Source: Bacteroidia bacterium (lineage in GTDB: Bacteria; Bacteroidota; Bacteroidia; UKL13-3). Taken from it: a DNA stretch of 64,000 nt. The notes under the pieces were generated by a model that ran no database searches, had not been told where the DNA came from, and saw only the letters and a program-made list of their open reading frames with translations. Below are positions 1-64,000 of the stretch, piece after piece. The translations under genes and the position numbers were made by a program. The stretch is from positions 1-64,000 of the forward strand of contig JAIOYZ010000006.1 in assembly GCA_021740845.1 (NCBI GenBank). The letters run 5' to 3'. Numbering within the stretch: the first letter of the stretch is position 1; every line of letters begins with the position of its first letter.

Positions 1-2275
1 GGTATTGGAAGCGATTACTTCATTAACAGTTACCTCAATGGCAGAACTGGTTAATGTTGCACAATCACCAGAACCTACCACACGACGGAACCAAGTGGTT
101 TGGGTTAATGCACTAGGAGAATAATCTATGGCATTATTTATTCCACTAGCAGAACTAAAGCCAGAAGAAGCACTGGTGGTACTACTTTCCCATACATACG
201 AGAATGGTCCATTTCCACCTGCTGGGGTTGAACCAACTAATGTACTTGGAGTGCTTCCTGTACAAATGGTTTGAGCACCACTTATGGTGTTTGCACTTAT
301 TACAGGTGTTACTGTTATTTCAATGGTTGAACTTGTATTGGATGAACAAACACCAGCACTAACTATTCTTCTATACCAAGTGGTTTGGGTTAAACTTGAA
401 GGACTATAACTAGCACTTGTTGAAGTGCCACTAGCTGCGCTAAATCCTGTTGAAGCACTGGTGGTGCTACTTTCCCATAAATAGGTATAACTACCATTGC
501 CTCCAGTTGGAGAGCTTCCACTTAAGGTACTTGGGATGCTACCTGAACAAATGGTTTGAGCACTTGAAATGGTATTGGATGCGATTAATTCATTTACTGT
601 TACCTCTATTATCGAACTAGTATTGGATGAACAAACACCCGCACTAACAACTCTTCTATACCAAGTGGTTTGGGTCAAACCTGAAGGACTATAACTAGCG
701 CTTGTAGAGGCGCCACTAGCTGCGCTAAATCCTGTAGAAGCACTGGTGGTACTACTTTCCCATGTGAAGGTATAGCTGCCATTGCCTCCTGTTGGGGCAC
801 TGCCACTTAAGGAACTTGGCGTGCTTCCTGTACAAATAGTTTGACTACTTGAAATGGTATTGGAAGCGATTACTTCATTAACCGTTACCTCAATAGCAGA
901 ACTAGTATTGGATGAACAAACGCCAGCACTAACTATTCTTCTGTACCAAGTGGTTTGGGTCAAACCTGAAGGACTATAACTAGCGCTTGTTGAAGTGCCA
1001 CTAGCTGCACTAAATCCTGTTGAAGCGCTGGTGGTGCTACTTTCCCATGTATAGGTATAGCTACCATTGCCACCTGTTGGAGAGCTTCCACTTAAGGTAC
1101 TTGGGGTACTGCCAGTACAAATGGTTTGAGCACTTGAAATAGTATTGGATGCGATTAATTCATTTACCGTTACCTCTATTGCCGAACTAGTATTAGATGA
1201 ACAAACACCAGCACTAACAACTCTTCTATACCAAGTGGTTTGGGTCAAACCTGAAGGACTATAACTAGCGCTTATGGAGCTACCACTAGTCGCACTAAAT
1301 CCTGTAGAAGCACTGGTGGTGCTACTTTCCCATGTATAAGTATGGCTACCATTGCCTCCTGTTGGGGCACTGCCGCTTAAGGAACTTGGCGTGCTTCCTG
1401 TACAAATGGTTTGACTACTTGAAATGGTATTGGATGCGATTACTTCATTTACCGTTACCTCAATTGCAGAACTGGTTAATGTTGCACAATCACCAGAACC
1501 TACCACACGACGGAACCAGGTGGTTTGGGTTAATGCACTAGGAGAATAATCTATGGCATTATTTGTTCCGCTAGCAGAACTAAAGCCAGAAGACGCACTA
1601 GTGGTACTACTTTCCCATACATACGAGAATGGTCCATTTCCACCTGCTGGAGTTGAACCAACTAAGGTACTTGGAGTGCTTCCTGTACAAATGGTTTGAG
1701 CACCACTTATGGTGTTTGCACTTATTACAGGTGTTACTGTTATTTCGATAGATGCAGTGGTATCACTACTATTAAGGGATGAAACTATTCTTCTATACCA
1801 AACTGTATTGGATAAACTAGATGGACTATAGTTTTTGTTTGAATTTGAACCTGATGCTGATGTAAAACCTGTTGATGAACTGGTAGAACTACTTTCCCAT
1901 AAATAGGAATATGAATTATTTCCTCCAGCAGGATCAGATCCAGATAAAATTGCAGGTGTTGAACCAGAACAAATAGTTTGGGCCGAAGAAATTGAATTGG
2001 ATGATATAATTGGAAAAACCGTAACTTCAATTGCGGTAGAGGTATCAGCAGTACAAACTCCTGCGTTAACAACCCGTTTAAACCAAGTAGTTTGGGTAAG
2101 GGCGGCGCTATTATAATTTAAATCTGTTCCAGACCCACTTACATTAATAAAACCAGAACTTGAATTAATTAAGCTAGAAATCCATTGGTAACTATAAATT
2201 CCATTTCCACCTGTTGCGTTAGAGCCATTCAATTGGGTAGGTAAAGTACCCGTAATAATACTTTGTGCTCCGCTT
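1..2275 (-). repeat. Eight tandem 285-bp units encoding 95-residue Ig-like repeats
   Basis: The codon complementary to AAT or TAT before the conserved isoleucine recurs at 283, 568, 853, 1138, 1423, 1708, 1990 and 2275. The step is exactly 285 bp, except one step of 282 bp. Units 284-1423 are near copies of one another. The unit at 1-283 instead matches the unit at 1424-1708 almost base for base, including a stretch absent from the others, giving a higher-order period of five units (1,425 bp). Units 1709-2275 are more diverged. DNA-level identity points to recent duplication or gene conversion. An assembly could collapse or expand this array. Confidence 0.93.
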
Positions 2276-5200
2276 ATAGAATTACTTGCTATCACAGGAT
2301 TTATGGTTACACCATATGCTGCAGTAGTTGTTTTACAACCAGTGGCATCCACAGAATCGCTAACAATTACAAAACCAGTTCCATTTGAACCCCAGTTTAC
2401 AGTAATTGAATTTGTTCCCTGTCCTGATCCAATTGATCCACCACTAACCATCCAAACATAGGATCTGCCAGAAGTTAAGGGTGTAGAATAAACAGCGGAA
2501 GTGCTTTCGCAAACAACTGTATCTCCACTTATTACTGGAGTTGGATAAGGATTAACTGTAACTAAATATGAATCTGTAGAGGTTTTACAACCACTAATAT
2601 TAACAGAATCTTGTACAATTAGTGTGGCAGAACTAGCATTACCCCAAGCTACAATTACACTATCTGTACCTTGTCCATAAGCAACAGTACCACCCACAGG
2701 AGTCCAGGTATAGGTTCGACCCAAATTAGAAGGAGTTGTATAATAGGTAGTATTATTTTCGCAAATTTCTGTTAAGCCAGAAACCATTGGTGTAGGTTTT
2801 AAATAAATATTTATGCCTTCCTGAATTGAATCATTTGTCAAATCCTCATCTCCATCAACCTGGGTATATGTTGAAATATCAACACTTCCACCTACAATTG
2901 AATTTATAGTAGATGAGAAAGTGAAGGTATCTATTTCCCCTGCCGATAAAGTATCTCTTAAAGTATCGCTAACCATGGTTGAAATAAACCCATTAATTGA
3001 ATAGGTTACAGGTATATTTATTAAATCTGCAACACCTGTATTTTTAACAACAATTGTTATAGGCATAGTGGCAGAACCACACTCATTATTAGAAGGACTA
3101 GTTCGAGCTAAAATTGAGGCTTCTGCTAATCTAAAGTCGTAGGCACCTATATCGGGTTTGGTGCTATGTCGAGGATTACCTTCTATGTCCTCAGTTAGGT
3201 CTGAAATTACTTGAGCCTTACCATTTACACAGTTACTATAGCCTCTCAAATTGGTTTCTGAAATAAATTCAGGATTACAACTTACAGAATTTATATCCTT
3301 ACTTGTTGCTGTTTGCCAAGCTGTAAGGGTAGTTTTCTCCGAACCTCCAATGAAACCTAATACACCTTTTGAACCTGAAGGGTAATAATCATTATTATCA
3401 ATAAAATCAAAGGCGGTGCTCAATGCATCAGAGTAAATACAATACATTTTACCAGAGGCATTAACTGAGGTCATCGAATTACTCAAGATGTTATTCCTAA
3501 AATCGATATTACTACTTCCTGAAGTAAAATAAATACATGATGAAAGAGAGCCCGAACTATTGGTTACCCCTCCAGTCATATTTATAGAGTTATGATAAAA
3601 ATTCAAATAACCATTGGTTCCATCCAAATAAATTCCAACTGGTGATGAGTTAGAAAAGGCACTCCATCCATCTCCTCCAATCCTTGTAATAACATTATTT
3701 ATAAAATATAAATACGAATTGGAAGAACCAGTATTTACATAAACCCCTCTTAATCCATATCCACCAGTAGAGGTATACTTCAAATTGTCAATTATGTTTG
3801 ACTCAATAGACACTGAATCTGTTCCAGTATAAATTGTAATACCAGCACTTATTAAGCTAGTTGAAGTATTTAGGATATTTTTAATTGTATTTTGGTATAT
3901 TTCAAGATAACGAGTATTTGTTGAATATATCCCTGAATATCCAATATAGTCAGTAGCGGTTTCTGAACCGATAACATTATTATTTATTTTAATATTATAC
4001 GCTTTATTTAAACTATTACCTTCTATTCTTATACCATAATATGCTTTTGAGAAAATGTTATTGGAAATGGTAATATTCTTATTATCAAATCCTGAAGTAG
4101 CCACACTTGTGCCTCCAATGGCAATACCATGAGTAGAGGTAATGGTTGAACTTCCACCTATAATATTACAATAACGAATGGTATCATTTTCAGAGCCATT
4201 TCCAGCAGATGTAGAAATAAATTGAATTACAGCAGAAGTTCCTGTACTTGTATTTGAGAATGTCAAACCAATATCATTACTTCCGTTATTACCATCAATC
4301 AAAATTCTATCAGCACCATTAAGTCTGATTAACCCTCCACCATAAGAACCAGAAACCAATTTAGAGGAACCAGAAGTAGGCTTTAGGTTCAAAACAAATT
4401 GACTTCCATTATTTATTTCGTCCAAAGGATTTAAGGCAACTGCACCAGTTTCTGTAAGGTTGCTTGAAATGCGCAAGGTTGTATTTCCTCCCAACCTATT
4501 GTCATTTATAAATTTAAATGCTCCATCTGTGCCAGTTAAGGAAGTAAATTGTTTTCCAGTTCCCACTTCAAACTCGCCACTTATTTCTGAAATTAAACTA
4601 GTAGAATGTGTATTTACTGCTGGAAAATTGCCTCCAACTAGGTTAGTTCCAACTGGATTTGTATTCATTGTTCCAGCACTAATTGAGGTATTTGGGCTAG
4701 AATATAGATCAGTGGCAACAATAAAATATTGAATTACATCTCCATCATTAGGCGAACCTCCATAGAGTTTACTAAAGTCCATTGTAAATGAAAATGGTGA
4801 ATTGCCAATACCTTCAGCTGTAACATATTTCCAACCATTATCGATACTGGTATTTCCAACAAGTGAATTGCCATCAGTAGATTTTTTATAGTACAATTTT
4901 GGCCTATTCGTACTAGTATCCACTCCACTTAAATCCGTTATGTAAACATTGTTTAATGTAATACCTGATTTACTTGGTTTGTATGGTGGAGTAAAAGTTA
5001 TAGTAGGTCCAATAGGGTCACCTGAATTTTCAAACGAACCAATAGTTGGCGTGCTTCCATTTCTAGTACTATCAATAATATCACCCAAAACGGTTATCGA
5101 TGTACCAGCTCCCAAAAGAGGTGAACCCGGGAATGGAATTAATAAATTATAGGAATTAAATAATGGATCATTAGATACTGAATTTGCATCTGCACTAGCT

Positions 5201-8200
5201 GCAACCTTCCATGATGTTAGGTTCATGGCTCCACTATAGTAAGTTGCATTGGTAGAAATAGAACTATAATATAAATTATAATTGACATTTACTCCAGACC
5301 AACCTGTAGTAGTGGCAACATAAATTCCATAATTATTGGATGCACCTCGCGAATTTGCGAAGGCATTGTTATACATGGTTCTTGCATTTGCTCCTGATTT
5401 ATAATAAGCGGCGCACAATGAAGAGTTAGATGAATTTCCTGTGATATTAACTGAATTGTACTGGAAAGTACTTGTACCTGAAGATGCATCATAGATACCA
5501 TAGATACTGATATTCGAGTTTGATCCATATCCCAAAGCAATTGAATTATTATTTGCAACCAAAACTCCAGTTGATGAATAGTAAATTCCATAAGTGGTAC
5601 TTGTTCCAACCAAATCATGAATTCTATTTTTCGTCATATTCACATTACCTGCTCCACCAATATTAAATCCATAAAGAATATTATTGGCACTAAAATTTGA
5701 AATGGTATTTCTATTAATTTCCAAACCTGTTTGTCCTGTTAGGTAAACACCATATGGAGATGCTGTTGAATTAGAAGACCATGCGTTAAAGCTATTATCA
5801 TTTATAGTATGTGTTGATGCACTTGTTGAGTAATATCCATAAATTGTTGTTGCACCACTACTAATAGAGTCCATTGTGTTATTAGAATAATTCACACTAG
5901 CAGTAGAACTAGAATAAACCCCATAAAAGGTTCCAGCAGTTTGAGTAATACGCTTGAAAATATTGTTCTGAATTGAATAAGTATTTGGGGAGGCACTTGT
6001 TAAATAATACCCATAAGTAGTATTGGCAGTATTGTAGCCAATAAATGAATTACCTGAAACTATGGTTGACCCACCTGTTGCAAGGTAATACCCATAAGTG
6101 GTGCTTCCTGCAGACAATCCGGAAATAGTATTTTCCCTCAAGAAAGCATTTGAACCTCCTGCTAGGTAAATTGGATACAAAGTACTCGTACTTCGAATGT
6201 TAGAAATAGTATTGCTATCAATTTCTAAGGAATCTCCATTAGTTGCATAAACACCATAAGTTGTAGAAGCAGAATTCCATCCTCCCAAATTATTGTTTAC
6301 AATTTGAGGGCTTCCAGAACCTATATAATAAATACCATAAATGGAACTAGTTGCCTTAATTGTATCTGAAGCTTCAGCGTCTCCACCAATCCTATTATTG
6401 GTAATAGATAATTCACCTCCAGTTCCATAAATTCCATAAAACGAAACTGTTGATATATTCGAAATTATATTATTCGAAATTATGGTTTGATCCGTATCAT
6501 TAATTGTTGAAACCTCAATTCCTGTAAAAGAGGGGAAGGTAGATGATGTAACCGTCAAAGCTGTTCCAGTTCTTGTAGAATTTGATCCTCCAATATTATT
6601 TCCATCAATTATATGACCTACACCCGATAAGAATGAAATTGCCTTAAGTTGAGAGGACCGAGGAGATGTTTGATAGAAATTATTATTAGAAATTTCCCAA
6701 TTAATTCCTGCTGAATTGTTAGAAGCTCGTATACCATAAGAAGTCCAATTAAAAATCGAATTTCCTTTAATATAAACACTATCATTTTGACTAGAATTGG
6801 ATTGAATTCCTATACCAGGAGTTGCAGATGTGCTAGTCAAATCTCTAATTTGGTTATTTTCAATCCAAATCAAATCATTTCCAAAAACACCAGCACCAAT
6901 AAAAATAGCAGCACTCAAAGTTCCAGCACCTTCAATAATACTGTTTGTTAGGGTGTCATTTCTAGTTCCATTTTCTAAAACAAAAACATTCCCATTTGAA
7001 TTTGAATTTTGGAATTTCAAATACGTATCACTACCTGTTCCCCCTTTAATACTAACATTTTTTGCTCCATCAATCCTAATCAATCCACCAGAATAATTTC
7101 CAGATATAGTTCTCATGGTTGTGGCATCTGGTACTATAGAAACACGGTAACCTCCGGCACCTTGTTCATCCCATTGAATTAATCCTACATCGCCACTTTC
7201 CGAAAGGTCGGACTTAACAATGAGCCTTACATCACCAGAAAGTATATTGCCATTAACAAAATTAAAAGCACCATTTGATCCAGTTAAACTTGTTAATGAT
7301 TCTGAAACTCCTACATTATAATCTCCTGAAATTAGAATCTGAACTCTATATCGGTTCATATCGCCACTAACAGGGAAATTGGCAGCACTTAAATTCACAC
7401 TTGTTGGGTTACTTGTAAATGTGGCCTCATTCGCCGAAACATGTGCAATGGAGACACTATCCTGTGCTATTACAAAATATTCAATATCCTCTCCTCCACT
7501 TATACCTCCAAATAATTTTGTATAATCAAAAGTAAATTGGAAAGGTGAAACACTATTATTTGCTTCCACATATTTCCACCCATTATCTGAACTTGTATTG
7601 CCAACATAAGTATTGGCATTGGTTGATTTACGATAATACAACCTAGGCTTCAAACCGCTTCCAACCTGCACCCCGCTTGGATCTGTAATGTTTACCAAAT
7701 CAAAAACCCTGTTTGATGTACTAACAATATTTGAAAGTGGCTCATAGGAAATATCAGGAGAACCGTTATCATATAAACTGTCGTAAGCACCTATATTCGG
7801 AATGGTTCTAGTCATTCCAGTAATATCTGTTAAATAACCTGTTCCAGTGTATGCAGAAACAGAAGCTATGGCAGAATTAGGTGTTGGGCGTAAATTGGTT
7901 TTTGTATTAAACTTAGGATCCCCATTACTTGAGTTAACATCTGCTGAGCTAGTAATTTTCCAATCGCTAAAGCTAGCAATACTTGCTCCATTGAAACTAG
8001 CTAAGGTATCCAAACTACTATATAATAAATTGTTATCCACCATTGCACCATTCCACCCTGTTGAATTATCAATTCTTATGGCGTAATGATTTACATTTCC
8101 ACCTGTTCTTTGATTAGAGAAAATATTATTTCGCAAACTATCCACACCTGTTGAAGTTCTTCTAAAAGCAGCCGAAGAATTCCCAATATTCCCATTAAAA

Positions 8201-11200
8201 ACGGTTCCTGCTAGATTTACGGAATTATAATAAAATTGGTTGGTTCCTGCACCCGCATCTTGTATACCAATTGCTGAAATATTTCCATCTTGGTTCAAAC
8301 CGATTGCTATAGAATTATTGACATAGGTAGCATTGCCACTTGCAGCATAAATGCCGTATAGTGAAGATGAGTTTGGTTCACCCAAAGTGGAACTGGTTTT
8401 AATCTCTTCAATGATATTTCCAGAAATTTCTGTTTTAATTCCACTTGAACCAACATTTGAAATATAAATACCACCTGAAGCTCCTTGTCCACCTGTTGCA
8501 CTTAGGCTAATATTACGTATGGTATTACCAAAAATAAGGTTTCCAGAGTTACTGGTTTGAACCAAAACTCCTAATGCACCAAAGGATCCACTTGTAGAAA
8601 ATCCTGTAGTAATATTTTCAATACTATTCTCTTGAACCAAATTAGTACCAGAAACAAATGAAGTTGCATATATCGACCCAGTTCCAGATTGGTTCAAATC
8701 TGAAATTGAATTTTGAATGAATTTATTGGAAGCAGAATTGCCCGAATAAATACCATAAATGGTGCCTGTACCATTTGCTGAAATATTAGATATGGTATTT
8801 GCTGAATCGGTAATTTGGGAAGAACCTGAATGATAAATTCCATAGTAAGTAGCGCTAATAAAATTATCTTCTAAGTTATTTTCAGAAATATACCAAGTAT
8901 TTGGACTTGCACTATTTGTATTTATTCCCATAGTTGTTCCACCCGTATTGGTATTGTTTGAAATCGTATTATTTGAAATAGTTCCTAAACCATTAGTAAA
9001 ATAAATACCATAGTGGGTAGAAGAGGCTGTATTATTCGATATGGTATTATTGGTTACTTCAAAAGAACCTGCAACTGCACTATAAATAGAATAAAACGTG
9101 GATGATGCTGAAAAATACTGAATAGAATTGTTTCTAACCAATCCATTTGTATTGCTACTTGTAAAATATATTGGATAGGTAGATGAAGTAGTATTTATTC
9201 CTTCTCCTAATGAACCAATTGTATTATTCTCGGCAACTATATTTCCACCTAAAGAATTTAAAGCGTAAAAAGCTCCACTTGAAATATTGCCAAAAGTATT
9301 ATTTCTAAAATAAGAAGTATCACCAGCTGTAATGGCTTGACCCGAAACATAAGCACCATAAAAAGTACTTGTCATTTGCCAAACAGAGCCCGACCTTCCT
9401 GATGCACTTCCTCCAAAACTATTATTGGTTATGGTATGGTTATTTCCTAATGCATAAATTCCATATTGGGTGCTGGCTGACGTTGGCAAATTGCGATAAA
9501 AATGATTTTGGTCGAATACAAAACTTTGATTAGAGGTGGCTGAAGTAATATATATTCCTAAAGTTATAAAATTGCTAATTTCATTTGAAACAAATTTTAA
9601 ACCTGAGTTACCTGTAGAGCCAATCATTATTTGTGTATAAGGAGCAATTCCAGTATTGGAATTATGTCTAAACAAATTCCCAGATATATAAAGATTTTGA
9701 TTTGAAGTTGTACCCGACCCAAGATTTAAAGCACCTCCTGTTGTTCCAGAAGAAGAACTATTATCACTTTCAAAAATCACATTTCTTAAGGTATCATTTA
9801 TCCCTGAATTGATAGCCAAAGCAGAAGCGGTTGCTGTATTATTCCTAAACATTAAATACCTACCAGATCCATCATAACTTCCATCAATAACCAAACCTTC
9901 CACACCATTCAATCGAATAAGAGGACTGGTATTACTTCCTTGAACTGTTCTTTCAACCGCAGAATCTACTCCAATTACAACATTAAAGGTACCTCCTTCA
10001 AATTGAAGTGCTGAAAGTGCAATGGTCCCTGATTCTAAATTCAAATCAGAACTAATTTCTACACGTAAATCTCCAACAATTACATTCTCATTAATTGCAT
10101 TAAACAAGCCACTTGAATCAGTAAGATTGGTATATGTTTGACCCGACCCAACTTTAACGGTACCTATAAATCCCGTAACAGCGATGTTATAAGAATTTAC
10201 TCCACTTACAGGAAAGTTGGAATTATCTAAATTCACACTTGTTGGCCCACTGGTAAAAGTTGCGGAATTATCCCCAACATTCATATCCAAAGTATTATCC
10301 TGGGCAACAACAAAATATTCAATTTCATCTCCAGCATTAACCGCTGCTCCTGTTAATTTCGAATAATCAAAAGTGAAACTAAAAGGCGAAGCAGATTCAT
10401 TTGATTCAACATATTTCCATCCATTAACCGCAGAGGTATTTCCTACATATTGGTTAGTATTGCTTGATTTTTTATAATACAATCTTGGCTTTGTTCCAGC
10501 AAGTACATTTACACCACTTGTATCAGTAATAATAACGTTGGTTAATGTGCGGTTACTAGTTAACAAAGTAGTTGGTAAATTGACAAAACTAATTTCAGGT
10601 CCTACTAAATCTTTAGTGTTTTCGTAAGCCCCGATACTTGGTGTACTTACATTTCGAGTACTATCTAAATAATCTGTGGCAAATCCTGGAATGGCAATAC
10701 CAGCTGAATAATTGGAAGAGTTTGGTTGTAAAATTAAAACAGGATATGTATTGAATTTTGGATCAGAACCTCTTCCATTGGCATCGGAACTGCTTGCGGT
10801 TTGGTATGCAGAAAAAGTTTTTGCCCCCGAATAATAAACTGCATTAGCAGAGTTAACAGAATAAATATTGTTGTAATCTATTGTGCTTCCACTCCATCCA
10901 GTAACATTTCCAATATAAATTCCATAATTATTACTCAAACCTCTAAAATTAGTAAAAACATTATTTTTGGCGGTAATTGTACTTGAACTACTTTTATAAA
11001 ATGCCGCTGTGGTATTGGTATTCCCTGCATTTCCATTAATCAAAACAGAGTTAAAATAATATTGATTCGAACCAGTACTTCCATCAAATATTCCATAAAT
11101 AGTTGCATTGGCAGTCATATCATTTCCTAAGGCAATAACATTATTATCAACAATTGCCCCTGAGGAACTAGCTAAATAAAATCCATATTGGGTTCCAAGG

Positions 11201-14200
11201 GAATTGATATTGTACAACCTATTTTTTGAAATTGTTCCAACACCACCAGCTTGGTAAAAATTGTAAAAAGTGCTGGCTAATGGGCCATAAATATTATAAT
11301 AAGTATTGCCTGTGAAGCTTACATTTCCGGAAGATGTACTAGCAATGTAATACAATCTAGGACTCGTACTTAGGGTATAGGTTAGATTGGAAATGGTATT
11401 GTTTGTGAAGGTATGTGTACCACTCGAACTACCATAATAAAAATAACAGGTAGAAGTTGTGGAAATAGTAATACTATCCCACATATTGTTTGTAAAACTA
11501 TAGTTACCCGTGCTGGAAGCATAAGTGGAATATGCAGTTCCTGCCGTTTGTGTAATATTTCTTACATCGTTGTTGCTATAATTATAGGTACCAGTACTCG
11601 TAAGGTAAAACAAATATGAAGTTGAGTTTAAAGTTAAATTTCGCAATCGGTTATTAGAATAATTAACGATACCTGGACTTGCACTTAATGCATACAAACC
11701 ATAGAATGTAGATGAATGGGTGATATTTTCAATTAGGTTATCACTAATAGTATTGGTACCCAAAGATTGAATATAAATTGCTGCAGTGGTTGATGTATTT
11801 AATAACTCATAAATATGATTATTGGTAACATTTACACCAGATGCTCCTGAGCTTGCCATAATTGCATAAGCAGTACTTGGAGAGGAAACTCTGTAAATTT
11901 CATTGCTATCAATTGTATGGTTTGAACCACCCAATAAATAAATGGAATACATAGTACTACCTGCTGAAATATTTGAAATGGTATTATTTGAAAAATCAAT
12001 AGTACCTCCACCAGTTTTATATAATGGATAGGTAGTACTTGTATTAATAATGGTATCATTAACCAGAGTCAATCCCCCAATAATATTTCCTCTTAAATTA
12101 ACATCACCACCATTTAGGTAGATTCCATAAAATGAGCTTGAATTAATATTGGAAATAGTATTGTGGTTAATAGTATTTGCATTCGTCCCAGATGACTGTA
12201 AATAAATCCCATAAAAAGTATTTGAAGTAACAGTGGCCGTTCCAACCCTGCTAGAATCACTTCCTCCAATACTATTGTTATTTATATTATGTCCTGCACC
12301 AGATTGCAACCAAATAGGATAAAGCACAGAAGTACGTGAGGCAGTTTGATAAAAACGATTACTTTCAATTGCCCATCCATCTCCCGCACCAGAAGAAGCT
12401 CCAGAAGTTTGCCAACGAACACCAGCACTTGAAAAATTATAAATATTATTAAACTCAATTCTATTATTTGAATTTCTATTTGAGGCACTATAAATGGAAT
12501 ACAAAGGCAGATTTCCAGCATCGTCACCAATATCACAATAACCAATATAGTTTCCTGAATTTGCATTTGTGGCTGAACCAAAATAAATATTACCACTAGT
12601 TGAAGAGGTATTCCTACCTTGAATAATTGCAAACCGAATGGTATCATTTTCTGCATCGGTACTAAAATGAAAAACATTACCTGATGCATTGCTATTAACA
12701 AATCGCAACCATTTTCCACTTTCATTTTTTCTTCCATCTATAATAACTCCATCGGCTCCATTAAATCGGATCAAACCGCCTGAATAATTACCACTTATTA
12801 CAATTTCCGAACCAACGGTATCAGCTGGTTGAATGGTTAAAGTATATCCTGAACCGCCAAATTCAGACCATTGATTAATACCATTTGTGGCTGGCTCAGG
12901 AATATTTTCCAAAATTTTAGCTGTAATATTTCCAATTACAGTCTTTGAATTAATATCCTCAAACAATCCTCCAGTGCCTGTCAAGGTCGGATAATCTCCT
13001 CCACTTCCAATCGTATAAGTTCCACTCATTGTTGGACTAAATTGGTACGACTTTAATGTACCACCAATTGGAAACGCTGTGGAGGCTAAAACCACTGAAC
13101 TCGGATTTATTGCAAAACTTCCACTCTGAATCCCAACATTAGCTGTTGGTGCCAAATCTTGAGCCACAACAAAATACTGGATGATATCACCTATTGCTAA
13201 ACTAGAATAAGCATTTAATAATTGATGGTTAATGGTAAAGGTATAAGGACTTGCCCCTGTTCCATTTGCCACCACATATTTCCAGCCTGTATAATTGCTG
13301 TCATTGGCTGTCGCCAAACTATTTGGTTCAGAACTTTTCTTAAAATATAACCTTGGACGATTTAGGGAGTCTACACCACTAGCATCCGTAACAACAACAT
13401 CCAAAATTTCTCGAGAACTTGTAACCGGTGCATTACCTAAATTGGTAAAAGATATTCCAGGAGAAGTTAAATCTAATCCTACGAAATCATCCTCGTGTGC
13501 CCCCACATCTGGGGCAGTTCCATTTCCAGAATAGCCAACATCACCATATCTTGCATTACCAAAGAAATCTCCAACTACACCGGTAGGATTTGTAATAGCC
13601 AATCCACCAGATTCGGCTTGGGTGGCAATACTATTGTTAATTCTCAAATCATAGGGAGCTGAGGTGGAATTTAGGAAAGGAGGCAAAGAAGAAAAACTGC
13701 CCGATTCACCACCAACTCTAGTTTTAAAACCTGCTATTGTTTGATCTCCATTTGCGGTAAATTGATCAAAATACACGAAATTATATGGAGAACCAGTACC
13801 TCCATAATAGTTATTGCTATTGGAACTACTTCCATGATTAGCTAAACTTCCACCTGCACTTCTCCAATACCCAGCTGTAACAGCATTAGCATTTCCACTT
13901 CCAGGGGTTGAATTATTAATTACTAAGTTATTGATAAATTCCAAATTTCCTGGACTAGAGCCAGCAAATATCCCTGCCGATCCAAAACTAGTGCTGCTGC
14001 TTGTAGCAGAGAGAAAAATTGTATTAAAATAAGCACCAATATTACCTCCATTTGAAAAATACATTCCTGTTACACCAGGTGCTGAAGAACTTGTAGTTGC
14101 TGTTAATTCAGAAATAATATTATTATAAACAAACGTATGCCTTAATCCAGAACTTCCTATGCAATAAATACCATTTACACTGCCTGAAGTAGTAGTTAAA

Positions 14201-16029
14201 TTTCGTATGAAATTCTTATAAAACCGCAAACTATCATACGTTGAAAAATAGGCTCCATAAATTGTACCTGTAGTAGATAAATCTTCAATGGTATCCTGGT
14301 AGGTTCTAATGATTGTACCAGAAGTAGCTCCATTGAGAAATATGCCATAAGTAGTTGTTGAACCCGTGCTTGAAATACCTTTTACCTTATTATTATATAC
14401 TGTATGAATTGCAGAGGTAGAATTGGCTCCACTGGTATATAACCCATAAGTAGTTCCACCTGTGGCAGTCTTAGTTTCATTATTAATTAAATTATTATAA
14501 ATATTCAAATTAATTGGAGATCCAGTTCTATTTAATCCATAATAAGTTCCTGAGGTTTGGTAAATGCTATTATTTTCAATCCGATTGTTATAAACATCGC
14601 AATTGGTTGAACTTGAAGTAATGTTTAAACCATACATGCTACTTGTACTACCCCTAAAGGTATTTCCTGTTATGAAATTATCATTTATGGTTAAATTGGT
14701 AGAAGAACTTGAAACAAAAATTCCTGCAGAGGTTCCTGTTCCTAAAGTAGATTGATTTCTAGTATTTCCACTTATGGTATTGTTATTAATAATCCAACTA
14801 TTATTGCTTGCTGCTCCTCCTGTCATATACAAACAATAATTTGTACCCGTGGCGGTTGAGGACCCACTTCCATAAGAATTATTCTGGATAATATTATTGC
14901 TACAATTTAAATTGTAAGGACTTGCACTGCTGTATATATAATATAGAGTTGAGGAAGTTGGAACTGTCCAAGTCCAATTACTTACATTATTATTAGTTAT
15001 ATTAACCGTATTATTTGTTCCAGATGACCCTCCACCATTAATAATTCCATAGGTGGTACTTCCCGCAACTGTGCGATTAAATGTTATAGAATTGGAATCA
15101 ATTGTAATATTAGCATTTGTTGCCGTATTTGAATAAATACCATAAATAGCACTGCTTGCTGAAGCTAAATTTGAAATGGTATTCTTCCGAATAGAAACCT
15201 CGTTCTGATAAATTGTATGAATACCATAGGTCGTTGTATTTGAACCAAAATTTTCAATCGTATTTCCTTGACTAGTTCCAATATTTATTCCTTGATCGTA
15301 ATATGGCGTGGTGGAATTACCATAAAACATTATCCCACATCCAGCATTTATGATGGTACATCCATCAATGGTAATATCTCTAAATCCTCCAGCTACTGAG
15401 GTTGGAGCTGTTGTGGTTCCAGCATCATTTAAATTAACGGCCCGAATTCCCATGGTGTACAAAACAGCACCATTCTTTAAAGTTACAACACAATTTCGGA
15501 TTGTTACATTTTGACAACCATTCGTTGAAGACTGCCTAACCAATAAATAACCACTTTCTACTAATAAACTAGTTGTGGTTCCTGTATATCCCTCAGTTAG
15601 GTCAATTCCATCAAAAGTAATATAATCCGTTCCTACCAATTTAATTATTCCATCCCCATTACTTGTAGTATTGCTTGTTCCTGCAACTGTACCATTTCCA
15701 GCTGCGGCAGTGGATATTTTGGGATTAACGCCAACACCACTTTTTTGAAAAACAATGGGATTTGATGCCGTTCCAGTTGCCGTTATTTTATAATTTGCTA
15801 AACTAGAAACCGTTTCTGTGTGGCCTGCTGCAACATTAAAGGTAACACCGCCACTTCCAACTCCTGAGGAATTGAGAGCAGTAATTGCAGCTGCTATTGT
15901 TGCATAATCAGGACTACCGCCTCCAACGGTTTTAGTTCCTGTTAATTGACCAAATACGGTGGTAGAATTGACTACCAAAACCGATAAAAAGAGAATCAAA
16001 ACTTTGCCTAGAGAATTGGATTTTTCCAT
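1..16029 (-). CDS. Giant secreted multidomain beta-helix / Ig-like repeat protein (C-terminus off left edge)
   Basis: The frame stays open from an ATG at 16029 to the window edge, at least 5,343 residues. Residues 1-28 form a signal peptide (hydrophobic core, then VFGQ). Roughly 40-840, 990-1790, 1970-2750, 2910-3660 and 3820-4290 are rich in NTISN, YGIY and NNNS words, typical of right-handed parallel beta-helices. Four linker domains near 841, 1797, 2754 and 3667 share a TSGV..RPRLYYKKSS core and a DxIxYFVVAQD strand. A CARDB-like domain (about 4304-4410) and two PKD/Ig-like domains (to about 4577) precede 95-residue Ig-like repeats with ICTGSTPS, TQTTWYRR and SSAIEVTVN motifs. The architecture is that of Bacteroidota cell-surface T9SS cargo. 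A C-terminal sorting domain would lie outside the window, so secretion by T9SS is inferred. Function is unknown; adhesion or matrix formation is plausible. No clear TAnnTTTG box was found before it. Confidence 0.9.
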   Translation of the reverse strand, partial: MEKSNSLGKVLILFLSVLVVNSTTVFGQLTGTKTVGGGSPDYATIAAAITALNSSGVGSGGVTFNVAAGHTETVSSLANYKITATGTASNPIVFQKSGVGVNPKISTAAAGNGTVAGTSNTTSNGDGIIKLVGTDYITFDGIDLTEGYTGTTTSLLVESGYLLVRQSSTNGCQNVTIRNCVVTLKNGAVLYTMGIRAVNLNDAGTTTAPTSVAGGFRDITIDGCTIINAGCGIMFYGNSTTPYYDQGINIGTSQGNTIENFGSNTTTYGIHTIYQNEVSIRKNTISNLASASSAIYGIYSNTATNANITIDSNSITFNRTVAGSTTYGIINGGGSSGTNNTVNITNNNVSNWTWTVPTSSTLYYIYSSASPYNLNCSNNIIQNNSYGSGSSTATGTNYCLYMTGGAASNNSWIINNNTISGNTRNQSTLGTGTSAGIFVSSSSTNLTINDNFITGNTFRGSTSSMYGLNITSSSTNCDVYNNRIENNSIYQTSGTYYGLNRTGSPINLNIYNNLINNETKTATGGTTYGLYTSGANSTSAIHTVYNNKVKGISSTGSTTTYGIFLNGATSGTIIRTYQDTIEDLSTTGTIYGAYFSTYDSLRFYKNFIRNLTTTSGSVNGIYCIGSSGLRHTFVYNNIISELTATTSSSAPGVTGMYFSNGGNIGAYFNTIFLSATSSSTSFGSAGIFAGSSPGNLEFINNLVINNSTPGSGNANAVTAGYWRSAGGSLANHGSSSNSNNYYGGTGSPYNFVYFDQFTANGDQTIAGFKTRVGGESGSFSSLPPFLNSTSAPYDLRINNSIATQAESGGLAITNPTGVVGDFFGNARYGDVGYSGNGTAPDVGAHEDDFVGLDLTSPGISFTNLGNAPVTSSREILDVVVTDASGVDSLNRPRLYFKKSSEPNSLATANDSNYTGWKYVVANGTGASPYTFTINHQLLNAYSSLAIGDIIQYFVVAQDLAPTANVGIQSGSFAINPSSVVLASTAFPIGGTLKSYQFSPTMSGTYTIGSGGDYPTLTGTGGLFEDINSKTVIGNITAKILENIPEPATNGINQWSEFGGSGYTLTIQPADTVGSEIVISGNYSGGLIRFNGADGVIIDGRKNESGKWLRFVNSNASGNVFHFSTDAENDTIRFAIIQGRNTSSTSGNIYFGSATNANSGNYIGYCDIGDDAGNLPLYSIYSASNRNSNNRIEFNNIYNFSSAGVRWQTSGASSGAGDGWAIESNRFYQTASRTSVLYPIWLQSGAGHNINNNSIGGSDSSRVGTATVTSNTFYGIYLQSSGTNANTINHNTISNINSSSFYGIYLNGGDVNLRGNIIGGLTLVNDTIINTSTTYPLYKTGGGTIDFSNNTISNISAGSTMYSIYLLGGSNHTIDSNEIYRVSSPSTAYAIMASSGASGVNVTNNHIYELLNTSTTAAIYIQSLGTNTISDNLIENITHSSTFYGLYALSASPGIVNYSNNRLRNLTLNSTSYLFYLTSTGTYNYSNNDVRNITQTAGTAYSTYASSTGNYSFTNNMWDSITISTTSTCYFYYGSSSGTHTFTNNTISNLTYTLSTSPRLYYIASTSSGNVSFTGNTYYNIYGPLASTFYNFYQAGGVGTISKNRLYNINSLGTQYGFYLASSSGAIVDNNVIALGNDMTANATIYGIFDGSTGSNQYYFNSVLINGNAGNTNTTAAFYKSSSSTITAKNNVFTNFRGLSNNYGIYIGNVTGWSGSTIDYNNIYSVNSANAVYYSGAKTFSAYQTASSSDANGRGSDPKFNTYPVLILQPNSSNYSAGIAIPGFATDYLDSTRNVSTPSIGAYENTKDLVGPEISFVNLPTTLLTSNRTLTNVIITDTSGVNVLAGTKPRLYYKKSSNTNQYVGNTSAVNGWKYVESNESASPFSFTFDYSKLTGAAVNAGDEIEYFVVAQDNTLDMNVGDNSATFTSGPTSVNLDNSNFPVSGVNSYNIAVTGFIGTVKVGSGQTYTNLTDSSGLFNAINENVIVGDLRVEISSDLNLESGTIALSALQFEGGTFNVVIGVDSAVERTVQGSNTSPLIRLNGVEGLVIDGSYDGSGRYLMFRNNTATASALAINSGINDTLRNVIFESDNSSSSGTTGGALNLGSGTTSNQNLYISGNLFRHNSNTGIAPYTQIMIGSTGNSGLKFVSNEISNFITLGIYITSATSNQSFVFDQNHFYRNLPTSASTQYGIYALGNNHTITNNSFGGSASGRSGSVWQMTSTFYGAYVSGQAITAGDTSYFRNNTFGNISSGAFYALNSLGGNIVAENNTIGSLGEGINTTSSTYPIYFTSSNTNGLVRNNSIQYFSASSTFYSIYSAVAGSFEVTNNTISNNTASSTHYGIYFTNGLGTISNNTISNNTNTGGTTMGINTNSASPNTWYISENNLEDNFISATYYGIYHSGSSQITDSANTISNISANGTGTIYGIYSGNSASNKFIQNSISDLNQSGTGSIYATSFVSGTNLVQENSIENITTGFSTSGSFGALGVLVQTSNSGNLIFGNTIRNISLSATGGQGASGGIYISNVGSSGIKTEISGNIIEEIKTSSTLGEPNSSSLYGIYAASGNATYVNNSIAIGLNQDGNISAIGIQDAGAGTNQFYYNSVNLAGTVFNGNIGNSSAAFRRTSTGVDSLRNNIFSNQRTGGNVNHYAIRIDNSTGWNGAMVDNNLLYSSLDTLASFNGASIASFSDWKITSSADVNSSNGDPKFNTKTNLRPTPNSAIASVSAYTGTGYLTDITGMTRTIPNIGAYDSLYDNGSPDISYEPLSNIVSTSNRVFDLVNITDPSGVQVGSGLKPRLYYRKSTNANTYVGNTSSDNGWKYVEANNSVSPFQFTFDYTKLFGGISGGEDIEYFVIAQDSVSIAHVSANEATFTSNPTSVNLSAANFPVSGDMNRYRVQILISGDYNVGVSESLTSLTGSNGAFNFVNGNILSGDVRLIVKSDLSESGDVGLIQWDEQGAGGYRVSIVPDATTMRTISGNYSGGLIRIDGAKNVSIKGGTGSDTYLKFQNSNSNGNVFVLENGTRNDTLTNSIIEGAGTLSAAIFIGAGVFGNDLIWIENNQIRDLTSTSATPGIGIQSNSSQNDSVYIKGNSIFNWTSYGIRASNNSAGINWEISNNNFYQTSPRSSQLKAISFLSGVGHIIDGNNIGGSNSTRTGTALTVTSSTFPSFTGIEVSTINDTDQTIISNNIISNISTVSFYGIYGTGGELSITNNRIGGDAEASDTIKATSSIYGIYYIGSGSPQIVNNNLGGWNSASTTYGVYATNGDSLEIDSNTISNIRSTSTLYPIYLAGGSNAFLRENTISGLSAGSTTYGYYLATGGSTIVSGNSFIGYNTANTTYGYYLTSASPNTYSIQNNIFKRITQTAGTFYGVYSSSTASVNYSNNTMDSISSGATTIYGYYSTSASTHTINDNSFNAWSSNSTASPYGVYLTGQTGLEINRNTISNFSANNILYGFNIGGAGNVNMTKNRIHDLVGTSTTYGIYYSSTGVLVANNNSIALGYGSNSNISIYGIYDASSGTSTFQYNSVNITGNSSNSSLCAAYYKSGANARTMYNNAFANSRGASNNYGIYVATTTGWSGVNVNYNLYYSSISTNATYYSGAMNLTSWKVAASADANSVSNDPLFNSYNLLIPFPGSPLLGAGTSITVLGDIIDSTRNGSTPTIGSFENSGDPIGPTITFTPPYKPSKSGITLNNVYITDLSGVDTSTNRPKLYYKKSTDGNSLVGNTSIDNGWKYVTAEGIGNSPFSFTMDFSKLYGGSPNDGDVIQYFIVATDLYSSPNTSISAGTMNTNPVGTNLVGGNFPAVNTHSTSLISEISGEFEVGTGKQFTSLTGTDGAFKFINDNRLGGNTTLRISSNLTETGAVALNPLDEINNGSQFVLNLKPTSGSSKLVSGSYGGGLIRLNGADRILIDGNNGSNDIGLTFSNTSTGTSAVIQFISTSAGNGSENDTIRYCNIIGGSSTITSTHGIAIGGTSVATSGFDNKNITISNNIFSKAYYGIRIEGNSLNKAYNIKINNNVIGSETATDYIGYSGIYSTNTRYLEIYQNTIKNILNTSTSLISAGITIYTGTDSVSIESNIIDNLKYTSTGGYGLRGVYVNTGSSNSYLYFINNVITRIGGDGWSAFSNSSPVGIYLDGTNGYLNFYHNSINMTGGVTNSSGSLSSCIYFTSGSSNIDFRNNILSNSMTSVNASGKMYCIYSDALSTAFDFIDNNDYYPSGSKGVLGFIGGSEKTTLTAWQTATSKDINSVSCNPEFISETNLRGYSNCVNGKAQVISDLTEDIEGNPRHSTKPDIGAYDFRLAEASILARTSPSNNECGSATMPITIVVKNTGVADLINIPVTYSINGFISTMVSDTLRDTLSAGEIDTFTFSSTINSIVGGSVDISTYTQVDGDEDLTNDSIQEGINIYLKPTPMVSGLTEICENNTTYYTTPSNLGRTYTWTPVGGTVAYGQGTDSVIVAWGNASSATLIVQDSVNISGCKTSTDSYLVTVNPYPTPVISGDTVVCESTSAVYSTPLTSGRSYVWMVSGGSIGSGQGTNSITVNWGSNGTGFVIVSDSVDATGCKTTTAAYGVTINPVIASNSISGAQSIITGTLPTQLNGSNATGGNGIYSYQWISSLINSSSGFINVSGSGTDLNYNSAALTQTTWFKRVVNAGVCTADTSTAIEVTVFPIISSNSISSAQTICSGSTPAILSGSDPAGGNNSYSYLWESSSTSSSTGFTSASGSNSNKNYSPSSLSNTVWYRRIVSSLNSSDTTASIEITVTPVISANTISGAQTICTGSTPSTLVGSTPAGGNGPFSYVWESSTTSASSGFSSASGTNNAIDYSPSALTQTTWFRRVVGSGDCATLTSSAIEVTVNEVIASNTISSSQTICTGSTPSSLSGSAPTGGNGSHTYTWESSTTSASTGFSATSGSSISASYSPSGLTQTTWYRRVVSAGVCSSNTSSAIEVTVNELIASNTISSAQTICTGSTPSTLSGSSPTGGNGSYTYTWESSTTSASTGFSAASGTSTSASYSPSGLTQTTWYRRIVSAGVCSSNTSSAIEVTVNEVIASNTISSSQTICTGSTPSSLSGSAPTGGNGSYTFTWESSTTSASTGFSAASGASTSASYSPSGLTQTTWYRRVVSAGVCSSNTSSIIEVTVNELIASNTISSAQTICSGSIPSTLSGSSPTGGNGSYTYLWESSTTSASTGFSAASGTSTSASYSPSSLTQTTWYRRIVSAGVCSSNTSSTIEITVTPVISANTISGAQTICTGSTPSTLVGSTPAGGNGPFSYVWESSTTSASSGFSSASGINNAIDYSPSALTQTTWFRRVVGSGDCATLTSSAIEVTVNEVIASNT

Positions 16030-16656
16030 ATACTGTTTATTTGTTTTTTTAGATTCTTAATAACACAGTTTCAGCAATATCCATTTAGCAAAAAGCACAT
16101 AACTCCCTCTTACTAATTGTATTCACTTTTTAATAAAGTAAATTCTATTAATATCCCCCCCTCACAAAACACGAATTATTGTACAGTTTTAAATAGGCTA
16201 CTGCAGATAAATGTTAATTTTTTCTTAACATAAACATAGAGACAATTCACATCTTAGCAACAAATAAGAAAAAATAAAATGCAGAATTATGACAATTAGA
16301 GTTTTTCAAAATCCAATTGAGTGATTTTTCTATTTGAACAACTGTATTTTTTTCTATACAAAATGTAAAAAAAATGTAAAAATTACCTCTGATAAGTAAT
16401 AATACGTTAATAAATAAGGAGAGAATTTCTAAAAAAATGGCGTTTTTTTACCTAAAATCTGGACTAAAAATTAAATTCAGAAATTAATGAAATTCAAACC
16501 AAGGAAGGAAGAAAATTTAGATAAATTTCCTTGAATTATGGAAAAATGGTTTACTCATGTAGTAAACTTATTATTATAAACATTTTCCTTTTTTGCGGAA
16601 CAGAAAAACCTAAAAAACAAAGCAGAAAGTCACCTTTCTAGAAGTTTCACCCAACC
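16030..16656. other. 627-bp A+T-rich intergenic region
   Basis: This lies upstream of the giant gene and downstream of the DUF3109 gene. It holds no supportable gene. Long A and T runs dominate. A small hairpin near the right end may terminate the DUF3109 transcript. I looked for the minus-strand -7 box (CAAAnnTA on plus) ahead of 16029 and found no convincing match, so the giant gene's promoter remains unlocated. A long leader or an alternative sigma factor is possible. Confidence 0.6.
16623..16638 (-). terminator. Possible terminator of the DUF3109 gene
   Basis: A six-base stem AGAAAG/CTTTCT with a four-base loop lies 19 bases past the stop codon at 16657. On the minus strand it is followed by GCTTTGTTTTTT. 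The stem is short, so the call is tentative. Confidence 0.4.
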
Positions 16657-17241
16657 CTACAAATTCCCCTTTTCAGCCATATAGGCTTGGGCTACTTCGT
16701 GGAGTTCTGTATACCATTCTTCTCCAAATTTGCTGATGAGCGGTTCTTTTAAGAATTTGTAAACTGCAACTTTTTCTTGTTTTCCTAAAGTGCAAGCAGC
16801 GCTGCAAATATCCCAACGATGGTAATTAAGCGCGGTATAATCTCCTACTTTTAATAAACGAATAGGGTATAAATAACAAGAACTTGGTTTGCGAATGCTT
16901 GATTTTCCACCCAAGAAACTCTTTTCAATGCCACAACTTAATAAGCCATTTTCGTCGCGTTTTACAAAATTGCACTCACCAGTTGGAAGGCAGGTGGTAA
17001 CCCATTCGTCATCTTCGTCTTTTTCAAAACCACCTCTTTTTTCTAAATCGAGTAAAGATTTCTCACTCAAATAAGGCTTTATAACTTCAAAGTTTTTCTC
17101 AATTTCTTCGCGTTCTTCCTTAGAAACAGGAGCGCCGCTATCGCCTTCAATGCAGCAAGAACCTTTGCAGGCACTCAGGTTGCAAATAAATTCCTTTTCA
17201 AAAAGGTCTTCCGAAATAAGGGTATCGCCAATAATTATCAT
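16657..17241 (-). CDS. DUF3109 family cysteine-rich protein
   Basis: This 194-residue protein matches the DUF3109 family, small cytoplasmic proteins related to YkgJ-type metal-chelating proteins. Cysteines C20, C25, C29 and C30 form a C-x4-C-x3-CC cluster. More cysteines follow in TTCLPTGEC, LLSCG, SSCYLYP and ICSAAC, enough to bind one or more metal ions or an Fe-S cluster. No signal peptide or membrane segment is present. The gene is divergent from rlmN. The 76 bases between the two ATGs as called contain a GGTTCAAACC motif and a 7-bp inverted repeat (17275-17281 with 17303-17309). The family is firmly recognised; its biochemical role is not known to me. Confidence 0.85.
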   Translation of the reverse strand: MIIIGDTLISEDLFEKEFICNLSACKGSCCIEGDSGAPVSKEEREEIEKNFEVIKPYLSEKSLLDLEKRGGFEKDEDDEWVTTCLPTGECNFVKRDENGLLSCGIEKSFLGGKSSIRKPSSCYLYPIRLLKVGDYTALNYHRWDICSAACTLGKQEKVAVYKFLKEPLISKFGEEWYTELHEVAQAYMAEKGNL

Positions 17242-17253
17242 GATTCTGGTTTT

Positions 17254-17263
17254 GGTTCAAACC
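17254..17263. repeat. GGTTCAAACC motif copy (intergenic)
   Basis: One of 22 copies of the near-palindromic 10-mer in this window. It lies 13 bases upstream of the DUF3109 start codon, between that gene and divergent rlmN. Confidence 0.85.
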
Positions 17264-17289
17264 GCCAAAACAAAGGCAGAATGATAAGC

Positions 17290-17297
17290 CAAAAATA
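17290..17297 (-). promoter_or_regulatory. Candidate -7 box for the DUF3109 gene
   Basis: On the minus strand this reads TATTTTTG, an exact match to the Bacteroidota TAnnTTTG box, 48 bases before the DUF3109 ATG. No clear TTG -33 element was identified. Confidence 0.45.
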
Positions 17298-17338
17298 AGC
17301 CTTTCTGCCGAATCTCCATGAATTACAAATCAATCAAT

Positions 17339-17346
17339 TATCTTTG
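17339..17346 (+). promoter_or_regulatory. Candidate -7 box for rlmN
   Basis: TATCTTTG matches TAnnTTTG exactly and ends 7 bases before the ATG at 17354. It lies inside the reading frame if translation started at the upstream ATG (17318), which argues that 17354 is the true start. Confidence 0.5.
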
Positions 17347-17353
17347 GAGCCAC

Positions 17354-18421
17354 ATGTTGCAAGAAGTAAAAACAGATATCCGTTTATTAAGTCTCACCGA
17401 AATTAAAGAAGCCTTTGTAAAAAAGGGCGATAAAGCCTTTCGTGGCCAACAAGTTTACGAATGGCTTTGGAGGAAATCTTGTGTCGATTTCGACCTTATG
17501 AGCAACCTAAATGTAGAAACTAGAAATTGGTTAAAGGAGAATTTTGCCATTCATGCCATAAAGGTTGAAGACAAACAAGTGAGCAATGATGGTACTATTA
17601 AAAGTGGTTTTCGTTTGCACGATGGACATTTAGTGGAAGGTGTATTAATTCCTGCCGATGAGCGAATGACGGCCTGCGTTTCGTCTCAAGTAGGTTGCAG
17701 CTTAACGTGTAAGTTTTGTGCAACGGGCAAAATGGACCGTGAAAGAAATTTAACTCCTGGAGAAATTTACGACCAAGTTGTTTTGATAAAATCTTGGGCC
17801 ATGCAGCATTTCCAAAAACCTCTCACCAATATTGTTTTTATGGGCATGGGTGAGCCTTTATTGAATTATGCAAACGTGCTTAAAGGCATCGAAATGATTA
17901 CATCTCCCGAAGGTTTGGGAATGGCTGCCGATAGAATTACCGTTTCTACTGCAGGTATTGCAAAGATGATTCGCAAATTGGCTGATGATGAGGTTAGGTT
18001 CAACCTAGCCCTTAGTTTGCATGCCGCCAACGATATAAAGCGAAACCAAATCATGCCCATCAACGAAAGCAATAATCTAAAAGCTGTTGGCGAATCATTG
18101 AAGTATTTTCATCAGAAAACTAAGAAGCGTGTCACGTTTGAATACATTGCTTTTAAAGATTTCAATGAAGGAATTCAGGATGCTAAAGAATTATTAGCCT
18201 TTTGCAAACAGTTTCCTGCCAAGGTTAATGTGATAGAATACAACCCAACAGGAGATGGCCAATTTGAAAAAGCTGATTCCAATAAAATTGATCAATTTTG
18301 TGCCTACCTAGAGCGCAATGGTGTTGTTGCTAAAGTGAGAAGAAGCAGAGGAAAAGACATTGATGCTGCTTGTGGCCAATTGGCAAACAAAAAACACAGT
18401 GAAGCCTTAGTTACAGAATAA
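17354..18421 (+). CDS. rlmN: 23S rRNA (adenine-C2)-methyltransferase RlmN
   Basis: A radical-SAM enzyme that methylates C2 of A2503 in 23S rRNA and A37 in some tRNAs. The 4Fe-4S/SAM motif CSLTCKFC (C-x3-C-x2-C) is present at residues 115-122 of the protein as started here. GMGEPLLNY and the C-terminal RSRGKDIDAACGQL, which carries the mechanistic cysteine, are also clear. Length (355 residues) fits the family. An in-frame ATG at 17318 would add 12 residues. I prefer 17354 because the family normally begins close to its (K)DIRxLS segment and a promoter box lies just upstream. The stop codon abuts that of the convergent metalloprotease gene with no base between them. Confidence 0.96.
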   Translation: MLQEVKTDIRLLSLTEIKEAFVKKGDKAFRGQQVYEWLWRKSCVDFDLMSNLNVETRNWLKENFAIHAIKVEDKQVSNDGTIKSGFRLHDGHLVEGVLIPADERMTACVSSQVGCSLTCKFCATGKMDRERNLTPGEIYDQVVLIKSWAMQHFQKPLTNIVFMGMGEPLLNYANVLKGIEMITSPEGLGMAADRITVSTAGIAKMIRKLADDEVRFNLALSLHAANDIKRNQIMPINESNNLKAVGESLKYFHQKTKKRVTFEYIAFKDFNEGIQDAKELLAFCKQFPAKVNVIEYNPTGDGQFEKADSNKIDQFCAYLERNGVVAKVRRSRGKDIDAACGQLANKKHSEALVTE

Positions 18422-20161
18422 TTAATTGGTTCGAACCAATTTTAAAATACTGGTATTTCCTTTTTGATCCGAACAACGTAAAAGATAAATTCCACTAGAG
18501 AATTCCTTTGGATTAATTTCTATTTGTTGCTCAAATCCATTTGATTTCTTAATCACTTCTCCATTGATATTACTTAGTTCATAATTCAACAAATCGCTAT
18601 AAGTTGTATTTACAATTAAGTTTCCATTTCCTTCTGCAAAACCTTGCGAATTAATTAGGTTCAAACCGTTTATAGCTCTAGGTTTATCAATACCTGCCAC
18701 TACACTAAAACCTCTAGCATTTAGGCGTTGCGCCATAATTACACCATGTTCGTAACCATATAAAATACTATCCGATTGCATGAGCAGTTTTGCAGCAGTT
18801 TGCATGGTCATGTAGGAGTAATAACTATAAATAGAATTCAATAAAATTTTGGTTATTACCTCTCTGCCTAAATCATCACTTAAATCGTTGAGCATGCTGC
18901 TCCAAATTAAGGATGAAACATAGAAATCAGAATTTAAATCTTTAGGATAGATATTTGGACTATTAGCATCTCTACCATCCCAATAATCGTTATGACCATC
19001 CCAATTAAAAACTTCACGCCATTTGTAAGTTGAAATAGCCTTAGAATATTGACAAGCCATAAAATCACAATTAGCCTCCTCTATAGCCAAACGCTCGTTT
19101 CCATTGGTTGTATTGGGAGCAATAAAATAATTTATTCCATGAGTATATTCATGTATTATTACATCTGCATCTTCTGCATCGGGCACGCCACCAGTTCCAA
19201 AATACAATGCAGGATTACTTTGAGAATAAGAAAAACGAGATTGGTCCTGACCTTGATAAGCAGTTGGATCAACTTGTAAAACTTGCATACCCGTTAGCGG
19301 CAAACCAATAGAACTTAGATACTCTCGTAGAGTTTGTATATGGTACAAACAATTCATTTCCCTAAAAACAGACTGACTTCTAGTAAATGAAAAATTGGCT
19401 TGTGTAGACTTAAAAACAGTTTGTACTGGCGACTCTAAATCTAAAATTGTAATATAGGGTGAAGCAGCATAAAAGGTGTCGTTTTCAAATTTAATTTGTA
19501 TTGTTCTTTGCTTCAACTCACCTGTTAATTCAGGAGAATCGGCGCCTGCATAGTTTTTCCAAAGACCGCCTTCTCCGTATGCTTTTTCCGCTGTAGTTAA
19601 AGGATCTGGATTATAAACTTTAGTTTGTACAACTGTATCTTTTCTTACCATTAAATCCAATACTTTGGTTTGAACCAAGTCATTGTATAAAGTATAAAGA
19701 TATTCTGTCATCTCTCCTTTTTCATTACCTTGAACCAAGAGTTTTAAAATTTGCCAGGAATCGTTTGAATGAAAAAACACCAAATCTTTTTGGTTCAAAC
19801 CGCTACTTGCTTTTTCTATATTTAGCAAATTATTAATTGGAACTAATTGATCCGATTCGCTCAATATTTTTCCATCAAAACTTAAATTCAATTTAAAGGA
19901 AGCTCCATAAACCAAAATCCCTTGATGTTTTTGAATGAACAAATAATGGGTTCCAATTTCACTGGTACGAACTGCAATTAACTCCAACTCATTTGAGTTC
20001 GCAAATAACCATTTGTGGCCTGCCAAAACATAGTCCCAAGCAAATTCATTTGGGTTAGTTTCGGTTTGAACCAAATTAGTTTTAAGTAATTTTGAAGATG
20101 CTTGCACGCTAATTTGGAGCAAGGCAAATAAGATAAAAATAAAGGCGAAATATTTTTTCAT
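18422..20161 (-). CDS. Secreted M4/M36-like zinc metalloprotease with T9SS sorting domain
   Basis: This 579-residue extracellular protease starts with a signal peptide (MKKYFAFIFILFALLQISVQA). An FTP/PepSY-like propeptide region follows (about 25-150). The zinc site is H337-E-Y-T-H341, with glutamates E361/E362 in AIEEANCD twenty and twenty-one residues on, close to the thermolysin-clan spacing. The last 80 residues resemble a T9SS type A sorting domain (LSNINGEVIK, SSGIYLLR, KLVRTN). Export across the outer membrane by the Por system is inferred from that domain. The gene is last in a four-gene minus cluster, one base after the yigZ-like gene. Its last codons lie in an 18-bp perfect palindrome. 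Five motif copies occur in or at the end of this gene. Confidence 0.85.
   Translation of the reverse strand: MKKYFAFIFILFALLQISVQASSKLLKTNLVQTETNPNEFAWDYVLAGHKWLFANSNELELIAVRTSEIGTHYLFIQKHQGILVYGASFKLNLSFDGKILSESDQLVPINNLLNIEKASSGLNQKDLVFFHSNDSWQILKLLVQGNEKGEMTEYLYTLYNDLVQTKVLDLMVRKDTVVQTKVYNPDPLTTAEKAYGEGGLWKNYAGADSPELTGELKQRTIQIKFENDTFYAASPYITILDLESPVQTVFKSTQANFSFTRSQSVFREMNCLYHIQTLREYLSSIGLPLTGMQVLQVDPTAYQGQDQSRFSYSQSNPALYFGTGGVPDAEDADVIIHEYTHGINYFIAPNTTNGNERLAIEEANCDFMACQYSKAISTYKWREVFNWDGHNDYWDGRDANSPNIYPKDLNSDFYVSSLIWSSMLNDLSDDLGREVITKILLNSIYSYYSYMTMQTAAKLLMQSDSILYGYEHGVIMAQRLNARGFSVVAGIDKPRAINGLNLINSQGFAEGNGNLIVNTTYSDLLNYELSNINGEVIKKSNGFEQQIEINPKEFSSGIYLLRCSDQKGNTSILKLVRTN
18424..18441. 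repeat. 18-bp perfect palindrome built on GGTTCGAACC
   Basis: AATTGGTTCGAACCAATT spans the last codons and part of the stop of the metalloprotease gene, 3 bases past the rlmN stop. It is the fully symmetric form of the dispersed 10-mer. As RNA it can fold on either strand, so it might also serve as an end signal for both convergent genes. Confidence 0.75.
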
Positions 20162-20162
20162 A

Positions 20163-20786
20163 CTATGAGCAAGTTACAATTTTTATTTCAATTGATTGAG
20201 GAAAACCTAAGCTTTGTATGGATTCTAAAACTTGAGCTTTCTGAGAAGGTGGAATATCCATGGTAATGCCATGCATTTCTTGTTGGATATCGGGATAAAA
20301 TTTTAGTTGGTAGTGTTTACATATTCTAATTATCTCATGTTGTTTTTCAAAATCACAAGGCTGAAACACTTGTTCTAACAACCTCATTTCTTTTTGTTGG
20401 TTCAAACCAATTGCAGCTCTTGCAGATTCTCCATAAGCATGAATTAATCCTGGAACACCTAATAATTTTCCACCAAAATAACGAACAACAGCCACCAATG
20501 TAAAGCTTAATTTCTTTTCTACAATGGCTCGTAAAATGGGTCTACCAGCCGAACCACTTGGCTCTCTATCGTCGGAACTTTTCTCAAATTCAGCATTGTA
20601 ACCCAATACAAAAGCCCAACAAACATGAGCCGCAGAAAAGTGTTCTTTTCTAATTAATTTCAAATGCTCTTTTGCATCTTCTTCGCTTAAAACCGGAATT
20701 GCAAAAGACAAAAATTTGCTGCCTTTATCCTTGAACTCACCCTCCGAAGATTGAGAAATAGTTTGAAAGGTATCTGGCAAACTCAT
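20163..20786 (-). CDS. YigZ/IMPACT family protein (UPF0029)
   Basis: This 207-residue cytoplasmic protein carries the family signature DREPSGSAGRPIL in the N-terminal UPF0029 domain, followed by AVVRYFGGKLLGVPGL and a smaller C-terminal DUF1949-like domain. Relatives include E. coli YigZ and eukaryotic IMPACT, a regulator of Gcn2; the bacterial role is poorly defined. It overlaps the upstream transporter gene by four bases and ends one base before the metalloprotease, so it is co-transcribed with both. One GGTTCAAACC copy lies inside the gene (20399-20408). Confidence 0.9.
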   Translation of the reverse strand: MSLPDTFQTISQSSEGEFKDKGSKFLSFAIPVLSEEDAKEHLKLIRKEHFSAAHVCWAFVLGYNAEFEKSSDDREPSGSAGRPILRAIVEKKLSFTLVAVVRYFGGKLLGVPGLIHAYGESARAAIGLNQQKEMRLLEQVFQPCDFEKQHEIIRICKHYQLKFYPDIQQEMHGITMDIPPSQKAQVLESIQSLGFPQSIEIKIVTCS

Positions 20787-21643
20787 GAAAATGAAATTAG
20801 AATAATAGCTAAAAACGCTAACCCTAAACCCAACATATTTTGCTTGTTGAGTTTCTCTTTAAAAAACCAATAAGCCAATAAAGTTGAGAGTGCAACTATG
20901 CCAATATTATTAAGTGGAAATATATAAGTGGCATCAAAAGCACCCAAGGTTTCAACCAGAAAATACATGCTAAAATAATTGGGAATGCCTAATAAAACTC
21001 CCCATAATAAAGAATGAGAAGAAAGTTTTATACCACCTCTAAAATAGGAAACCAACAAAATTAAAACACCCAAAACAAAAGCAAAAAAGAAAGATGTGGT
21101 TACTAAATCGTCTGCTGAATATGCTGGAATAAAAGAATGTTCCATAAATTTTAAGAGTGTATCAATACTGCCACTTCCTGCAAATACAATTATGGGTAAA
21201 ACAAGTAAACTTAATGATGCAGAAGCTTCTCCAGATTCTTTTCTACTGATAAAATATACAGCAAAAAGTGAAAGGAAAATTCCAATTATTTTGAGAAATC
21301 CTAAGTTTTCGTTGTAGAAAAAATAGGCCACCAAAACAGGAATTACAACCGAAAGCTTGGCAGCAACCATGCTAGTAGAAACGCTTATTTTTTGGGCAGT
21401 TAAGGCAATTGCATAAAAAATACTGATAAACAAGGAACCCAGTAAAAACGCCCAAATGAGCCAATCTGCTTGCCACAATTCTGCCGAATAAAGTGGGTGT
21501 TTGGCAAATAAGGTACCGATGATGGAACAAGTTAAATAATTAGCAATAATTGCCTGAAACGTCACCACATTCTTTATCTCGAATAGTTTGAAAAAACTAA
21601 CCGTTATGGATGAAAACAAAATACTGAGTAAAAGAAATATCAT
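20783..21643 (-). CDS. EamA/DMT superfamily membrane transporter
   Basis: This 286-residue, very hydrophobic protein has about ten predicted transmembrane segments arranged as two EamA halves. The halves show the typical internal similarity (first-half end VAYFFYNENLGFLKIIGIFLS; second-half end LAYWFFKEKLNKQNMLG). Members of this family export amino acids, nucleobases or other metabolites; the substrate cannot be read from sequence. It overlaps ribD and the yigZ-like gene by four bases each, so all three are translationally coupled. A link to riboflavin precursors is possible but is only inferred from position. Confidence 0.85.
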   Translation of the reverse strand: MIFLLLSILFSSITVSFFKLFEIKNVVTFQAIIANYLTCSIIGTLFAKHPLYSAELWQADWLIWAFLLGSLFISIFYAIALTAQKISVSTSMVAAKLSVVIPVLVAYFFYNENLGFLKIIGIFLSLFAVYFISRKESGEASASLSLLVLPIIVFAGSGSIDTLLKFMEHSFIPAYSADDLVTTSFFFAFVLGVLILLVSYFRGGIKLSSHSLLWGVLLGIPNYFSMYFLVETLGAFDATYIFPLNNIGIVALSTLLAYWFFKEKLNKQNMLGLGLAFLAIILISFS

Positions 21644-22689
21644 GCGTTTATATATTGAGTCATTTTCATTTGGTCAATGGTTTCAACTTGATTGATTTTT
21701 CCAGAAATATAGGGCGCTTTAATTCCATTCGAAATGGATTTAGGCGCATAAAACACAATTGCCTCATCCCATAAATTATTTTCAATTATGGTGTTTAATA
21801 ATTGAGCTCCACCTTCCACTACAATGCTTTGAATTTTCCTTATATGCAATTCATCCAACATCTGTTTGAACCAATTTCCAGAAAAATCCAATTGGATATA
21901 CTCTGTATTTCCATCTGCTTCATTTTTGCTAGCGTTCAAAACGAAAGTTCTTTGAGATTGATCCAATAACTTTAATGTTTTGGGCAGACGAAGGTGCTGA
22001 TCTAAAACTATCCTTGCAGGCGCTCTGCCTTCCCAGGCGCGGTTGTTGAGAGCAGGATTATCTGTAAGAGCAGTATTTGTGGCAACCATTATGGCATCTT
22101 CTTGGGTACGCCATTTGTGTACTAATTTTTGAACCAAAAAACCTGTGATATGTCTTTCTTCTTCAAATTGCTCGGGAGACATTTTTCTTGCATCTGGAGA
22201 TAAATATCCATTGAAAGTTTGCGCCCATTTTAGAATCACATAAGGTCGATTTTTCTCTATTGAAGTAAGAAACCTTTTGTTTAATTCAATGCCTTCTTTT
22301 TCTAAAACACCAATCTCCACTTCAACGCCAGCTGCCTTTAATAGCTCCACTCCTTTTCCTGCAACTAAAGGATTTGGATCAAGGCAAGCAATAACTACTT
22401 TCTTGATTTTCTTTTCTATAATTAAGTTAGCACATGGTGGTGTTTTACCAAAATGCGCACAAGGTTCTAAGTTTACATAAAGTGTAGAAAGTGGCAGCAA
22501 ATCTGGGTTCTTTACAGAATTAATGGCATTTACTTCGGCATGGTTTGAACCAAATTTTTGATGCCAACCTTCACCGATTATTTTATTATCGTATACCAAA
22601 ACAGAACCAACCATCGGATTGGGCGCCACATTTCCTGCACCCAACCTGGCCAATTCAAAACAACGGTGCATCCAAATTTCCTGATTCAT
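21640..22689 (-). CDS. ribD: Bifunctional riboflavin biosynthesis protein RibD (deaminase/reductase)
   Basis: RibD performs the second and third steps of riboflavin synthesis: deamination of the pyrimidine ring, then NADPH-dependent reduction of the ribose side chain. The N-terminal cytidine-deaminase-like domain has H50-A-E52, P76-C77 and C86, the complete zinc site. The C-terminal half carries the reductase domain (PYVILKWAQTFNGYLS near 148-163; VVEGGAQLLNTIIE). Length (349) is normal. It is the first gene of the minus cluster with the transporter, yigZ-like and protease genes. A GGTTTGAACC copy (22542-22551) lies in the deaminase part beside the zinc-site codons. Confidence 0.95.
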   Translation of the reverse strand: MNQEIWMHRCFELARLGAGNVAPNPMVGSVLVYDNKIIGEGWHQKFGSNHAEVNAINSVKNPDLLPLSTLYVNLEPCAHFGKTPPCANLIIEKKIKKVVIACLDPNPLVAGKGVELLKAAGVEVEIGVLEKEGIELNKRFLTSIEKNRPYVILKWAQTFNGYLSPDARKMSPEQFEEERHITGFLVQKLVHKWRTQEDAIMVATNTALTDNPALNNRAWEGRAPARIVLDQHLRLPKTLKLLDQSQRTFVLNASKNEADGNTEYIQLDFSGNWFKQMLDELHIRKIQSIVVEGGAQLLNTIIENNLWDEAIVFYAPKSISNGIKAPYISGKINQVETIDQMKMTQYINA

Positions 22690-22724
22690 TGCTTGCGAAT
22701 TTACTATTTGCAGGTAGAATAAAA

Positions 22725-22764
22725 AGGCAAAAAAAAGAGGCCACCTTTATAGGATAGCCTCTTT
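22725..22764 (-). terminator. Rho-independent terminator of pruA
   Basis: An 8-bp stem AAAGAGGC (22734-22741) pairs with GCCTCTTT (22757-22764) across a 15-base loop. On the minus strand it is followed by a T run, 20 bases past the pruA stop. Confidence 0.87.
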
Positions 22765-22784
22765 AATAAAGAAAGAGAGAATGC

Positions 22785-24413
22785 TTATGCTTCTTTCATA
22801 AAATCGTATTCATATCTGTGCGGTGGCACAAAAGTTTCTTTAATGGTTCTTAAACTAACCCAACGCATTAAATTAATCATAGCACCTGCTTTATCATTGG
22901 TACCACTAGCTCTAGCGCCACCAAATGGCTGCTGACCAACAACTGCACCAGTTGGTTTATCGTTGATATAAAAATTACCCGCAGAGTTTCTTAATTTCCA
23001 AGTTGCCAATTCAATAGCATATCTGTCTTGAGAAAGAACGGCACCAGTTAAGGCATATTCTGAAGTGCTATCCAATAAATCTAAAGTAGCTTCAAAATCA
23101 TTTTCTGGGTAAACGTATAAAGTTAAAACTGGTCCAAACAATTCTTCACACATGGTAGTGTATTTTGGATTGCTGGTAACAATAATAGTTGGATCGATAA
23201 ACCAACCTTTTGATTTATCATAAGTACCACCTGCAATAATTTCGCAGCTAGCGTCTTTCTTAGCACCTTCAATATAATTCACCAATTTATCAAATGATTT
23301 TTCATCGATAACGGCGTTTACAAAATTGCGGAAATCTTCTACAGGACCAATGCTAAAGGTTTTCATTTCAGAAACTAATTTACCTTTAACCTCTTCCCAC
23401 ATATTAGAAGGAATATAAGCTCTAGAAGCTGCAGAACATTTTTGACCTTGGTATTCAAATGAACCACGCAATAAAGCTGTAACTACGGCATTAACATCTG
23501 CAGATTTATGCGCAATAATAAAATCCTTTCCACCTGTTTCACCAACAATTCTAGGGTATGTTTTATACCTATGAATATTGTTTCCAATGGTTTTCCAAAT
23601 GCTTTGGAATACAGCAGTAGAGCCAGTAAAGTGAATACCAGCAAAATCTGGATGACTAAAAATTACTTCGGCAGCAACAGGGCCACTAGGATAAATTAAA
23701 TTGATAACACCAGCAGGAACGCCAGCTTCAATAAATATTTCCATTAATACATTGGCTGAATAAACTTGTGTATTACTAGGTTTCCAAACCACTACATTTC
23801 CCATCATAGCTGCAGAAGCTGGTAAATTACCGGCAATAGCAGTAAAGTTAAATGGAGTTAATGCATAAACAAAACCTTCTAAAGGTCTGTATTCAATTCT
23901 ATTCCAAATCCCTTTTGCAGATTGTGGCTGTTCAGCATAAATCTGGCTCATGAAATACACATTGAAACGCAAAAAATCAATAATTTCACAGGCACTATCA
24001 ATTTCTGCTTGGTAAGCATTTTTGCTCTGACCAACCATGGTTGCTGCATTTAATTTGGCACGGTATGGACCAGCTATTAATTCAGCAGCTTTTAAGAAAA
24101 TTGCAGCTCTTTGTTCCCAGCTGAGTGCTTCCCATTTTGGCTTAGCAGCTAAGGCAGCGTCAATTGCTTGGGTAACATGGGAGGCATCGCTTACATGAAA
24201 TTTCCCTAATAAATGCTGATGATCATGCGGTGGACGAAGGTCCATGGTATTGCCAGATTTAATTTCTGCTCCACCAATATACATGGGTATATCTAAAACT
24301 TTGCTTCTCGCCTCTTCAATTGCTTCTTTAAGAGCTTTGCGTTCTGCGCTTCCAGGAGCATAATTTAAAACCGGTTCATTCACCGGCACAGGTACTTTAA
24401 AAAAACCGTTCAT
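22785..24413 (-). CDS. pruA: L-glutamate gamma-semialdehyde dehydrogenase (1-pyrroline-5-carboxylate dehydrogenase)
   Basis: The enzyme oxidises glutamate semialdehyde, formed from proline, to glutamate with NAD+. The 542-residue length and N-terminal sequence fit the long PruA class. The general-base glutamate is E292 in VGETGGKDF and the catalytic cysteine is C326 in YQGQKCSAASR. The cofactor region includes FTGSTAVF, and PFGGARASGTNDKAG near the end is characteristic of PruA. It is transcribed alone, from a good TATCTTTG promoter to a strong terminator. No putA or prodh gene is nearby. Confidence 0.95.
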   Translation of the reverse strand: MNGFFKVPVPVNEPVLNYAPGSAERKALKEAIEEARSKVLDIPMYIGGAEIKSGNTMDLRPPHDHQHLLGKFHVSDASHVTQAIDAALAAKPKWEALSWEQRAAIFLKAAELIAGPYRAKLNAATMVGQSKNAYQAEIDSACEIIDFLRFNVYFMSQIYAEQPQSAKGIWNRIEYRPLEGFVYALTPFNFTAIAGNLPASAAMMGNVVVWKPSNTQVYSANVLMEIFIEAGVPAGVINLIYPSGPVAAEVIFSHPDFAGIHFTGSTAVFQSIWKTIGNNIHRYKTYPRIVGETGGKDFIIAHKSADVNAVVTALLRGSFEYQGQKCSAASRAYIPSNMWEEVKGKLVSEMKTFSIGPVEDFRNFVNAVIDEKSFDKLVNYIEGAKKDASCEIIAGGTYDKSKGWFIDPTIIVTSNPKYTTMCEELFGPVLTLYVYPENDFEATLDLLDSTSEYALTGAVLSQDRYAIELATWKLRNSAGNFYINDKPTGAVVGQQPFGGARASGTNDKAGAMINLMRWVSLRTIKETFVPPHRYEYDFMKEA

Positions 24414-24443
24414 AATTTTTGATTAGCTTGATAAATGAGGCCT

Positions 24444-24477
24444 CAAAGATAGGCACTCCATTTAGAATTTAATCAAA
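24444..24477 (-). promoter_or_regulatory. pruA promoter (TTTG -33, TATCTTTG -7)
   Basis: On the minus strand TATCTTTG (24451-24444) matches TAnnTTTG. A TTTG at 24477-24474 lies 22 bases upstream, close to the usual Bacteroidota spacing. It predicts a leader of about 25 bases before the ATG at 24413. Confidence 0.62.
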
Positions 24478-24497
24478 CAAAATCAATTTATTTCAGT

Positions 24498-24513
24498 TTT
24501 GGTTCGAACCAAA
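24498..24513. repeat. 16-bp perfect palindrome containing GGTTCGAACC
   Basis: TTTGGTTCGAACCAAA lies between the serine hydrolase and pruA, about 20 bases upstream of the pruA -33 element. That position is also suitable for a regulator. Confidence 0.8.
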
Positions 24514-24605
24514 TAAAGCCGTGAGGATTATTTTTTTATTCAAAAAATATTACAAAAAATCAACTTACCTAACAGCATTTTCCACATTTCAAATTTTTAA
24601 AACCA

Positions 24606-25646
24606 CTATTCTGAAAAGACAGATTGTACTTTTTTGTTATTGCACTGAATATCTACTTGTTCATAGGTAATTTCAGCTAAGTCGTGGATAATTTTCTCCT
24701 TAACTTCTAGGCTTGCACCGCGAGTCATAACTCCCAAAAGGAAAGGTTTTTTAGGGTAATAAACCAAGGCAAAGTGATGCAATTGGTCGGATTTCAACTT
24801 ATCACTTCCTGGAACATGTTCATCCCTTTTTCCATATTTATGGGCTATCACAATATTACTAGGAATGCCAGAACGAATGCCTTTTTTATATCTAGACTGA
24901 GACAATAAAGCAAGTGCTTTTTGAGACATTTCTTTACTTAAATAAGATGCATTGTAAATTATCCTAAACATTGCTGCATAAGATTTAACGGTAACAAAAT
25001 TGGACTTTTCATCGTACTGCTTTTCAATTTTGATATTCATTTCTTTTAAAGTTTGCTCAACGGCATCCTCCCCCAAAAAATTCAATAAAATTAAACTAGC
25101 GGCATTATCAGAATAACAAATCATTTGATTCAACAAATCCTCTGTGGTATAGAATTTCCCATCTTCTTTTGGAAAGCCGCTTTCCTCCTCTATTCCTTCA
25201 ACATTCTTTTTGTAGAAGGTTAATCCCTTAGAAAAAATTCCAGGATCTTTTTCTGCTCTTTTAAGAAAGGTAATAAGAACAGGTAATTTAAATAAACTAG
25301 CAGGACTAAATTTCTCTCTCTCATTAATCCCAATCCACAATCCATTATTTAAATCTCTAAAATAATAGGATACAAATAACCCCGGATTATTCTTCTTAAC
25401 TTTTTCGATATAGGCATCAATTTGTGGCTTGAAAGTACTCAATTCACCATTCTCCATTCCCAATTTTTCAATGCAAGGAGTTAAAGGGTTTATTAATGGG
25501 TAGGTCTGAATTCCAATGGAGGTTTCATTGGTAGTTTCCATTTTCTTCTTTTCATTTTTTGAGGATGATTTTGGCATGAAGTAACCAAGTAAAAAAACCA
25601 AAACAAGAACAACAAATCCTAAGACATAAAATAATTTTTTACTCAT
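24606..25646 (-). CDS. Membrane-anchored class A beta-lactamase-like serine hydrolase
   Basis: This 346-residue protein has an uncleaved-looking N-terminal hydrophobic anchor (residues 5-23), placing the enzyme outside the inner membrane. Active-site elements of the penicillin-recognising serine family are visible: S117-L-F-K120 (SxxK), S179-D-N181 (SDN), and HKYGKRDEH where the third motif KTG would be. This is the PF13354-type family, which includes both beta-lactamases and enzymes of unknown substrate. The KYG variant and the long insert between motifs (NVEGIEEESGFPKEDG) weaken the case for antibiotic hydrolysis. A cell-wall or peptide-ester role is equally possible. It is monocistronic, with no clear terminator. 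Confidence 0.8.
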   Translation of the reverse strand: MSKKLFYVLGFVVLVLVFLLGYFMPKSSSKNEKKKMETTNETSIGIQTYPLINPLTPCIEKLGMENGELSTFKPQIDAYIEKVKKNNPGLFVSYYFRDLNNGLWIGINEREKFSPASLFKLPVLITFLKRAEKDPGIFSKGLTFYKKNVEGIEEESGFPKEDGKFYTTEDLLNQMICYSDNAASLILLNFLGEDAVEQTLKEMNIKIEKQYDEKSNFVTVKSYAAMFRIIYNASYLSKEMSQKALALLSQSRYKKGIRSGIPSNIVIAHKYGKRDEHVPGSDKLKSDQLHHFALVYYPKKPFLLGVMTRGASLEVKEKIIHDLAEITYEQVDIQCNNKKVQSVFSE

Positions 25647-25855
25647 AATTTTCCTTTAAGACAGGCACTAAAATATCGGTTTTATTCAATATTAACAGCC
25701 CCTTACAGACTTATTAAGAAAATCCTTAGAGTTATTAAAATAGCTTTTAAAATCCACTTTTTTAGAAACACTTACCATCAAGACTATATAAAATAATTAA
25801 GCCTATTTTTATGCGAGGTAAATTCTATTTTTATTCAAAAAAAATAGAAAAAAAA

Positions 25856-26509
25856 CTAAAACAATTGGTTCAAACCACTAGATTTTATTGAAACAGGTTC
25901 TTTTTTTACAGGATGTACAAAAGATAACTCAACCGATTGCAATGCAATTGAGCCATCCGTAAACGCCTTTCTTGCTCCATATTTTAGGTCTCCAGCAATT
26001 GGGCAACCAATAGCAGACAACTGTGCACGAATCTGATGCTTTCTGCCTGTTAATAATTCAATCCGAAGAAGAGTTAATCCTGCAATGCGTTTTATTATTT
26101 GATATTTAAGCATAGCCTTATCTGCTTGCTTAACTTCTGAAGTAAATGCTTTAGTAAAATTTTTATGTTCGTCTCTACGCAACCAATGAGTTATTAAATC
26201 AGAATCTTTAGGAGGTACATTTTCTACCCAAACTTCATAGAACTTTTTCACTTCCCTATCATGAAACATTTCATTCATGCGAGTAAGCGCTTTTGTTGTT
26301 CTGGCAAATAATACCACACCACTTACAGGCATATCCAAACGGTGAATTACCCCCAAGAAAACTTCACCCGGTTTTTGATATTTCTCCTTTAAATAGGCTT
26401 TTACTTCCTCCTCCAAAGATATGGGCTTGTGTGGCTCGGGCTGAACCGTTTGGCCTGATTTCTTGTGTGCCGAAATAAGGTGATTGTCTTCGAAAAGTAT
26501 TTTAACCAT
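25856..26509 (-). CDS. RluA-family pseudouridine synthase
   Basis: This enzyme converts uridine to pseudouridine in rRNA or tRNA. The catalytic aspartate sits in GVIHRLDMPVSG (motif II; D59 from this start). TGRKHQIRAQLSAIGCPIAGD is the conserved C-terminal motif III. There is no N-terminal S4 domain, so the protein is a short single-domain type (217 residues) like TruC or RluA. The substrate base cannot be assigned. The reading frame extends to a TTG at 26524, but the ATG at 26509 fits the family start (MVKILFEDNHLI) better. It lies 27 bases after panB on the same strand and is probably co-transcribed. Confidence 0.9.
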   Translation of the reverse strand: MVKILFEDNHLISAHKKSGQTVQPEPHKPISLEEEVKAYLKEKYQKPGEVFLGVIHRLDMPVSGVVLFARTTKALTRMNEMFHDREVKKFYEVWVENVPPKDSDLITHWLRRDEHKNFTKAFTSEVKQADKAMLKYQIIKRIAGLTLLRIELLTGRKHQIRAQLSAIGCPIAGDLKYGARKAFTDGSIALQSVELSFVHPVKKEPVSIKSSGLNQLF

Positions 26510-26536
26510 TGAAATTATGGACAAAGGAAACCAAAA

Positions 26537-27352
26537 TTAGTATTGCTCCTTCTCATTCGGAAAATCAACGGCCTTTACATCTTCCACATATTTTTCTACT
26601 GCTCCCTTTATTTCATCAAATAAATTTAAGTAACGACGTAAAAATTTAGGTGAAAAATCTTTGTTAATTCCCAACATATCATGACTAACCAAAACTTGTC
26701 CATCTACATCCGGACCAGCACCAATTCCTATGATTGGAATTTTAACCATTTGTGCAACCTGCTTTGCCAATTGGGAAGGGATTTTTTCGAGAACAATAGC
26801 AAAACAACCTGCTTCTTCAAGTAAGCGAGCATCGTGCAATAATTTATTGGCTTCTTCCTCTTCCTTAGCTCTCACTTCATAAGTTCCAAATTTATAAATA
26901 CTTTGAGGCGTTAATCCCAAATGCCCCATAACAGGTATTCCTGCAGTTAGGATTCTTCTTATGGATTCAACTACTTCTTCGCCACCTTCTAATTTAACGG
27001 CATGAGCTTCGGCTTCTTTCATAATTCTAATAGAAGAATTAAGCGCCTCCTTAGAGTTTCCTTGGTATGAACCAAAAGGCAAATCCACAACCACTAAAGA
27101 ACGATTAACAGCTCTGATAACAGACGCTGCGTGAGAAATCATCTCATCTAAGGTTATAGGCAAGGTTGTTTCATGTCCGTGCATCACATTACTCGCTGAG
27201 TCGCCAACCAACAAAACATCCACTTTTGCGGCATCAAAAATCTTTGCCATGCTATAATCGTACGCCGTAAGCATGCTGATTTTCTCTCCTCGCATTTTCA
27301 TTTCTGTAAGGGTATGCGTAGTAACCTTTTTAACTTCTTTATAGGTGCTCAT
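26537..27352 (-). CDS. panB: 3-methyl-2-oxobutanoate hydroxymethyltransferase (ketopantoate)
   Basis: PanB makes ketopantoate from 2-oxoisovalerate and methylene-tetrahydrofolate, the first committed step to pantothenate and coenzyme A. Family motifs are intact: [17 protein letters not shown] near the N-terminus, [39 protein letters not shown], and [21 protein letters not shown]. Length (271) is normal. It leads a two-gene transcript with the pseudouridine synthase, from a TACCTTTG promoter 19 bases upstream of the ATG. No other pan gene is nearby. Confidence 0.96.
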
Positions 27353-27371
27353 TCCAAAAAAAATAGAAATT

Positions 27372-27379
27372 CAAAGGTA
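27372..27379 (-). promoter_or_regulatory. panB -7 box
   Basis: The minus strand reads TACCTTTG, an exact TAnnTTTG, ending 19 bases before the panB ATG. The predicted leader is about 14 bases. Confidence 0.58.
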
Positions 27380-27455
27380 AACATAAAACCCAAAATCAAA
27401 TTTGATTGACTAACTATTTTTGAAGACTATAAAAATTAAGTTTACTTTGCACACA

Positions 27456-28412
27456 ATGAATTTGAAAAACCTATTAGGAGTCATGCTGTTAACCAGCCTT
27501 TTTGCATGCAAAAACGATATCGACATCAATGCACCCTATAAAGATGTAGCCATTGTTTATGGCTTTTTAGACCAAAATCAAGGTACTCAATACATCCGTA
27601 TTGAGAAATTATACCAAAATTCTAGCACACAAACCACAGCTGAAGGAGCTCAATATCCAGATTCTTTGTATTTTGATTCCTTGTATGTGAAAATAACAAA
27701 TTTGGCTACAAATACCGTTTACATTTGCCAACCAATTGATACTATTGCTAAAGATTCTGGATTCTTTAGTTCTGGAAAAAACACTCTATATTCAACCAAG
27801 CTACCTAAAAATGATGGTGCTTCTGAGGTTTACGAATTAGATATTTACTACCCTAAAAAGGACATTCATTTTAAAGGAAAAACCACTGTAGTAAAAGATG
27901 CATTTATTCCTGTTAGAAATATCAGTTTAAAACTATTACCTGCCAATCACGTTTTTGTTTATAAATTTACAACTGCTCGTAATGCATATATGTATGATTT
28001 AACAATAAGGTATCAGTACAAAGAAGTTAGTATTACCGATACAAGTGAATCTGTGATAAAAAATGTAGATTATTCAGTTGCTAAAACTAAAGAATTCCAA
28101 CCTGGAAAAGAATACACAAGCGTAATTGCTAGCAGCACTTATATTGATTTCCTAAGATCGGAAATAAAACAAGATGATTCAAAGAAAAGGTTTACCGTTG
28201 GAATGAGTTATATTGCATATGGGGGCTCCAAAGAATTTCAATACATGATTGACTTAAGCAAACCCAATTTATCAATTGTTCAGAAAAACACCACCTATTC
28301 AAATATTGAAAATGGAATAGGAATATTCTCAAGTAGAAATTACATGGAAGCACCCATGACAATTGACCCCTTCACTATTGATTTATTGAAACAAGAGCTT
28401 CCTAACTTCTAA
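27456..28412 (+). CDS. Outer-membrane-type lipoprotein, DUF4249-like
   Basis: This protein has a lipoprotein signal peptide (LLGVMLLTSLFAC, lipobox LFAC with Cys near residue 18), so it is lipidated and probably outer-membrane associated. The mature part (about 300 residues) looks like the DUF4249 family, proteins often found near TonB-dependent receptors. The typical opening DINAPYKDVAIVYGFLD is followed by a beta-rich body. No receptor gene is adjacent here. The reading frame extends to a TTG at 27420, but the ATG at 27456 gives a proper signal peptide. A TTACTTTG box ends six bases before that ATG. Function unknown. Confidence 0.8.
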   Translation: MNLKNLLGVMLLTSLFACKNDIDINAPYKDVAIVYGFLDQNQGTQYIRIEKLYQNSSTQTTAEGAQYPDSLYFDSLYVKITNLATNTVYICQPIDTIAKDSGFFSSGKNTLYSTKLPKNDGASEVYELDIYYPKKDIHFKGKTTVVKDAFIPVRNISLKLLPANHVFVYKFTTARNAYMYDLTIRYQYKEVSITDTSESVIKNVDYSVAKTKEFQPGKEYTSVIASSTYIDFLRSEIKQDDSKKRFTVGMSYIAYGGSKEFQYMIDLSKPNLSIVQKNTTYSNIENGIGIFSSRNYMEAPMTIDPFTIDLLKQELPNF

Positions 28413-28431
28413 GTAAAACTGCCATTTTAAA

Positions 28432-28446
28432 CTGACATTGGGTCAG
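28432..28446. promoter_or_regulatory. Inverted repeat CTGAC-N5-GTCAG upstream of dnaK
   Basis: This perfect 5+5 bp inverted repeat is centred about 96 bases before the transcription start predicted from the sigma-54 element. A further GTCAG lies at 28475-28479. It could be an activator site or a weak hairpin at the end of the lipoprotein transcript. Confidence 0.4.
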
Positions 28447-28454
28447 AAATATTC

Positions 28455-28464
28455 GGTTTGAACC
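28455..28464. repeat. GGTTTGAACC motif copy upstream of dnaK
   Basis: The copy sits in a wider near-palindrome TCGGTTTGAACCGA (28453-28466) between the lipoprotein gene and dnaK. Its centre lies about 75 bases before the predicted dnaK start of transcription. Confidence 0.8.
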
Positions 28465-28507
28465 GATAAAACATGTCAGAAAAAGCTCAAATATGCCATA
28501 ATTCCAA

Positions 28508-28524
28508 TTGGCACTTTCATTGCT
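28508..28524 (+). promoter_or_regulatory. Sigma-54-type -24/-12 promoter for dnaK
   Basis: TTGGCAC, five bases, then TTGCT matches the RpoN consensus YTGGCAC-N5-TTGCW, with the invariant GG (28510-28511) and GC (28522-28523) exactly 12 bases apart. The transcription start would be about 28535, some 20 bases before the dnaK ATG. No TAnnTTTG box was seen at a comparable position. An RpoN gene would have to exist elsewhere in the genome. Confidence 0.65.
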
Positions 28525-28554
28525 AAATAGAGGCAAAGAAGAAATTAATATATT

Positions 28555-30453
28555 ATGAGCAAAATAATTGGAATCGATTTAGGAACTACCAACTCTTGCG
28601 TTTCTGTTATGGAAGGTAACGAGCCTGTAGTTATTGCAAACAGCGAAGGAAGAAGAACAACTCCTTCTATTGTAGCATTTTTGAAAGATGGCGAAAGAAA
28701 GATTGGCGACCCTGCAAAAAGACAAGCAGTTACCAATCCAATTAATACCATTTATTCTATCAAACGCTTTATGGGTCACACATTCTCTGAAATTAGTTCA
28801 GAAGTACCAAGAGTACCTTATAAAGTAGAAAAAGGAGATAACAATACTCCTCGAGTTAATATCGACGGAAGGATGTACACTCCTCAAGAAATTTCGGCAA
28901 TGGTTCTTCAAAAAATGAAGAAAACAGCCGAGGATTACCTTGGAACTGAAGTGAAAGAAGCGGTTATTACCGTACCAGCTTATTTTAACGATGCACAACG
29001 CCAAGCTACTAAAGAAGCGGGCGAAGTTGCTGGCTTAACAGTAAGAAGAATTATCAACGAACCTACTGCTGCTGCCCTTGCTTATGGCATGGACAAAAAA
29101 GGAAAAGACATGAAAATTGTTGTTTTCGATTGCGGTGGTGGTACACATGACGTATCTGTTCTTGAATTAGGTGATGGTGTTTTTGAAGTAAAATCTACTG
29201 ATGGTGATACTCATTTAGGTGGAGATGATTTTGATAACGCAATTATTGGTTGGATGGCAGATGAGTTTAAAACCGATGAAGGTATTGATTTGCGTTTAGA
29301 CCCAATGGCTTTACAACGTTTAAAAGAAGCTGCTGAAAAAGCTAAAATTGAATTGTCTAGCTCTTCCCAAACTGAAATCAATTTACCTTATGTTACTGCT
29401 ACTGCTAGCGGACCAAAACACTTGGTAAAAACTCTTACTCGTGCAAAATTTGAGCAATTGGTTGATAGCCTAATCAAACGTACTATCGAGCCATGCAGAA
29501 GTGCTTTGAAAAATGCTGGATTAAGCACTAGCGATATTGATGAAGTAATTTTAGTAGGTGGTTCAACACGTATTCCTGCAATCCAAGCCGCTGTAGAATC
29601 TTTCTTTGGAAAAGCTCCTTCAAAAGGTGTTAACCCAGATGAGGTTGTTGCAATTGGTGCTGCAATTCAAGGTGGAGTATTAACTGGTGAAGTGAAGGAC
29701 GTTTTGTTATTAGATGTTACTCCACTAAGCTTAGGAATTGAAACCATGGGTGGTGTAATGACAAAATTAATTGAGTCGAACACAACCATTCCAAGCAAAC
29801 GTAGCGAAGTTTTCTCTACTGCATCTGATAACCAACCATCTGTTGAAATTCATGTTTTGCAAGGTGAAAGACCATTAGCTAACCAAAATCGTTCTATCGG
29901 AAGATTCCATTTAAGCGAAATTCCACCTGCACAACGTGGTGTTCCACAAATTGAAGTAACTTTTGATATTGACGCAAATGGAATTTTGCATGTAAGTGCA
30001 AAAGATAAAGGTACTGGCAAAGAGCAAAAAATCAGAATTGAAGCTAGCTCTGGCTTAAGTGATGCAGAAATTGAAAGAATGAAAAACGAAGCTGCTGCCA
30101 ATGCTGAAGCAGATAAAGTGGCTAAGGAAGAAGCAGAAAAAGTAAACCAGGCTGATAGTTTAATTTTCCAAACTGAAAAGCAAGTGAAAGAATACGGTGA
30201 TAAAATACCTGCCGACAAAAAAGAGAAAATTGAAAATGGCTTAGTTGAATTGAAAAAAGCTCATGGAGAGAAAAATTTAGCCGCAATTGATGCTGCCATG
30301 GAAGTTCTAAATGCCGCTTGGCAAGAAGCTAGTCAAGATATTTACGCTGCCCAACAAGCGCAAGGCGGACCAGAAGCTGGAGCAAATCCAGAAGGTAACC
30401 CTCAGCCTGAAGGAAACAATGTACAAGACGTAGAATTTGAAGAGGTAAAATAA
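28555..30453 (+). CDS. dnaK: Molecular chaperone DnaK (Hsp70)
   Basis: An ATP-dependent cytoplasmic chaperone. The actin-like ATPase domain begins [17 protein letters not shown] and includes the phosphate and adenosine motifs ([41 protein letters not shown]). The substrate-binding domain follows ([18 protein letters not shown]), then the helical lid and a disordered Gly/Asn/Pro-rich tail ending [11 protein letters not shown], the usual EEVK-like terminus. Length (632) is normal. It stands alone, without grpE, dnaJ or hrcA beside it. Upstream is a sigma-54-like promoter rather than a CIRCE operator. A strong terminator follows. Confidence 0.98.
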
Positions 30454-30477
30454 TTTCAAATTTTGGATTTTTTTAGA

Positions 30478-30508
30478 ACAGCCAATGCATTTTGCATTGG
30501 CTGTTTTG
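30478..30508 (+). terminator. Strong rho-independent terminator of dnaK
   Basis: A 12-bp perfect stem ACAGCCAATGCA (30478-30489) pairs with TGCATTGGCTGT (30493-30504) over a three-base loop. It is followed by TTTGCTTT, 24 bases past the stop codon. Confidence 0.9.
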
Positions 30509-30533
30509 CTTTATGCTCCTTAAATTCGTTGCC

Positions 30534-31112
30534 ATGAAAAAACACATTCCTTTTGTTTTGATCCTATTTTGTGCGAGCCTTCTTTTGGCTCAAACCGCCA
30601 AACCTAAATTTATACCTAACCCAGCAGGCTTTGTTTATGTGCCTACCAATCCCAATAACCCTAAATCTTACTCTTTTTATGTTATGGTTGAACCCGTAAA
30701 AAATGAGGATTTCAGAGATTTTATTGCTTGGCTTTACAAGCAAAATAGACTGATTGATGCTAGCCAAAGTTTGAGTTGTGTGCCAAGTGATGTAAAACCC
30801 AATGCCACCTATTCCATTTTATCAAGTCCAACTGCAATTAAATTATATGGAGAATACCTTTCCAAAAAATTAAGCACAAAAGAGGTTAGAGCCACCTGCC
30901 GTTTAATTTCCGAAAAGGAATGGAAACAAATGAAAGGTCCAATTGAAGGCGAATTGCCTAGCACGAAAAATCCATATGGTGTAAAATTTGTAAAGAATAT
31001 TTACGAATGGAAAATTGGAAATTCTGGTCAACCAGAAGCTTTTAAGGATATCAATGGATATATTCGCGCTGGATATAGATTTGTATTAACTCAAACACCC
31101 TTATTACCATGA
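30534..31112 (+). CDS. Secreted protein with weak similarity to SUMF1/GldK-type domains
   Basis: This protein of about 192 residues has a signal peptide (MKKHIPFVLILFCASLLLAQ), so it is periplasmic or secreted. The mature part opens NPAGFVYVPTNP and has LISEKEWKQMKG and, near the end, NIYEWK and AGYRFV. These resemble strands of the formylglycine-generating/C-type-lectin fold (N-x-x-EW, GxRF), as also seen in gliding proteins GldJ and GldK, but the protein is short and the similarity is partial. Function unknown. An upstream in-frame TTG (30492) lies inside the dnaK terminator, so the ATG at 30534 is preferred. Its last four bases overlap the next gene. A one-mismatch copy of the dispersed 10-mer lies at about 30587-30596. 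Confidence 0.65.
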   Translation: MKKHIPFVLILFCASLLLAQTAKPKFIPNPAGFVYVPTNPNNPKSYSFYVMVEPVKNEDFRDFIAWLYKQNRLIDASQSLSCVPSDVKPNATYSILSSPTAIKLYGEYLSKKLSTKEVRATCRLISEKEWKQMKGPIEGELPSTKNPYGVKFVKNIYEWKIGNSGQPEAFKDINGYIRAGYRFVLTQTPLLP

Positions 31113-31411
31113 TAAAACATATTGTTTTTTGGAAACTCAAAGACGAAGCCAATGGCTTGAGCAAAATTGAAAATGCTAAAGCTATTAAAGAAAAACTAGA
31201 AGCATTAAATGGCCAAATAGAAGGACTAATTCGTTTGGAAGTTGGAATGGATTTTTTAGGTTCAGCAGAATCTGCCGACCTAGTTTTGTTCAGCGAATTT
31301 GAAAACAAAGAGGCACTCGATTATTACGCCAACCATCCACTTCATAAAGCAGTAATGCCATTTATAGCGGAAGCTCGAAGTGAGCGAAGAGTTGTAGATT
31401 ACGAAGCATAA
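31109..31411 (+). CDS. Dabb family (stress-responsive A/B barrel) protein
   Basis: This 100-residue protein begins MIKHIVFWKLKDEA, the hallmark of the dimeric alpha/beta-barrel Dabb domain. The conserved H4, LEVGMDF and YANHPLHKAVMPFI segments are also present. Relatives include plant stress proteins and small ring-forming or cleaving enzymes; most bacterial members have no defined reaction. It overlaps the preceding secreted-protein gene by four bases (ATGA), so the two form one translationally coupled unit. A long bidirectional terminator follows directly. Confidence 0.9.
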   Translation: MIKHIVFWKLKDEANGLSKIENAKAIKEKLEALNGQIEGLIRLEVGMDFLGSAESADLVLFSEFENKEALDYYANHPLHKAVMPFIAEARSERRVVDYEA

Positions 31412-31450
31412 AAAAAGGCTGAATTCGAATTTGAATTCAGCCTTTTTTTT
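31410..31450. terminator. Bidirectional terminator between the Dabb gene and a convergent T9SS gene
   Basis: A 17-bp stem made of an A7 run plus GGCTGAATTC pairs with GAATTCAGCC plus a T run across a six-base loop. The A and T flanks let it work for the plus-strand Dabb gene and for the minus-strand gene ending at 31476. Confidence 0.93.
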
Positions 31451-31475
31451 ATTTGTTTAATTGAATTATTTGATT

Positions 31476-34055
31476 CTATTCTACAATCAACTTTTTATAA
31501 GCACTTTGATCTTGGCTGCTTAATTTTAGAACATAAATACCTTTTGAAATTCCTGATAAGTCGAGCTTATTGCCAGAAACAAATTCGGTATTTAGGATAA
31601 GTTTTCCATTGATGTCCCATAACTCAACTGTTCCATTTCCGCCTTTATTCCAATTAATGCTTACTTCATTTCTGGCCGGGTTTGGAAACAATTGCATTCC
31701 CATTGAATTTGCTGATTCAAGAATACCAGTAGCCGAAATTGTTACTTCTTTGCTAGCACTGCCCATACAATCACCAGATGTAAAACCATCCATTTGAATA
31801 GTTTTAGTTCCAGCTGTTGTAAAGGTATGCGTATAGCTTTGGTTATTGGTGGCAAAAGTATCCCCTTCAATTATCCAATTACGTCTAACATTATTATTTG
31901 TTGTATCCGTTAATACTATTTCCAAATTAGTTTTAGAGAAGGTGAAACCTACCGTAGGTTTATCACTTACTATTAGCGTGGTTATTGCAGTAAAAACAGC
32001 GCATCCAGAAAGTGTATCTTCAGCCTTTGCTCCAATTTGGGTTCCGTTTAGAAAATTAGGATTGATGGAAACTGGACCGTAACTAAAATTAGGTTTATTC
32101 CTCCTAGCAAATTCTGTTAGGTTTGAACCATCAACGGTGTAATAATAAACTCTATTGATTATTGAATTAAATGCCGAAACATTAAAGGTTATTTCATCAT
32201 CCTTGCAATAATTGGGTTTGTTAGTTGTTAATTGGGAAGTTGGACCAGAAAAATTTGCAAAATAAACATTGAAACTAGTATCCTTTGTTGGGCAAAAAGA
32301 ATTTGCCGAATCAATTACAGTTATCTTATGAAGCAAGTTACCAGAACTTGGACTATTAAGAATAGGAAACGAATCTAATTTCGTCCATCCACTTCCCAAA
32401 AATGGCTGTGGGTAATCAAATTTAAAATATGGATTAACCGCATTGGTTGAAATTACTCGCATCATTTTTTCTGAACTTGGACTATAACTACAAACGGTTT
32501 TTGGTGCAATAATGCTTAAAGTTAATGGAGTACAATTTGCACTTGCACAAGATTTATTGCTACTTAGCGAATACAAACAAGGAGCACTAGTGGCATTTCT
32601 TGCATAGGCCAAAATCTCTGTATTTGGACTCAACCCAGTTATTAAATGAGATGAACCTTGGTTTGGTGTTATATATGTTTTACCACTATCTAAACTAATT
32701 TCTGGGTTGGTTCCAGAAATGGTAAATGAAACAAAATTAGGATTTACAGGGCCGCATGAAATTATAGGAGCACCAGGTTTAGTGGAAATAGAAACCGCTT
32801 TAATATCTGGGTCGCTATTACAAGAGCCGTTTGAACCAACCACAAAAATGGTAGAAAAACTTGTTGTAATTGGGAATTTCATTGTGCTATTAGAACTAGA
32901 ATCCATTAAGGTTGAACCAAAGTAGTACTTATAACTTTGTAAGCCAGGTGTGGCAACAATTTCGATGGTATCGCCAATACATAATGAATTGCTAGACAAG
33001 GTTGCACTTACTGTTGGTTTAGGAGAAACACTTGCCGTTATCGAATTACTATTGGCAAAACAATTGGCAGCCGCATTGCTCACCTTAACTGAATATGCAC
33101 CCGCAGCACCAACTTTTATAGATTGTGTAGTTTGGTTTCCTGGACTCCAAAGATAAGACAAACCTGAACCAGCATTAGCCGTTAGAGTGGCAGAATCATT
33201 TCCGCAAATAGAAATAGGTCCACTAGGTGTAATACTTGCAGTTGGCTTAGCCAATACCTGAATGGTTATTTGAGCATTTGGTGAAGTTCCACTAGTATTT
33301 GTTGCCCTAAAACGAATGGTATAAAAACCTGCATTGGTAAATTTAATTTTTGGATTTTGGAGGGTAGAGTTATTAGGAAAATTCCCTAAAAAATCCCAAG
33401 CATAACTTACCGGACTATTGGTACCTGAACCTGTGAATTGAATTGAATCGCCGGCACAAAATACAGCTGCATTAGAAGGTGAGTTAATGGTGGCAACTGG
33501 TAAATTACCTGGTGAAACAGAAAATGTTTTTACATAAACTGCATCTCCTGAGGTACCGCTATTTGAATTAGTTGCATTTAATGACAAATAAAAAGTAACC
33601 GCACCAGCAGCAGGATTTGGAGCTGTCCAAGAGAAAGTCCAAGAACTTTGACTTGTACCCCCAGACGAATGACCAATATAACTCCTTCCAGAAGAAACCA
33701 TGGTTTGACTTCCTGTTCCTGAGGTAAAGGATCCAGCTGCCCCATTGGAAGAATTAAGGGCCGTTAGTTGAAAGCCATTTTTGCTGGTTGCCGCAGAACT
33801 TCCACTTAAAGTTAAAGTATATGTTGTTCCTGGTGAATAACCTCCAGCTGGCAATCCAGTTAATGAAACGGAAGAATGTGCTGTTCCTGATGAAATGGCG
33901 GAGCCAGTATGGCAACCGGTACAATTGGATTCTGAAGGTGCATTGGTATTACCTGCTGGCGCTCCAGATTGATTGGTGTAAGTTACTCCTGAAATGCCAA
34001 TTAAAATGGCCAAAAAGGAAAACTTCAAATAATTTCTAGTAGATTTTTTCTTCAT
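31476..34055 (-). CDS. Secreted Reeler-like/PKD protein with CxxCH motif and T9SS sorting domain
   Basis: About 859 residues. After a signal peptide (FSFLAILIGISGVTYT) comes SNCTGCHTGSA, one CxxCH motif at the start of a Reeler-like 'choice-of-anchor' domain (to about residue 175). A PKD domain follows (SPSNAAVFCAGDSIQF, SYAWDFLGNFPN), then Ig-like repeats (SICGNDSATLTANAG) and a C-terminal type A T9SS sorting domain (LFPNPARNEVSINW, ISKGIYVLKLSS, KLIVE). The CxxCH may bind covalent heme c, but no other cytochrome features are visible, so the role is uncertain. An upstream TTG (34100) opens the frame; the ATG at 34055 gives the proper signal peptide. It stands alone, facing the Dabb gene across a shared terminator. 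Confidence 0.83.
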   Translation of the reverse strand: MKKKSTRNYLKFSFLAILIGISGVTYTNQSGAPAGNTNAPSESNCTGCHTGSAISSGTAHSSVSLTGLPAGGYSPGTTYTLTLSGSSAATSKNGFQLTALNSSNGAAGSFTSGTGSQTMVSSGRSYIGHSSGGTSQSSWTFSWTAPNPAAGAVTFYLSLNATNSNSGTSGDAVYVKTFSVSPGNLPVATINSPSNAAVFCAGDSIQFTGSGTNSPVSYAWDFLGNFPNNSTLQNPKIKFTNAGFYTIRFRATNTSGTSPNAQITIQVLAKPTASITPSGPISICGNDSATLTANAGSGLSYLWSPGNQTTQSIKVGAAGAYSVKVSNAAANCFANSNSITASVSPKPTVSATLSSNSLCIGDTIEIVATPGLQSYKYYFGSTLMDSSSNSTMKFPITTSFSTIFVVGSNGSCNSDPDIKAVSISTKPGAPIISCGPVNPNFVSFTISGTNPEISLDSGKTYITPNQGSSHLITGLSPNTEILAYARNATSAPCLYSLSSNKSCASANCTPLTLSIIAPKTVCSYSPSSEKMMRVISTNAVNPYFKFDYPQPFLGSGWTKLDSFPILNSPSSGNLLHKITVIDSANSFCPTKDTSFNVYFANFSGPTSQLTTNKPNYCKDDEITFNVSAFNSIINRVYYYTVDGSNLTEFARRNKPNFSYGPVSINPNFLNGTQIGAKAEDTLSGCAVFTAITTLIVSDKPTVGFTFSKTNLEIVLTDTTNNNVRRNWIIEGDTFATNNQSYTHTFTTAGTKTIQMDGFTSGDCMGSASKEVTISATGILESANSMGMQLFPNPARNEVSINWNKGGNGTVELWDINGKLILNTEFVSGNKLDLSGISKGIYVLKLSSQDQSAYKKLIVE

Positions 34056-34204
34056 ATAGTTTTGGGTTAAGTGTTTCTTGTTTTTGGTAATTACCCTCAA
34101 TTGTCGGTTTTAAATTTTCGAATTAATTATTCCAAAATCTAAACAAACAGAAGGCAAAACCTATCAAATTTAAACTTCCTTTAATTAATATTTTCCTAAT
34201 TCTT

Positions 34205-34214
34205 GGTTCAAACC
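34205..34214. repeat. GGTTCAAACC motif copy beside the korB terminator
   Basis: The copy lies directly after the A/T run of the korB terminator, between korB and the T9SS gene. It carries the common 3' flank GAAAAA. Confidence 0.8.
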
Positions 34215-34302
34215 GAAAAAAAAAAGCCACAAAACAACTGAACCTATTTTATGACAAGGCTTGCAAACCATTGTCATTTTTACATTCAGCCGCTTTGTGG
34301 CT
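34215..34302 (-). terminator. Nested hairpin terminator of the korAB operon
   Basis: A 9-bp outer stem AGCCACAAA (34225-34233) pairs with TTTGTGGCT (34294-34302). An inner 7-bp hairpin ATGACAA/TTGTCAT (34251-34257, 34271-34277) folds between them. On the minus strand a T10 run follows the outer stem. The wide loop with an inner hairpin is unusual. Confidence 0.7.
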
Positions 34303-34325
34303 ATAATTTTAAGGGAAAATACTTC

Positions 34326-35351
34326 TTAGTTAACTACCCAAGTTTCTTTACCAGCAATTAATTTATCTAAATCACCAGGACCCATTTTTTCTTTTGCATA
34401 AGCAATTTGGTCGTTAAACAATTGTTCGAAAGTTGCTTTATTATTATTTACATAAAACACTCCAAATGGACGAGGGAAATGACCATCATGAGAAGGATCA
34501 TCGTAGAAACGAGATAGTATTGTTGCTTTAACCAAATCTGTTTCGTCATGTACCCACAAATCATTTACAGAGCTATCGTTTATATCAACAATAATAGGTT
34601 TGAACCCATCTAATTTAATACCCTTATCATTGTTATCGCCAAACACCAAAGGCTTGCCGTTTTCCATGAATAAAGTTTGTTCTTTCTTGCTACTTTTTTC
34701 GGTGAACACTTCAAAAGCACCATCGTTAAACACGTTGCAATTTTGATAGATTTCCACCAATGAAGTTCCTTTGTGATCGTATGCTCTGCGAATCATTGCT
34801 TGCTGGTGCTTTGGATCGCGATCCATAGTACGAGCCACAAATGTTGCATCTGCACCTAAACTCAAAGCAATTGGATTGAAAGGATAATCAATAGAACCCA
34901 TTGGAGTGGATTTGGTAACTTTACCTTGCTCAGATGTTGGAGAATATTGTCCTTTAGTTAAACCATAAATTTGGTTATTAAATACCAATAAATTGATATC
35001 TGGATTTCTTCTCAACATATGAATAAAGTGGTTACCACCAATACTCATTGAATCTCCATCACCAGAAATTACCCAAACAGAAAGCTCAGGTCTGGTAGCT
35101 TTTAAGCCCGTTGCAATGGCATTTGCTCTACCATGGATAGAGTGCATACCAAAAGTATCCATATAGTATGGAAACCTAGATGAGCAACCAATTCCAGAAA
35201 TAAATACAAACTCCTCTTTGGGTCTTCCCAAATCTGGCAAAATAGTTTGTACTTGTTTTAATATGGAATAATCGCCACAACCAGGGCACCATCTAACCTC
35301 TTGATCGGATGAGAAATCCTTTGACGTTAATTTTTCTATTACTTCAGCCAT
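34326..35351 (-). CDS. korB: 2-oxoacid:ferredoxin oxidoreductase, beta subunit (KorB type)
   Basis: This is the thiamine-diphosphate-binding subunit of a two-subunit 2-oxoacid:ferredoxin oxidoreductase, most likely the 2-oxoglutarate enzyme feeding the TCA cycle. VRWCPGCGDYSILK near the start and ISGDGDSMSIGGNHFIHMLRRN with VFNNQIYGLTKGQYSPTS carry the TPP and Mg2+ contacts. Length (341) fits. It follows korA on the minus strand after 81 bases, and a nested terminator ends the unit. No separate ferredoxin-like delta subunit is encoded, as usual for this class. One motif copy (34597-34606) lies inside the gene. Confidence 0.93.
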   Translation of the reverse strand: MAEVIEKLTSKDFSSDQEVRWCPGCGDYSILKQVQTILPDLGRPKEEFVFISGIGCSSRFPYYMDTFGMHSIHGRANAIATGLKATRPELSVWVISGDGDSMSIGGNHFIHMLRRNPDINLLVFNNQIYGLTKGQYSPTSEQGKVTKSTPMGSIDYPFNPIALSLGADATFVARTMDRDPKHQQAMIRRAYDHKGTSLVEIYQNCNVFNDGAFEVFTEKSSKKEQTLFMENGKPLVFGDNNDKGIKLDGFKPIIVDINDSSVNDLWVHDETDLVKATILSRFYDDPSHDGHFPRPFGVFYVNNNKATFEQLFNDQIAYAKEKMGPGDLDKLIAGKETWVVN

Positions 35352-35432
35352 AATATTATTTTTAAGTATATGTTTTTTGAGGTATGAGCCATGTGAATTT
35401 TCATCTCATCTCTCATAAATCATATCTTTATT

Positions 35433-37283
35433 TTAGTCTAAAATTTGTTTGATTTTGGTTACAACTTCATGACTCATGAATGGTTGTCCTTGAATTTTAT
35501 TATAAGGAATTGCATCAATGAAATATTTATCTCTAATAATTTTCACTAATTGTCCATTGTTTAATTCTGGAACCACCACCGTTTTGAACCTACTCATTAA
35601 TTCGCCTAAGTTTTTAGGGAAAGGATTGATATATCTCACATGTGTATGTGATACTTTGTATCCTTCTGCAATTAATTGTTGAGTTGCTGTTCTTAGAGCA
35701 CCATAAGTTCCACCCCATCCTAAGATTAATAAATCACCAGTCTCTTCTCCCGAATCAATGGTTTGTTCTGGAATAAAATCGGCAACTTTATCTACTTTTT
35801 CCTGACGAAGGTGAGTCATTAATTCGTGGTTGGCTGCATCGTAACTGATATTACCTGTTACGTTTTGTTTTTCAATACCACCAATTCTATGTTCTAAACC
35901 TTTAGTTCCAGGAATAGCCCAAGGACGACTCAAATTTTCATCACGGAAGTAAGGCATAAACTTATCATCTGAAGCTTCTCTTGGTTGAGCAAAAGAAACA
36001 TCGATTGCAGGAAGATCTTCTGATTTAGGGAATTTCCAAGGCTCAGCGCCATTGGCAATATATCCATCACTTAAGAAGAATACTGGAATCATGTGTTTCA
36101 ATGCAATCTTACAAGCTTCGTATGCTAGTGTAAAGCAATCTGAAGGTGATTGTGCTGCCAAAACAACAACAGGACATTCGCCATTTCTACCAAACATCGC
36201 TTGCATTAAATCTGCTTGTTCTGTTTTGGTTGGCATACCTGTACTTGGACCAGCACGTTGAATATTTACAATTACCAAAGGCAATTCTAACATGGTAGCT
36301 AAACCAATTGCTTCACCTTTTAAAGCAATACCAGGACCAGATGAACCAGTTACAGCTAAATGACCACCAAAGGCGGCGCCAATGGCAGAACAAATACCAG
36401 CAATCTCATCTTCTGCTTGATATGTTTTAATACCGTAGTTTTTGTATTTAGATAAATCGTGAAGGATATCAGAAGCTGGAGTAATTGGATAAGTTCCGTA
36501 AAACAAAGGCAAACCAGATTTAACTGATGCTGCAATTAGACCAAATGCTGCAGCTTGGTTACCCATAACGCCACGGTAAACACCTGCTTCCATTTTAGCA
36601 GGAGCCACAGTGTAACGGTTAGCAAACATTTCTGTAGTTTCACCGTAATTCCAACCTGCATTTAATACCTTAATATTGGCATTCATAACGGCTTCGTTTT
36701 TCTTGAACTTAGCCTTTAAGAAATCTAGAGTATTTTCAATTGGGCGATGGTACATCCAATACACCAATCCTAATACAAACATATTTTTGCAACGGTCAAT
36801 TTCTTTGGTGGTCATGCCACTATCTGCAAGTGCCGCACGAGTAATTTTAGTTACATCAACAATTTTTAAATCGTATTCTGTTAAGGAACCATCTGTTAAT
36901 GGATTTTGAGCTTCAGGCACATTTGCCAAACGCATGTTTTTAGCATCAAAACCATCAGAGTTAACAATAATAACTCCACCTTTTTTAAGGTTTTTGATAT
37001 TCACCTTTAACGCTGCAACATTCATTGCAACCAATACATCAGATTGGTCGCCAGGAGTATTAATTTGGGTTGAACCAAAATGAATTTGGAAACCAGAAAC
37101 TCCTGCTAAAGTTCCTAAAGGGGCCCGTATTTCGGCTGGGAAATCTGGGAAAGTGGCAAGATCATTGCCATGTAGTGCCGTAGCATTGGTAAACTGAGTA
37201 CCGGTTAATTGCATTCCATCTCCGGAGTCTCCGGCAAATCGAATCACCACCGATTCTAATGATTTATCTGTTATTTCTGTCAT
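35433..37283 (-). CDS. korA: 2-oxoacid:ferredoxin oxidoreductase, fused gamma-alpha subunit (KorA type)
   Basis: This 616-residue subunit joins an N-terminal gamma domain (about 1-190; VVIRFAGDSGDGMQLTG, with FPAEIRAPLGTLAGVSGFQ) to the pyrimidine-binding alpha domain (GNQAAAFGLIAASVKSG; FYGTYPITPASDIL; EDEIAGICSAIGAAFGG). That order is typical of KorA. With KorB it oxidatively decarboxylates 2-oxoglutarate (or a related 2-oxoacid), reducing ferredoxin. It is first in the minus operon. Its leader holds a small GAGGG/CCCTC hairpin near 37300. A near copy of the dispersed motif (GGTTGAACC) lies at about 37069. Confidence 0.93.
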   Translation of the reverse strand: MTEITDKSLESVVIRFAGDSGDGMQLTGTQFTNATALHGNDLATFPDFPAEIRAPLGTLAGVSGFQIHFGSTQINTPGDQSDVLVAMNVAALKVNIKNLKKGGVIIVNSDGFDAKNMRLANVPEAQNPLTDGSLTEYDLKIVDVTKITRAALADSGMTTKEIDRCKNMFVLGLVYWMYHRPIENTLDFLKAKFKKNEAVMNANIKVLNAGWNYGETTEMFANRYTVAPAKMEAGVYRGVMGNQAAAFGLIAASVKSGLPLFYGTYPITPASDILHDLSKYKNYGIKTYQAEDEIAGICSAIGAAFGGHLAVTGSSGPGIALKGEAIGLATMLELPLVIVNIQRAGPSTGMPTKTEQADLMQAMFGRNGECPVVVLAAQSPSDCFTLAYEACKIALKHMIPVFFLSDGYIANGAEPWKFPKSEDLPAIDVSFAQPREASDDKFMPYFRDENLSRPWAIPGTKGLEHRIGGIEKQNVTGNISYDAANHELMTHLRQEKVDKVADFIPEQTIDSGEETGDLLILGWGGTYGALRTATQQLIAEGYKVSHTHVRYINPFPKNLGELMSRFKTVVVPELNNGQLVKIIRDKYFIDAIPYNKIQGQPFMSHEVVTKIKQILD

Positions 37284-37433
37284 TGTGGAATTAATCTCGA
37301 GGGAATGGCCCTCTTCGCGTCACGAATCTATAAATTTACTGCAAATAAAAAAGTGATTTTACTCATCGAAAAAAAAAGGTGACAATGGTTTGATTCCTTT
37401 GTTGCGAAACCTTTTCTTTGAAGAAAAAAAATT

Positions 37434-37931
37434 ATGAGTATCAGACTATTTGTAACCGGCGGCACCTTTGATAAGGAATACAATGAATTAAATGGTCAAT
37501 TGTTCTTTAAAGATACTCATATTCATGAGATATTAAAACTAGGTAGAAGCCGATTAGATATCAATATTAGAACTTTAATGTTAATTGATAGCTTAGAAAT
37601 GACGGATAACGACAGAGCAATTATTGCCGAAAGCTGCATGAGTTGCGAAGAAAACAGGATTGTTATAACCCATGGCACGGATACCATGACCCAAACGGCG
37701 GCATTTTTGGCTCAAAAAGAAATAAACAAAACCATTATTATCACTGGAGCCATGATACCTTATAAGTTTGGTTCAAGCGATGGCTTGTTTAACCTAGGCG
37801 GAGCATTGGCTTTTGCACAAACCTTAGAACCCGGTGTTTATATTGCTATGAACGGCCGGTATTTTAATTGGGACAATTGCCGTAAAGACAAGCAAAACGG
37901 CATTTTTGAAGAGAATCTGGGTAGACTATAA
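37434..37931 (+). CDS. Half-length asparaginase-domain protein
   Basis: This 165-residue protein equals the N-terminal catalytic domain of L-asparaginase and lacks the C-terminal domain entirely. The nucleophile motif [10 protein letters not shown] (T8, G9, G10, T11) and the second motif [10 protein letters not shown] are intact, as is [15 protein letters not shown]. Full-length enzymes have about 330 residues and complete their active site with the second domain of a neighbouring subunit, so activity here is uncertain. The end (EENLGRL, stop) is clean, with no sign of a frameshift. The gene converges on obg and overlaps it by six bases. The upstream box TTTCTTTG is a 7-of-8 match, 13 bases before the ATG. 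Confidence 0.85.
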
Positions 37932-38924
37932 AACAGGAGCATTTAACATGTTCCAAATTTTGTCTTTCAAATCTTCAATTCCATCTTGAGTGGCCGAACT
38001 TATAAAAACATAAGGAATTCTAGGTAGCTTTTTCTTTAACTCTTTAATTGTTTCCTTATCTATCAAATCACATTTGGTAATTACCAATAATCTAGATTTA
38101 TTGGTTAGCTGCTTGTTGTATAATTTCAATTCACGCAACAAAACATTGTATTCGTCTTTAATATTTTCGCTGGTTGCAGGAACCATAAACAACAAAGTTG
38201 CATTGCGTTCAATATGGCGTAAAAAACGAGTTCCTAAACCTTTTCCTTCGTGGGCACCTTCAATAATTCCAGGGATATCTGCCATTACAAAACTCTGGTA
38301 ATCTCTGTAATTTACAATTCCTAAATTGGGCACCAAAGTTGTAAAAGGATAAGCTGCAATTTCTGGTTTGGCGGCAGTTACCACAGATAGTAAAGTAGAT
38401 TTTCCAGCATTTGGAAAACCAACCAAACCCACATCAGCAAGAATTTTCAATTCAAGGATTTTCCATTCTTCTTTACCAGGGTCGCCACCTTGGGCATGAG
38501 TTGGAGCTTGATTAATAGAGGTTTTAAAATGGTGATTTCCTAAACCACCTCTTCCACCTCCAAGTAAAACATGCTCTTCACCATGTTCGGTAACTTCAAA
38601 AAGAAACTCACCTGTTTCGCCATCACGAGCAACAGTACCCAATGGCACTTCTAAGATTTCGTTTTTACCATCTTTACCTTTACGCAAGGTACTATTTCCA
38701 TTATCGCCCGGTTGAGCAATAACGTGTTTGCGATATTTTAAATGTAATAAAGTCCAAATATGTGAGCTTCCTCTAAGGATAATACTCCCCCCTTTTCCAC
38801 CATCACCACCATCTGGTCCGCCCTTAGCAGTATGTTTATCTCTAAGAAAATGCATTGCACCTGCGCCACCTTTACCACTGCGGCAACATATTTTCACATA
38901 GTCAACAAAATTCGATTCAGCCAT
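37926..38924 (-). CDS. obgE: GTPase Obg/CgtA
   Basis: An essential ribosome-assembly GTPase. The glycine-rich Obg domain fills about residues 1-158 ([42 protein letters not shown]). The G domain follows: G1 [11 protein letters not shown] near 167, switch [10 protein letters not shown]3 [17 protein letters not shown]4 TKCD, and G5-like SSATQDG. The TGS-like C-terminal extension of some Obg proteins is missing, as is usual for 332-residue members. It follows adk on the same strand but is separated by a strong hairpin terminator, so it is probably expressed from its own promoter. It overlaps the convergent asparaginase-domain gene by six bases. Confidence 0.95.
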
Positions 38925-38958
38925 AATTCCTTATTTTCTTTTTTGGAGTTAGGTCCAC

Positions 38959-38991
38959 AAAAAAGCCCACAAAGATAATCTTTATGGGCTT
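38959..38991 (-). terminator. Terminator of adk
   Basis: AAGCCCA (38963-38969) pairs with TGGGCTT (38985-38991), extended inward by AAAGAT/ATCTTT with one mismatch between the stems. On the minus strand it is followed by TTTTTTG. The same bases contain CAAAGATA, a minus-strand TATCTTTG that could also act as an obg -7 box. Both uses are possible. Confidence 0.82.
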
Positions 38992-39010
38992 GTAAAAAAT
39001 AATGATTTAG

Positions 39011-39583
39011 TTAAGCTCTATCTATTTCCACACAAAGGGCGTCAAAAATAGTGTCTATTTCGCCAACACCCGGTATCCCTTTGTATTTGTTTTGACCCGA
39101 ATAATAGCCTTTAACAGGCATGGTTTCGGCATTGTATACGTCTATTCTTTTTTGAATAACAGCAGGATCTTGATCGTCGGCTCTGCCACTATCTTTTCCG
39201 CGAATCAACAAACGTTTTCTTAATTCTTCTTCTTCCACTTCCAAAGCCAACATCATTGAAATGCCAGTATTCTTTGATTCTAATAATTTATCTAAAGCCT
39301 CGGCCTGCGCTGAAGTTCTTGGAAAACCATCAAAAATAAATCCTTTGGGATCGCTTTGTTTGTTAACCTCCGAAGCCAACATACCAATTGTAACTTCATC
39401 TGGAACCAATTTCCCTTGGTCGATAAAACTTTTGGCTAAAACCCCTAATTCGGTTCCACCTTTAATATTTGCTCTAAAAATATCACCAGTTGAAAGATGA
39501 ACCAATTGGTATTTTTCAATCAACTTGGCAGATTGAGTTCCTTTACCTGCGCCTGGAGGTCCGAATAGTACAATATTTAACAT
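39011..39583 (-). CDS. adk: Adenylate kinase
   Basis: This enzyme interconverts AMP + ATP and 2 ADP. The P-loop GPPGAGKGTQ is near residue 8. AMP contacts lie in HLSTGDIFRANI and FIFDGFPRT. The LID is the short type (RGKDSGRADDQDPAV) without the four zinc-binding cysteines of some bacterial forms. Length is 190 residues from the ATG at 39583; an upstream GTG extends the frame to 39634 but adds a poorly conserved segment. It lies before obg on the same strand, the common adk-obg order in Bacteroidota, with a terminator between them. Confidence 0.95.
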   Translation of the reverse strand: MLNIVLFGPPGAGKGTQSAKLIEKYQLVHLSTGDIFRANIKGGTELGVLAKSFIDQGKLVPDEVTIGMLASEVNKQSDPKGFIFDGFPRTSAQAEALDKLLESKNTGISMMLALEVEEEELRKRLLIRGKDSGRADDQDPAVIQKRIDVYNAETMPVKGYYSGQNKYKGIPGVGEIDTIFDALCVEIDRA

Positions 39584-39720
39584 AGTCTTAAGTTTTGAAG
39601 CCGCGAATAAAATGCAATATTTTATTTCCACCAATGACTTTTCTTATATGTTTCATCAAAATCTTGAAAAGGCTTGTAAATACTACTATCAATAATTAAA
39701 TTTTTCTTAAATCAACGCTT

Positions 39721-39774
39721 CTTTTGGTTCAAACCGAAACTTATTAAAATAAAAATATTGGTTTGAACCAAAAG
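39721..39774. repeat. 15-bp perfect inverted repeat made of two facing motif copies
   Basis: CTTTTGGTTCAAACC (39721-39735) is the exact reverse complement of GGTTTGAACCAAAAG (39760-39774), separated by 24 A+T-rich bases. As RNA this is a 15-bp hairpin. As DNA it offers two binding sites about three and a half helical turns apart. Confidence 0.93.
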
Positions 39775-39836
39775 AAATGAGGAGTAAAATATTTCATGTC
39801 TTTCCTTCAAAATCAAGAATATCCGAAAAAATAGTT

Positions 39837-39844
39837 TACATTTG
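39837..39844 (+). promoter_or_regulatory. -7 box of the cold-shock-domain gene
   Basis: TACATTTG matches TAnnTTTG exactly, 84 bases before the ATG at 39929. The implied long leader resembles those of cold-shock genes, where leader folding controls translation. The comparison is inferred. Confidence 0.5.
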
Positions 39845-39928
39845 CACGGCTAATTTCTTTCACCTGCTTTATCTTCACCCAAAGCCAGAGCTCTGAAATT
39901 AAAGAGCATTTACAATTAAACCCAAAAA

Positions 39929-40486
39929 ATGGCTAAATCACAGGAAACATTCAGTAAGAAAGAAAAAGAAAAATTAAAGATTAAGAAGAGAAAAGAGAAA
40001 GAGGAAAAGAAAGCCGAACGCAAAGCAAACTCTCAAAAAGGTTTAGACCTTGAAGACATGATGGCTTATGTAGATGAAAACGGTAACTTATCTACTACAC
40101 CTCCAGATCCAAAAAAACGTAAAGTAATTAACTTAGAAGATATTTCTATTGGGGTTGGCAAACAAGCGCCAGCAGAGCCAGAAGAAGTATTACGCAAAGG
40201 TATTGTTACCTTCTTCAATGAATCTAAAGGGTACGGATTTATTAAAGATTCTAAAAACCAAGCGGGTGTGTTTGTTCACATCAATGGTTTATTGGATCAA
40301 GTAAAAGAAGGAAACAAAGTAACTTTTGAAATTGAGATGAACCACAAAGGAGCCAATGCTGTAAAAGTAAGATTGGATGTTCCTGAAAAAGCAAAACCTG
40401 TTGAAGTTAGATTGGCAGAATTGAAAGCAGTAGAAATTGCGCCAGCAGAATCTATTGAATCAACTGAGCCACCTGCAGGAGAATAA
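39929..40486 (+). CDS. Cold-shock-domain protein with charged N-terminal extension
   Basis: This 185-residue protein. Residues 1-40 are almost all Lys, Glu and Arg (KKEKEKLKIKKRKEKEEKK) and probably form a charged helix or disordered RNA-binding tail. DLEDMMAYVDENGNLS follows. The cold-shock domain spans about 87-155, with RNP1 KGYGFIKD and RNP2 VFVHI intact, so it should bind single-stranded RNA or DNA. The last 30 residues are Glu/Ala/Pro-rich. The architecture matches the larger cold-shock proteins common in Bacteroidota rather than the 70-residue CspA type. It is transcribed alone, divergent from adk. Confidence 0.9.
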   Translation: MAKSQETFSKKEKEKLKIKKRKEKEEKKAERKANSQKGLDLEDMMAYVDENGNLSTTPPDPKKRKVINLEDISIGVGKQAPAEPEEVLRKGIVTFFNESKGYGFIKDSKNQAGVFVHINGLLDQVKEGNKVTFEIEMNHKGANAVKVRLDVPEKAKPVEVRLAELKAVEIAPAESIESTEPPAGE

Positions 40487-40497
40487 TTTTGGCTAAG

Positions 40498-40530
40498 TGG
40501 GGCAAGCGGTTTTTATGAACCCTTGCCGCC
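40498..40530. terminator. Hairpin between convergent cold-shock and hpt genes
   Basis: GGCAAG plus GGTT pairs with AACC plus CTTGCC (40501-40511 with 40518-40527), with one bulged C and a six-base loop. There is no clear T run on either strand, but it fills most of the 52 bases between two convergent stop codons. Confidence 0.5.
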
Positions 40531-40538
40531 CATTTGCT

Positions 40539-41081
40539 TTAATCCTGTTTGTCTACTTGGTATAAATGGCGCAAGTTTCTTCCCAATCCGTCGTAGTCTA
40601 AACCATAGCCCACCAAAAATTCATTTTCCACTTCAAAGCCTTTATAGGCAATATCTAAGGCAACTTTTAAAGCCTTTGGTTTAACCAACAAACTGCAAAT
40701 CGACATGGATTTTGGTTCGGCCAAAGCCAATTGCTTTTGTAAGAAATCTATGGTTAAGCCAGAATCAATAATATCTTCAATAATTACCAATCGCCTTCCC
40801 TTTACTGGTTGCGATAATCCCAAAACCTGTTGAATCTTGCCAGAACTTTGTGTTCCATGGTAGCTGCTTACTTTAACAAATTGAATTTCGCAGGCAAATT
40901 CTAGGTTCTTTAATAAATCGGCAGCAAACATAAACGAGCCATTTAAAACTGCCACAAACAAAGGTTGTTCGCCCTCAAAATCCTTATTTAGCATGGCAGC
41001 TAGCTCTTTTACTCTTTCATTAATTCTTTGTGCTTCAATATAAATATGAAAGGATTTATCGTGTACTTTAACCGTATTCAT
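40539..41081 (-). CDS. hpt: Hypoxanthine phosphoribosyltransferase
   Basis: A purine-salvage enzyme that joins hypoxanthine (or guanine) to PRPP. The PRPP loop VIIEDIIDSGLTIDF and the early flexible-loop segment FVKVSSYHGTQSSG are typical of Hpt. So are VAVLNGSFMFAADLL near the N-terminus and the ENEFLVGYGLDYDGLGRNL base-binding end. Length (180) is normal. It has its own TACTTTTG promoter 16 bases upstream. It is divergent from the glycosyltransferase gene, whose ATG is only 57 bases away. Confidence 0.95.
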   Translation of the reverse strand: MNTVKVHDKSFHIYIEAQRINERVKELAAMLNKDFEGEQPLFVAVLNGSFMFAADLLKNLEFACEIQFVKVSSYHGTQSSGKIQQVLGLSQPVKGRRLVIIEDIIDSGLTIDFLQKQLALAEPKSMSICSLLVKPKALKVALDIAYKGFEVENEFLVGYGLDYDGLGRNLRHLYQVDKQD

Positions 41082-41097
41082 GAATCAAAAATTTAAT

Positions 41098-41105
41098 CAA
41101 AAGTA
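41098..41105 (-). promoter_or_regulatory. hpt -7 box
   Basis: The minus strand reads TACTTTTG, an exact TAnnTTTG, ending 16 bases before the hpt ATG. The leader is only about 10 bases. Confidence 0.55.
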
Positions 41106-41126
41106 GTTGAATTGATGGCAAACCTG

Positions 41127-41134
41127 CATATTTG
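41127..41134 (+). promoter_or_regulatory. Glycosyltransferase -7 box four bases from the ATG
   Basis: CATATTTG is a 7-of-8 match to TAnnTTTG. Only four bases separate it from the ATG at 41139, so the mRNA would begin at or next to the start codon. Confidence 0.42.
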
Positions 41135-41138
41135 CTAA

Positions 41139-42269
41139 ATGTCTGGGAGAAAAAAAATACTTGCGGTTATTTCCTACCCCTTTTTGCCTGCTACCACGGG
41201 AGGTGAAATATCTACCCTACAAATTCTAAATTTTATGGGAAAGAAAACTCAGCTTCGAGTTTTTACAGTTGACCCATATAAAGAAATTAATACCAAAGAA
41301 TTGGATTTTGAGGTAGACTTTGCCATGCGATTTAAACCCAGCAGGTATCTAAATCCATTTTTACTTTTTACGGTTTGGGGCAGAATAAGAAAGCAAGGTT
41401 CTGATGCTATTTTTTTCGACCAACCATTTATGGGTTGGATGATTCCGTTTCTTAGAATATTAAGCGGCAAACCTATTTTTATTAGAAGCAATAATATTGA
41501 ATACTTACGCTTTAAAAGCATGGGTAAAGCTTGGTGGCCTTTGATGAAAGCCTATGAAAAATGGGTCTATCGTTTTTCAAATCTCGTAATTTTTGTGAGC
41601 GATGTAGACCAAAATAAAGCCATTAAAGAGTTCGGTTTGATCCAAGAAAAAACCTTGTTAACTCCTTATGGTATTCCACAAAATTCATTACCCGCAAAAA
41701 CTGAAAATGCAAAAGCCCTTTTAGCAAAAAGACATGGGTTTGGTTTGAACCAAAAAGTAATATTATTTTTTGCGACGCTTAGCTACCAACCGAACTACGA
41801 AGCTGTTGATTTTATTGCCGACGAAATTTACCCGAGGCTACAACAAACGCGAAATAATGATTTTGTAATTCTTATTTGTGGCAAAAATTTACCTCAGGCT
41901 ATTTTAGATAAACTTAAAGACAAATCAGAAATTCAGTACTTGGGATTTGTAGAAGACATAGAAACTTATATTGATGGCGCAGATATAATGATAAATCCAA
42001 TCTTAAGCGGCGGAGGCGTTAAAACAAAAGCAATCGATACATTGGGAAGAGGACAAGTTGTTCTTTCCACCAAAACAGGTGCAGAAGGCATAGACCCAAA
42101 TGTATGTGGTAAAAACCTTGTGGTTGCTAATGATTTTGATTGGGAAGAATACAATCAATTGCTGAACCAACGCTTGGATCAACCCGAAAACTCTTTACCA
42201 AATACCTTTTTTGAAACCTATAGCTGGAGCGGAATTATTGATAAATTGCTGCAAAAATTGAATGGATAA
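41139..42269 (+). CDS. Glycosyltransferase, GT4-like (GT-B fold)
   Basis: This 376-residue protein has no signal peptide. The N-terminal Rossmann half starts KKILAVISYPFLPATTGGEISTLQIL, with the glycine-rich acceptor loop of GT-B enzymes. The C-terminal half has ILFFATLSYQPNYEAVDFI and the donor-binding segment NPILSGGGVKTKAIDTLGRG followed by VVLSTKTGAEGI. This resembles GT4-type enzymes that use nucleotide sugars for polysaccharide or lipid glycosylation. Donor and acceptor are unknown. No other sugar genes are adjacent, so a pathway cannot be named. One motif copy (41742-41751) lies mid-gene and encodes GLNQ. Confidence 0.85.
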   Translation: MSGRKKILAVISYPFLPATTGGEISTLQILNFMGKKTQLRVFTVDPYKEINTKELDFEVDFAMRFKPSRYLNPFLLFTVWGRIRKQGSDAIFFDQPFMGWMIPFLRILSGKPIFIRSNNIEYLRFKSMGKAWWPLMKAYEKWVYRFSNLVIFVSDVDQNKAIKEFGLIQEKTLLTPYGIPQNSLPAKTENAKALLAKRHGFGLNQKVILFFATLSYQPNYEAVDFIADEIYPRLQQTRNNDFVILICGKNLPQAILDKLKDKSEIQYLGFVEDIETYIDGADIMINPILSGGGVKTKAIDTLGRGQVVLSTKTGAEGIDPNVCGKNLVVANDFDWEEYNQLLNQRLDQPENSLPNTFFETYSWSGIIDKLLQKLNG

Positions 42270-42303
42270 ATTTACACGTATATTTAATTTGTTTACGTAA
42301 ATT
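42269..42303. promoter_or_regulatory. Putative operator/promoter of the PIN toxin-antitoxin pair
   Basis: AATTTAC-AC-GTA (42269-42280) mirrors TAC-GTAAATT (42294-42303), with two extra bases in one arm. A TTAATTTG (42284-42291), a 7-of-8 -7 box, lies between the arms. An operator overlapping the promoter fits the autorepression usual for such pairs. Confidence 0.42.
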
Positions 42304-42309
42304 CGCAAT

Positions 42310-42552
42310 ATGAATACTAAATTAACCTTGAATATTGATAAACAAATTATTGAAAAAGCAAAATTGGTATCTAAGAAAAATGGCCAATCACTTTCCAAAA
42401 TAATTGAGCATTATCTAAAACTTATAATTGCCAAAGAAAACGAAACAAGTAAGTCCTTATCTATTTCTGAGAAGTTAAGTGGAATTTTAGAGGAGCCAAA
42501 AGAATCTTATTCTGTTGGCAAAGCAAAGCATCTTTTAAAAAAACATGCATAA
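42310..42552 (+). CDS. Antitoxin, DUF6364-like ribbon-helix-helix protein
   Basis: This 80-residue protein begins MNTKLTLNIDKQIIEKAKLV, a beta strand followed by a helix, then SKKNGQSLSKIIEHYLK, the second helix of a ribbon-helix-helix (MetJ/Arc) DNA-binding fold. The tail (LSISEKLSGILEEP, SVGKAKHLLKKHA) would wrap the toxin. It matches the DUF6364 type often paired with PIN proteins in Bacteroidota. Its end overlaps the toxin gene by eight bases. An inverted repeat just upstream is a candidate self-operator. The pair sits between chromosomal housekeeping genes without any mobile-element trace. Confidence 0.82.
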   Translation: MNTKLTLNIDKQIIEKAKLVSKKNGQSLSKIIEHYLKLIIAKENETSKSLSISEKLSGILEEPKESYSVGKAKHLLKKHA

Positions 42553-42964
42553 ATTATTTCTAGATACGAATATACTTTTGGATTGGATATTTGACAGACC
42601 AATTCACGGGGAATTTGCAAAAAAAGTAATTGCTTTAGGAGAGGAAAAAAGAGTAAAGCTTTATTGTTCTGCCATTAGTATTTCTGACTTTAATTATATC
42701 GCTTTTCAATCAATTAGGGACAAAAAAAAAGTAAGCTATTATATTGAATTAATGACCGAAATCATTCAAGTTGAACCAAGCTTTCACAAAGATATAGTGC
42801 AAGCTGTTCATTCAGAATTTAATGATTTAGAGGATGCATTTCAATATTTCACTGCAATTCATATTAATGGATTAACAGCCATAATTACTAGAAATAAAAA
42901 AGATTTTAAAAACAGTAAAATCAAAACTCTTACCTCAGAAGAGTACCTTAAAAATTATTGGTAA
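42545..42964 (+). CDS. PIN-domain toxin (VapC-like ribonuclease)
   Basis: This 139-residue PIN nuclease begins HKLFLDTNILLDWIFDRP. The first conserved acidic residue is D7 in DTN, followed by a second aspartate (D13). The central acidic positions are in FNDLEDAFQYFTA (about 93-105), and TRNKKDF supplies the last region. This Mg2+-dependent fold cuts RNA in VapC-type toxins. It overlaps the antitoxin gene by eight bases, so it is translationally coupled and probably neutralised by it. The RNA target cannot be inferred. Confidence 0.85.
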   Translation: MHKLFLDTNILLDWIFDRPIHGEFAKKVIALGEEKRVKLYCSAISISDFNYIAFQSIRDKKKVSYYIELMTEIIQVEPSFHKDIVQAVHSEFNDLEDAFQYFTAIHINGLTAIITRNKKDFKNSKIKTLTSEEYLKNYW

Positions 42965-43051
42965 AAGTATCGATTGAGTTTGTGTTTCTCAAAGAAGAAC
43001 TTTTGAAATAGTCATAAAACATCCATTAAAAACTTAGCAAATAGCTTAGCA

Positions 43052-43771
43052 TCAAACCAAAATCACTTGCTCTTCTGTTAGCAAAGCTTCATTTCTAAAT
43101 TTTAGGAGAAGTTGGGCTACAGTTACTACATCCTTTTGGCAATAATTCTTGATGCGCTCCACATCGTCGTCTTCCCAAAACACACGCCAAACCTGACTTC
43201 CATCAATATCATCTTTGGGAGTTGGGATGCCAAAGGAGGCTGCCAATAATTCTAGAGAGGTATAATTTTTATAGTCGCCAAATTTCCAAAGTTCCATGGT
43301 ATCTAACAGGTTTACTTCCCAAGGTTTCTTGCCAGCTATATCCAAAAGACTTGGAATTTCTAAACCTAATAACAAGCATCTTCTAGCGATATATGGATAA
43401 TCAAATTCTTTACCGTTGTGAGCACAAAGAGAACTGCCTGGTTCGCTAAAATGTCTTTCTAACATGTGGTTAAAATCGCTTAATAATTGGGCTTCATCTT
43501 TTCCATAAAACGATTTAACTCTAAATTGGTAGGTTCTACCAGAACTGCTAAAAAAGCCACATGAAATACAAACGATTTTCCCAAACTCAGCATAAATTCC
43601 TGCTCTTGGGTAAACACTCTCCTCCGACTCCCCTTCTACCTTGCGCAAAGTATTTGATTTTTTGGACCAAAGCTTTTGCCATTGTTCTGGAACATCCATA
43701 AAGCTTGGGTATTGAGGAACGGTTTCTATGTCTAAAACCAAAATTTTAGTGAGGTCGATATGTTGTAGCAT
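43052..43771 (-). CDS. Predicted 3'-5' exonuclease, PolB-like DEDD family
   Basis: This 239-residue protein matches the stand-alone exonuclease family related to the proofreading domain of DNA polymerase B. Exo I is VLDIETVPQYPSF (D and E ligands). Exo II is SLCAHNGKEFDYPYIARR. Exo III is IKNYCQKDVVTVAQLLLKF (final D). The DEDD residues appear intact, so it should degrade DNA or RNA 3' to 5' with two metal ions. It has a perfect TATTTTTG box only four bases before the ATG. It converges on the PIN toxin gene with 87 bases between, which hold nothing recognisable. Confidence 0.87.
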   Translation of the reverse strand: MLQHIDLTKILVLDIETVPQYPSFMDVPEQWQKLWSKKSNTLRKVEGESEESVYPRAGIYAEFGKIVCISCGFFSSSGRTYQFRVKSFYGKDEAQLLSDFNHMLERHFSEPGSSLCAHNGKEFDYPYIARRCLLLGLEIPSLLDIAGKKPWEVNLLDTMELWKFGDYKNYTSLELLAASFGIPTPKDDIDGSQVWRVFWEDDDVERIKNYCQKDVVTVAQLLLKFRNEALLTEEQVILV

Positions 43772-43775
43772 AACT

Positions 43776-43783
43776 CAAAAATA
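43776..43783 (-). promoter_or_regulatory. Exonuclease -7 box four bases from the ATG
   Basis: The minus strand reads TATTTTTG, an exact TAnnTTTG. Four bases separate it from the ATG at 43771, predicting a leaderless mRNA. Confidence 0.52.
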
Positions 43784-43805
43784 GAAAAGAGTTTGGTTTT
43801 TCTTT

Positions 43806-43815
43806 GGTTCAAACC
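43806..43815. repeat. GGTTCAAACC motif copy (intergenic)
   Basis: The copy lies between the exonuclease and the POT transporter, in the fullest form of the extended consensus (TTT before, GAAAC after). It is about 23 bases upstream of the exonuclease -7 box. Confidence 0.83.
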
Positions 43816-43883
43816 GAAACTTAAACCTAGCAACTTGAAAATGCCCAATAGCAAGAGGAAATAATAATTCTTAAAAACAAGAT

Positions 43884-45395
43884 TTACTTTACACCTTGCA
43901 TTAATTTTTTAACTAAAGGAGAAATTGCGATTAAGGCAATACCACAAATTAATGCATACAAAGCAAGCTGTTGGTAGCCATCTGCATAAATAGTTAGCTT
44001 TTCTAGATTGCTAGAATTTTCGGAAGCAGAAGCAATATTGGCGCCTAAAATTCCAGCGAAATATTGTCCGTAAGCACTTGCTAAAAACCACATTCCCATC
44101 ATTACCGCCTGCAATTTTTGTGGTGATAATTTTGTCATGATAGACATTCCAATTGGTGATAAACAAAGCTCACCAAACGTAATGATAAACCAACCAAAGG
44201 TGAATAAATCCAAGGAGGTTACTCCATTTTCATCGGCAAAGAATTTGGTATAATAAAACACATAAAAACCTGCTGCTAAGAATAAAAAGCCCAAACCAAA
44301 TTTCACTACAGTATTTGGTTCAAACCCTTTTTTATTTAACCAAATCCAAACCACACCCACCAAAGCTGCAAATAAAATAACAAAGAAAGAATTAGCAGAA
44401 TTGTTTACTCCATTTGGATCTAATTCAACACCCAATAAAGTATCGTTTAAATTGTTTGCAGCAAACAAACTTAGAGAACCACCACTTTGTTCAAAAAACG
44501 CCCAGAACAAAATAGAAAACAATATGAAAACCATGGCAGCAATCAGTTTTTTATTCTCGGCTAAGGTAAACCCACGCATTTCATACAGTAAATATAAAAT
44601 GGAGAATGGCCCAATAATAAACATGAACAAATCTGTGTATTGCGAATTGGAAACCAATAAAATAATAAATGGAACTATAGCTATTGAACCCAGGAAAGTA
44701 ATTATTTCATAGGTTTTACGCTTTTTAGGCTCCATATCTGCTAAAGGAGAAAGTCCAATTTTGCCTAAACTTTTTTGAGTTTGAACAAAAGTGAGCAAGC
44801 TAATTATCATCACAATGGATGCAAATCCAAAGGCAACATTCCATCTTAATTCAACTGGAATATAACTTGCAAACAAACTGCCTTTTGCCACTGCCACACA
44901 AAGGTAACCGCCAATTAATGCACCTAAATTAACACCCGCATAAAACAATGAAAAACCAGCATCGGTTCTATTGTCTCCTTCTTTGTAGAGTTTGCCAACA
45001 ATGGTTGAAATATTGGGCTTAAAAAAACCTGAACCAACAATGGTAAAACTAATACCTAAAAAGAAAAACTCTTGGGGGTTTATGGCAAGTACAATACTAC
45101 CTACAATCATTAATATTCCGCCCCAAAATAGCGATTTGCGATAACCTAAAATTTTATCGGCAAACATACCACCTACAAAAGTGAAAGCATAAACAAAAGC
45201 TTGTGTAGCGCCATATTGAAGGTTCGCCACTTCATCATTCATCATTAGTTGGCTAGTCATAAAAATAACTAACATACCACGCATGCCGTAGAAGCTAAAA
45301 CGCTCCCACATTTCACTAAAAAACAAGTACCACAATTGCTTGGGGTACTTGCCTTTGAAATTTTGAATTTCTTCTATTTCTAATGTAGAGTTCAT
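43884..45395 (-). CDS. POT/PTR2 family proton-dependent oligopeptide transporter
   Basis: About 503 residues with roughly 12-14 transmembrane segments. The POT signature ExxER is present in FFSEMWERFSFYGMRGML on the first helix. The second signature lies in GGMFADKILGYRKSLFWGGI, and FTIVGSGFFKPNISTIVGKLY is typical. These inner-membrane carriers import di- and tripeptides with protons. It is the downstream member of a tandem pair with the gene ending at 45447, separated by a terminator. An upstream GTG (45410) extends the frame, but the ATG at 45395 is preferred. A motif copy lies inside (44317-44326). Confidence 0.93.
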   Translation of the reverse strand: MNSTLEIEEIQNFKGKYPKQLWYLFFSEMWERFSFYGMRGMLVIFMTSQLMMNDEVANLQYGATQAFVYAFTFVGGMFADKILGYRKSLFWGGILMIVGSIVLAINPQEFFFLGISFTIVGSGFFKPNISTIVGKLYKEGDNRTDAGFSLFYAGVNLGALIGGYLCVAVAKGSLFASYIPVELRWNVAFGFASIVMIISLLTFVQTQKSLGKIGLSPLADMEPKKRKTYEIITFLGSIAIVPFIILLVSNSQYTDLFMFIIGPFSILYLLYEMRGFTLAENKKLIAAMVFILFSILFWAFFEQSGGSLSLFAANNLNDTLLGVELDPNGVNNSANSFFVILFAALVGVVWIWLNKKGFEPNTVVKFGLGFLFLAAGFYVFYYTKFFADENGVTSLDLFTFGWFIITFGELCLSPIGMSIMTKLSPQKLQAVMMGMWFLASAYGQYFAGILGANIASASENSSNLEKLTIYADGYQQLALYALICGIALIAISPLVKKLMQGVK

Positions 45396-45399
45396 AGTA

Positions 45400-45435
45400 A
45401 AAAAAATCACCCCATTCGGTTAAGAATGGAGTGAT
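45400..45435 (-). terminator. Terminator between the two POT genes
   Basis: ATCAC plus CCATTC pairs with GAATGG plus GTGAT (45406-45417 with 45424-45435), with one mismatch and a six-base loop. On the minus strand a T8 run follows. It ends the upstream transporter transcript, 11 bases past its stop. Confidence 0.87.
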
Positions 45436-45446
45436 GTAAAATCTAA

Positions 45447-46985
45447 TTAATGTGCGTCTAAATCTTGCTTAAATTCATTGTGATGTTCTTGCATCATGTT
45501 TTGCAACCAAGTACTCAAAAGAAACAAAATACCGGCCGAAATACCTGTCATAACAATAAACACCATGAAGAATTCGTACAAGTTGGTAATTTGAAAACCA
45601 ATAATACTTGGATATACAACTGGAACATTAGGATCAACACCCTCTCCTGAAGGCGGAATCAAAGCACTTAAAGTACCAGCAAATTTATTAGCTGCTGCAT
45701 TTGCCAAGAACCAAGTTCCCATCATCAAAGAAGACAAACGTAAAGGAGCCAATTTAGAAACCATAGATAAACCAATTGGCGACAAGCACAATTCTCCAAT
45801 AGAGTGGATTACATACAAGCCAATTAACCACATCATATTTACTTTATCACCTAAACCAAGACCTTTAACAGCAATGGCAATTACTACATAACCCAAGGCA
45901 ACTAAAGCTAAACCTAAAGCCATTTTCTTAGGAGAAGATGGTTCTAATTTTCTAGAGTATAAGAAACCCCAAATCAATGTTAAAACTGGAGCTAATAAAA
46001 TTACAGTAAGAGGATTTATAGATTGGAAATAAGATGCAGGCATTTCCCATCCCATCAACATTCGATCGGTTTGTCTGTCTGCAAATAAGGTTAGAGAAGC
46101 TCCAGCTTGTTCAAATGCACCCCAAAAGAAAATAACAAAGAAAGCTAAAATGAAAATTACGATAATACGATTACGCTCCAATTTGGTTAAGCTTTTATCG
46201 CTAAGAATAACAACTGGCATAACCAACATAGCACCGTAAATCAAATAACTAATAATTTCAATATCACTTTTGAACATATTTTTAAAGTTCAACATAAAGA
46301 AGATTAATGCAATTGAACCAATAATATTCAAGATTGCTTTTAGATCAAGAGCTTTAACTGGCAAGCCAATTTCTTTTCCTTCTTCTGAAATCAGGTATTT
46401 CTTTTGCAGTAAAACAAAACTCACCAAACTAACAACCATTCCTAAACAAGCAGCAAGAAAGCCCCATTTAAAATCCATAGAACCACAAACCAAAGGAGAG
46501 AAAAATGCACCTAAGTTAATACCCATATAAAAAATGGTAAAGGCACTATCAATTCTACGGTCGCCTTCAGGATACAATTGACCAACCATGGTAGAAATAT
46601 TGGGTTTAAAAAATCCATTACCAATAATAATAGCTGTTAAACCTGCCCACATAATAGAAATTCCAGTATCTCCTCCACCTGATGAAGCACTTAAGAACAT
46701 TAAGAACTGCCCAACGGCCATTAATATTCCACCAATAACAATACTCCTTCGATTTCCTAAAAACTTATCACACAAATACCCTCCTAATAAAGGAGTTAAA
46801 TAAACAAGTCCCGTATAACTTCCATAAATCTGTGAAGCATCTGCATCTTGTATCATTAATATTTTAGTCATGAACAAAATGAAAATCGCTCTCATTCCAT
46901 AATAACTAAATCGCTCCCACATTTCTGTGAAAAACAAAAAGTAGAGCCCTTTTGGATGGCCCGTTTTAACTACTGATTGACTCAT
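45447..46985 (-). CDS. POT/PTR2 family proton-dependent oligopeptide transporter (paralogue)
   Basis: About 512 residues and clearly homologous to the neighbour along its whole length: FFTEMWERFSYYGMRAIF at the ExxER helix, GGYLCDKFLGNRRSIVIGGI, and IGNGFFKPNISTMVGQLYPEGD. It is predicted to import di- or tripeptides with protons. The paralogues have diverged well beyond recent duplication, so different peptide preferences are possible. The frame extends to a TTG at 47009; the ATG at 46985 gives a more usual start (MSQSVVKTGHPKGLYFLFF). It is divergent from the DUF4197 gene. DPP-IV, a dipeptide-producing enzyme, is encoded just beyond. Confidence 0.93.
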   Translation of the reverse strand: MSQSVVKTGHPKGLYFLFFTEMWERFSYYGMRAIFILFMTKILMIQDADASQIYGSYTGLVYLTPLLGGYLCDKFLGNRRSIVIGGILMAVGQFLMFLSASSGGGDTGISIMWAGLTAIIIGNGFFKPNISTMVGQLYPEGDRRIDSAFTIFYMGINLGAFFSPLVCGSMDFKWGFLAACLGMVVSLVSFVLLQKKYLISEEGKEIGLPVKALDLKAILNIIGSIALIFFMLNFKNMFKSDIEIISYLIYGAMLVMPVVILSDKSLTKLERNRIIVIFILAFFVIFFWGAFEQAGASLTLFADRQTDRMLMGWEMPASYFQSINPLTVILLAPVLTLIWGFLYSRKLEPSSPKKMALGLALVALGYVVIAIAVKGLGLGDKVNMMWLIGLYVIHSIGELCLSPIGLSMVSKLAPLRLSSLMMGTWFLANAAANKFAGTLSALIPPSGEGVDPNVPVVYPSIIGFQITNLYEFFMVFIVMTGISAGILFLLSTWLQNMMQEHHNEFKQDLDAH

Positions 46986-47079
46986 ATTTTTTAATTGTTG
47001 ATGCTGCAATATATGTTATAGTATCACTTTTTCAAATGGAACTGAAATTATTTGATAAAGTGATTTTGAAAAAATTCTT

Positions 47080-47087
47080 TAGTTTTG
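47080..47087 (+). promoter_or_regulatory. DUF4197 gene -7 box
   Basis: TAGTTTTG is an exact TAnnTTTG, 17 bases before the ATG at 47105. It lies within the longer frame from 47036, supporting the downstream start. Confidence 0.48.
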
Positions 47088-47104
47088 AACCAAACGATAA
47101 TCCC

Positions 47105-47836
47105 ATGTCAAAAAAATTTATTTGGATCAGCCTATTCTTGGCTACCTTTTCATTTACTGCCTGCGAAGAAGCAAAACAAATATTGGAAGCAGCAGGATTA
47201 AGTAACGATGAAGTTATACAAGGTTTAAAAACTGCACTTACTGTTGGAAGCGATACTTCAGTAACCACACTATCTAAAGTAGATGGTTATTTAAAAGACG
47301 AGGCCGTTAAAATATTATTGCCTGAAGAAGCCCAACCTGTTTATGCTGTTTTAAATAGTATTCCTGGTGGCAGTATTTTATTAGACAATGCCATTGAATC
47401 TATTAACCGTGCGGCAGAAGATGCAGCCCCAGAAGCCCAAACAATTTTTGTGGATGCCATTACTGGAATTACAATAGCAGATGGATTTGAAATATTAAAT
47501 GGTGGTGATACTATGGCCACTGTTTATTTAAATAACAAAACCTACCAACCCTTAACCGATTTGTTTGCACCTAAAATTAAAACCTCTCTATCAAAGCCAT
47601 TAATTCTAAACACTTCAGCAGAGGAATCCTATACCAAATTATTGAATGCCTATAATACAGCTTCATTGGGAGGAATCCTTTGGCCAGAAATAAAAACCAA
47701 TAGCCTTAGTGAGCATGTTACTCAAAAGGCTTTAGATGGTTTATTTATTAAGGTTGCTGATGAAGAAAGGAAAATCAGAAAAGATCCTTTGCATCAAGTT
47801 AGTGAAATATTAAAGAAAGTTTTCGGAAGCAAATAG
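47105..47836 (+). CDS. DUF4197 lipoprotein
   Basis: About 243 residues. The start at 47105 gives a lipoprotein signal peptide (KKFIWISLFLATFSFTAC, lipobox FTAC). The mature protein matches DUF4197: GLSNDEVIQGLKTALTVGSDTSV near the N-terminus, VKILLPEEAQPVYAVLNSIPGG, and TFVDAITGITIADGFEILNGG-like helices in the middle. Family members are periplasmic or lipid-anchored helical proteins of unknown function in Bacteroidota and Proteobacteria. An ATG at 47036 would add 23 residues but puts charged sequence before the signal peptide. The gene ends five bases before the convergent DPP-IV stop. Confidence 0.87.
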   Translation: MSKKFIWISLFLATFSFTACEEAKQILEAAGLSNDEVIQGLKTALTVGSDTSVTTLSKVDGYLKDEAVKILLPEEAQPVYAVLNSIPGGSILLDNAIESINRAAEDAAPEAQTIFVDAITGITIADGFEILNGGDTMATVYLNNKTYQPLTDLFAPKIKTSLSKPLILNTSAEESYTKLLNAYNTASLGGILWPEIKTNSLSEHVTQKALDGLFIKVADEERKIRKDPLHQVSEILKKVFGSK

Positions 47837-47841
47837 GCTTT

Positions 47842-50016
47842 CTATAGTTTCTCTAAAATAAAATTGGTCATGCGGTTGTATAAATGCAAGCGCGTTTTTG
47901 CTCCACCTATTCCATGGTTTTTGTTTGGATAAAATTCCGAATCAAATTTTACGCCTTTGTTAATCATTTTGTCTACCATTTCTACGGTATTTTGAAAATG
48001 AACATTATCATCTGCCGTTCCGTGAATTAGCAGGTAATTTCCTTTGATTTTCTCCACATGATTGATAGGTGAATTATCATCGTAATTAGCACCATTTTCT
48101 TGTGGCGTGCGCATAAATCTTTCGGTATAGATATTATCGTAATATCTCCAATTGGTAACTGGAGCAACAGACAAGGCTGATTTAAAGACCTCATTACCTT
48201 TACTAATTCCTAAACCTGCCATATAGCCGCCAAAACTCCAACCCCAAATTCCAATTCTGCTCGAATCTACATCTGTTCTTTGAGCCAATAATTTTGCCGC
48301 ATAAATTTGATCTGCAATCTCATATTTTCCTAAATTTAGATAGGTGCATTTTTTGAATTGCTCCCCTTTTAAGCCTGTACCTCTTCCATCAATAGAAACA
48401 ATCATATATCCTTTTTGAGCCAACATTTGGAACCAAAAATAATTAGCACCTGTCCAACGATTCATGACTGTTTGTGAGCCAGGTCCACCATAAACATACA
48501 TCAATACTGGATATTTTTTAGTGCTATCATAATTGGCTGGGAGAATTGTGTACATATTCATGTTATCTCCCACTTCATTTTTAAGTGTGGTAAATTTCAC
48601 TTCACTTAATTGATACGGTTTTAAGGTTTCCTTCAGGGCTTGATTATCCTCTAATATGCGAACTTCCTTACCAGAAGCATCTCTTAAAGTATAAACTGGA
48701 GGAGTATTCATAGAGCTAAACGCATCCATATAATAAGAAAAATTACTATTGAAACTAATGGAATGCCATCCTTTTCCTTCACTAATTTGCTTTTTACCCT
48801 TACCATTTAAGCCCACTACACATAAGTATCTTTCTGCTGCATTCACCTCAGAAGATGAGAAATATAATTTTTTGTTAGTTTCATCAATTCCATAAATATC
48901 ATCCACATCAAAATTTCCTTTGGTTAATTGCTTTTGCAATTTACCATTTAAGCCATATAAATAAATATGGTTGAACCCATCCTTTTCACTGCTAATTAAG
49001 AACGACTTTCCATCCATTAAGAATTTTAGGTTATCAGTAATGTCAATATAATACGAATTGGTTTCAGTATAAATCACTTTTGTTGAACCAGTTTTTGCAT
49101 CAGCTAATAGTAATTCCAATTTGTTTTGTAATCGGTTCAAACGTTGAATAGAAAGTATCTCATTGCTTTGAGTCCATTTCATTCTAGGCAAATACATATC
49201 TGTTTCAGTACCTGTTTGCATTTCAGAAATCAATTCAGATTTGGTATCAAAAACAAAAATATTAACTACAGAATTAACCTCACCTGCTTTAGGGTATTTA
49301 AACTTTTCTTGCTTCGGGTAAAGTGAACCATAAATTGCCATTTCGTATTCTGGCACCTTGGTTTCATCAAAGCGGTAAAAGGCTAATTTATCACTATTAG
49401 GACTCCATGAAAAGCCTACCCATATAGCAAATTCTTCTTCGTAAACCCAATCTGTTGCCCCGTTAATTATTGCATTTTCTTTCCCATCCTTGGTTACTCT
49501 AATTTCGCCGTCTGCCATAAAATCATAATAGTATAAATCGTTGTTTCTTACAAAGGCCAATTTGCTATTATCTGGAGATAAAATACCATAGCGAACCTTA
49601 TCTGAAACTGGCTTTGCTAGTGTTTTGGAATTAATATCATAAACATAAAAAACACTTTTAGAACTGTGTCTATAAATACTTTCCGATTCTGTGGCAAATA
49701 CTAATTTGGTTTCATCCTCACTCCAGTCAAAGGAGCCAAAATCAAAGGCTTCGCCCTTATTAGCAGCTTTTAAATCTTGATATCTTACAATTGTATCAAC
49801 CAATCTTCCAGAGGCATATTCAAACTTTAGCAAATTTCTTTGTGCATCTAATCTACAAAAAAACCTGCCATCTTTAAGTGATGAAAAACCAGCAACACCT
49901 TTACTGGAAAAGGTACCTTTTGTCCAAATATCTTCTAAGGTAATTTCTTTTTGACCCAATACATTTTGGGAAAAGAGTAAGAATAACAAGCTGAGTGCAA
50001 AAACTGATTTCTTCAT
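47842..50016 (-). CDS. Dipeptidyl-peptidase IV (S9B family prolyl peptidase)
   Basis: This 724-residue exported enzyme has a signal peptide (MKKSVFALSLLFLLFSQNVLGQ), an N-terminal DPP-IV beta-propeller (about 30-470; contains the double-Glu motif in WVYEEEFAIW that binds the substrate amino end) and a C-terminal alpha/beta-hydrolase domain. The triad is S594 in GWSFGGYM, D670 in HGTADDNVHFQ and H701 in NKNHGIGG. It removes X-Pro or X-Ala dipeptides from peptide N-termini in the periplasm or at the surface. Its products suit the two POT carriers encoded nearby, an inferred link. A TAGGTTTG box lies 16 bases upstream of the ATG. Confidence 0.95.
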   Translation of the reverse strand: MKKSVFALSLLFLLFSQNVLGQKEITLEDIWTKGTFSSKGVAGFSSLKDGRFFCRLDAQRNLLKFEYASGRLVDTIVRYQDLKAANKGEAFDFGSFDWSEDETKLVFATESESIYRHSSKSVFYVYDINSKTLAKPVSDKVRYGILSPDNSKLAFVRNNDLYYYDFMADGEIRVTKDGKENAIINGATDWVYEEEFAIWVGFSWSPNSDKLAFYRFDETKVPEYEMAIYGSLYPKQEKFKYPKAGEVNSVVNIFVFDTKSELISEMQTGTETDMYLPRMKWTQSNEILSIQRLNRLQNKLELLLADAKTGSTKVIYTETNSYYIDITDNLKFLMDGKSFLISSEKDGFNHIYLYGLNGKLQKQLTKGNFDVDDIYGIDETNKKLYFSSSEVNAAERYLCVVGLNGKGKKQISEGKGWHSISFNSNFSYYMDAFSSMNTPPVYTLRDASGKEVRILEDNQALKETLKPYQLSEVKFTTLKNEVGDNMNMYTILPANYDSTKKYPVLMYVYGGPGSQTVMNRWTGANYFWFQMLAQKGYMIVSIDGRGTGLKGEQFKKCTYLNLGKYEIADQIYAAKLLAQRTDVDSSRIGIWGWSFGGYMAGLGISKGNEVFKSALSVAPVTNWRYYDNIYTERFMRTPQENGANYDDNSPINHVEKIKGNYLLIHGTADDNVHFQNTVEMVDKMINKGVKFDSEFYPNKNHGIGGAKTRLHLYNRMTNFILEKL

Positions 50017-50032
50017 TTTAAACTATTTTGTC

Positions 50033-50040
50033 CAAACCTA
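50033..50040 (-). promoter_or_regulatory. DPP-IV gene -7 box
   Basis: The minus strand reads TAGGTTTG, an exact TAnnTTTG, 16 bases before the ATG at 50016. Confidence 0.52.
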
Positions 50041-50137
50041 AATAAAAAAAGCAGAATTTGTAAACCATCCATCACTAAATTGGCCTATTTCGCACTATTT
50101 GTGAATAGATTCAATTTAAGAATCTTATATATTTTGA

Positions 50138-50145
50138 GATATTTG
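50138..50145 (+). promoter_or_regulatory. GlcD-type oxidase -7 box four bases from the ATG
   Basis: GATATTTG is a 7-of-8 match to TAnnTTTG. AGGC alone separates it from the ATG at 50150, again predicting a leaderless transcript. Confidence 0.42.
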
Positions 50146-50149
50146 AGGC

Positions 50150-51553
50150 ATGGAATACAGAAAAATCCAAGAAGCAGATATCCTATTTTTTCAAGAAATT
50201 TTGGGTCAAGAAAATGTTTTTACAAATATAGAAACCCTTGAATCCTATTCGCACGATTATACCGAAGATCTAAAATATTACCCTGAAGTTGTTTTAAGAC
50301 CAGGTAATGCGGAAGATGTTTCTAAAATCTTGAGTTATTGCAATTCCAATTTAATACCAGTTACACCCAGAGGAGCAGGAACTGGCCTTAGCGGAGGTTC
50401 ATTGGCAATAAAAGGAGGCATTAGCTTAAGCATGGGCAGAATGAATAAAATTCTATCCATCGACGAAAGAAATTTCCAAGCAATTGTTGAACCAGGTGTA
50501 ATTAATGAAACCTTACAAGAAGCAGTTAAACAAAAAGGCTTGTTTTACCCACCAGATCCAGCAAGTAAAGGAAGTTGTTTTTTAGGAGGCAATATAGCGC
50601 ATAGCAGTGGTGGCCCAAGAGCAGTTAAATATGGCACCACAAGAGATTACGTTTTGAACCTAGAAGTTGTTTTAACCAATGGAGAAATTATTGAAACAGG
50701 CGCCAATACCCTAAAATATTCAACAGGATATAACCTAACCCACTTAATGATTGGCAGTGAGGGAACTTTAGGAGTTGTAACCAAAATTGTTTTAAAACTG
50801 ATACCTGCTCCTAAAAACACCCTACTTCTTTTAGCACCATTTACTTCCCCAGAAAATGCTTGTGCAGCGGTAAATGGAATATTCTTAGCTGGTGCAAATC
50901 CATCAGCCTGCGAATTTGTAGAACCCGAAGGCTTCCGTTTAGCAGCAGAATTATTACAGATAAATTTTGAAATTGGTTCAGACATAGAAGCCTATTTACT
51001 AATTGAAGTAGATGGGAATAATTTGGATGAAATGATGCGCGAATGCGAAACCATTAGTGATGTTTTATATGCACACCAAGCTAGTGATGTATTGTTTGCC
51101 GAAACAGCCAATCAAAAAGAATATTTCTGGAAGCTTAGAAGAGGAATTGGTGAAGCTACCAAGCACAACAATATATATAAAGAAGAAGATACAGTTGTGC
51201 CAAGGGCTGAACTTCCAATCTTATTTAAAGGCGTAAAAGAAATTGGAAATAGGTATGGCTTCAGAACCGTTTGCTACGGACATGCTGGAGATGGAAATTT
51301 GCATGTAAATATTCTGAAGGATCAATTGAGCGATGAATATTGGCATACAGAAATTCGGTCTGCTATTATTGAGATATTTGAACTTTGCAAAAAACTAAAA
51401 GGAACAATAAGTGGCGAACACGGCATTGGTTTGGTTCAACAAGAATATATGAATATTGTAATGTCACAAACCAACTTAGAACTCATGAAAGGCATCAAAA
51501 AAGTGTTTGACCCAAATACTATTTTGAACCCAGGGAAAATATTTAATGGGTAA
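50150..51553 (+). CDS. FAD-linked oxidase, GlcD/D-lactate dehydrogenase type
   Basis: This 467-residue cytoplasmic flavoprotein of the vanillyl-alcohol-oxidase fold has an N-terminal FAD-binding domain (PVTPRGAGTGLSGGSLAIKGG; PDPASKGSCFLGGNIAHSSGG; KYGTTRDYVL; LMIGSEGTLGVVTKI). The C-terminal FAD-oxidase domain has CYGHAGDGNLHVNIL and TISGEHGIGLVQ, with catalytic histidines. It probably oxidises a 2-hydroxy acid such as glycolate or D-lactate to the 2-oxo acid. The substrate is not decidable, and GlcE/GlcF partners are absent here. It ends two bases before the stop of the convergent metal-transporter gene. Confidence 0.9.
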   Translation: MEYRKIQEADILFFQEILGQENVFTNIETLESYSHDYTEDLKYYPEVVLRPGNAEDVSKILSYCNSNLIPVTPRGAGTGLSGGSLAIKGGISLSMGRMNKILSIDERNFQAIVEPGVINETLQEAVKQKGLFYPPDPASKGSCFLGGNIAHSSGGPRAVKYGTTRDYVLNLEVVLTNGEIIETGANTLKYSTGYNLTHLMIGSEGTLGVVTKIVLKLIPAPKNTLLLLAPFTSPENACAAVNGIFLAGANPSACEFVEPEGFRLAAELLQINFEIGSDIEAYLLIEVDGNNLDEMMRECETISDVLYAHQASDVLFAETANQKEYFWKLRRGIGEATKHNNIYKEEDTVVPRAELPILFKGVKEIGNRYGFRTVCYGHAGDGNLHVNILKDQLSDEYWHTEIRSAIIEIFELCKKLKGTISGEHGIGLVQQEYMNIVMSQTNLELMKGIKKVFDPNTILNPGKIFNG

Positions 51554-51555
51554 AA

Positions 51556-52539
51556 TTAAACGGTATGCTTTTCGTTTTTCTGGATATTTTCGAAAGTCCA
51601 ATCTAATTTTTGAACAAAATCATGTTTCCTTTTTTGACAAGTATGAATTTCGCAAATCTTACAGGATATTGGTAAGCAAGGATCGGGGTGAATGAATAGT
51701 TCTATTTCGTCATGAAAATTTTGAGAGACGATATCATCCATACCTTTTAAGGCATCATGCACTTCTTCCAAATTCCAATACCAAGGTAAAGTTACATGTG
51801 CATCTATATGAAAACTTGAACCATATTTTACTACACGTAAATTGTGAATGTCTATCCATTCTGCTTTTCTATTTTGGTTCAAAACGGGTACTAATTCATT
51901 AATTATTTCATCATCGGCTTCATCCATTAAACCAGCCAAAGCTTTTCTAATTAGCTTTAACCCGGTATATAAAATAAACAAACCCATTATAATAGCAATT
52001 ACACCATCCAACCAAAGTAGATGGGTATATGAAACCAATAGCAATCCTACAACTAATCCAATTGTAGAATAGGTATCCGTTAGCAAATGTTTGCCATCTG
52101 CAATCATTGCATGAGAGCGGTTTTTATTTCCTGTTTGAACCAACAAGGTTCCCATAATAAAATTCACCAATCCGGTTATGGCAATTAGGTAAATACCAGT
52201 ATCTAATTTTTTAATAGAAACAGGAAGAAAAAAAGAATGGATGGCTTCAAACAAAATATAAAAGGCGGCCAATACAATCATTCCGCCTTCAAAACCTGTT
52301 GAAACAAATTCTATTTTACCATGGCCGTATGGATGGTTTAAATCTTTTGGCTTTTGAGATAACCATAAACTAAATAAAGCAAAACCACCAGCAGCCACAT
52401 TAATAATAGATTCTAATGCATCGCTTAATATGGCATTACTTTGTGTAAGTAGGTGAGCTATGAATTTTACAATCATTAAGAGAATGCCAATTAATAGCAC
52501 CCAAAACTGCAAACGAAAGATGGAATCAGATTTTTTCAA
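51556..52539 (-). CDS. Cation diffusion facilitator (CDF) metal transporter
   Basis: About 328 residues and six transmembrane helices, followed by a cytoplasmic domain (about 205-295) of the CDF ferredoxin-like type. Metal-site motifs are D in ILSDALESIINV on TM2 and the HxxxD of ADGKHLLTD on TM5. HPYGHGKIEF is the TM2-TM3 loop signature. The cytoplasmic domain ends in a Cys/His-rich tail (CLPISCKICEIHTCQKRKH) that may sense metal. It likely exports Zn2+, Mn2+ or Fe2+ against protons. No ATG is well placed. TTG at 52539 (MKKSDSIFRLQFW) is preferred over TTG at 52563, which falls inside the upstream gene's terminator. Confidence 0.87.
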   Translation of the reverse strand: MKKSDSIFRLQFWVLLIGILLMIVKFIAHLLTQSNAILSDALESIINVAAGGFALFSLWLSQKPKDLNHPYGHGKIEFVSTGFEGGMIVLAAFYILFEAIHSFFLPVSIKKLDTGIYLIAITGLVNFIMGTLLVQTGNKNRSHAMIADGKHLLTDTYSTIGLVVGLLLVSYTHLLWLDGVIAIIMGLFILYTGLKLIRKALAGLMDEADDEIINELVPVLNQNRKAEWIDIHNLRVVKYGSSFHIDAHVTLPWYWNLEEVHDALKGMDDIVSQNFHDEIELFIHPDPCLPISCKICEIHTCQKRKHDFVQKLDWTFENIQKNEKHTV

Positions 52540-52553
52540 GGGGTGTAAAAATA

Positions 52554-52583
52554 CAAAAGGCAACCCAAATGGATTGCCTTTTG
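52554..52583 (-). terminator. Terminator of the T9SS BNR protein gene
   Basis: CAAAAGGCAA (52554-52563) pairs with TTGCCTTTTG (52574-52583), a 10-bp stem over a 10-base loop. On the minus strand TATTTTTA follows. Confidence 0.82.
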
Positions 52584-52603
52584 CAAAATAAAATCTGAAT
52601 TAT

Positions 52604-54472
52604 TTATTCAACAATCATGCGACGAGACACTTTAAATCCGTCTGCTTCCACTGTATATAAATAAATACCTGTTGGCAATGAACCCATTTCCAATTTCAAG
52701 TTATTATTACCCGAAGAAATGTTTTCAAAATTTTGGTTGTAAACTTCTTTACCTACCATATCAATAACAGTTACATTAACATCTGTTGTGCGTTGGAAAC
52801 TAACTGGAATAGTAGTTGAACCATTGAAAGGGTTAGGGTAATTTTGACCAACAGTAAACAATTCATTAGTTCTTACCTCACCAATACTGGTTATACTTCC
52901 AAAAATATCTGCAGTATCAATTACCATATACATTACATCATGAATACCTGCAGCACCAGGGTTAGTTGAGGCATCATATCTTCCAATAGATAATTTTTGC
53001 AGGAAAGTCATGTGCAATCTACCATCCATATTTTTAGAAACAGAAGCAAAAATTTGTTCTACGTTTAATCCTAACCAAGAGGTTAAGTTTTTACTTTCGC
53101 TCCAAGTTTTTCCACCATCTTTAGAGAAAACACAATATACATCGCGGAAATTTTTGCTATCGGTTGAAATATCATCTTCTGTTAAAGAGCTATAAACTAC
53201 GAAAATGGTTCCATTTTCATCCATGGCAGCATAAGGCATAGTTACAATAGAATGGTTACCATAACGAGCACCAGCATCGTTCCAACTTGCTGCTAAATCC
53301 AAAGCCTGATTGTTGTTCTCATCAGGCATACCCGCAATTGCTTGAATACTATCTAAGGACATTCCTTCGTTCCAATACATCAAATTAACTTGACCTGGGA
53401 AATAAGTAACTGTATTGTCATCCACGTTTGCATCCAAAACACGGGCTAATGCCCAGAAGCAATGTGCCGTTCCGCTATTATCTAAACTTACATGTACTGC
53501 ACCGTCATTGGAAAATGTGGTATCAAATAAAGTTTTGTAATCGTATGCAGGAACTGGGAAAGAATCAATAATAGTTTTTGTCCAAGTTGCACCTGCATCC
53601 GTAGATTTCCATAATGCTACATCATCAGTTAAGCCACCGATTAAAATAGCAACATTGCTGCCGTTTGCATCAATAGAATAATTATCTCCACCACCAGCAT
53701 AGACACGTGAGTTATCATAACCAGGCAATAATTGGTTCTTTACCAACCAAGTATTGGTGCTAAATTGGTAACGAGAATAAACTTGAGGAGTACGTACACC
53801 ATCCATAACCACACGATTTGGTTGAGTTGGAGTTGAATCGGTGTAAGAAGCAATTACAATCATGTAATCGCCGGATATGGCTGTTTGATTCCAAAGAACG
53901 CCAGGAAGGGTTGCAATTGTATCCAAAACTGTATTAGAGGTCCAAGTTCCAGCACCTAAACCAGTTTTACGGTTCATTAAAATACCACCAGCATTACCAG
54001 TTCCAACCTTTACAATGTGTGAAGTAATAATTTCTTCGTTTGTAGTTGGGTTGTAAACATAGCATGGGAAACCAGATCTTTCTGCATCAATTCTAGTGCT
54101 ATTGGCTTGACCCCAAGAGCTACCATCAAAATGATTATACCCAGACCCGCGAGTTGAATATGGAGATGGATCCGAACTTGTAGTCCAAGTTGCAGAAACT
54201 TTACCTCCTGGTAATAATTGAGTATGACGGTAGATAGTTGCGTTGGTTTGCTGATCATTTTGGGTTTCACCAATTTTGGTTGCAAATGATTTTTTACCCA
54301 AAGCTTTGTAAGTAATGCCTGCACTTGGTGCAATTCTTACAGGTGATGGATCTGCACGATCAACGGATTTTGTTGCTTCACGACTTACATTTGGCCCATT
54401 TTGAATTACTGGCTTTTGAGCAATAGCAGCTCCAGCAAGTAATGAAAGTGCCATTAAGTAGACTTTTTTCAT
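52604..54472 (-). CDS. Secreted BNR/Asp-box protein with T9SS sorting domain
   Basis: This 622-residue protein has a signal peptide (MKKVYLMALSLLAGAAIAQ). The body contains Asp-box repeats (S-x-D-x-G-x-T-W) in WKSTDAGATWTK and FSKDGGKTWSES, which mark beta-propellers of the sialidase/BNR kind. The catalytic arginines and Tyr/Glu pair of true sialidases were not recognised. The C-terminus is a type A T9SS sorting domain: VGQNYPNPFNGSTTIPVSF, VIDMVGKEVY, LPTGIYLYTVEADG, RRMIVE. It is predicted to be exported and surface-attached or released. It is monocistronic, with a TACATTTG box upstream and a terminator downstream. Confidence 0.87.
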   Translation of the reverse strand: MKKVYLMALSLLAGAAIAQKPVIQNGPNVSREATKSVDRADPSPVRIAPSAGITYKALGKKSFATKIGETQNDQQTNATIYRHTQLLPGGKVSATWTTSSDPSPYSTRGSGYNHFDGSSWGQANSTRIDAERSGFPCYVYNPTTNEEIITSHIVKVGTGNAGGILMNRKTGLGAGTWTSNTVLDTIATLPGVLWNQTAISGDYMIVIASYTDSTPTQPNRVVMDGVRTPQVYSRYQFSTNTWLVKNQLLPGYDNSRVYAGGGDNYSIDANGSNVAILIGGLTDDVALWKSTDAGATWTKTIIDSFPVPAYDYKTLFDTTFSNDGAVHVSLDNSGTAHCFWALARVLDANVDDNTVTYFPGQVNLMYWNEGMSLDSIQAIAGMPDENNNQALDLAASWNDAGARYGNHSIVTMPYAAMDENGTIFVVYSSLTEDDISTDSKNFRDVYCVFSKDGGKTWSESKNLTSWLGLNVEQIFASVSKNMDGRLHMTFLQKLSIGRYDASTNPGAAGIHDVMYMVIDTADIFGSITSIGEVRTNELFTVGQNYPNPFNGSTTIPVSFQRTTDVNVTVIDMVGKEVYNQNFENISSGNNNLKLEMGSLPTGIYLYTVEADGFKVSRRMIVE

Positions 54473-54508
54473 TTTATGTTAATTTTAGGTTATTAAACTT
54501 GTATTTTT

Positions 54509-54516
54509 CAAATGTA
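54509..54516 (-). promoter_or_regulatory. -7 box of the T9SS BNR gene
   Basis: The minus strand reads TACATTTG, an exact TAnnTTTG, 36 bases before the ATG at 54472. Confidence 0.52.
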
Positions 54517-54597
54517 GAAAAAAGGAACTAAAAAAAAAGAAAACTATTAAAAAGAAGTTTTACTCGTTTCCTATATTTTTTATTTATAATTTTTTTT

Positions 54598-54605
54598 TAT
54601 TTTTG
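54598..54605 (+). promoter_or_regulatory. -7 box of the small secreted protein gene
   Basis: TATTTTTG is an exact TAnnTTTG, 22 bases before the ATG at 54628, in very A+T-rich DNA where chance matches are likelier. Confidence 0.42.
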
Positions 54606-54627
54606 AGTACACTAATTCATTAAACTT

Positions 54628-55116
54628 ATGAAAAAATCAATTTTTATCCTACCATTAATTTTAATTTTATTTTCTTTCAAAACCTCGGCCCAAAGGTGTT
54701 TAGGTATCGAAAACAGAACTGATTGTAATTTTGAAGCAGTTCAGGTCGAGTATTCAGTAATCGATTGGGTGAATGAAACTACTAATACATATTATTATCC
54801 TGATCCAATTCGCGGATTTGGAATTCTCTCTGGACAAACTAAGTACTTCCCAACAAGTGAAGAATTAATTGAAAGATGGGAATTAGACCCTGGACATAAT
54901 TATGAAATGACTGTGACTGGTGTTTGGGTTTGGGATATTTATGGAATTAACAAAATTAATTACCTTCCTGCTCCTGGTGGAGTAATGACAGGTCCAATAA
55001 GTACAATTTGCTGTCCAACTGGAATATATACTTCATATAGACACATAATAAATAGCTCTACTGGTGATTTTATACTTGTTATTACATGTGGATCTCCAGT
55101 TGGAGGAGAACAATAA
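54628..55116 (+). CDS. Small secreted protein of unknown function
   Basis: This 162-residue protein starts with a clear signal peptide (MKKSIFILPLILILFSFKTSAQ). The mature part (140 residues) has five cysteines (RCLGIENRTDC, TICCPTG, VITCGSP), compatible with disulfides outside the cytoplasm, and many Thr, Tyr and Gly residues suggesting a beta-sandwich. No family was recognised, and there is no T9SS sorting domain. It is flanked by the divergent T9SS BNR gene and convergent holA, with its own box and terminator, so it is probably a real gene. Function unknown. Confidence 0.75.
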   Translation: MKKSIFILPLILILFSFKTSAQRCLGIENRTDCNFEAVQVEYSVIDWVNETTNTYYYPDPIRGFGILSGQTKYFPTSEELIERWELDPGHNYEMTVTGVWVWDIYGINKINYLPAPGGVMTGPISTICCPTGIYTSYRHIINSSTGDFILVITCGSPVGGEQ

Positions 55117-55208
55117 TTTGAAATTAATTAAATAATGAAGAATTAAGATAATTTATTAATAATAAAAGCCAAATTTTTTATCAATTCAATTAATTACGAA
55201 AAGAGAGG

Positions 55209-55237
55209 AAGGAGGATGAATAAATCATCCTCCTTTT
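55209..55237 (+). terminator. Terminator of the small secreted protein gene
   Basis: AAGGAGGATGA (55209-55219) pairs with TCATCCTCCTT (55225-55235), an 11-bp perfect stem with a five-base loop followed by TT. It may also serve holA, whose stop lies at its edge. Confidence 0.8.
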
Positions 55238-56261
55238 ATAATTGAATGTTTCTAAAAAGAATTTTAAATAACAATTCTTTCATTAATTCACTATCGTCTA
55301 CACTGGTTTGGTTTACCCCTTTGCTTTTTAAATCATACTCAGCCACCAAACTCATCGCATTTTCTAATTCATGCAAACTAAAATTGGCTAATAATTTTTC
55401 AAAATCACGTACTTGCCTAAACCCTATTCCCAAAGCCATCATTCCTTTTTGATCGCGTACCTGAGTTTGTTTTAATACAACACCCTTCATAAAGAAACTA
55501 TTGAATTGAGCCAAAAGAGGTATGATAGAAAAATCCTTTGCACTGCTCATGTGGTGATTGATATAAAAAATGCGTTTTGCATTTCTATGAGCAATGGCAG
55601 TAAGCATTTCAAATACATTAAAGTCTTTGCTAACTCCAATATATTTTTCAATCATGGCTTCATTAACCTCGGCTAATTCACCCTTATTAATTACCAATTT
55701 TTTTAATTCATTGGCAACTTTGCTCAAATCACTTCCCACATGATCAGCAATTAAAAGGCAATTACCTTCACTTATTTGCAATCCTCTTTCACCCAAATAT
55801 TGTTTAATCCAACGAGGCAATTCGCTATCCTCGTAAAGTCTTTTAGATTCGAAACTGACAAATTTTTTGCTAGACTTAAATAATTTACTCCTACCATCTA
55901 CCTTTTTTCCCTTTACACTAACCACTAAAATGGTTGTGGGAACAGGATTTTCAAAATAGGATTCAAACTCATCCAATTTCTTATAACCTTGTGCTTCCTT
56001 CACAATTATTACTTGGTGGCTAGCCATCATAGGATATCGGCGAGCATTTTCTATTACTGCTGGGATTTCGATATCCTTTGCATAAAAAACAGTTTGGTTA
56101 AATGCCCTCTCAGATTCTGTTAAGGCATGGCTTTCTATATAATCAACTATCTCATCTATAAAATAAGACTCTTCCCCATGCAATAAATACACAGGTTGAA
56201 AAATTCTTGATTTTAAATCATGAATTATTTTTGAATATTCTTGTATGCTATCGGCTGGCAA
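55236..56261 (-). CDS. holA: DNA polymerase III subunit delta
   Basis: The delta subunit opens the sliding clamp within the clamp loader. The N-terminal segment IFQPVYLLHGEESYFIDEIVDYI is the family signature of the degenerate Walker region. It is followed by TTILVVSVKGKKVDGR (domain I), the LLIADHVGSDLSKVANELKKL helices (domain II) and a helical C-terminal collar domain. Length (341) fits. The start codon appears to be TTG at 56261; no ATG lies near the expected N-terminus. It is divergent from dnaB across a 351-bp gap, which places two replication genes back to back. Confidence 0.92.
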   Translation of the reverse strand: MPADSIQEYSKIIHDLKSRIFQPVYLLHGEESYFIDEIVDYIESHALTESERAFNQTVFYAKDIEIPAVIENARRYPMMASHQVIIVKEAQGYKKLDEFESYFENPVPTTILVVSVKGKKVDGRSKLFKSSKKFVSFESKRLYEDSELPRWIKQYLGERGLQISEGNCLLIADHVGSDLSKVANELKKLVINKGELAEVNEAMIEKYIGVSKDFNVFEMLTAIAHRNAKRIFYINHHMSSAKDFSIIPLLAQFNSFFMKGVVLKQTQVRDQKGMMALGIGFRQVRDFEKLLANFSLHELENAMSLVAEYDLKSKGVNQTSVDDSELMKELLFKILFRNIQL

Positions 56262-56316
56262 GTTTTTATTTATTGAAAGGCGAATAAACCATTTTATAAG
56301 CTATTTAAAAAATTAC

Positions 56317-56326
56317 GGTTTGAACC
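56317..56326. repeat. GGTTTGAACC motif copy (holA side)
   Basis: The copy is followed by AAAAGA, giving the same extended arm as the copy at 39760. It lies 55 bases upstream of the holA start. Confidence 0.82.
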
Positions 56327-56435
56327 AAAAGATAAAAAAAGGGATTTGCGAAAGTAGTTTTACTCCCAATTTCTGTTAAGAAAAAAAGTATACCTAAAAT
56401 AGGCCTTTCATTTTATCTTGATTCCCAAATAAGTA

Positions 56436-56445
56436 GGTTCAAACC
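56436..56445. repeat. GGTTCAAACC motif copy (dnaB side)
   Basis: This is the facing partner of the copy at 56317, with the common 3' flank GAAAAA. It lies 49 bases before a possible dnaB -7 box. Confidence 0.82.
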
Positions 56446-56494
56446 GAAAAATGAATTGTTGATAAAAGAGTAGCTGACAATCAAGTGATATACC

Positions 56495-56502
56495 TAAATT
56501 TG
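56495..56502 (+). promoter_or_regulatory. Possible dnaB -7 box
   Basis: TAAATTTG is an exact TAnnTTTG on the dnaB strand, 110 bases before the ATG at 56613, implying a leader of about 100 bases. Confidence 0.35.
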
Positions 56503-56612
56503 AAAAAGTAATTAACAGCTTTTCCCCACAAACAATAGGTATGTGAACAAATGATTTTTCATTTCTTTAGATGTGCAAGGGCTAGTATATTCGGGGGGTT
56601 GAAACAGAAAAA

Positions 56613-58154
56613 ATGCAGGAAGAAAAAGGAAATATAAGGAGAAAGAAAACATCCATTACGCCATCGATATTGACAGAAGGCAGTAAATTGCCACCACAAG
56701 CAATAGATTTAGAAGAAGCCGTTTTAGGGGCATTGATGATTGAAAAACATGCAATTACTATTATTGGTGAAATTTTATCACCAGATAGTTTTTACAAAGA
56801 TGCGCATGGAATGATTTACAAATCAATTCGTTCTCTTGCCTCCAATGCCGAACCAATTGATATTTTAACAGTTACTGCAGACTTAAGAAAAAAAGGTCAA
56901 TTAGATTTAGTTGGTGGAGCATATTACATAACCAATTTAACAAATAGAGTTGCATCTGCAGCAAATATTGAATACCACGCCAGAATTATTTCCGAAAAAT
57001 TTCTTCAAAGAGAACTCATTCGTATCTCTGGGGAAATTCAAACAGATGCTTTTGAAGACAGCAATGATGCTTTTGATTTATTAGATAGCGCAGAAAGAAA
57101 ATTGTTTGAGCTATCACAAGGTAACATCAAAAAATCAATGCAATCGATGAACAAGGTGATAAAAGACACCTTGAGAGATATTGAAGAATTGAAACATAAA
57201 GTTGGTAAATTTACTGGAGTTCCATCAGGTTTTACCAAACTAGATCGAATTACATCCGGATTCCAAAAATCAGATTTAATAATTGTTGCTGCTCGTCCTG
57301 GTATGGGTAAAACCGCTTTTGCACTTAGTGTAGCAAGAAATGCATCCTTAGAAAGTTTAGGAGAAGGTGAAGAAGCAAGAGGTGTAGCCATTTTTTCATT
57401 GGAGATGGGTAATAAGCAAATGGTAAGCAGGATGATAAGCTCAGAAGCTGAAATACCTGGACAAAAGCTTAGAACTGGAGAACTAAGAGATTACGAATGG
57501 GCTCAATTAAATTCTAAAATTGCACGATTAAGTGAAGCTCCCATTTTTATTGATGATACCCCTGCCCTATCTGTTTTTGAATTGCGTGCAAAATGCCGCA
57601 GGCTTAAACAACAAAGCAATATTCAAATGGTATTGATTGATTACCTTCAATTGATGCGTGGGGATGATACAAATAATAAAAACGGAAATCGTGAACAAGA
57701 AGTAAGTTATATTTCTAGATCATTAAAGGCATTGGCAAAAGAATTAGACGTTCCTGTTATTGCACTTTCTCAGTTAAGTCGTATGACAGAAAGAAGAACC
57801 TCTGCAAGTAATCGTCCAATGCTTTCGGATTTGCGTGAATCTGGTTCTATTGAGCAGGATGCCGATATGGTTATGTTTATTTATAGACCAGAATATTATC
57901 AAATAAACGAATGGGAAGATGGTGAACCAACAAACGGACAAGCAGAAATTATGATTGCGAAGAATCGTCATGGCGCATTGGAGAATATTCGTTTGAGGTT
58001 TATTAATGACTTTACAAAGTTTACAGATTTAATGGAAGACTCTTATGCCTCGCCAAGTAGCATGATGATTGACAACCCTGGATTTATTACCATAAGTTCT
58101 AAATTAAATGAGGAAGATGAGTCGCATGATTCGTTTAATCCAGCTCCATTTTAA
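56613..58154 (+). CDS. dnaB: Replicative DNA helicase DnaB
   Basis: A hexameric 5'-3' helicase of the replication fork. The N-terminal domain (PPQAIDLEEAVLGALMIEKHAI, about 28-130) is joined by a linker helix to the RecA-like domain. That domain has Walker A ARPGMGKTAFALS near 230, Walker B MVLIDYLQLMRG, the arginine-finger region LSRMTERR and SDLRESGSIEQDADMVMFIYR. There is no intein. A 30-residue acidic C-terminal tail follows. Length (513) is typical of Bacteroidota. It is followed 44 bases on by surE in the same direction and may be co-transcribed with it. Confidence 0.97.
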   Translation: MQEEKGNIRRKKTSITPSILTEGSKLPPQAIDLEEAVLGALMIEKHAITIIGEILSPDSFYKDAHGMIYKSIRSLASNAEPIDILTVTADLRKKGQLDLVGGAYYITNLTNRVASAANIEYHARIISEKFLQRELIRISGEIQTDAFEDSNDAFDLLDSAERKLFELSQGNIKKSMQSMNKVIKDTLRDIEELKHKVGKFTGVPSGFTKLDRITSGFQKSDLIIVAARPGMGKTAFALSVARNASLESLGEGEEARGVAIFSLEMGNKQMVSRMISSEAEIPGQKLRTGELRDYEWAQLNSKIARLSEAPIFIDDTPALSVFELRAKCRRLKQQSNIQMVLIDYLQLMRGDDTNNKNGNREQEVSYISRSLKALAKELDVPVIALSQLSRMTERRTSASNRPMLSDLRESGSIEQDADMVMFIYRPEYYQINEWEDGEPTNGQAEIMIAKNRHGALENIRLRFINDFTKFTDLMEDSYASPSSMMIDNPGFITISSKLNEEDESHDSFNPAPF

Positions 58155-58198
58155 AACTCACTGAATTAATCAGATAAAAAATCTATTTTCGCCACAAA

Positions 58199-58978
58199 AT
58201 GAAGGAAAAACCTCTAATACTGGTATCGAATGATGATGGCATAACTTCACCAGGAATTCGCGCTCTGGTTGAATCAATTAAGCATTTAGGAGACGTAGTA
58301 ATTGTTGCGCCAGATAGCCCGCAAAGCGCAATGGGGCATGCCGTTACTATTAGCAAACCCCTTCGACTAGAAAAAAATCATAGTTACGAAAACCTCAAGG
58401 CTTTTCACTGTAGTGGAACTCCTGCAGATTGTGTTAAAATAGCAGTTGACAAAGTTTTACATAGAAAACCAGATTTATTGGTTTCGGGAATTAATCACGG
58501 TTCAAACAGTTCTATTAATATTTTATATAGTGGAACCATGAGTGCCGCAATGGAAGGCGCTATAGAAGGAATTCCAAGTGTAGGTTTTAGTTTATGTGAT
58601 TTTTCTATTGAAGCCGACTTTACCTTAGCAGGAAAAATAGCGAGTTCTGTTGCCCAAAATATTTTAGAAAATGGATTGCCGCCCGGAGTGCTTTTGAATG
58701 TAAATATCCCTAAAATCTCGGAAGAAACTTTTAAGGGGGTAAAGGTTTGCAGGCAAGCACATGCAAAATGGGAAGAGGAATTTGATGAACGCCACGACCC
58801 AAATGGAAAAAAATATTATTGGCTTACAGGAAAATTTGTGAATTTTGACAAAGGAAATGATACTGACGAATGGGCTTTAGCAAATGGATATGCCTCCATC
58901 GTTCCAGTTCAATTTGATTTAACAGCCCATAACGCAATTGGATTTATAAACCAATGGACCATTAATTATGAAAATTGA
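58199..58978 (+). CDS. surE: 5'/3'-nucleotidase SurE
   Basis: A metal-dependent nucleoside-monophosphate phosphatase. LVSNDDGITSPGI at the N-terminus supplies the paired aspartates, and VAPDSPQSAMGHAVTI, CSGTPADCVKIA and VSGINHGSNSSINILYSGTM complete the active site. Length (259) is normal. The last 11 bases overlap the next small membrane-protein gene, so translation is coupled. lpxB, a frequent follower of surE in this phylum, is not present here. Confidence 0.95.
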   Translation: MKEKPLILVSNDDGITSPGIRALVESIKHLGDVVIVAPDSPQSAMGHAVTISKPLRLEKNHSYENLKAFHCSGTPADCVKIAVDKVLHRKPDLLVSGINHGSNSSINILYSGTMSAAMEGAIEGIPSVGFSLCDFSIEADFTLAGKIASSVAQNILENGLPPGVLLNVNIPKISEETFKGVKVCRQAHAKWEEEFDERHDPNGKKYYWLTGKFVNFDKGNDTDEWALANGYASIVPVQFDLTAHNAIGFINQWTINYEN

Positions 58979-59264
58979 TATCAAAGACATGACCTTAACA
59001 GGTTTTTTAATAGGATTATTAGGACCAAGCATTGGCATCCTAATTTTTTATTATTTCAATTTCAACACATCTGGAATGGGTGATTTCATAGATTTATCTG
59101 TAAAGGAAAAATTGCTCTCCCCATTGCTAAGTTTGTGCTGTGTAATAAATTTAGGCATTTTTTATTTGTTTATCCAATTTGATAAATATCTATCAGCAAG
59201 AGGGGTTATCTTTTCCACCTTTATTTATGGTTTCCTTATTGTAATGCTTAAATTCTATGTTTAA
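58968..59264 (+). CDS. Small membrane protein of unknown function
   Basis: This 98-residue protein has three predicted transmembrane segments: LTGFLIGLLGPSIGILIFYY, LLSPLLSLCCVINLGIFYLF and FSTFIYGFLIVMLKF. Short charged loops separate them. No family was recognised. The start overlaps the surE end by 11 bases in another frame, and hydrophobicity is consistent throughout, so it is likely a genuine coupled gene. Its role may relate to membrane or envelope functions often encoded after surE, but that is only positional. Confidence 0.7.
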   Translation: MKIDIKDMTLTGFLIGLLGPSIGILIFYYFNFNTSGMGDFIDLSVKEKLLSPLLSLCCVINLGIFYLFIQFDKYLSARGVIFSTFIYGFLIVMLKFYV

Positions 59265-59312
59265 AGATTTAAGAATTTTTTAATAAATTTCTCATTTAGT
59301 GGCATAAATCCA

Positions 59313-59320
59313 TATTTTTG
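59313..59320 (+). promoter_or_regulatory. WD40 gene -7 box four bases from the ATG
   Basis: TATTTTTG is an exact TAnnTTTG. TGCC alone separates it from the ATG at 59325, so the transcript probably starts at the initiation codon. Confidence 0.52.
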
Positions 59321-59324
59321 TGCC

Positions 59325-60542
59325 ATGCACAAACAATTACTAACCATCTTATTCATTGCGTTTGCTTTTTTAGTTTCTGCTCAAAATGAACCTAAAACAA
59401 CCGTAATACGTTTGCAAGGAAGCTCAAACGATTTAAATGCCGTTGCCGTTAGTCCAATTAAATACAAAAGGATGGCAACCGCAGGTTGGGACAATACCAT
59501 TTTGATTTATTCAACGGATACTCCCTATAAATTGGTTCAAAAATTAAGTGGACATACTGCCAAAATTAACAAACTAACTTATAACCTTTCTGGCAATATG
59601 ATGGCTAGCGCCAGTGGTGATATGACAGTTAGACTTTGGGATTCTATGTATAGATATTACCCATTACAAGAAGATTTAAACAAAAGACATCTTGCAGCAG
59701 TTAATGCAGTCATTTTCGACAAAACTGGAAGATTTTTATTTAGTGGAGATAATGATGGAAAAATAATGTTGTGGGATGTTAATAAGCAAATTCCTATAAA
59801 ATATTTCCTAACAGGAAATAGTATAAATGATATGTGTTTATCTCCAAATCCGGCAAATGTTTTTGTTGCCCATAGTGATAGACAAATTAAATTAATATCC
59901 TTAGCAAATGGGAAATTAATGAGAACACTAGACGGCCATACGGATGTTGTAAATGCATTGGCAATTAGTCCTAATAGAAAATATTTATTAAGTGGATCAA
60001 ATGACAAAACCGCAAGAATTTGGGATATAAGAACAATGAAACAACTGTATGTACTACCAGTAGATTGTTGGAAAGTAACTGCAGTGGCAATTTCAGACGA
60101 CAGTAAATATTGTGCAACAGGTGGTAACGATGGATCCATAAAGGTTTGGGATTTAGAATCGGGCAAATTGATTTCATCAACTTTATTGGAAAATATATAT
60201 GTTAAAGACCTTGCATTTAGCAAGGATTATTTAAACCTTATTGTAGCCACCAAATTAAAAGATGGCAATGATTATGGTGGAAGAATCGTTCCAACTTTAA
60301 TTCCTGAATTGATTAAAGCACAAAATATTGAAATTGAAAAATCTCAAGAACAAATGGAATTGGATAGTATACTTTCTGAGAGAACATTAACAAAGGAAGA
60401 TTCAATTCAATATCAAAACCTATTAATGCCCAAATCTGATCCTAAAACAGGGCAAAAAAGAACTGGGCAAAAACCAAAATCCGCCCCGCAAGGCAAGAAT
60501 CAACAACCAGTTATCTACAAAACACCAATAAAAGGTCAATAA
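59325..60542 (+). CDS. Secreted WD40 beta-propeller protein
   Basis: This 405-residue protein has a signal peptide (QLLTILFIAFAFLVSAQ), so the propeller lies in the periplasm or outside. About six to seven WD40 blades fill residues 25-320. Clear examples end in TVRLWD, KIMLWD, TARIWDI and SIKVWD, with SGH or DGHT dipeptides upstream. The last 85 residues are Gln/Lys/Pro-rich and low-complexity (DPKTGQKRTGQKPKSAPQ). No enzyme domain or T9SS sorting domain is present, so it is probably a scaffold. It lies upstream of the oxidase genes on the same strand, but 188 bases with inverted repeats separate them. Confidence 0.87.
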   Translation: MHKQLLTILFIAFAFLVSAQNEPKTTVIRLQGSSNDLNAVAVSPIKYKRMATAGWDNTILIYSTDTPYKLVQKLSGHTAKINKLTYNLSGNMMASASGDMTVRLWDSMYRYYPLQEDLNKRHLAAVNAVIFDKTGRFLFSGDNDGKIMLWDVNKQIPIKYFLTGNSINDMCLSPNPANVFVAHSDRQIKLISLANGKLMRTLDGHTDVVNALAISPNRKYLLSGSNDKTARIWDIRTMKQLYVLPVDCWKVTAVAISDDSKYCATGGNDGSIKVWDLESGKLISSTLLENIYVKDLAFSKDYLNLIVATKLKDGNDYGGRIVPTLIPELIKAQNIEIEKSQEQMELDSILSERTLTKEDSIQYQNLLMPKSDPKTGQKRTGQKPKSAPQGKNQQPVIYKTPIKGQ

Positions 60543-60585
60543 AAAAAATTACATTTTTATACAGAACTAATTGACCATACGAATG

Positions 60586-60625
60586 TTGATTAATCAAGGG
60601 CCTAAAAACCTAACGATTATTAGGT
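60586..60625. promoter_or_regulatory. Two inverted repeats upstream of the oxidase genes
   Basis: TTGATTAATCAA (60586-60597) is a perfect 12-bp palindrome. ACCTAA-N6-TTAGGT (60608-60625) follows 10 bases later. They lie after the WD40 stop and 106-145 bases before the coxB ATG. They may bind regulators, or the second could be a weak terminator hairpin. Confidence 0.38.
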
Positions 60626-60730
60626 GAAAAATAATTCACAGAAGTATAAAAACGTGTTTTACAAAAAGTTTACTTTACTATATTGCACCGCATTTTAACC
60701 TAAACTGTAATCCCAATAAAGCTAACAAAA

Positions 60731-62164
60731 ATGAAGATTCTCAATCTGTTATCTAAAATTTCATTCATCATGGCTGTGATGTTTTCCTTGAGTCTGCGTC
60801 TTAATGCACAAAGCGCCGATGAAGGAAAAGAACTTTTTAACGCCAATTGTACTGCCTGCCATGCAATAAAAGACAAGGTAGTAGGACCTGCACTAAAAGA
60901 TGTTTCCAAAAGAAGAGAGGAAGCATGGTTATTAAAGTGGATCAAAAATTCACAAGCTTTAGTAAAAAGCGGTGACCCTTTAGCTGTTCAGGTTTATAAA
61001 GAAAATAATGAAAGCGTAATGACCGCTTTTGAAACCTTAAGTGACAATCAAATCAAATCCATTTTAGCATATGTAAAAGCTGAGAGTGAAGCACCAGCAG
61101 CTGCTCCTCAAAATGCTGGAATGAGTGTAGGAACCCCAACTAATGTTGATTCTTCAAGTAATTTTGAAACAGGAATAAACTGGTTGTTATTTATCATAAG
61201 TATTTTATTGGTATATATTATTTCTTTGGTTTTTAAAATTCTAACAAGAATTGGCGATATTCAAGGAAAACCAGTTATTAATTGGAATCAAGTAAATTCC
61301 ATTCTATTAATGGTATTCTTAGTAGTAGGAATGATTGCCGTAATATGGGAATTTGCAGTTCATGGTAAACTAACCATATTTGAGGCCGGCTCAGCTTCTG
61401 CTCATGGAGTTGAATACGATAGTATGTTTATGATTACACTTGTGTTAACAGGAGTAGTTTTTGTTATAACCCAAATCTTATTGTTTTGGTATGGATTTAA
61501 ATATAAGGCAGATGGAAAACGTAAAGCATTGTATTATCCAGATAACCATAAAATTGAATTGTTATGGACAGTTATTCCAGCAATTGTATTAACAGTTTTA
61601 GTTATCCGTGGATTAATAACATGGAATACTATGATGAACCACAAAGATGAAAAGGCTAGAAAAATTGAAATCTTTGCTTATCAATTTGGATGGAATGTTC
61701 GTTATGCTGGAGTAGATAATAAATTAGGAGCTCATAATTTCCGTGAAGTTGGAGTTATGAATGCATTGGGAGTTGATACAAATGATGTAAATTCTCATGA
61801 TGATATTATCACAAATGAATTGCATTTGGAGGTAAATCAACCAATTGATATTGCCTTCCGTGCAAAAGATGTTATTCATAGTGCATTAATGCCTCACTTC
61901 CGTGTTCAAATGAATGTGGTTCCTGGCTTACCAACAAAATTTTCATTCACTCCTACTGTAACTACAGCAGAAATGCGTGTTAAAATGAGTAAACCAGAAT
62001 TTGATTACGTTTTATTATGTAATAAAATTTGTGGTGGAGCGCATTACCGCATGAAAATGAAAATAGTTATTGATTCAAAAGAAGATTACGCAAAATGGAT
62101 GAGTAGCCAAAAGGTTTTGGTTGCTAACAAAGTAGCTTCAACAGCTGTAGCATTAAATAATTAA
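60731..62164 (+). CDS. coxB: Cytochrome c oxidase subunit II with N-terminal cytochrome c domain
   Basis: 477 residues. After a signal peptide (to LNAQ, about residue 27) comes a class I cytochrome c domain (28-118) with heme site C-T-A-C-H near 40-44 and an axial methionine in SVMTAFETL. An Ala/Pro linker leads to four hydrophobic segments (about 150-170, 190-210, 233-253, 274-296), more than the two of ordinary subunit II. The periplasmic CuA cupredoxin domain has VIHSALMPHFRVQ (His ligand) and LCNKICGGAHYRM (two Cys, His, Met), so CuA is intact. It passes electrons to subunit I, encoded next. Cytochrome c fused to subunit II is commonly C-terminal (caa3 type); here it is N-terminal. Confidence 0.93.
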   Translation: MKILNLLSKISFIMAVMFSLSLRLNAQSADEGKELFNANCTACHAIKDKVVGPALKDVSKRREEAWLLKWIKNSQALVKSGDPLAVQVYKENNESVMTAFETLSDNQIKSILAYVKAESEAPAAAPQNAGMSVGTPTNVDSSSNFETGINWLLFIISILLVYIISLVFKILTRIGDIQGKPVINWNQVNSILLMVFLVVGMIAVIWEFAVHGKLTIFEAGSASAHGVEYDSMFMITLVLTGVVFVITQILLFWYGFKYKADGKRKALYYPDNHKIELLWTVIPAIVLTVLVIRGLITWNTMMNHKDEKARKIEIFAYQFGWNVRYAGVDNKLGAHNFREVGVMNALGVDTNDVNSHDDIITNELHLEVNQPIDIAFRAKDVIHSALMPHFRVQMNVVPGLPTKFSFTPTVTTAEMRVKMSKPEFDYVLLCNKICGGAHYRMKMKIVIDSKEDYAKWMSSQKVLVANKVASTAVALNN

Positions 62165-62188
62165 TAAAAGAAAATACACTAAACTGAT

Positions 62189-64000
62189 ATGAGCGATCAC
62201 ACTACGCACCACAACCACGAGGAACATGAACACCACGAGGACAACTTCTTTTCGAAGTATGTCTTTAGCATGGACCACAAAATGATTGCAAGACAATTCC
62301 TCATTACCGGTATCATAATGGGTACAATTGGTATGATTATGTCTTTGATTTTCCGTTTACAATTAGCATACCCAGACATGACCTTCCCTTTCTTAGAAGG
62401 TATCCTTGGTCATTGGGGAAAAGATGGTAAACTTGATCCAAATTTCTATTTGGCATTAATTACTATCCATGGTACAATCATGGTATTCTTTGTATTAACA
62501 GCAGGATTAAGTGGAACTTTTTCGAACTTACTTATTCCATTGCAAGTTGGAGCTAGAGATATGGCTTCTCCTTTCATGAATATGTTATCGTATTGGTTTT
62601 TCTTCTTGTCTTCTGTAGTTCTTTTGCTTTCTTTATTTGTTGATGGCGGACCTGCTTCTGCTGGTTGGACGGTTTATCCTCCTTTATCTGCCTTGCCTAA
62701 AGCAATTCCAGGATCTGGAACAGGTATGACAATGTGGTTAATTGCCATGGTATTGTTTATTGCCTCTGCATTATTGGGTGGTATTAATTATATCGCTACC
62801 ATTCTAAACATGAGAACCAAAGGAATGAAAATGACTCGTTTACCATTAACCATTTGGGCGTTTTTGGTAACTGCAGTTTTAGGTTTATTATCTTTCCCAG
62901 TTTTATTAGGAGGTTCTTTACTTTTAATCTTCGACCGTAGCTTTGGTACCTCTTTCTATTTATCAGAAATAGTGGCTGAATTTGCTGGTGGTATTGAACG
63001 TACAGGTGGTTCACCAATTTTGTTCCAGCATTTATTCTGGTTCTTGGGACATCCAGAGGTTTATATTATTTTATTACCTGCATTAGGTATTACCTCAGAA
63101 GTTATTGCAACTAATTCACGAAAACCTATTTTTGGATACCGCGCAATGATTGGTTCTATTTTGGCTATTGGAATTTTATCTTTCATTGTTTGGGGTCACC
63201 ATATGTTTATTACTGGTATGAACCCATTCTTGGGATCAGTATTTATGTTGGGAACTCTAATTATTGCAGTGCCATCTGCGGTAAAAACATTTAATTATTT
63301 GGCTACTTTATGGAAAGGTAATTTACATTTAACTCCAGCCATGATGTTTGCAATTGGATTGGTTTCTTTCTTTATTTCTGGAGGATTAACTGGAATTTAT
63401 TTAGGAAACGCCGCTTTGGATATTAACTTACACGATACATATTTTGTAGTTGCTCACTTTCACTTAGTAATGGGTAGTGCAGCTATTTTTGGTATGTTGA
63501 GTGGTATTTACCATTGGTATCCAAAATTGTTTGGAAGAATGATGAATGAAACTGCAGGACATATTCATTTCTGGTTAACTATTATTTCTGCTTATTGTGT
63601 ATTCTTCCCAATGCACTTTATGGGATTAGCTGGTGTACCTCGTAGATATTATGCTAATACTGCTTACGATCAATTCAATGTTTTTATTGATATGAATGAA
63701 TTTATTACCATAGCGGCTATTTTGGGTGGTGCTGCTCAGTTAATATTCTTAGCAAATTTCTTTATTAGCATTTATAAAGGAAAACGTTCTCCTCAAAATC
63801 CTTGGAATTCTAATACACTTGAGTGGACTGCTCCGGTTGAACATTTACATGGCAACTGGCCTGGAGATATTCCTCATGTTTACCGTTGGGCTTATGATTA
63901 TAGCAAACCTGGGGCTGATGATGATTTCATTCCTCAAAATGTACCTGATGCTGGTCAAGTTGATCCAATGGAAGAACCAGTTGGTTTACCAGTAAGTCAT
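62189..64000 (+). CDS. coxA: Cytochrome c oxidase subunit I (3' end off right edge)
   Basis: The frame is open from the ATG at 62189 to the window end (604 residues seen, no stop). This heme-copper subunit reduces O2 and pumps protons. The low-spin heme a ligand is in LITIHGTIMVFF. FWFLGHPEVYIILLPALG carries the CuB histidine, the cross-linked tyrosine and the D-channel glutamate of A1-type oxidases. WGHHMFITGM gives the two other CuB histidines. HDTYFVVAHFHLVMG gives the heme a3 and second heme a ligands. The N-terminus is His-rich (SDHTTHHNHEEHEHHEDN), which is unusual and might bind metal. It lies 24 bases after coxB in an operon. Confidence 0.96.
   Translation, partial: MSDHTTHHNHEEHEHHEDNFFSKYVFSMDHKMIARQFLITGIIMGTIGMIMSLIFRLQLAYPDMTFPFLEGILGHWGKDGKLDPNFYLALITIHGTIMVFFVLTAGLSGTFSNLLIPLQVGARDMASPFMNMLSYWFFFLSSVVLLLSLFVDGGPASAGWTVYPPLSALPKAIPGSGTGMTMWLIAMVLFIASALLGGINYIATILNMRTKGMKMTRLPLTIWAFLVTAVLGLLSFPVLLGGSLLLIFDRSFGTSFYLSEIVAEFAGGIERTGGSPILFQHLFWFLGHPEVYIILLPALGITSEVIATNSRKPIFGYRAMIGSILAIGILSFIVWGHHMFITGMNPFLGSVFMLGTLIIAVPSAVKTFNYLATLWKGNLHLTPAMMFAIGLVSFFISGGLTGIYLGNAALDINLHDTYFVVAHFHLVMGSAAIFGMLSGIYHWYPKLFGRMMNETAGHIHFWLTIISAYCVFFPMHFMGLAGVPRRYYANTAYDQFNVFIDMNEFITIAAILGGAAQLIFLANFFISIYKGKRSPQNPWNSNTLEWTAPVEHLHGNWPGDIPHVYRWAYDYSKPGADDDFIPQNVPDAGQVDPMEEPVGLPVSH

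What the first reader, a model, noticed from the sequence alone, without database searches (positions are those of the whole stretch)
1..16029. Giant secreted protein of more than 5,300 residues
One frame of 16 kb without a stop encodes a signal peptide, five beta-helix stretches and a long Ig-like stalk. This is a quarter of the window and among the largest proteins a bacterium makes. The overall plan (sticky helix head, repetitive stalk, presumably a T9SS anchor) suggests a surface adhesin or matrix protein. No relative with this exact order is known to me.
Basis: partly seen in the sequence, partly recalled or inferred. Interest (0 to 1): 0.6.

Follow-up and report, generated by a model that had tools for sequence, protein, structure and literature searches.

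The report
Giant surface protein with exchangeable head
This is the front two-thirds or so of a bacterial surface protein probably 8,000 to 9,000 amino acids long, whose stalk, export tag and neighbouring membrane-protein gene are shared across the genus while its front end differs between species, probably so that each species grips different surfaces.

Summary
One frame (16029 to 1, minus strand) stays open for 5,343 codons and runs off the contig edge. It holds an apparent signal peptide, five right-handed beta-helices joined by four Ig-like linkers (about 945-residue period; AlphaFold pLDDT 88 for one module), two PKD-like domains and at least eight 95-residue Ig_7 repeats.

The missing end can be placed. 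Contig C3 of the same genome opens inside a frame of HYR-like repeats that ends in a T9SS type A sorting domain (TIGR04183), followed 25 bp later by an OmpA-family gene. Gene order in ten related species puts the window's edge next to C3. A sister species carries the same domain order, and three complete relatives (7,871-8,741 residues) run head, PKD/Ig_7, HYR, tail, OmpA. Expected full length is about 7,900-9,000 residues.

Stalk, tail and OmpA partner are conserved (OmpA follows the tail in 12 of 12 species), but the head is not: three head types occur, and two species with 79% identical tails have unrelated heads. Best reading: a T9SS-exported, statically anchored fibre with an exchangeable adhesive tip. 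Adhesion and OmpA anchoring are inferred. The kind is known; this head-swapping family appears undescribed.

The parts
1..16029 (-). 5' part (5,343 codons) of a giant secreted protein gene; runs off the contig edge at base 1
   Evidence: P(no stop) about 1e-174; 50% identical ortholog over 4,010 aa in G001
15946..16029 (-). apparent Sec signal peptide, residues 1-28 (MEKSNSLGKVLILFLSVLVVNSTTVFGQ)
   Evidence: by eye from the translation; not tested with a predictor
13630..15945 (-). beta-helix 1, residues about 29-800
   Evidence: self-similarity to helices 2-5
12442..13566 (-). linker 1: helix end, Ig-like domain and N-cap of helix 2
   Evidence: profile A1, 561 bits
10135..13017 (-). module 2 (residues 1005-1965): helix N-cap, long right-handed beta-helix, Ig-like domain; the part modelled by AlphaFold2
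   Evidence: pLDDT 87.9, pTM 0.81; beta-helix folds at Z up to 30; Pfam Beta_helix in helix regions
9574..10671 (-). linker 2
   Evidence: profile A1, 557 bits
6754..7812 (-). linker 3
   Evidence: profile A1, 563 bits
3979..5076 (-). linker 4; helix 5 follows to about residue 4290
   Evidence: profile A1, 500 bits
2815..3147 (-). CARDB-like single beta-sandwich domain after the last helix (residues about 4295-4405)
   Evidence: by eye; no Pfam hit; the region is conserved in G001 C60, 49% identity over residues 4151-4590
2290..2793 (-). two PKD_6 domains (residues 4413-4580)
   Evidence: PF19408 39.6 bits; local profile
1..2286 (-). array of at least eight 95-residue Ig_7 repeats (285 bp); contig breaks inside it
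   Evidence: PF19081 54.3 bits; tandem repeat 285 bp x 6; unit identities
16657..17241 (-). DUF3109 gene upstream of the giant; in relatives it is the direct neighbour of the genes found beyond the tail on contig C3, which is what places C3

Best explanation
The window holds the head and upper stalk of a giant fibre protein, probably 7,900-9,000 residues in full, exported by the type IX secretion system and held on the outer membrane. SHOWN by sequence: five beta-helices with Ig-like linkers, then PKD_6/Ig_7 repeats; relatives continue with HYR-like repeats, a type A sorting tail and an OmpA-family gene. INFERRED: the tail on own contig C3 is the end of this gene; Sec exports the chain, SprA/PorV/PorU move it out and anchor it C-terminus first; about 40-50 small beta-sandwich domains form a long stalk; the helix head at the far end binds a carbohydrate or surface; the OmpA partner (beta-barrel plus peptidoglycan-binding domain) braces the base against pulling force. 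The head is exchanged between species by recombination while stalk, tail and partner stay, which would retarget the fibre.
For: Domain order. Tail on C3 = TIGR04183 48.1 bits and PF18962 49.2 bits. Join C35-C3: the genes beyond the tail on C3 (hydratase C3:5379-6890, DUF6268 gene C3:4341-5270) are the immediate or near neighbours of the window's DUF3109 gene, in the matching orientation, in ten relatives that lack the giant there; C3's repeats and tail are 59-66% identical to those of complete giants; G001 has our head (50%), our stalk order on C60 and the same HYR repeats. T9SS present: SprA 2,545 bits, PorU 1,314 bits. OmpA gene directly after the tail in 12 of 12 loci; Pfam OMP_b-brl + OmpA. 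Head exchange: G005/G008 tails 79%, OmpA 80%, heads with 3% alignable coverage; G004 tail 87%, OmpA 91%, DUF3109 89% to G001 yet residues 1-7074 are 85% identical to G008, while its upstream WD40 gene on the same contig follows G001 at 75%. Helix columns conserved at 80% or more across 39 module copies are only N, G and I, no catalytic type. Type A tails lead to static anchoring or release (PMC12618676).
Against: No read or single contig spans C35 to C3; the middle is missing. The G001 ortholog is itself in three contigs, and the G004 tail lies on another contig than its head. Signal peptide not tested. Type A tails can also lead to release into the medium (PMC12618676). No binding data; the closest solved helices include lyases and epimerases. 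An OmpA gene next door is not proof of a physical partnership. The stalk model failed (pLDDT 40).
Confidence: 0.66

Rival explanations
1. The head is an array of polysaccharide-active enzymes (lyase, epimerase or hydrolase) held on a stalk, so the protein degrades or modifies a matrix rather than gripping it.
For: The modelled helix fits AlgE epimerases (Z 30), RbmB lyase (Z 29) and PL6 alginate lyases (Z 27) best; Foldseek also ranks PL6 first.
Against: All of these are the same common beta-helix fold, shared with non-enzymes and tailspikes; Pfam gives only the generic Beta_helix family. Across 39 copies no charged or catalytic-type residue is conserved in the helix, only the structural N/G/I pattern, and His, Lys and Glu are rare in the head (0.6, 1.8 and 2.1%).
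Confidence: 0.12
2. It is a mobile gliding adhesin that works like SprB and is carried along the cell by the gliding machinery.
For: Similar size and repeat build: SprB is a 6,497-residue filament (PMC9870892). The genome has SprA and encodes at least 23 proteins with CHU_C (type B-like) tails.
Against: SprB has a type B tail and a PorP/SprF shuttle gene downstream; here the tail is type A and the downstream gene is OmpA-like. Giving SprB a type A tail ends in static anchoring or release (PMC12618676).
Confidence: 0.08
3. It is released after export and acts as an extracellular matrix protein between cells rather than as an anchored fibre.
For: Type A tails can lead to release as well as anchoring (PMC12618676); a repetitive S/T/N-rich protein suits a matrix.
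Against: The strictly kept OmpA partner with a peptidoglycan-binding domain (12 of 12) points to a bond with the envelope; PorU is present.
Confidence: 0.14

Closest known systems
SprB of Flavobacterium johnsoniae (6,497 aa; PMC9870892, PMC9143113)
   Same: Bacteroidota, T9SS export, giant repetitive filament, partner outer-membrane gene directly downstream
   Different: SprB has a type B tail, SprF (PorP-like) partner and is propelled for gliding; here type A tail, OmpA-type partner, beta-helix head
AtaA-TpgA of Acinetobacter sp. Tol 5 (PMC13082670)
   Same: works like it: long surface fibre, about 260 nm in AtaA, with an OmpA-like peptidoglycan-binding partner that resists membrane extraction
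   Different: AtaA is a trimeric autotransporter (type V); unrelated protein and export route; the OmpA gene here also has a beta-barrel domain
Giant1-5 of Apilactobacillus kunkeei (PMC12863079)
   Same: 3,000-8,000 aa surface proteins with an N-terminal beta-solenoid head on a long rod; head sequence exchanged between species
   Different: Gram-positive, alpha-helical rod, different anchor; no T9SS, no OmpA partner
PF13229/PF19408/PF19081/PF02494/PF18962 proteins of Bacteroidota (T9SS type A cargo)
   Same: every domain type of this protein is in a described family
   Different: the combination of five helices, this stalk order, tail and OmpA partner was not found in any described system

Membership tests
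T9SS type A cargo (TIGR04183 / PF18962) | C-terminal type A sorting domain on the same polypeptide | tested here: inconclusive
   The window ends before the C-terminus. The tail on C3 passes the cut-offs (48.1 and 49.2 bits) and seven complete relatives end in such tails; the join to this gene is by gene order and architecture, not by a spanning read.
T9SS type A cargo (TIGR04183 / PF18962) | T9SS translocon and sortase in the genome | tested here: met
   SprA 2,545 bits, PorU 1,314 bits, 150 matches to the Por_Secre_tail family at E <= 0.001
T9SS type A cargo (TIGR04183 / PF18962) | N-terminal Sec signal peptide | not tested
   Typical sequence by eye in own protein and G001; no predictor at hand
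SprB-type gliding adhesin (type B cargo) | type B / CHU_C C-terminal domain | tested here: not met
   C3 tail matches type A only
SprB-type gliding adhesin (type B cargo) | PorP/SprF-like gene directly downstream | tested here: not met
   Downstream gene is OMP_b-brl + OmpA; no PorP family among its listed matches
PL6 / AlgE beta-helix enzymes | sequence match to the enzyme family | tested here: not met
   Pfam finds only generic Beta_helix PF13229
PL6 / AlgE beta-helix enzymes | beta-helix fold | tested here: met
   AlphaFold pLDDT 87.9; Z up to 30; the fold shows no function
PorE (T9SS peptidoglycan anchor), for the OmpA partner | TPR, propeller and OmpA domains | tested here: not met
   Only OMP_b-brl and OmpA domains; the PorE model matches its OmpA part alone, 47 bits against a cut-off of 600

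The most novel reading that the evidence does not exclude
A genus-wide T9SS 'fibre with interchangeable tips': a conserved stalk, type A tail and a dedicated OmpA-type outer-membrane partner form a chassis onto which unrelated heads of about 4,000 residues (beta-helix arrays, BNR-associated heads, G8/fn3/GEVED heads) are swapped by recombination between species, and the OmpA protein is a partner-specific anchor, a role so far known in T9SS only for PorP/SprF shuttles of type B cargo.
Probability: 0.35. Interest if true: 0.65.

Novelty: new variant of a known kind. Interest (0 to 1): 0.45.

Why it matters
If true, it offers a naturally occurring system in which the tip of one of the longest bacterial surface fibres is exchanged while the chassis is kept, in the way phage tail fibres and some lactobacillus giants are retargeted. 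It would also make testable whether T9SS type A cargo can have its own dedicated outer-membrane anchor, which so far is described for type B cargo (PorP/SprF). It shows as well that giant genes broken by repeats can be completed by gene order across species.

Tried and rejected
Other contig edges that enter in mid-frame and end in a sorting tail (C15 start and C25 end with CHU_C; C41 start, C13 end and C59 start with type A) were considered as the missing end and rejected because none carries the HYR repeats seen in G001 and the complete relatives, and only C3 has the matching gene neighbours. The idea that C3's tail belongs to another giant at the usual WD40 locus of own contig C8 was tested: C8 ends in non-coding tandem repeats after the WD40 gene, with no giant frame, and the other flank of that locus (C49:67171-70911) has no giant or OmpA gene either. 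DNA overlap of the contig end with another contig: none. Near DNA matches in plasmid and phage collections: none. AlphaFold of three Ig_7 repeats failed (pLDDT 40), probably because four near-identical copies give no signal. A profile of the linker found no solved structure by sequence; the module profile found only short weak beta-helix matches. Paper searches for this domain set or for a T9SS giant with an OmpA partner found nothing.

Full report
OBSERVATION. The minus-strand frame from 16029 to 1 is open for 5,343 codons with an ATG start. From base composition a random frame would stay open that long with a probability of about 1e-174, and a same-genus protein aligns at 50% identity over 4,010 residues, so this is a real gene. 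It is open at its 3' end because the window begins at base 1 of contig C35 of a 4.09-Mb, 66-contig assembly. The assembly breaks inside a 285-bp tandem repeat whose units are up to 96% identical.

ANATOMY IN THE WINDOW. An apparent signal peptide (by eye) is followed by five beta-helix regions. Four copies of a linker (helix end, Ig-like domain, N-cap of the next helix) separate them with a period of about 945 residues and 37-38% identity to the first. After helix 5 come a CARDB-like domain (by eye), two PKD_6 domains and at least eight 95-residue Ig_7 repeats. AlphaFold2 on module 2 with 38 relatives gave pLDDT 87.9: a beta-helix of roughly 690 residues and an Ig-like domain. The best structural fits are AlgE epimerases (Z 30), RbmB, PL6 lyases, phage tailspikes and the pneumococcal adhesin PfbA; these share a common fold and do not settle function. 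In 39 aligned modules, helix columns conserved at 80% or more are only Asn, Gly and Ile, that is, structural positions.

THE MISSING END. Own contig C3 begins inside a frame of 885 residues made of eight HYR-like repeats, ends in a type A sorting domain (TIGR04183, 48.1 bits), and is followed 25 bp later by an OmpA-family gene. Three lines put it after the window. First, gene order: in G001, G003, G004, G006, G014, G017 and G018 the DUF3109 gene (ortholog of window 16657-17241) is directly followed by the ortholog of C3:5379-6890, a NAD(P)H-hydrate dehydratase; in G002 and G005 the two are close neighbours with a small frame between; and in G009 it is directly next to the ortholog of C3:4341-5270, always in the orientation that the join requires. 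Own genome therefore has the giant plus OmpA between two genes that are neighbours elsewhere. Second, the sister species G001 carries the same head (50%), and its contig C60, open at both ends, runs helix 5, PKD, Ig_7, PKD, Ig_7, HYR, with the same tail and OmpA on C297. Third, three complete relatives (G003 7,871, G005 8,144, G008 8,741 residues) run head, PKD/Ig_7, four PKD, two Ig_7, 24-27 HYR, tail in one frame. From their stalk lengths (3,493 to 4,573 residues) this protein should be about 7,900-9,000 residues. This is inference: no read spans the gap.

CONSERVED CHASSIS, CHANGING HEAD. The tail region is found in 15 of 19 species of the genus, and in all 12 loci examined the OmpA gene follows. 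Tails are 54-96% identical between species. Heads are not: own, G001 and (N-terminal fragment) G007 have five-helix heads; G003 and G005 share a second type (47%), with other N-terminal domains and diverged helix modules; G008 and G004 share a third (87%) with G8, fn3 and GEVED domains and no linker. G005 and G008 have 79% identical tails, 80% identical OmpA proteins and the same gene neighbours, but heads with 3% alignable coverage. G004 resembles G001 in tail (87%), OmpA (91%), DUF3109 (89%) and the WD40 gene just upstream on the same contig (75%), but its residues 1-7074 are 85% identical to G008, whose tail is only 64% identical to that of G004. This is best explained by horizontal replacement of head and upper stalk. 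The G004 tail lies on another contig, so the downstream crossover is inferred.

RELOCATION. In G001, G003, G005 and G008 the giant lies downstream of the EtfB/EtfA/PPTase/WD40 genes, and the WD40 gene also precedes it in G004; where the far side is read (G001, G003, G005, G007, G008) the same small genes follow the OmpA gene. Own genome keeps both flanks of that locus (C8 edge; C49:67171-70911) without giant or OmpA. The pair has therefore moved in the window's species, or arrived anew at the DUF3109 site with loss of the old copy.

MECHANISM. The genome has SprA and PorU. Published work shows that type A tails use the PorV shuttle and give static anchoring or release, whereas type B tails use SprF-like shuttles encoded downstream and can be mobile (PMC12618676; PMC9143113). 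The likely course is export by Sec and T9SS, retention by the C-terminus, a stalk of some 40-50 small domains and the helix head outermost; from general knowledge of domain sizes this would reach roughly 250 nm (estimate, not measured). The kept OmpA partner, a beta-barrel plus peptidoglycan-binding domain, suggests a brace against pulling, as TpgA does for AtaA (PMC13082670). That step is a hypothesis.

KNOWN OR NEW. Proteins of 5,000 residues or more are not rare: 41,754 in UniProtKB (PMC11573180). Linker modules like these occur in 59 of 98 relatives and in 68 loci, mostly Bacteroidota, Kapabacteria and Ignavibacteria. Head exchange of solenoid domains in giant surface proteins is described for lactobacilli (PMC12863079). 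The specific family, with stalk order, type A tail, OmpA partner and exchanged heads, was not found in the literature searched. I rate it a new variant of a known kind.

Noticed in passing
own genome C8:1-480: About four tandem copies of a roughly 120-bp non-coding repeat follow the WD40 gene at the contig edge, at the site where other species carry the giant gene.
   Followed up: partly
own genome C15:1-549 and C25 end (L063, L064): Two CHU_C-tailed C-termini with identical first 46 codons sit at contig edges: recent paralogs that also broke the assembly.
   Followed up: no
own genome C33:13358-17437: A separate 2,157-aa PKD_6-rich protein frame keeps almost exactly the same length (2,156-2,158 aa) in G003, G011, G013 and G016, in contrast to the length-variable giants.
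   Followed up: no
own genome: 150 matches to the T9SS tail family and several more frames above 4,000 aa (C32, C49): the species spends much of its genome on secreted modular proteins.
   Followed up: no
L167-L178, G004/G008 loci: G004 carries a head and upper stalk 85% identical to G008 on a locus otherwise G001-like, a clean case for mapping a crossover.
   Followed up: partly
window 18422-20161 (-): A peptidase-like protein with a thermolysin-type propeptide motif and a weak T9SS tail lies near the giant; related sequences follow RlmN in several relatives.
   Followed up: no
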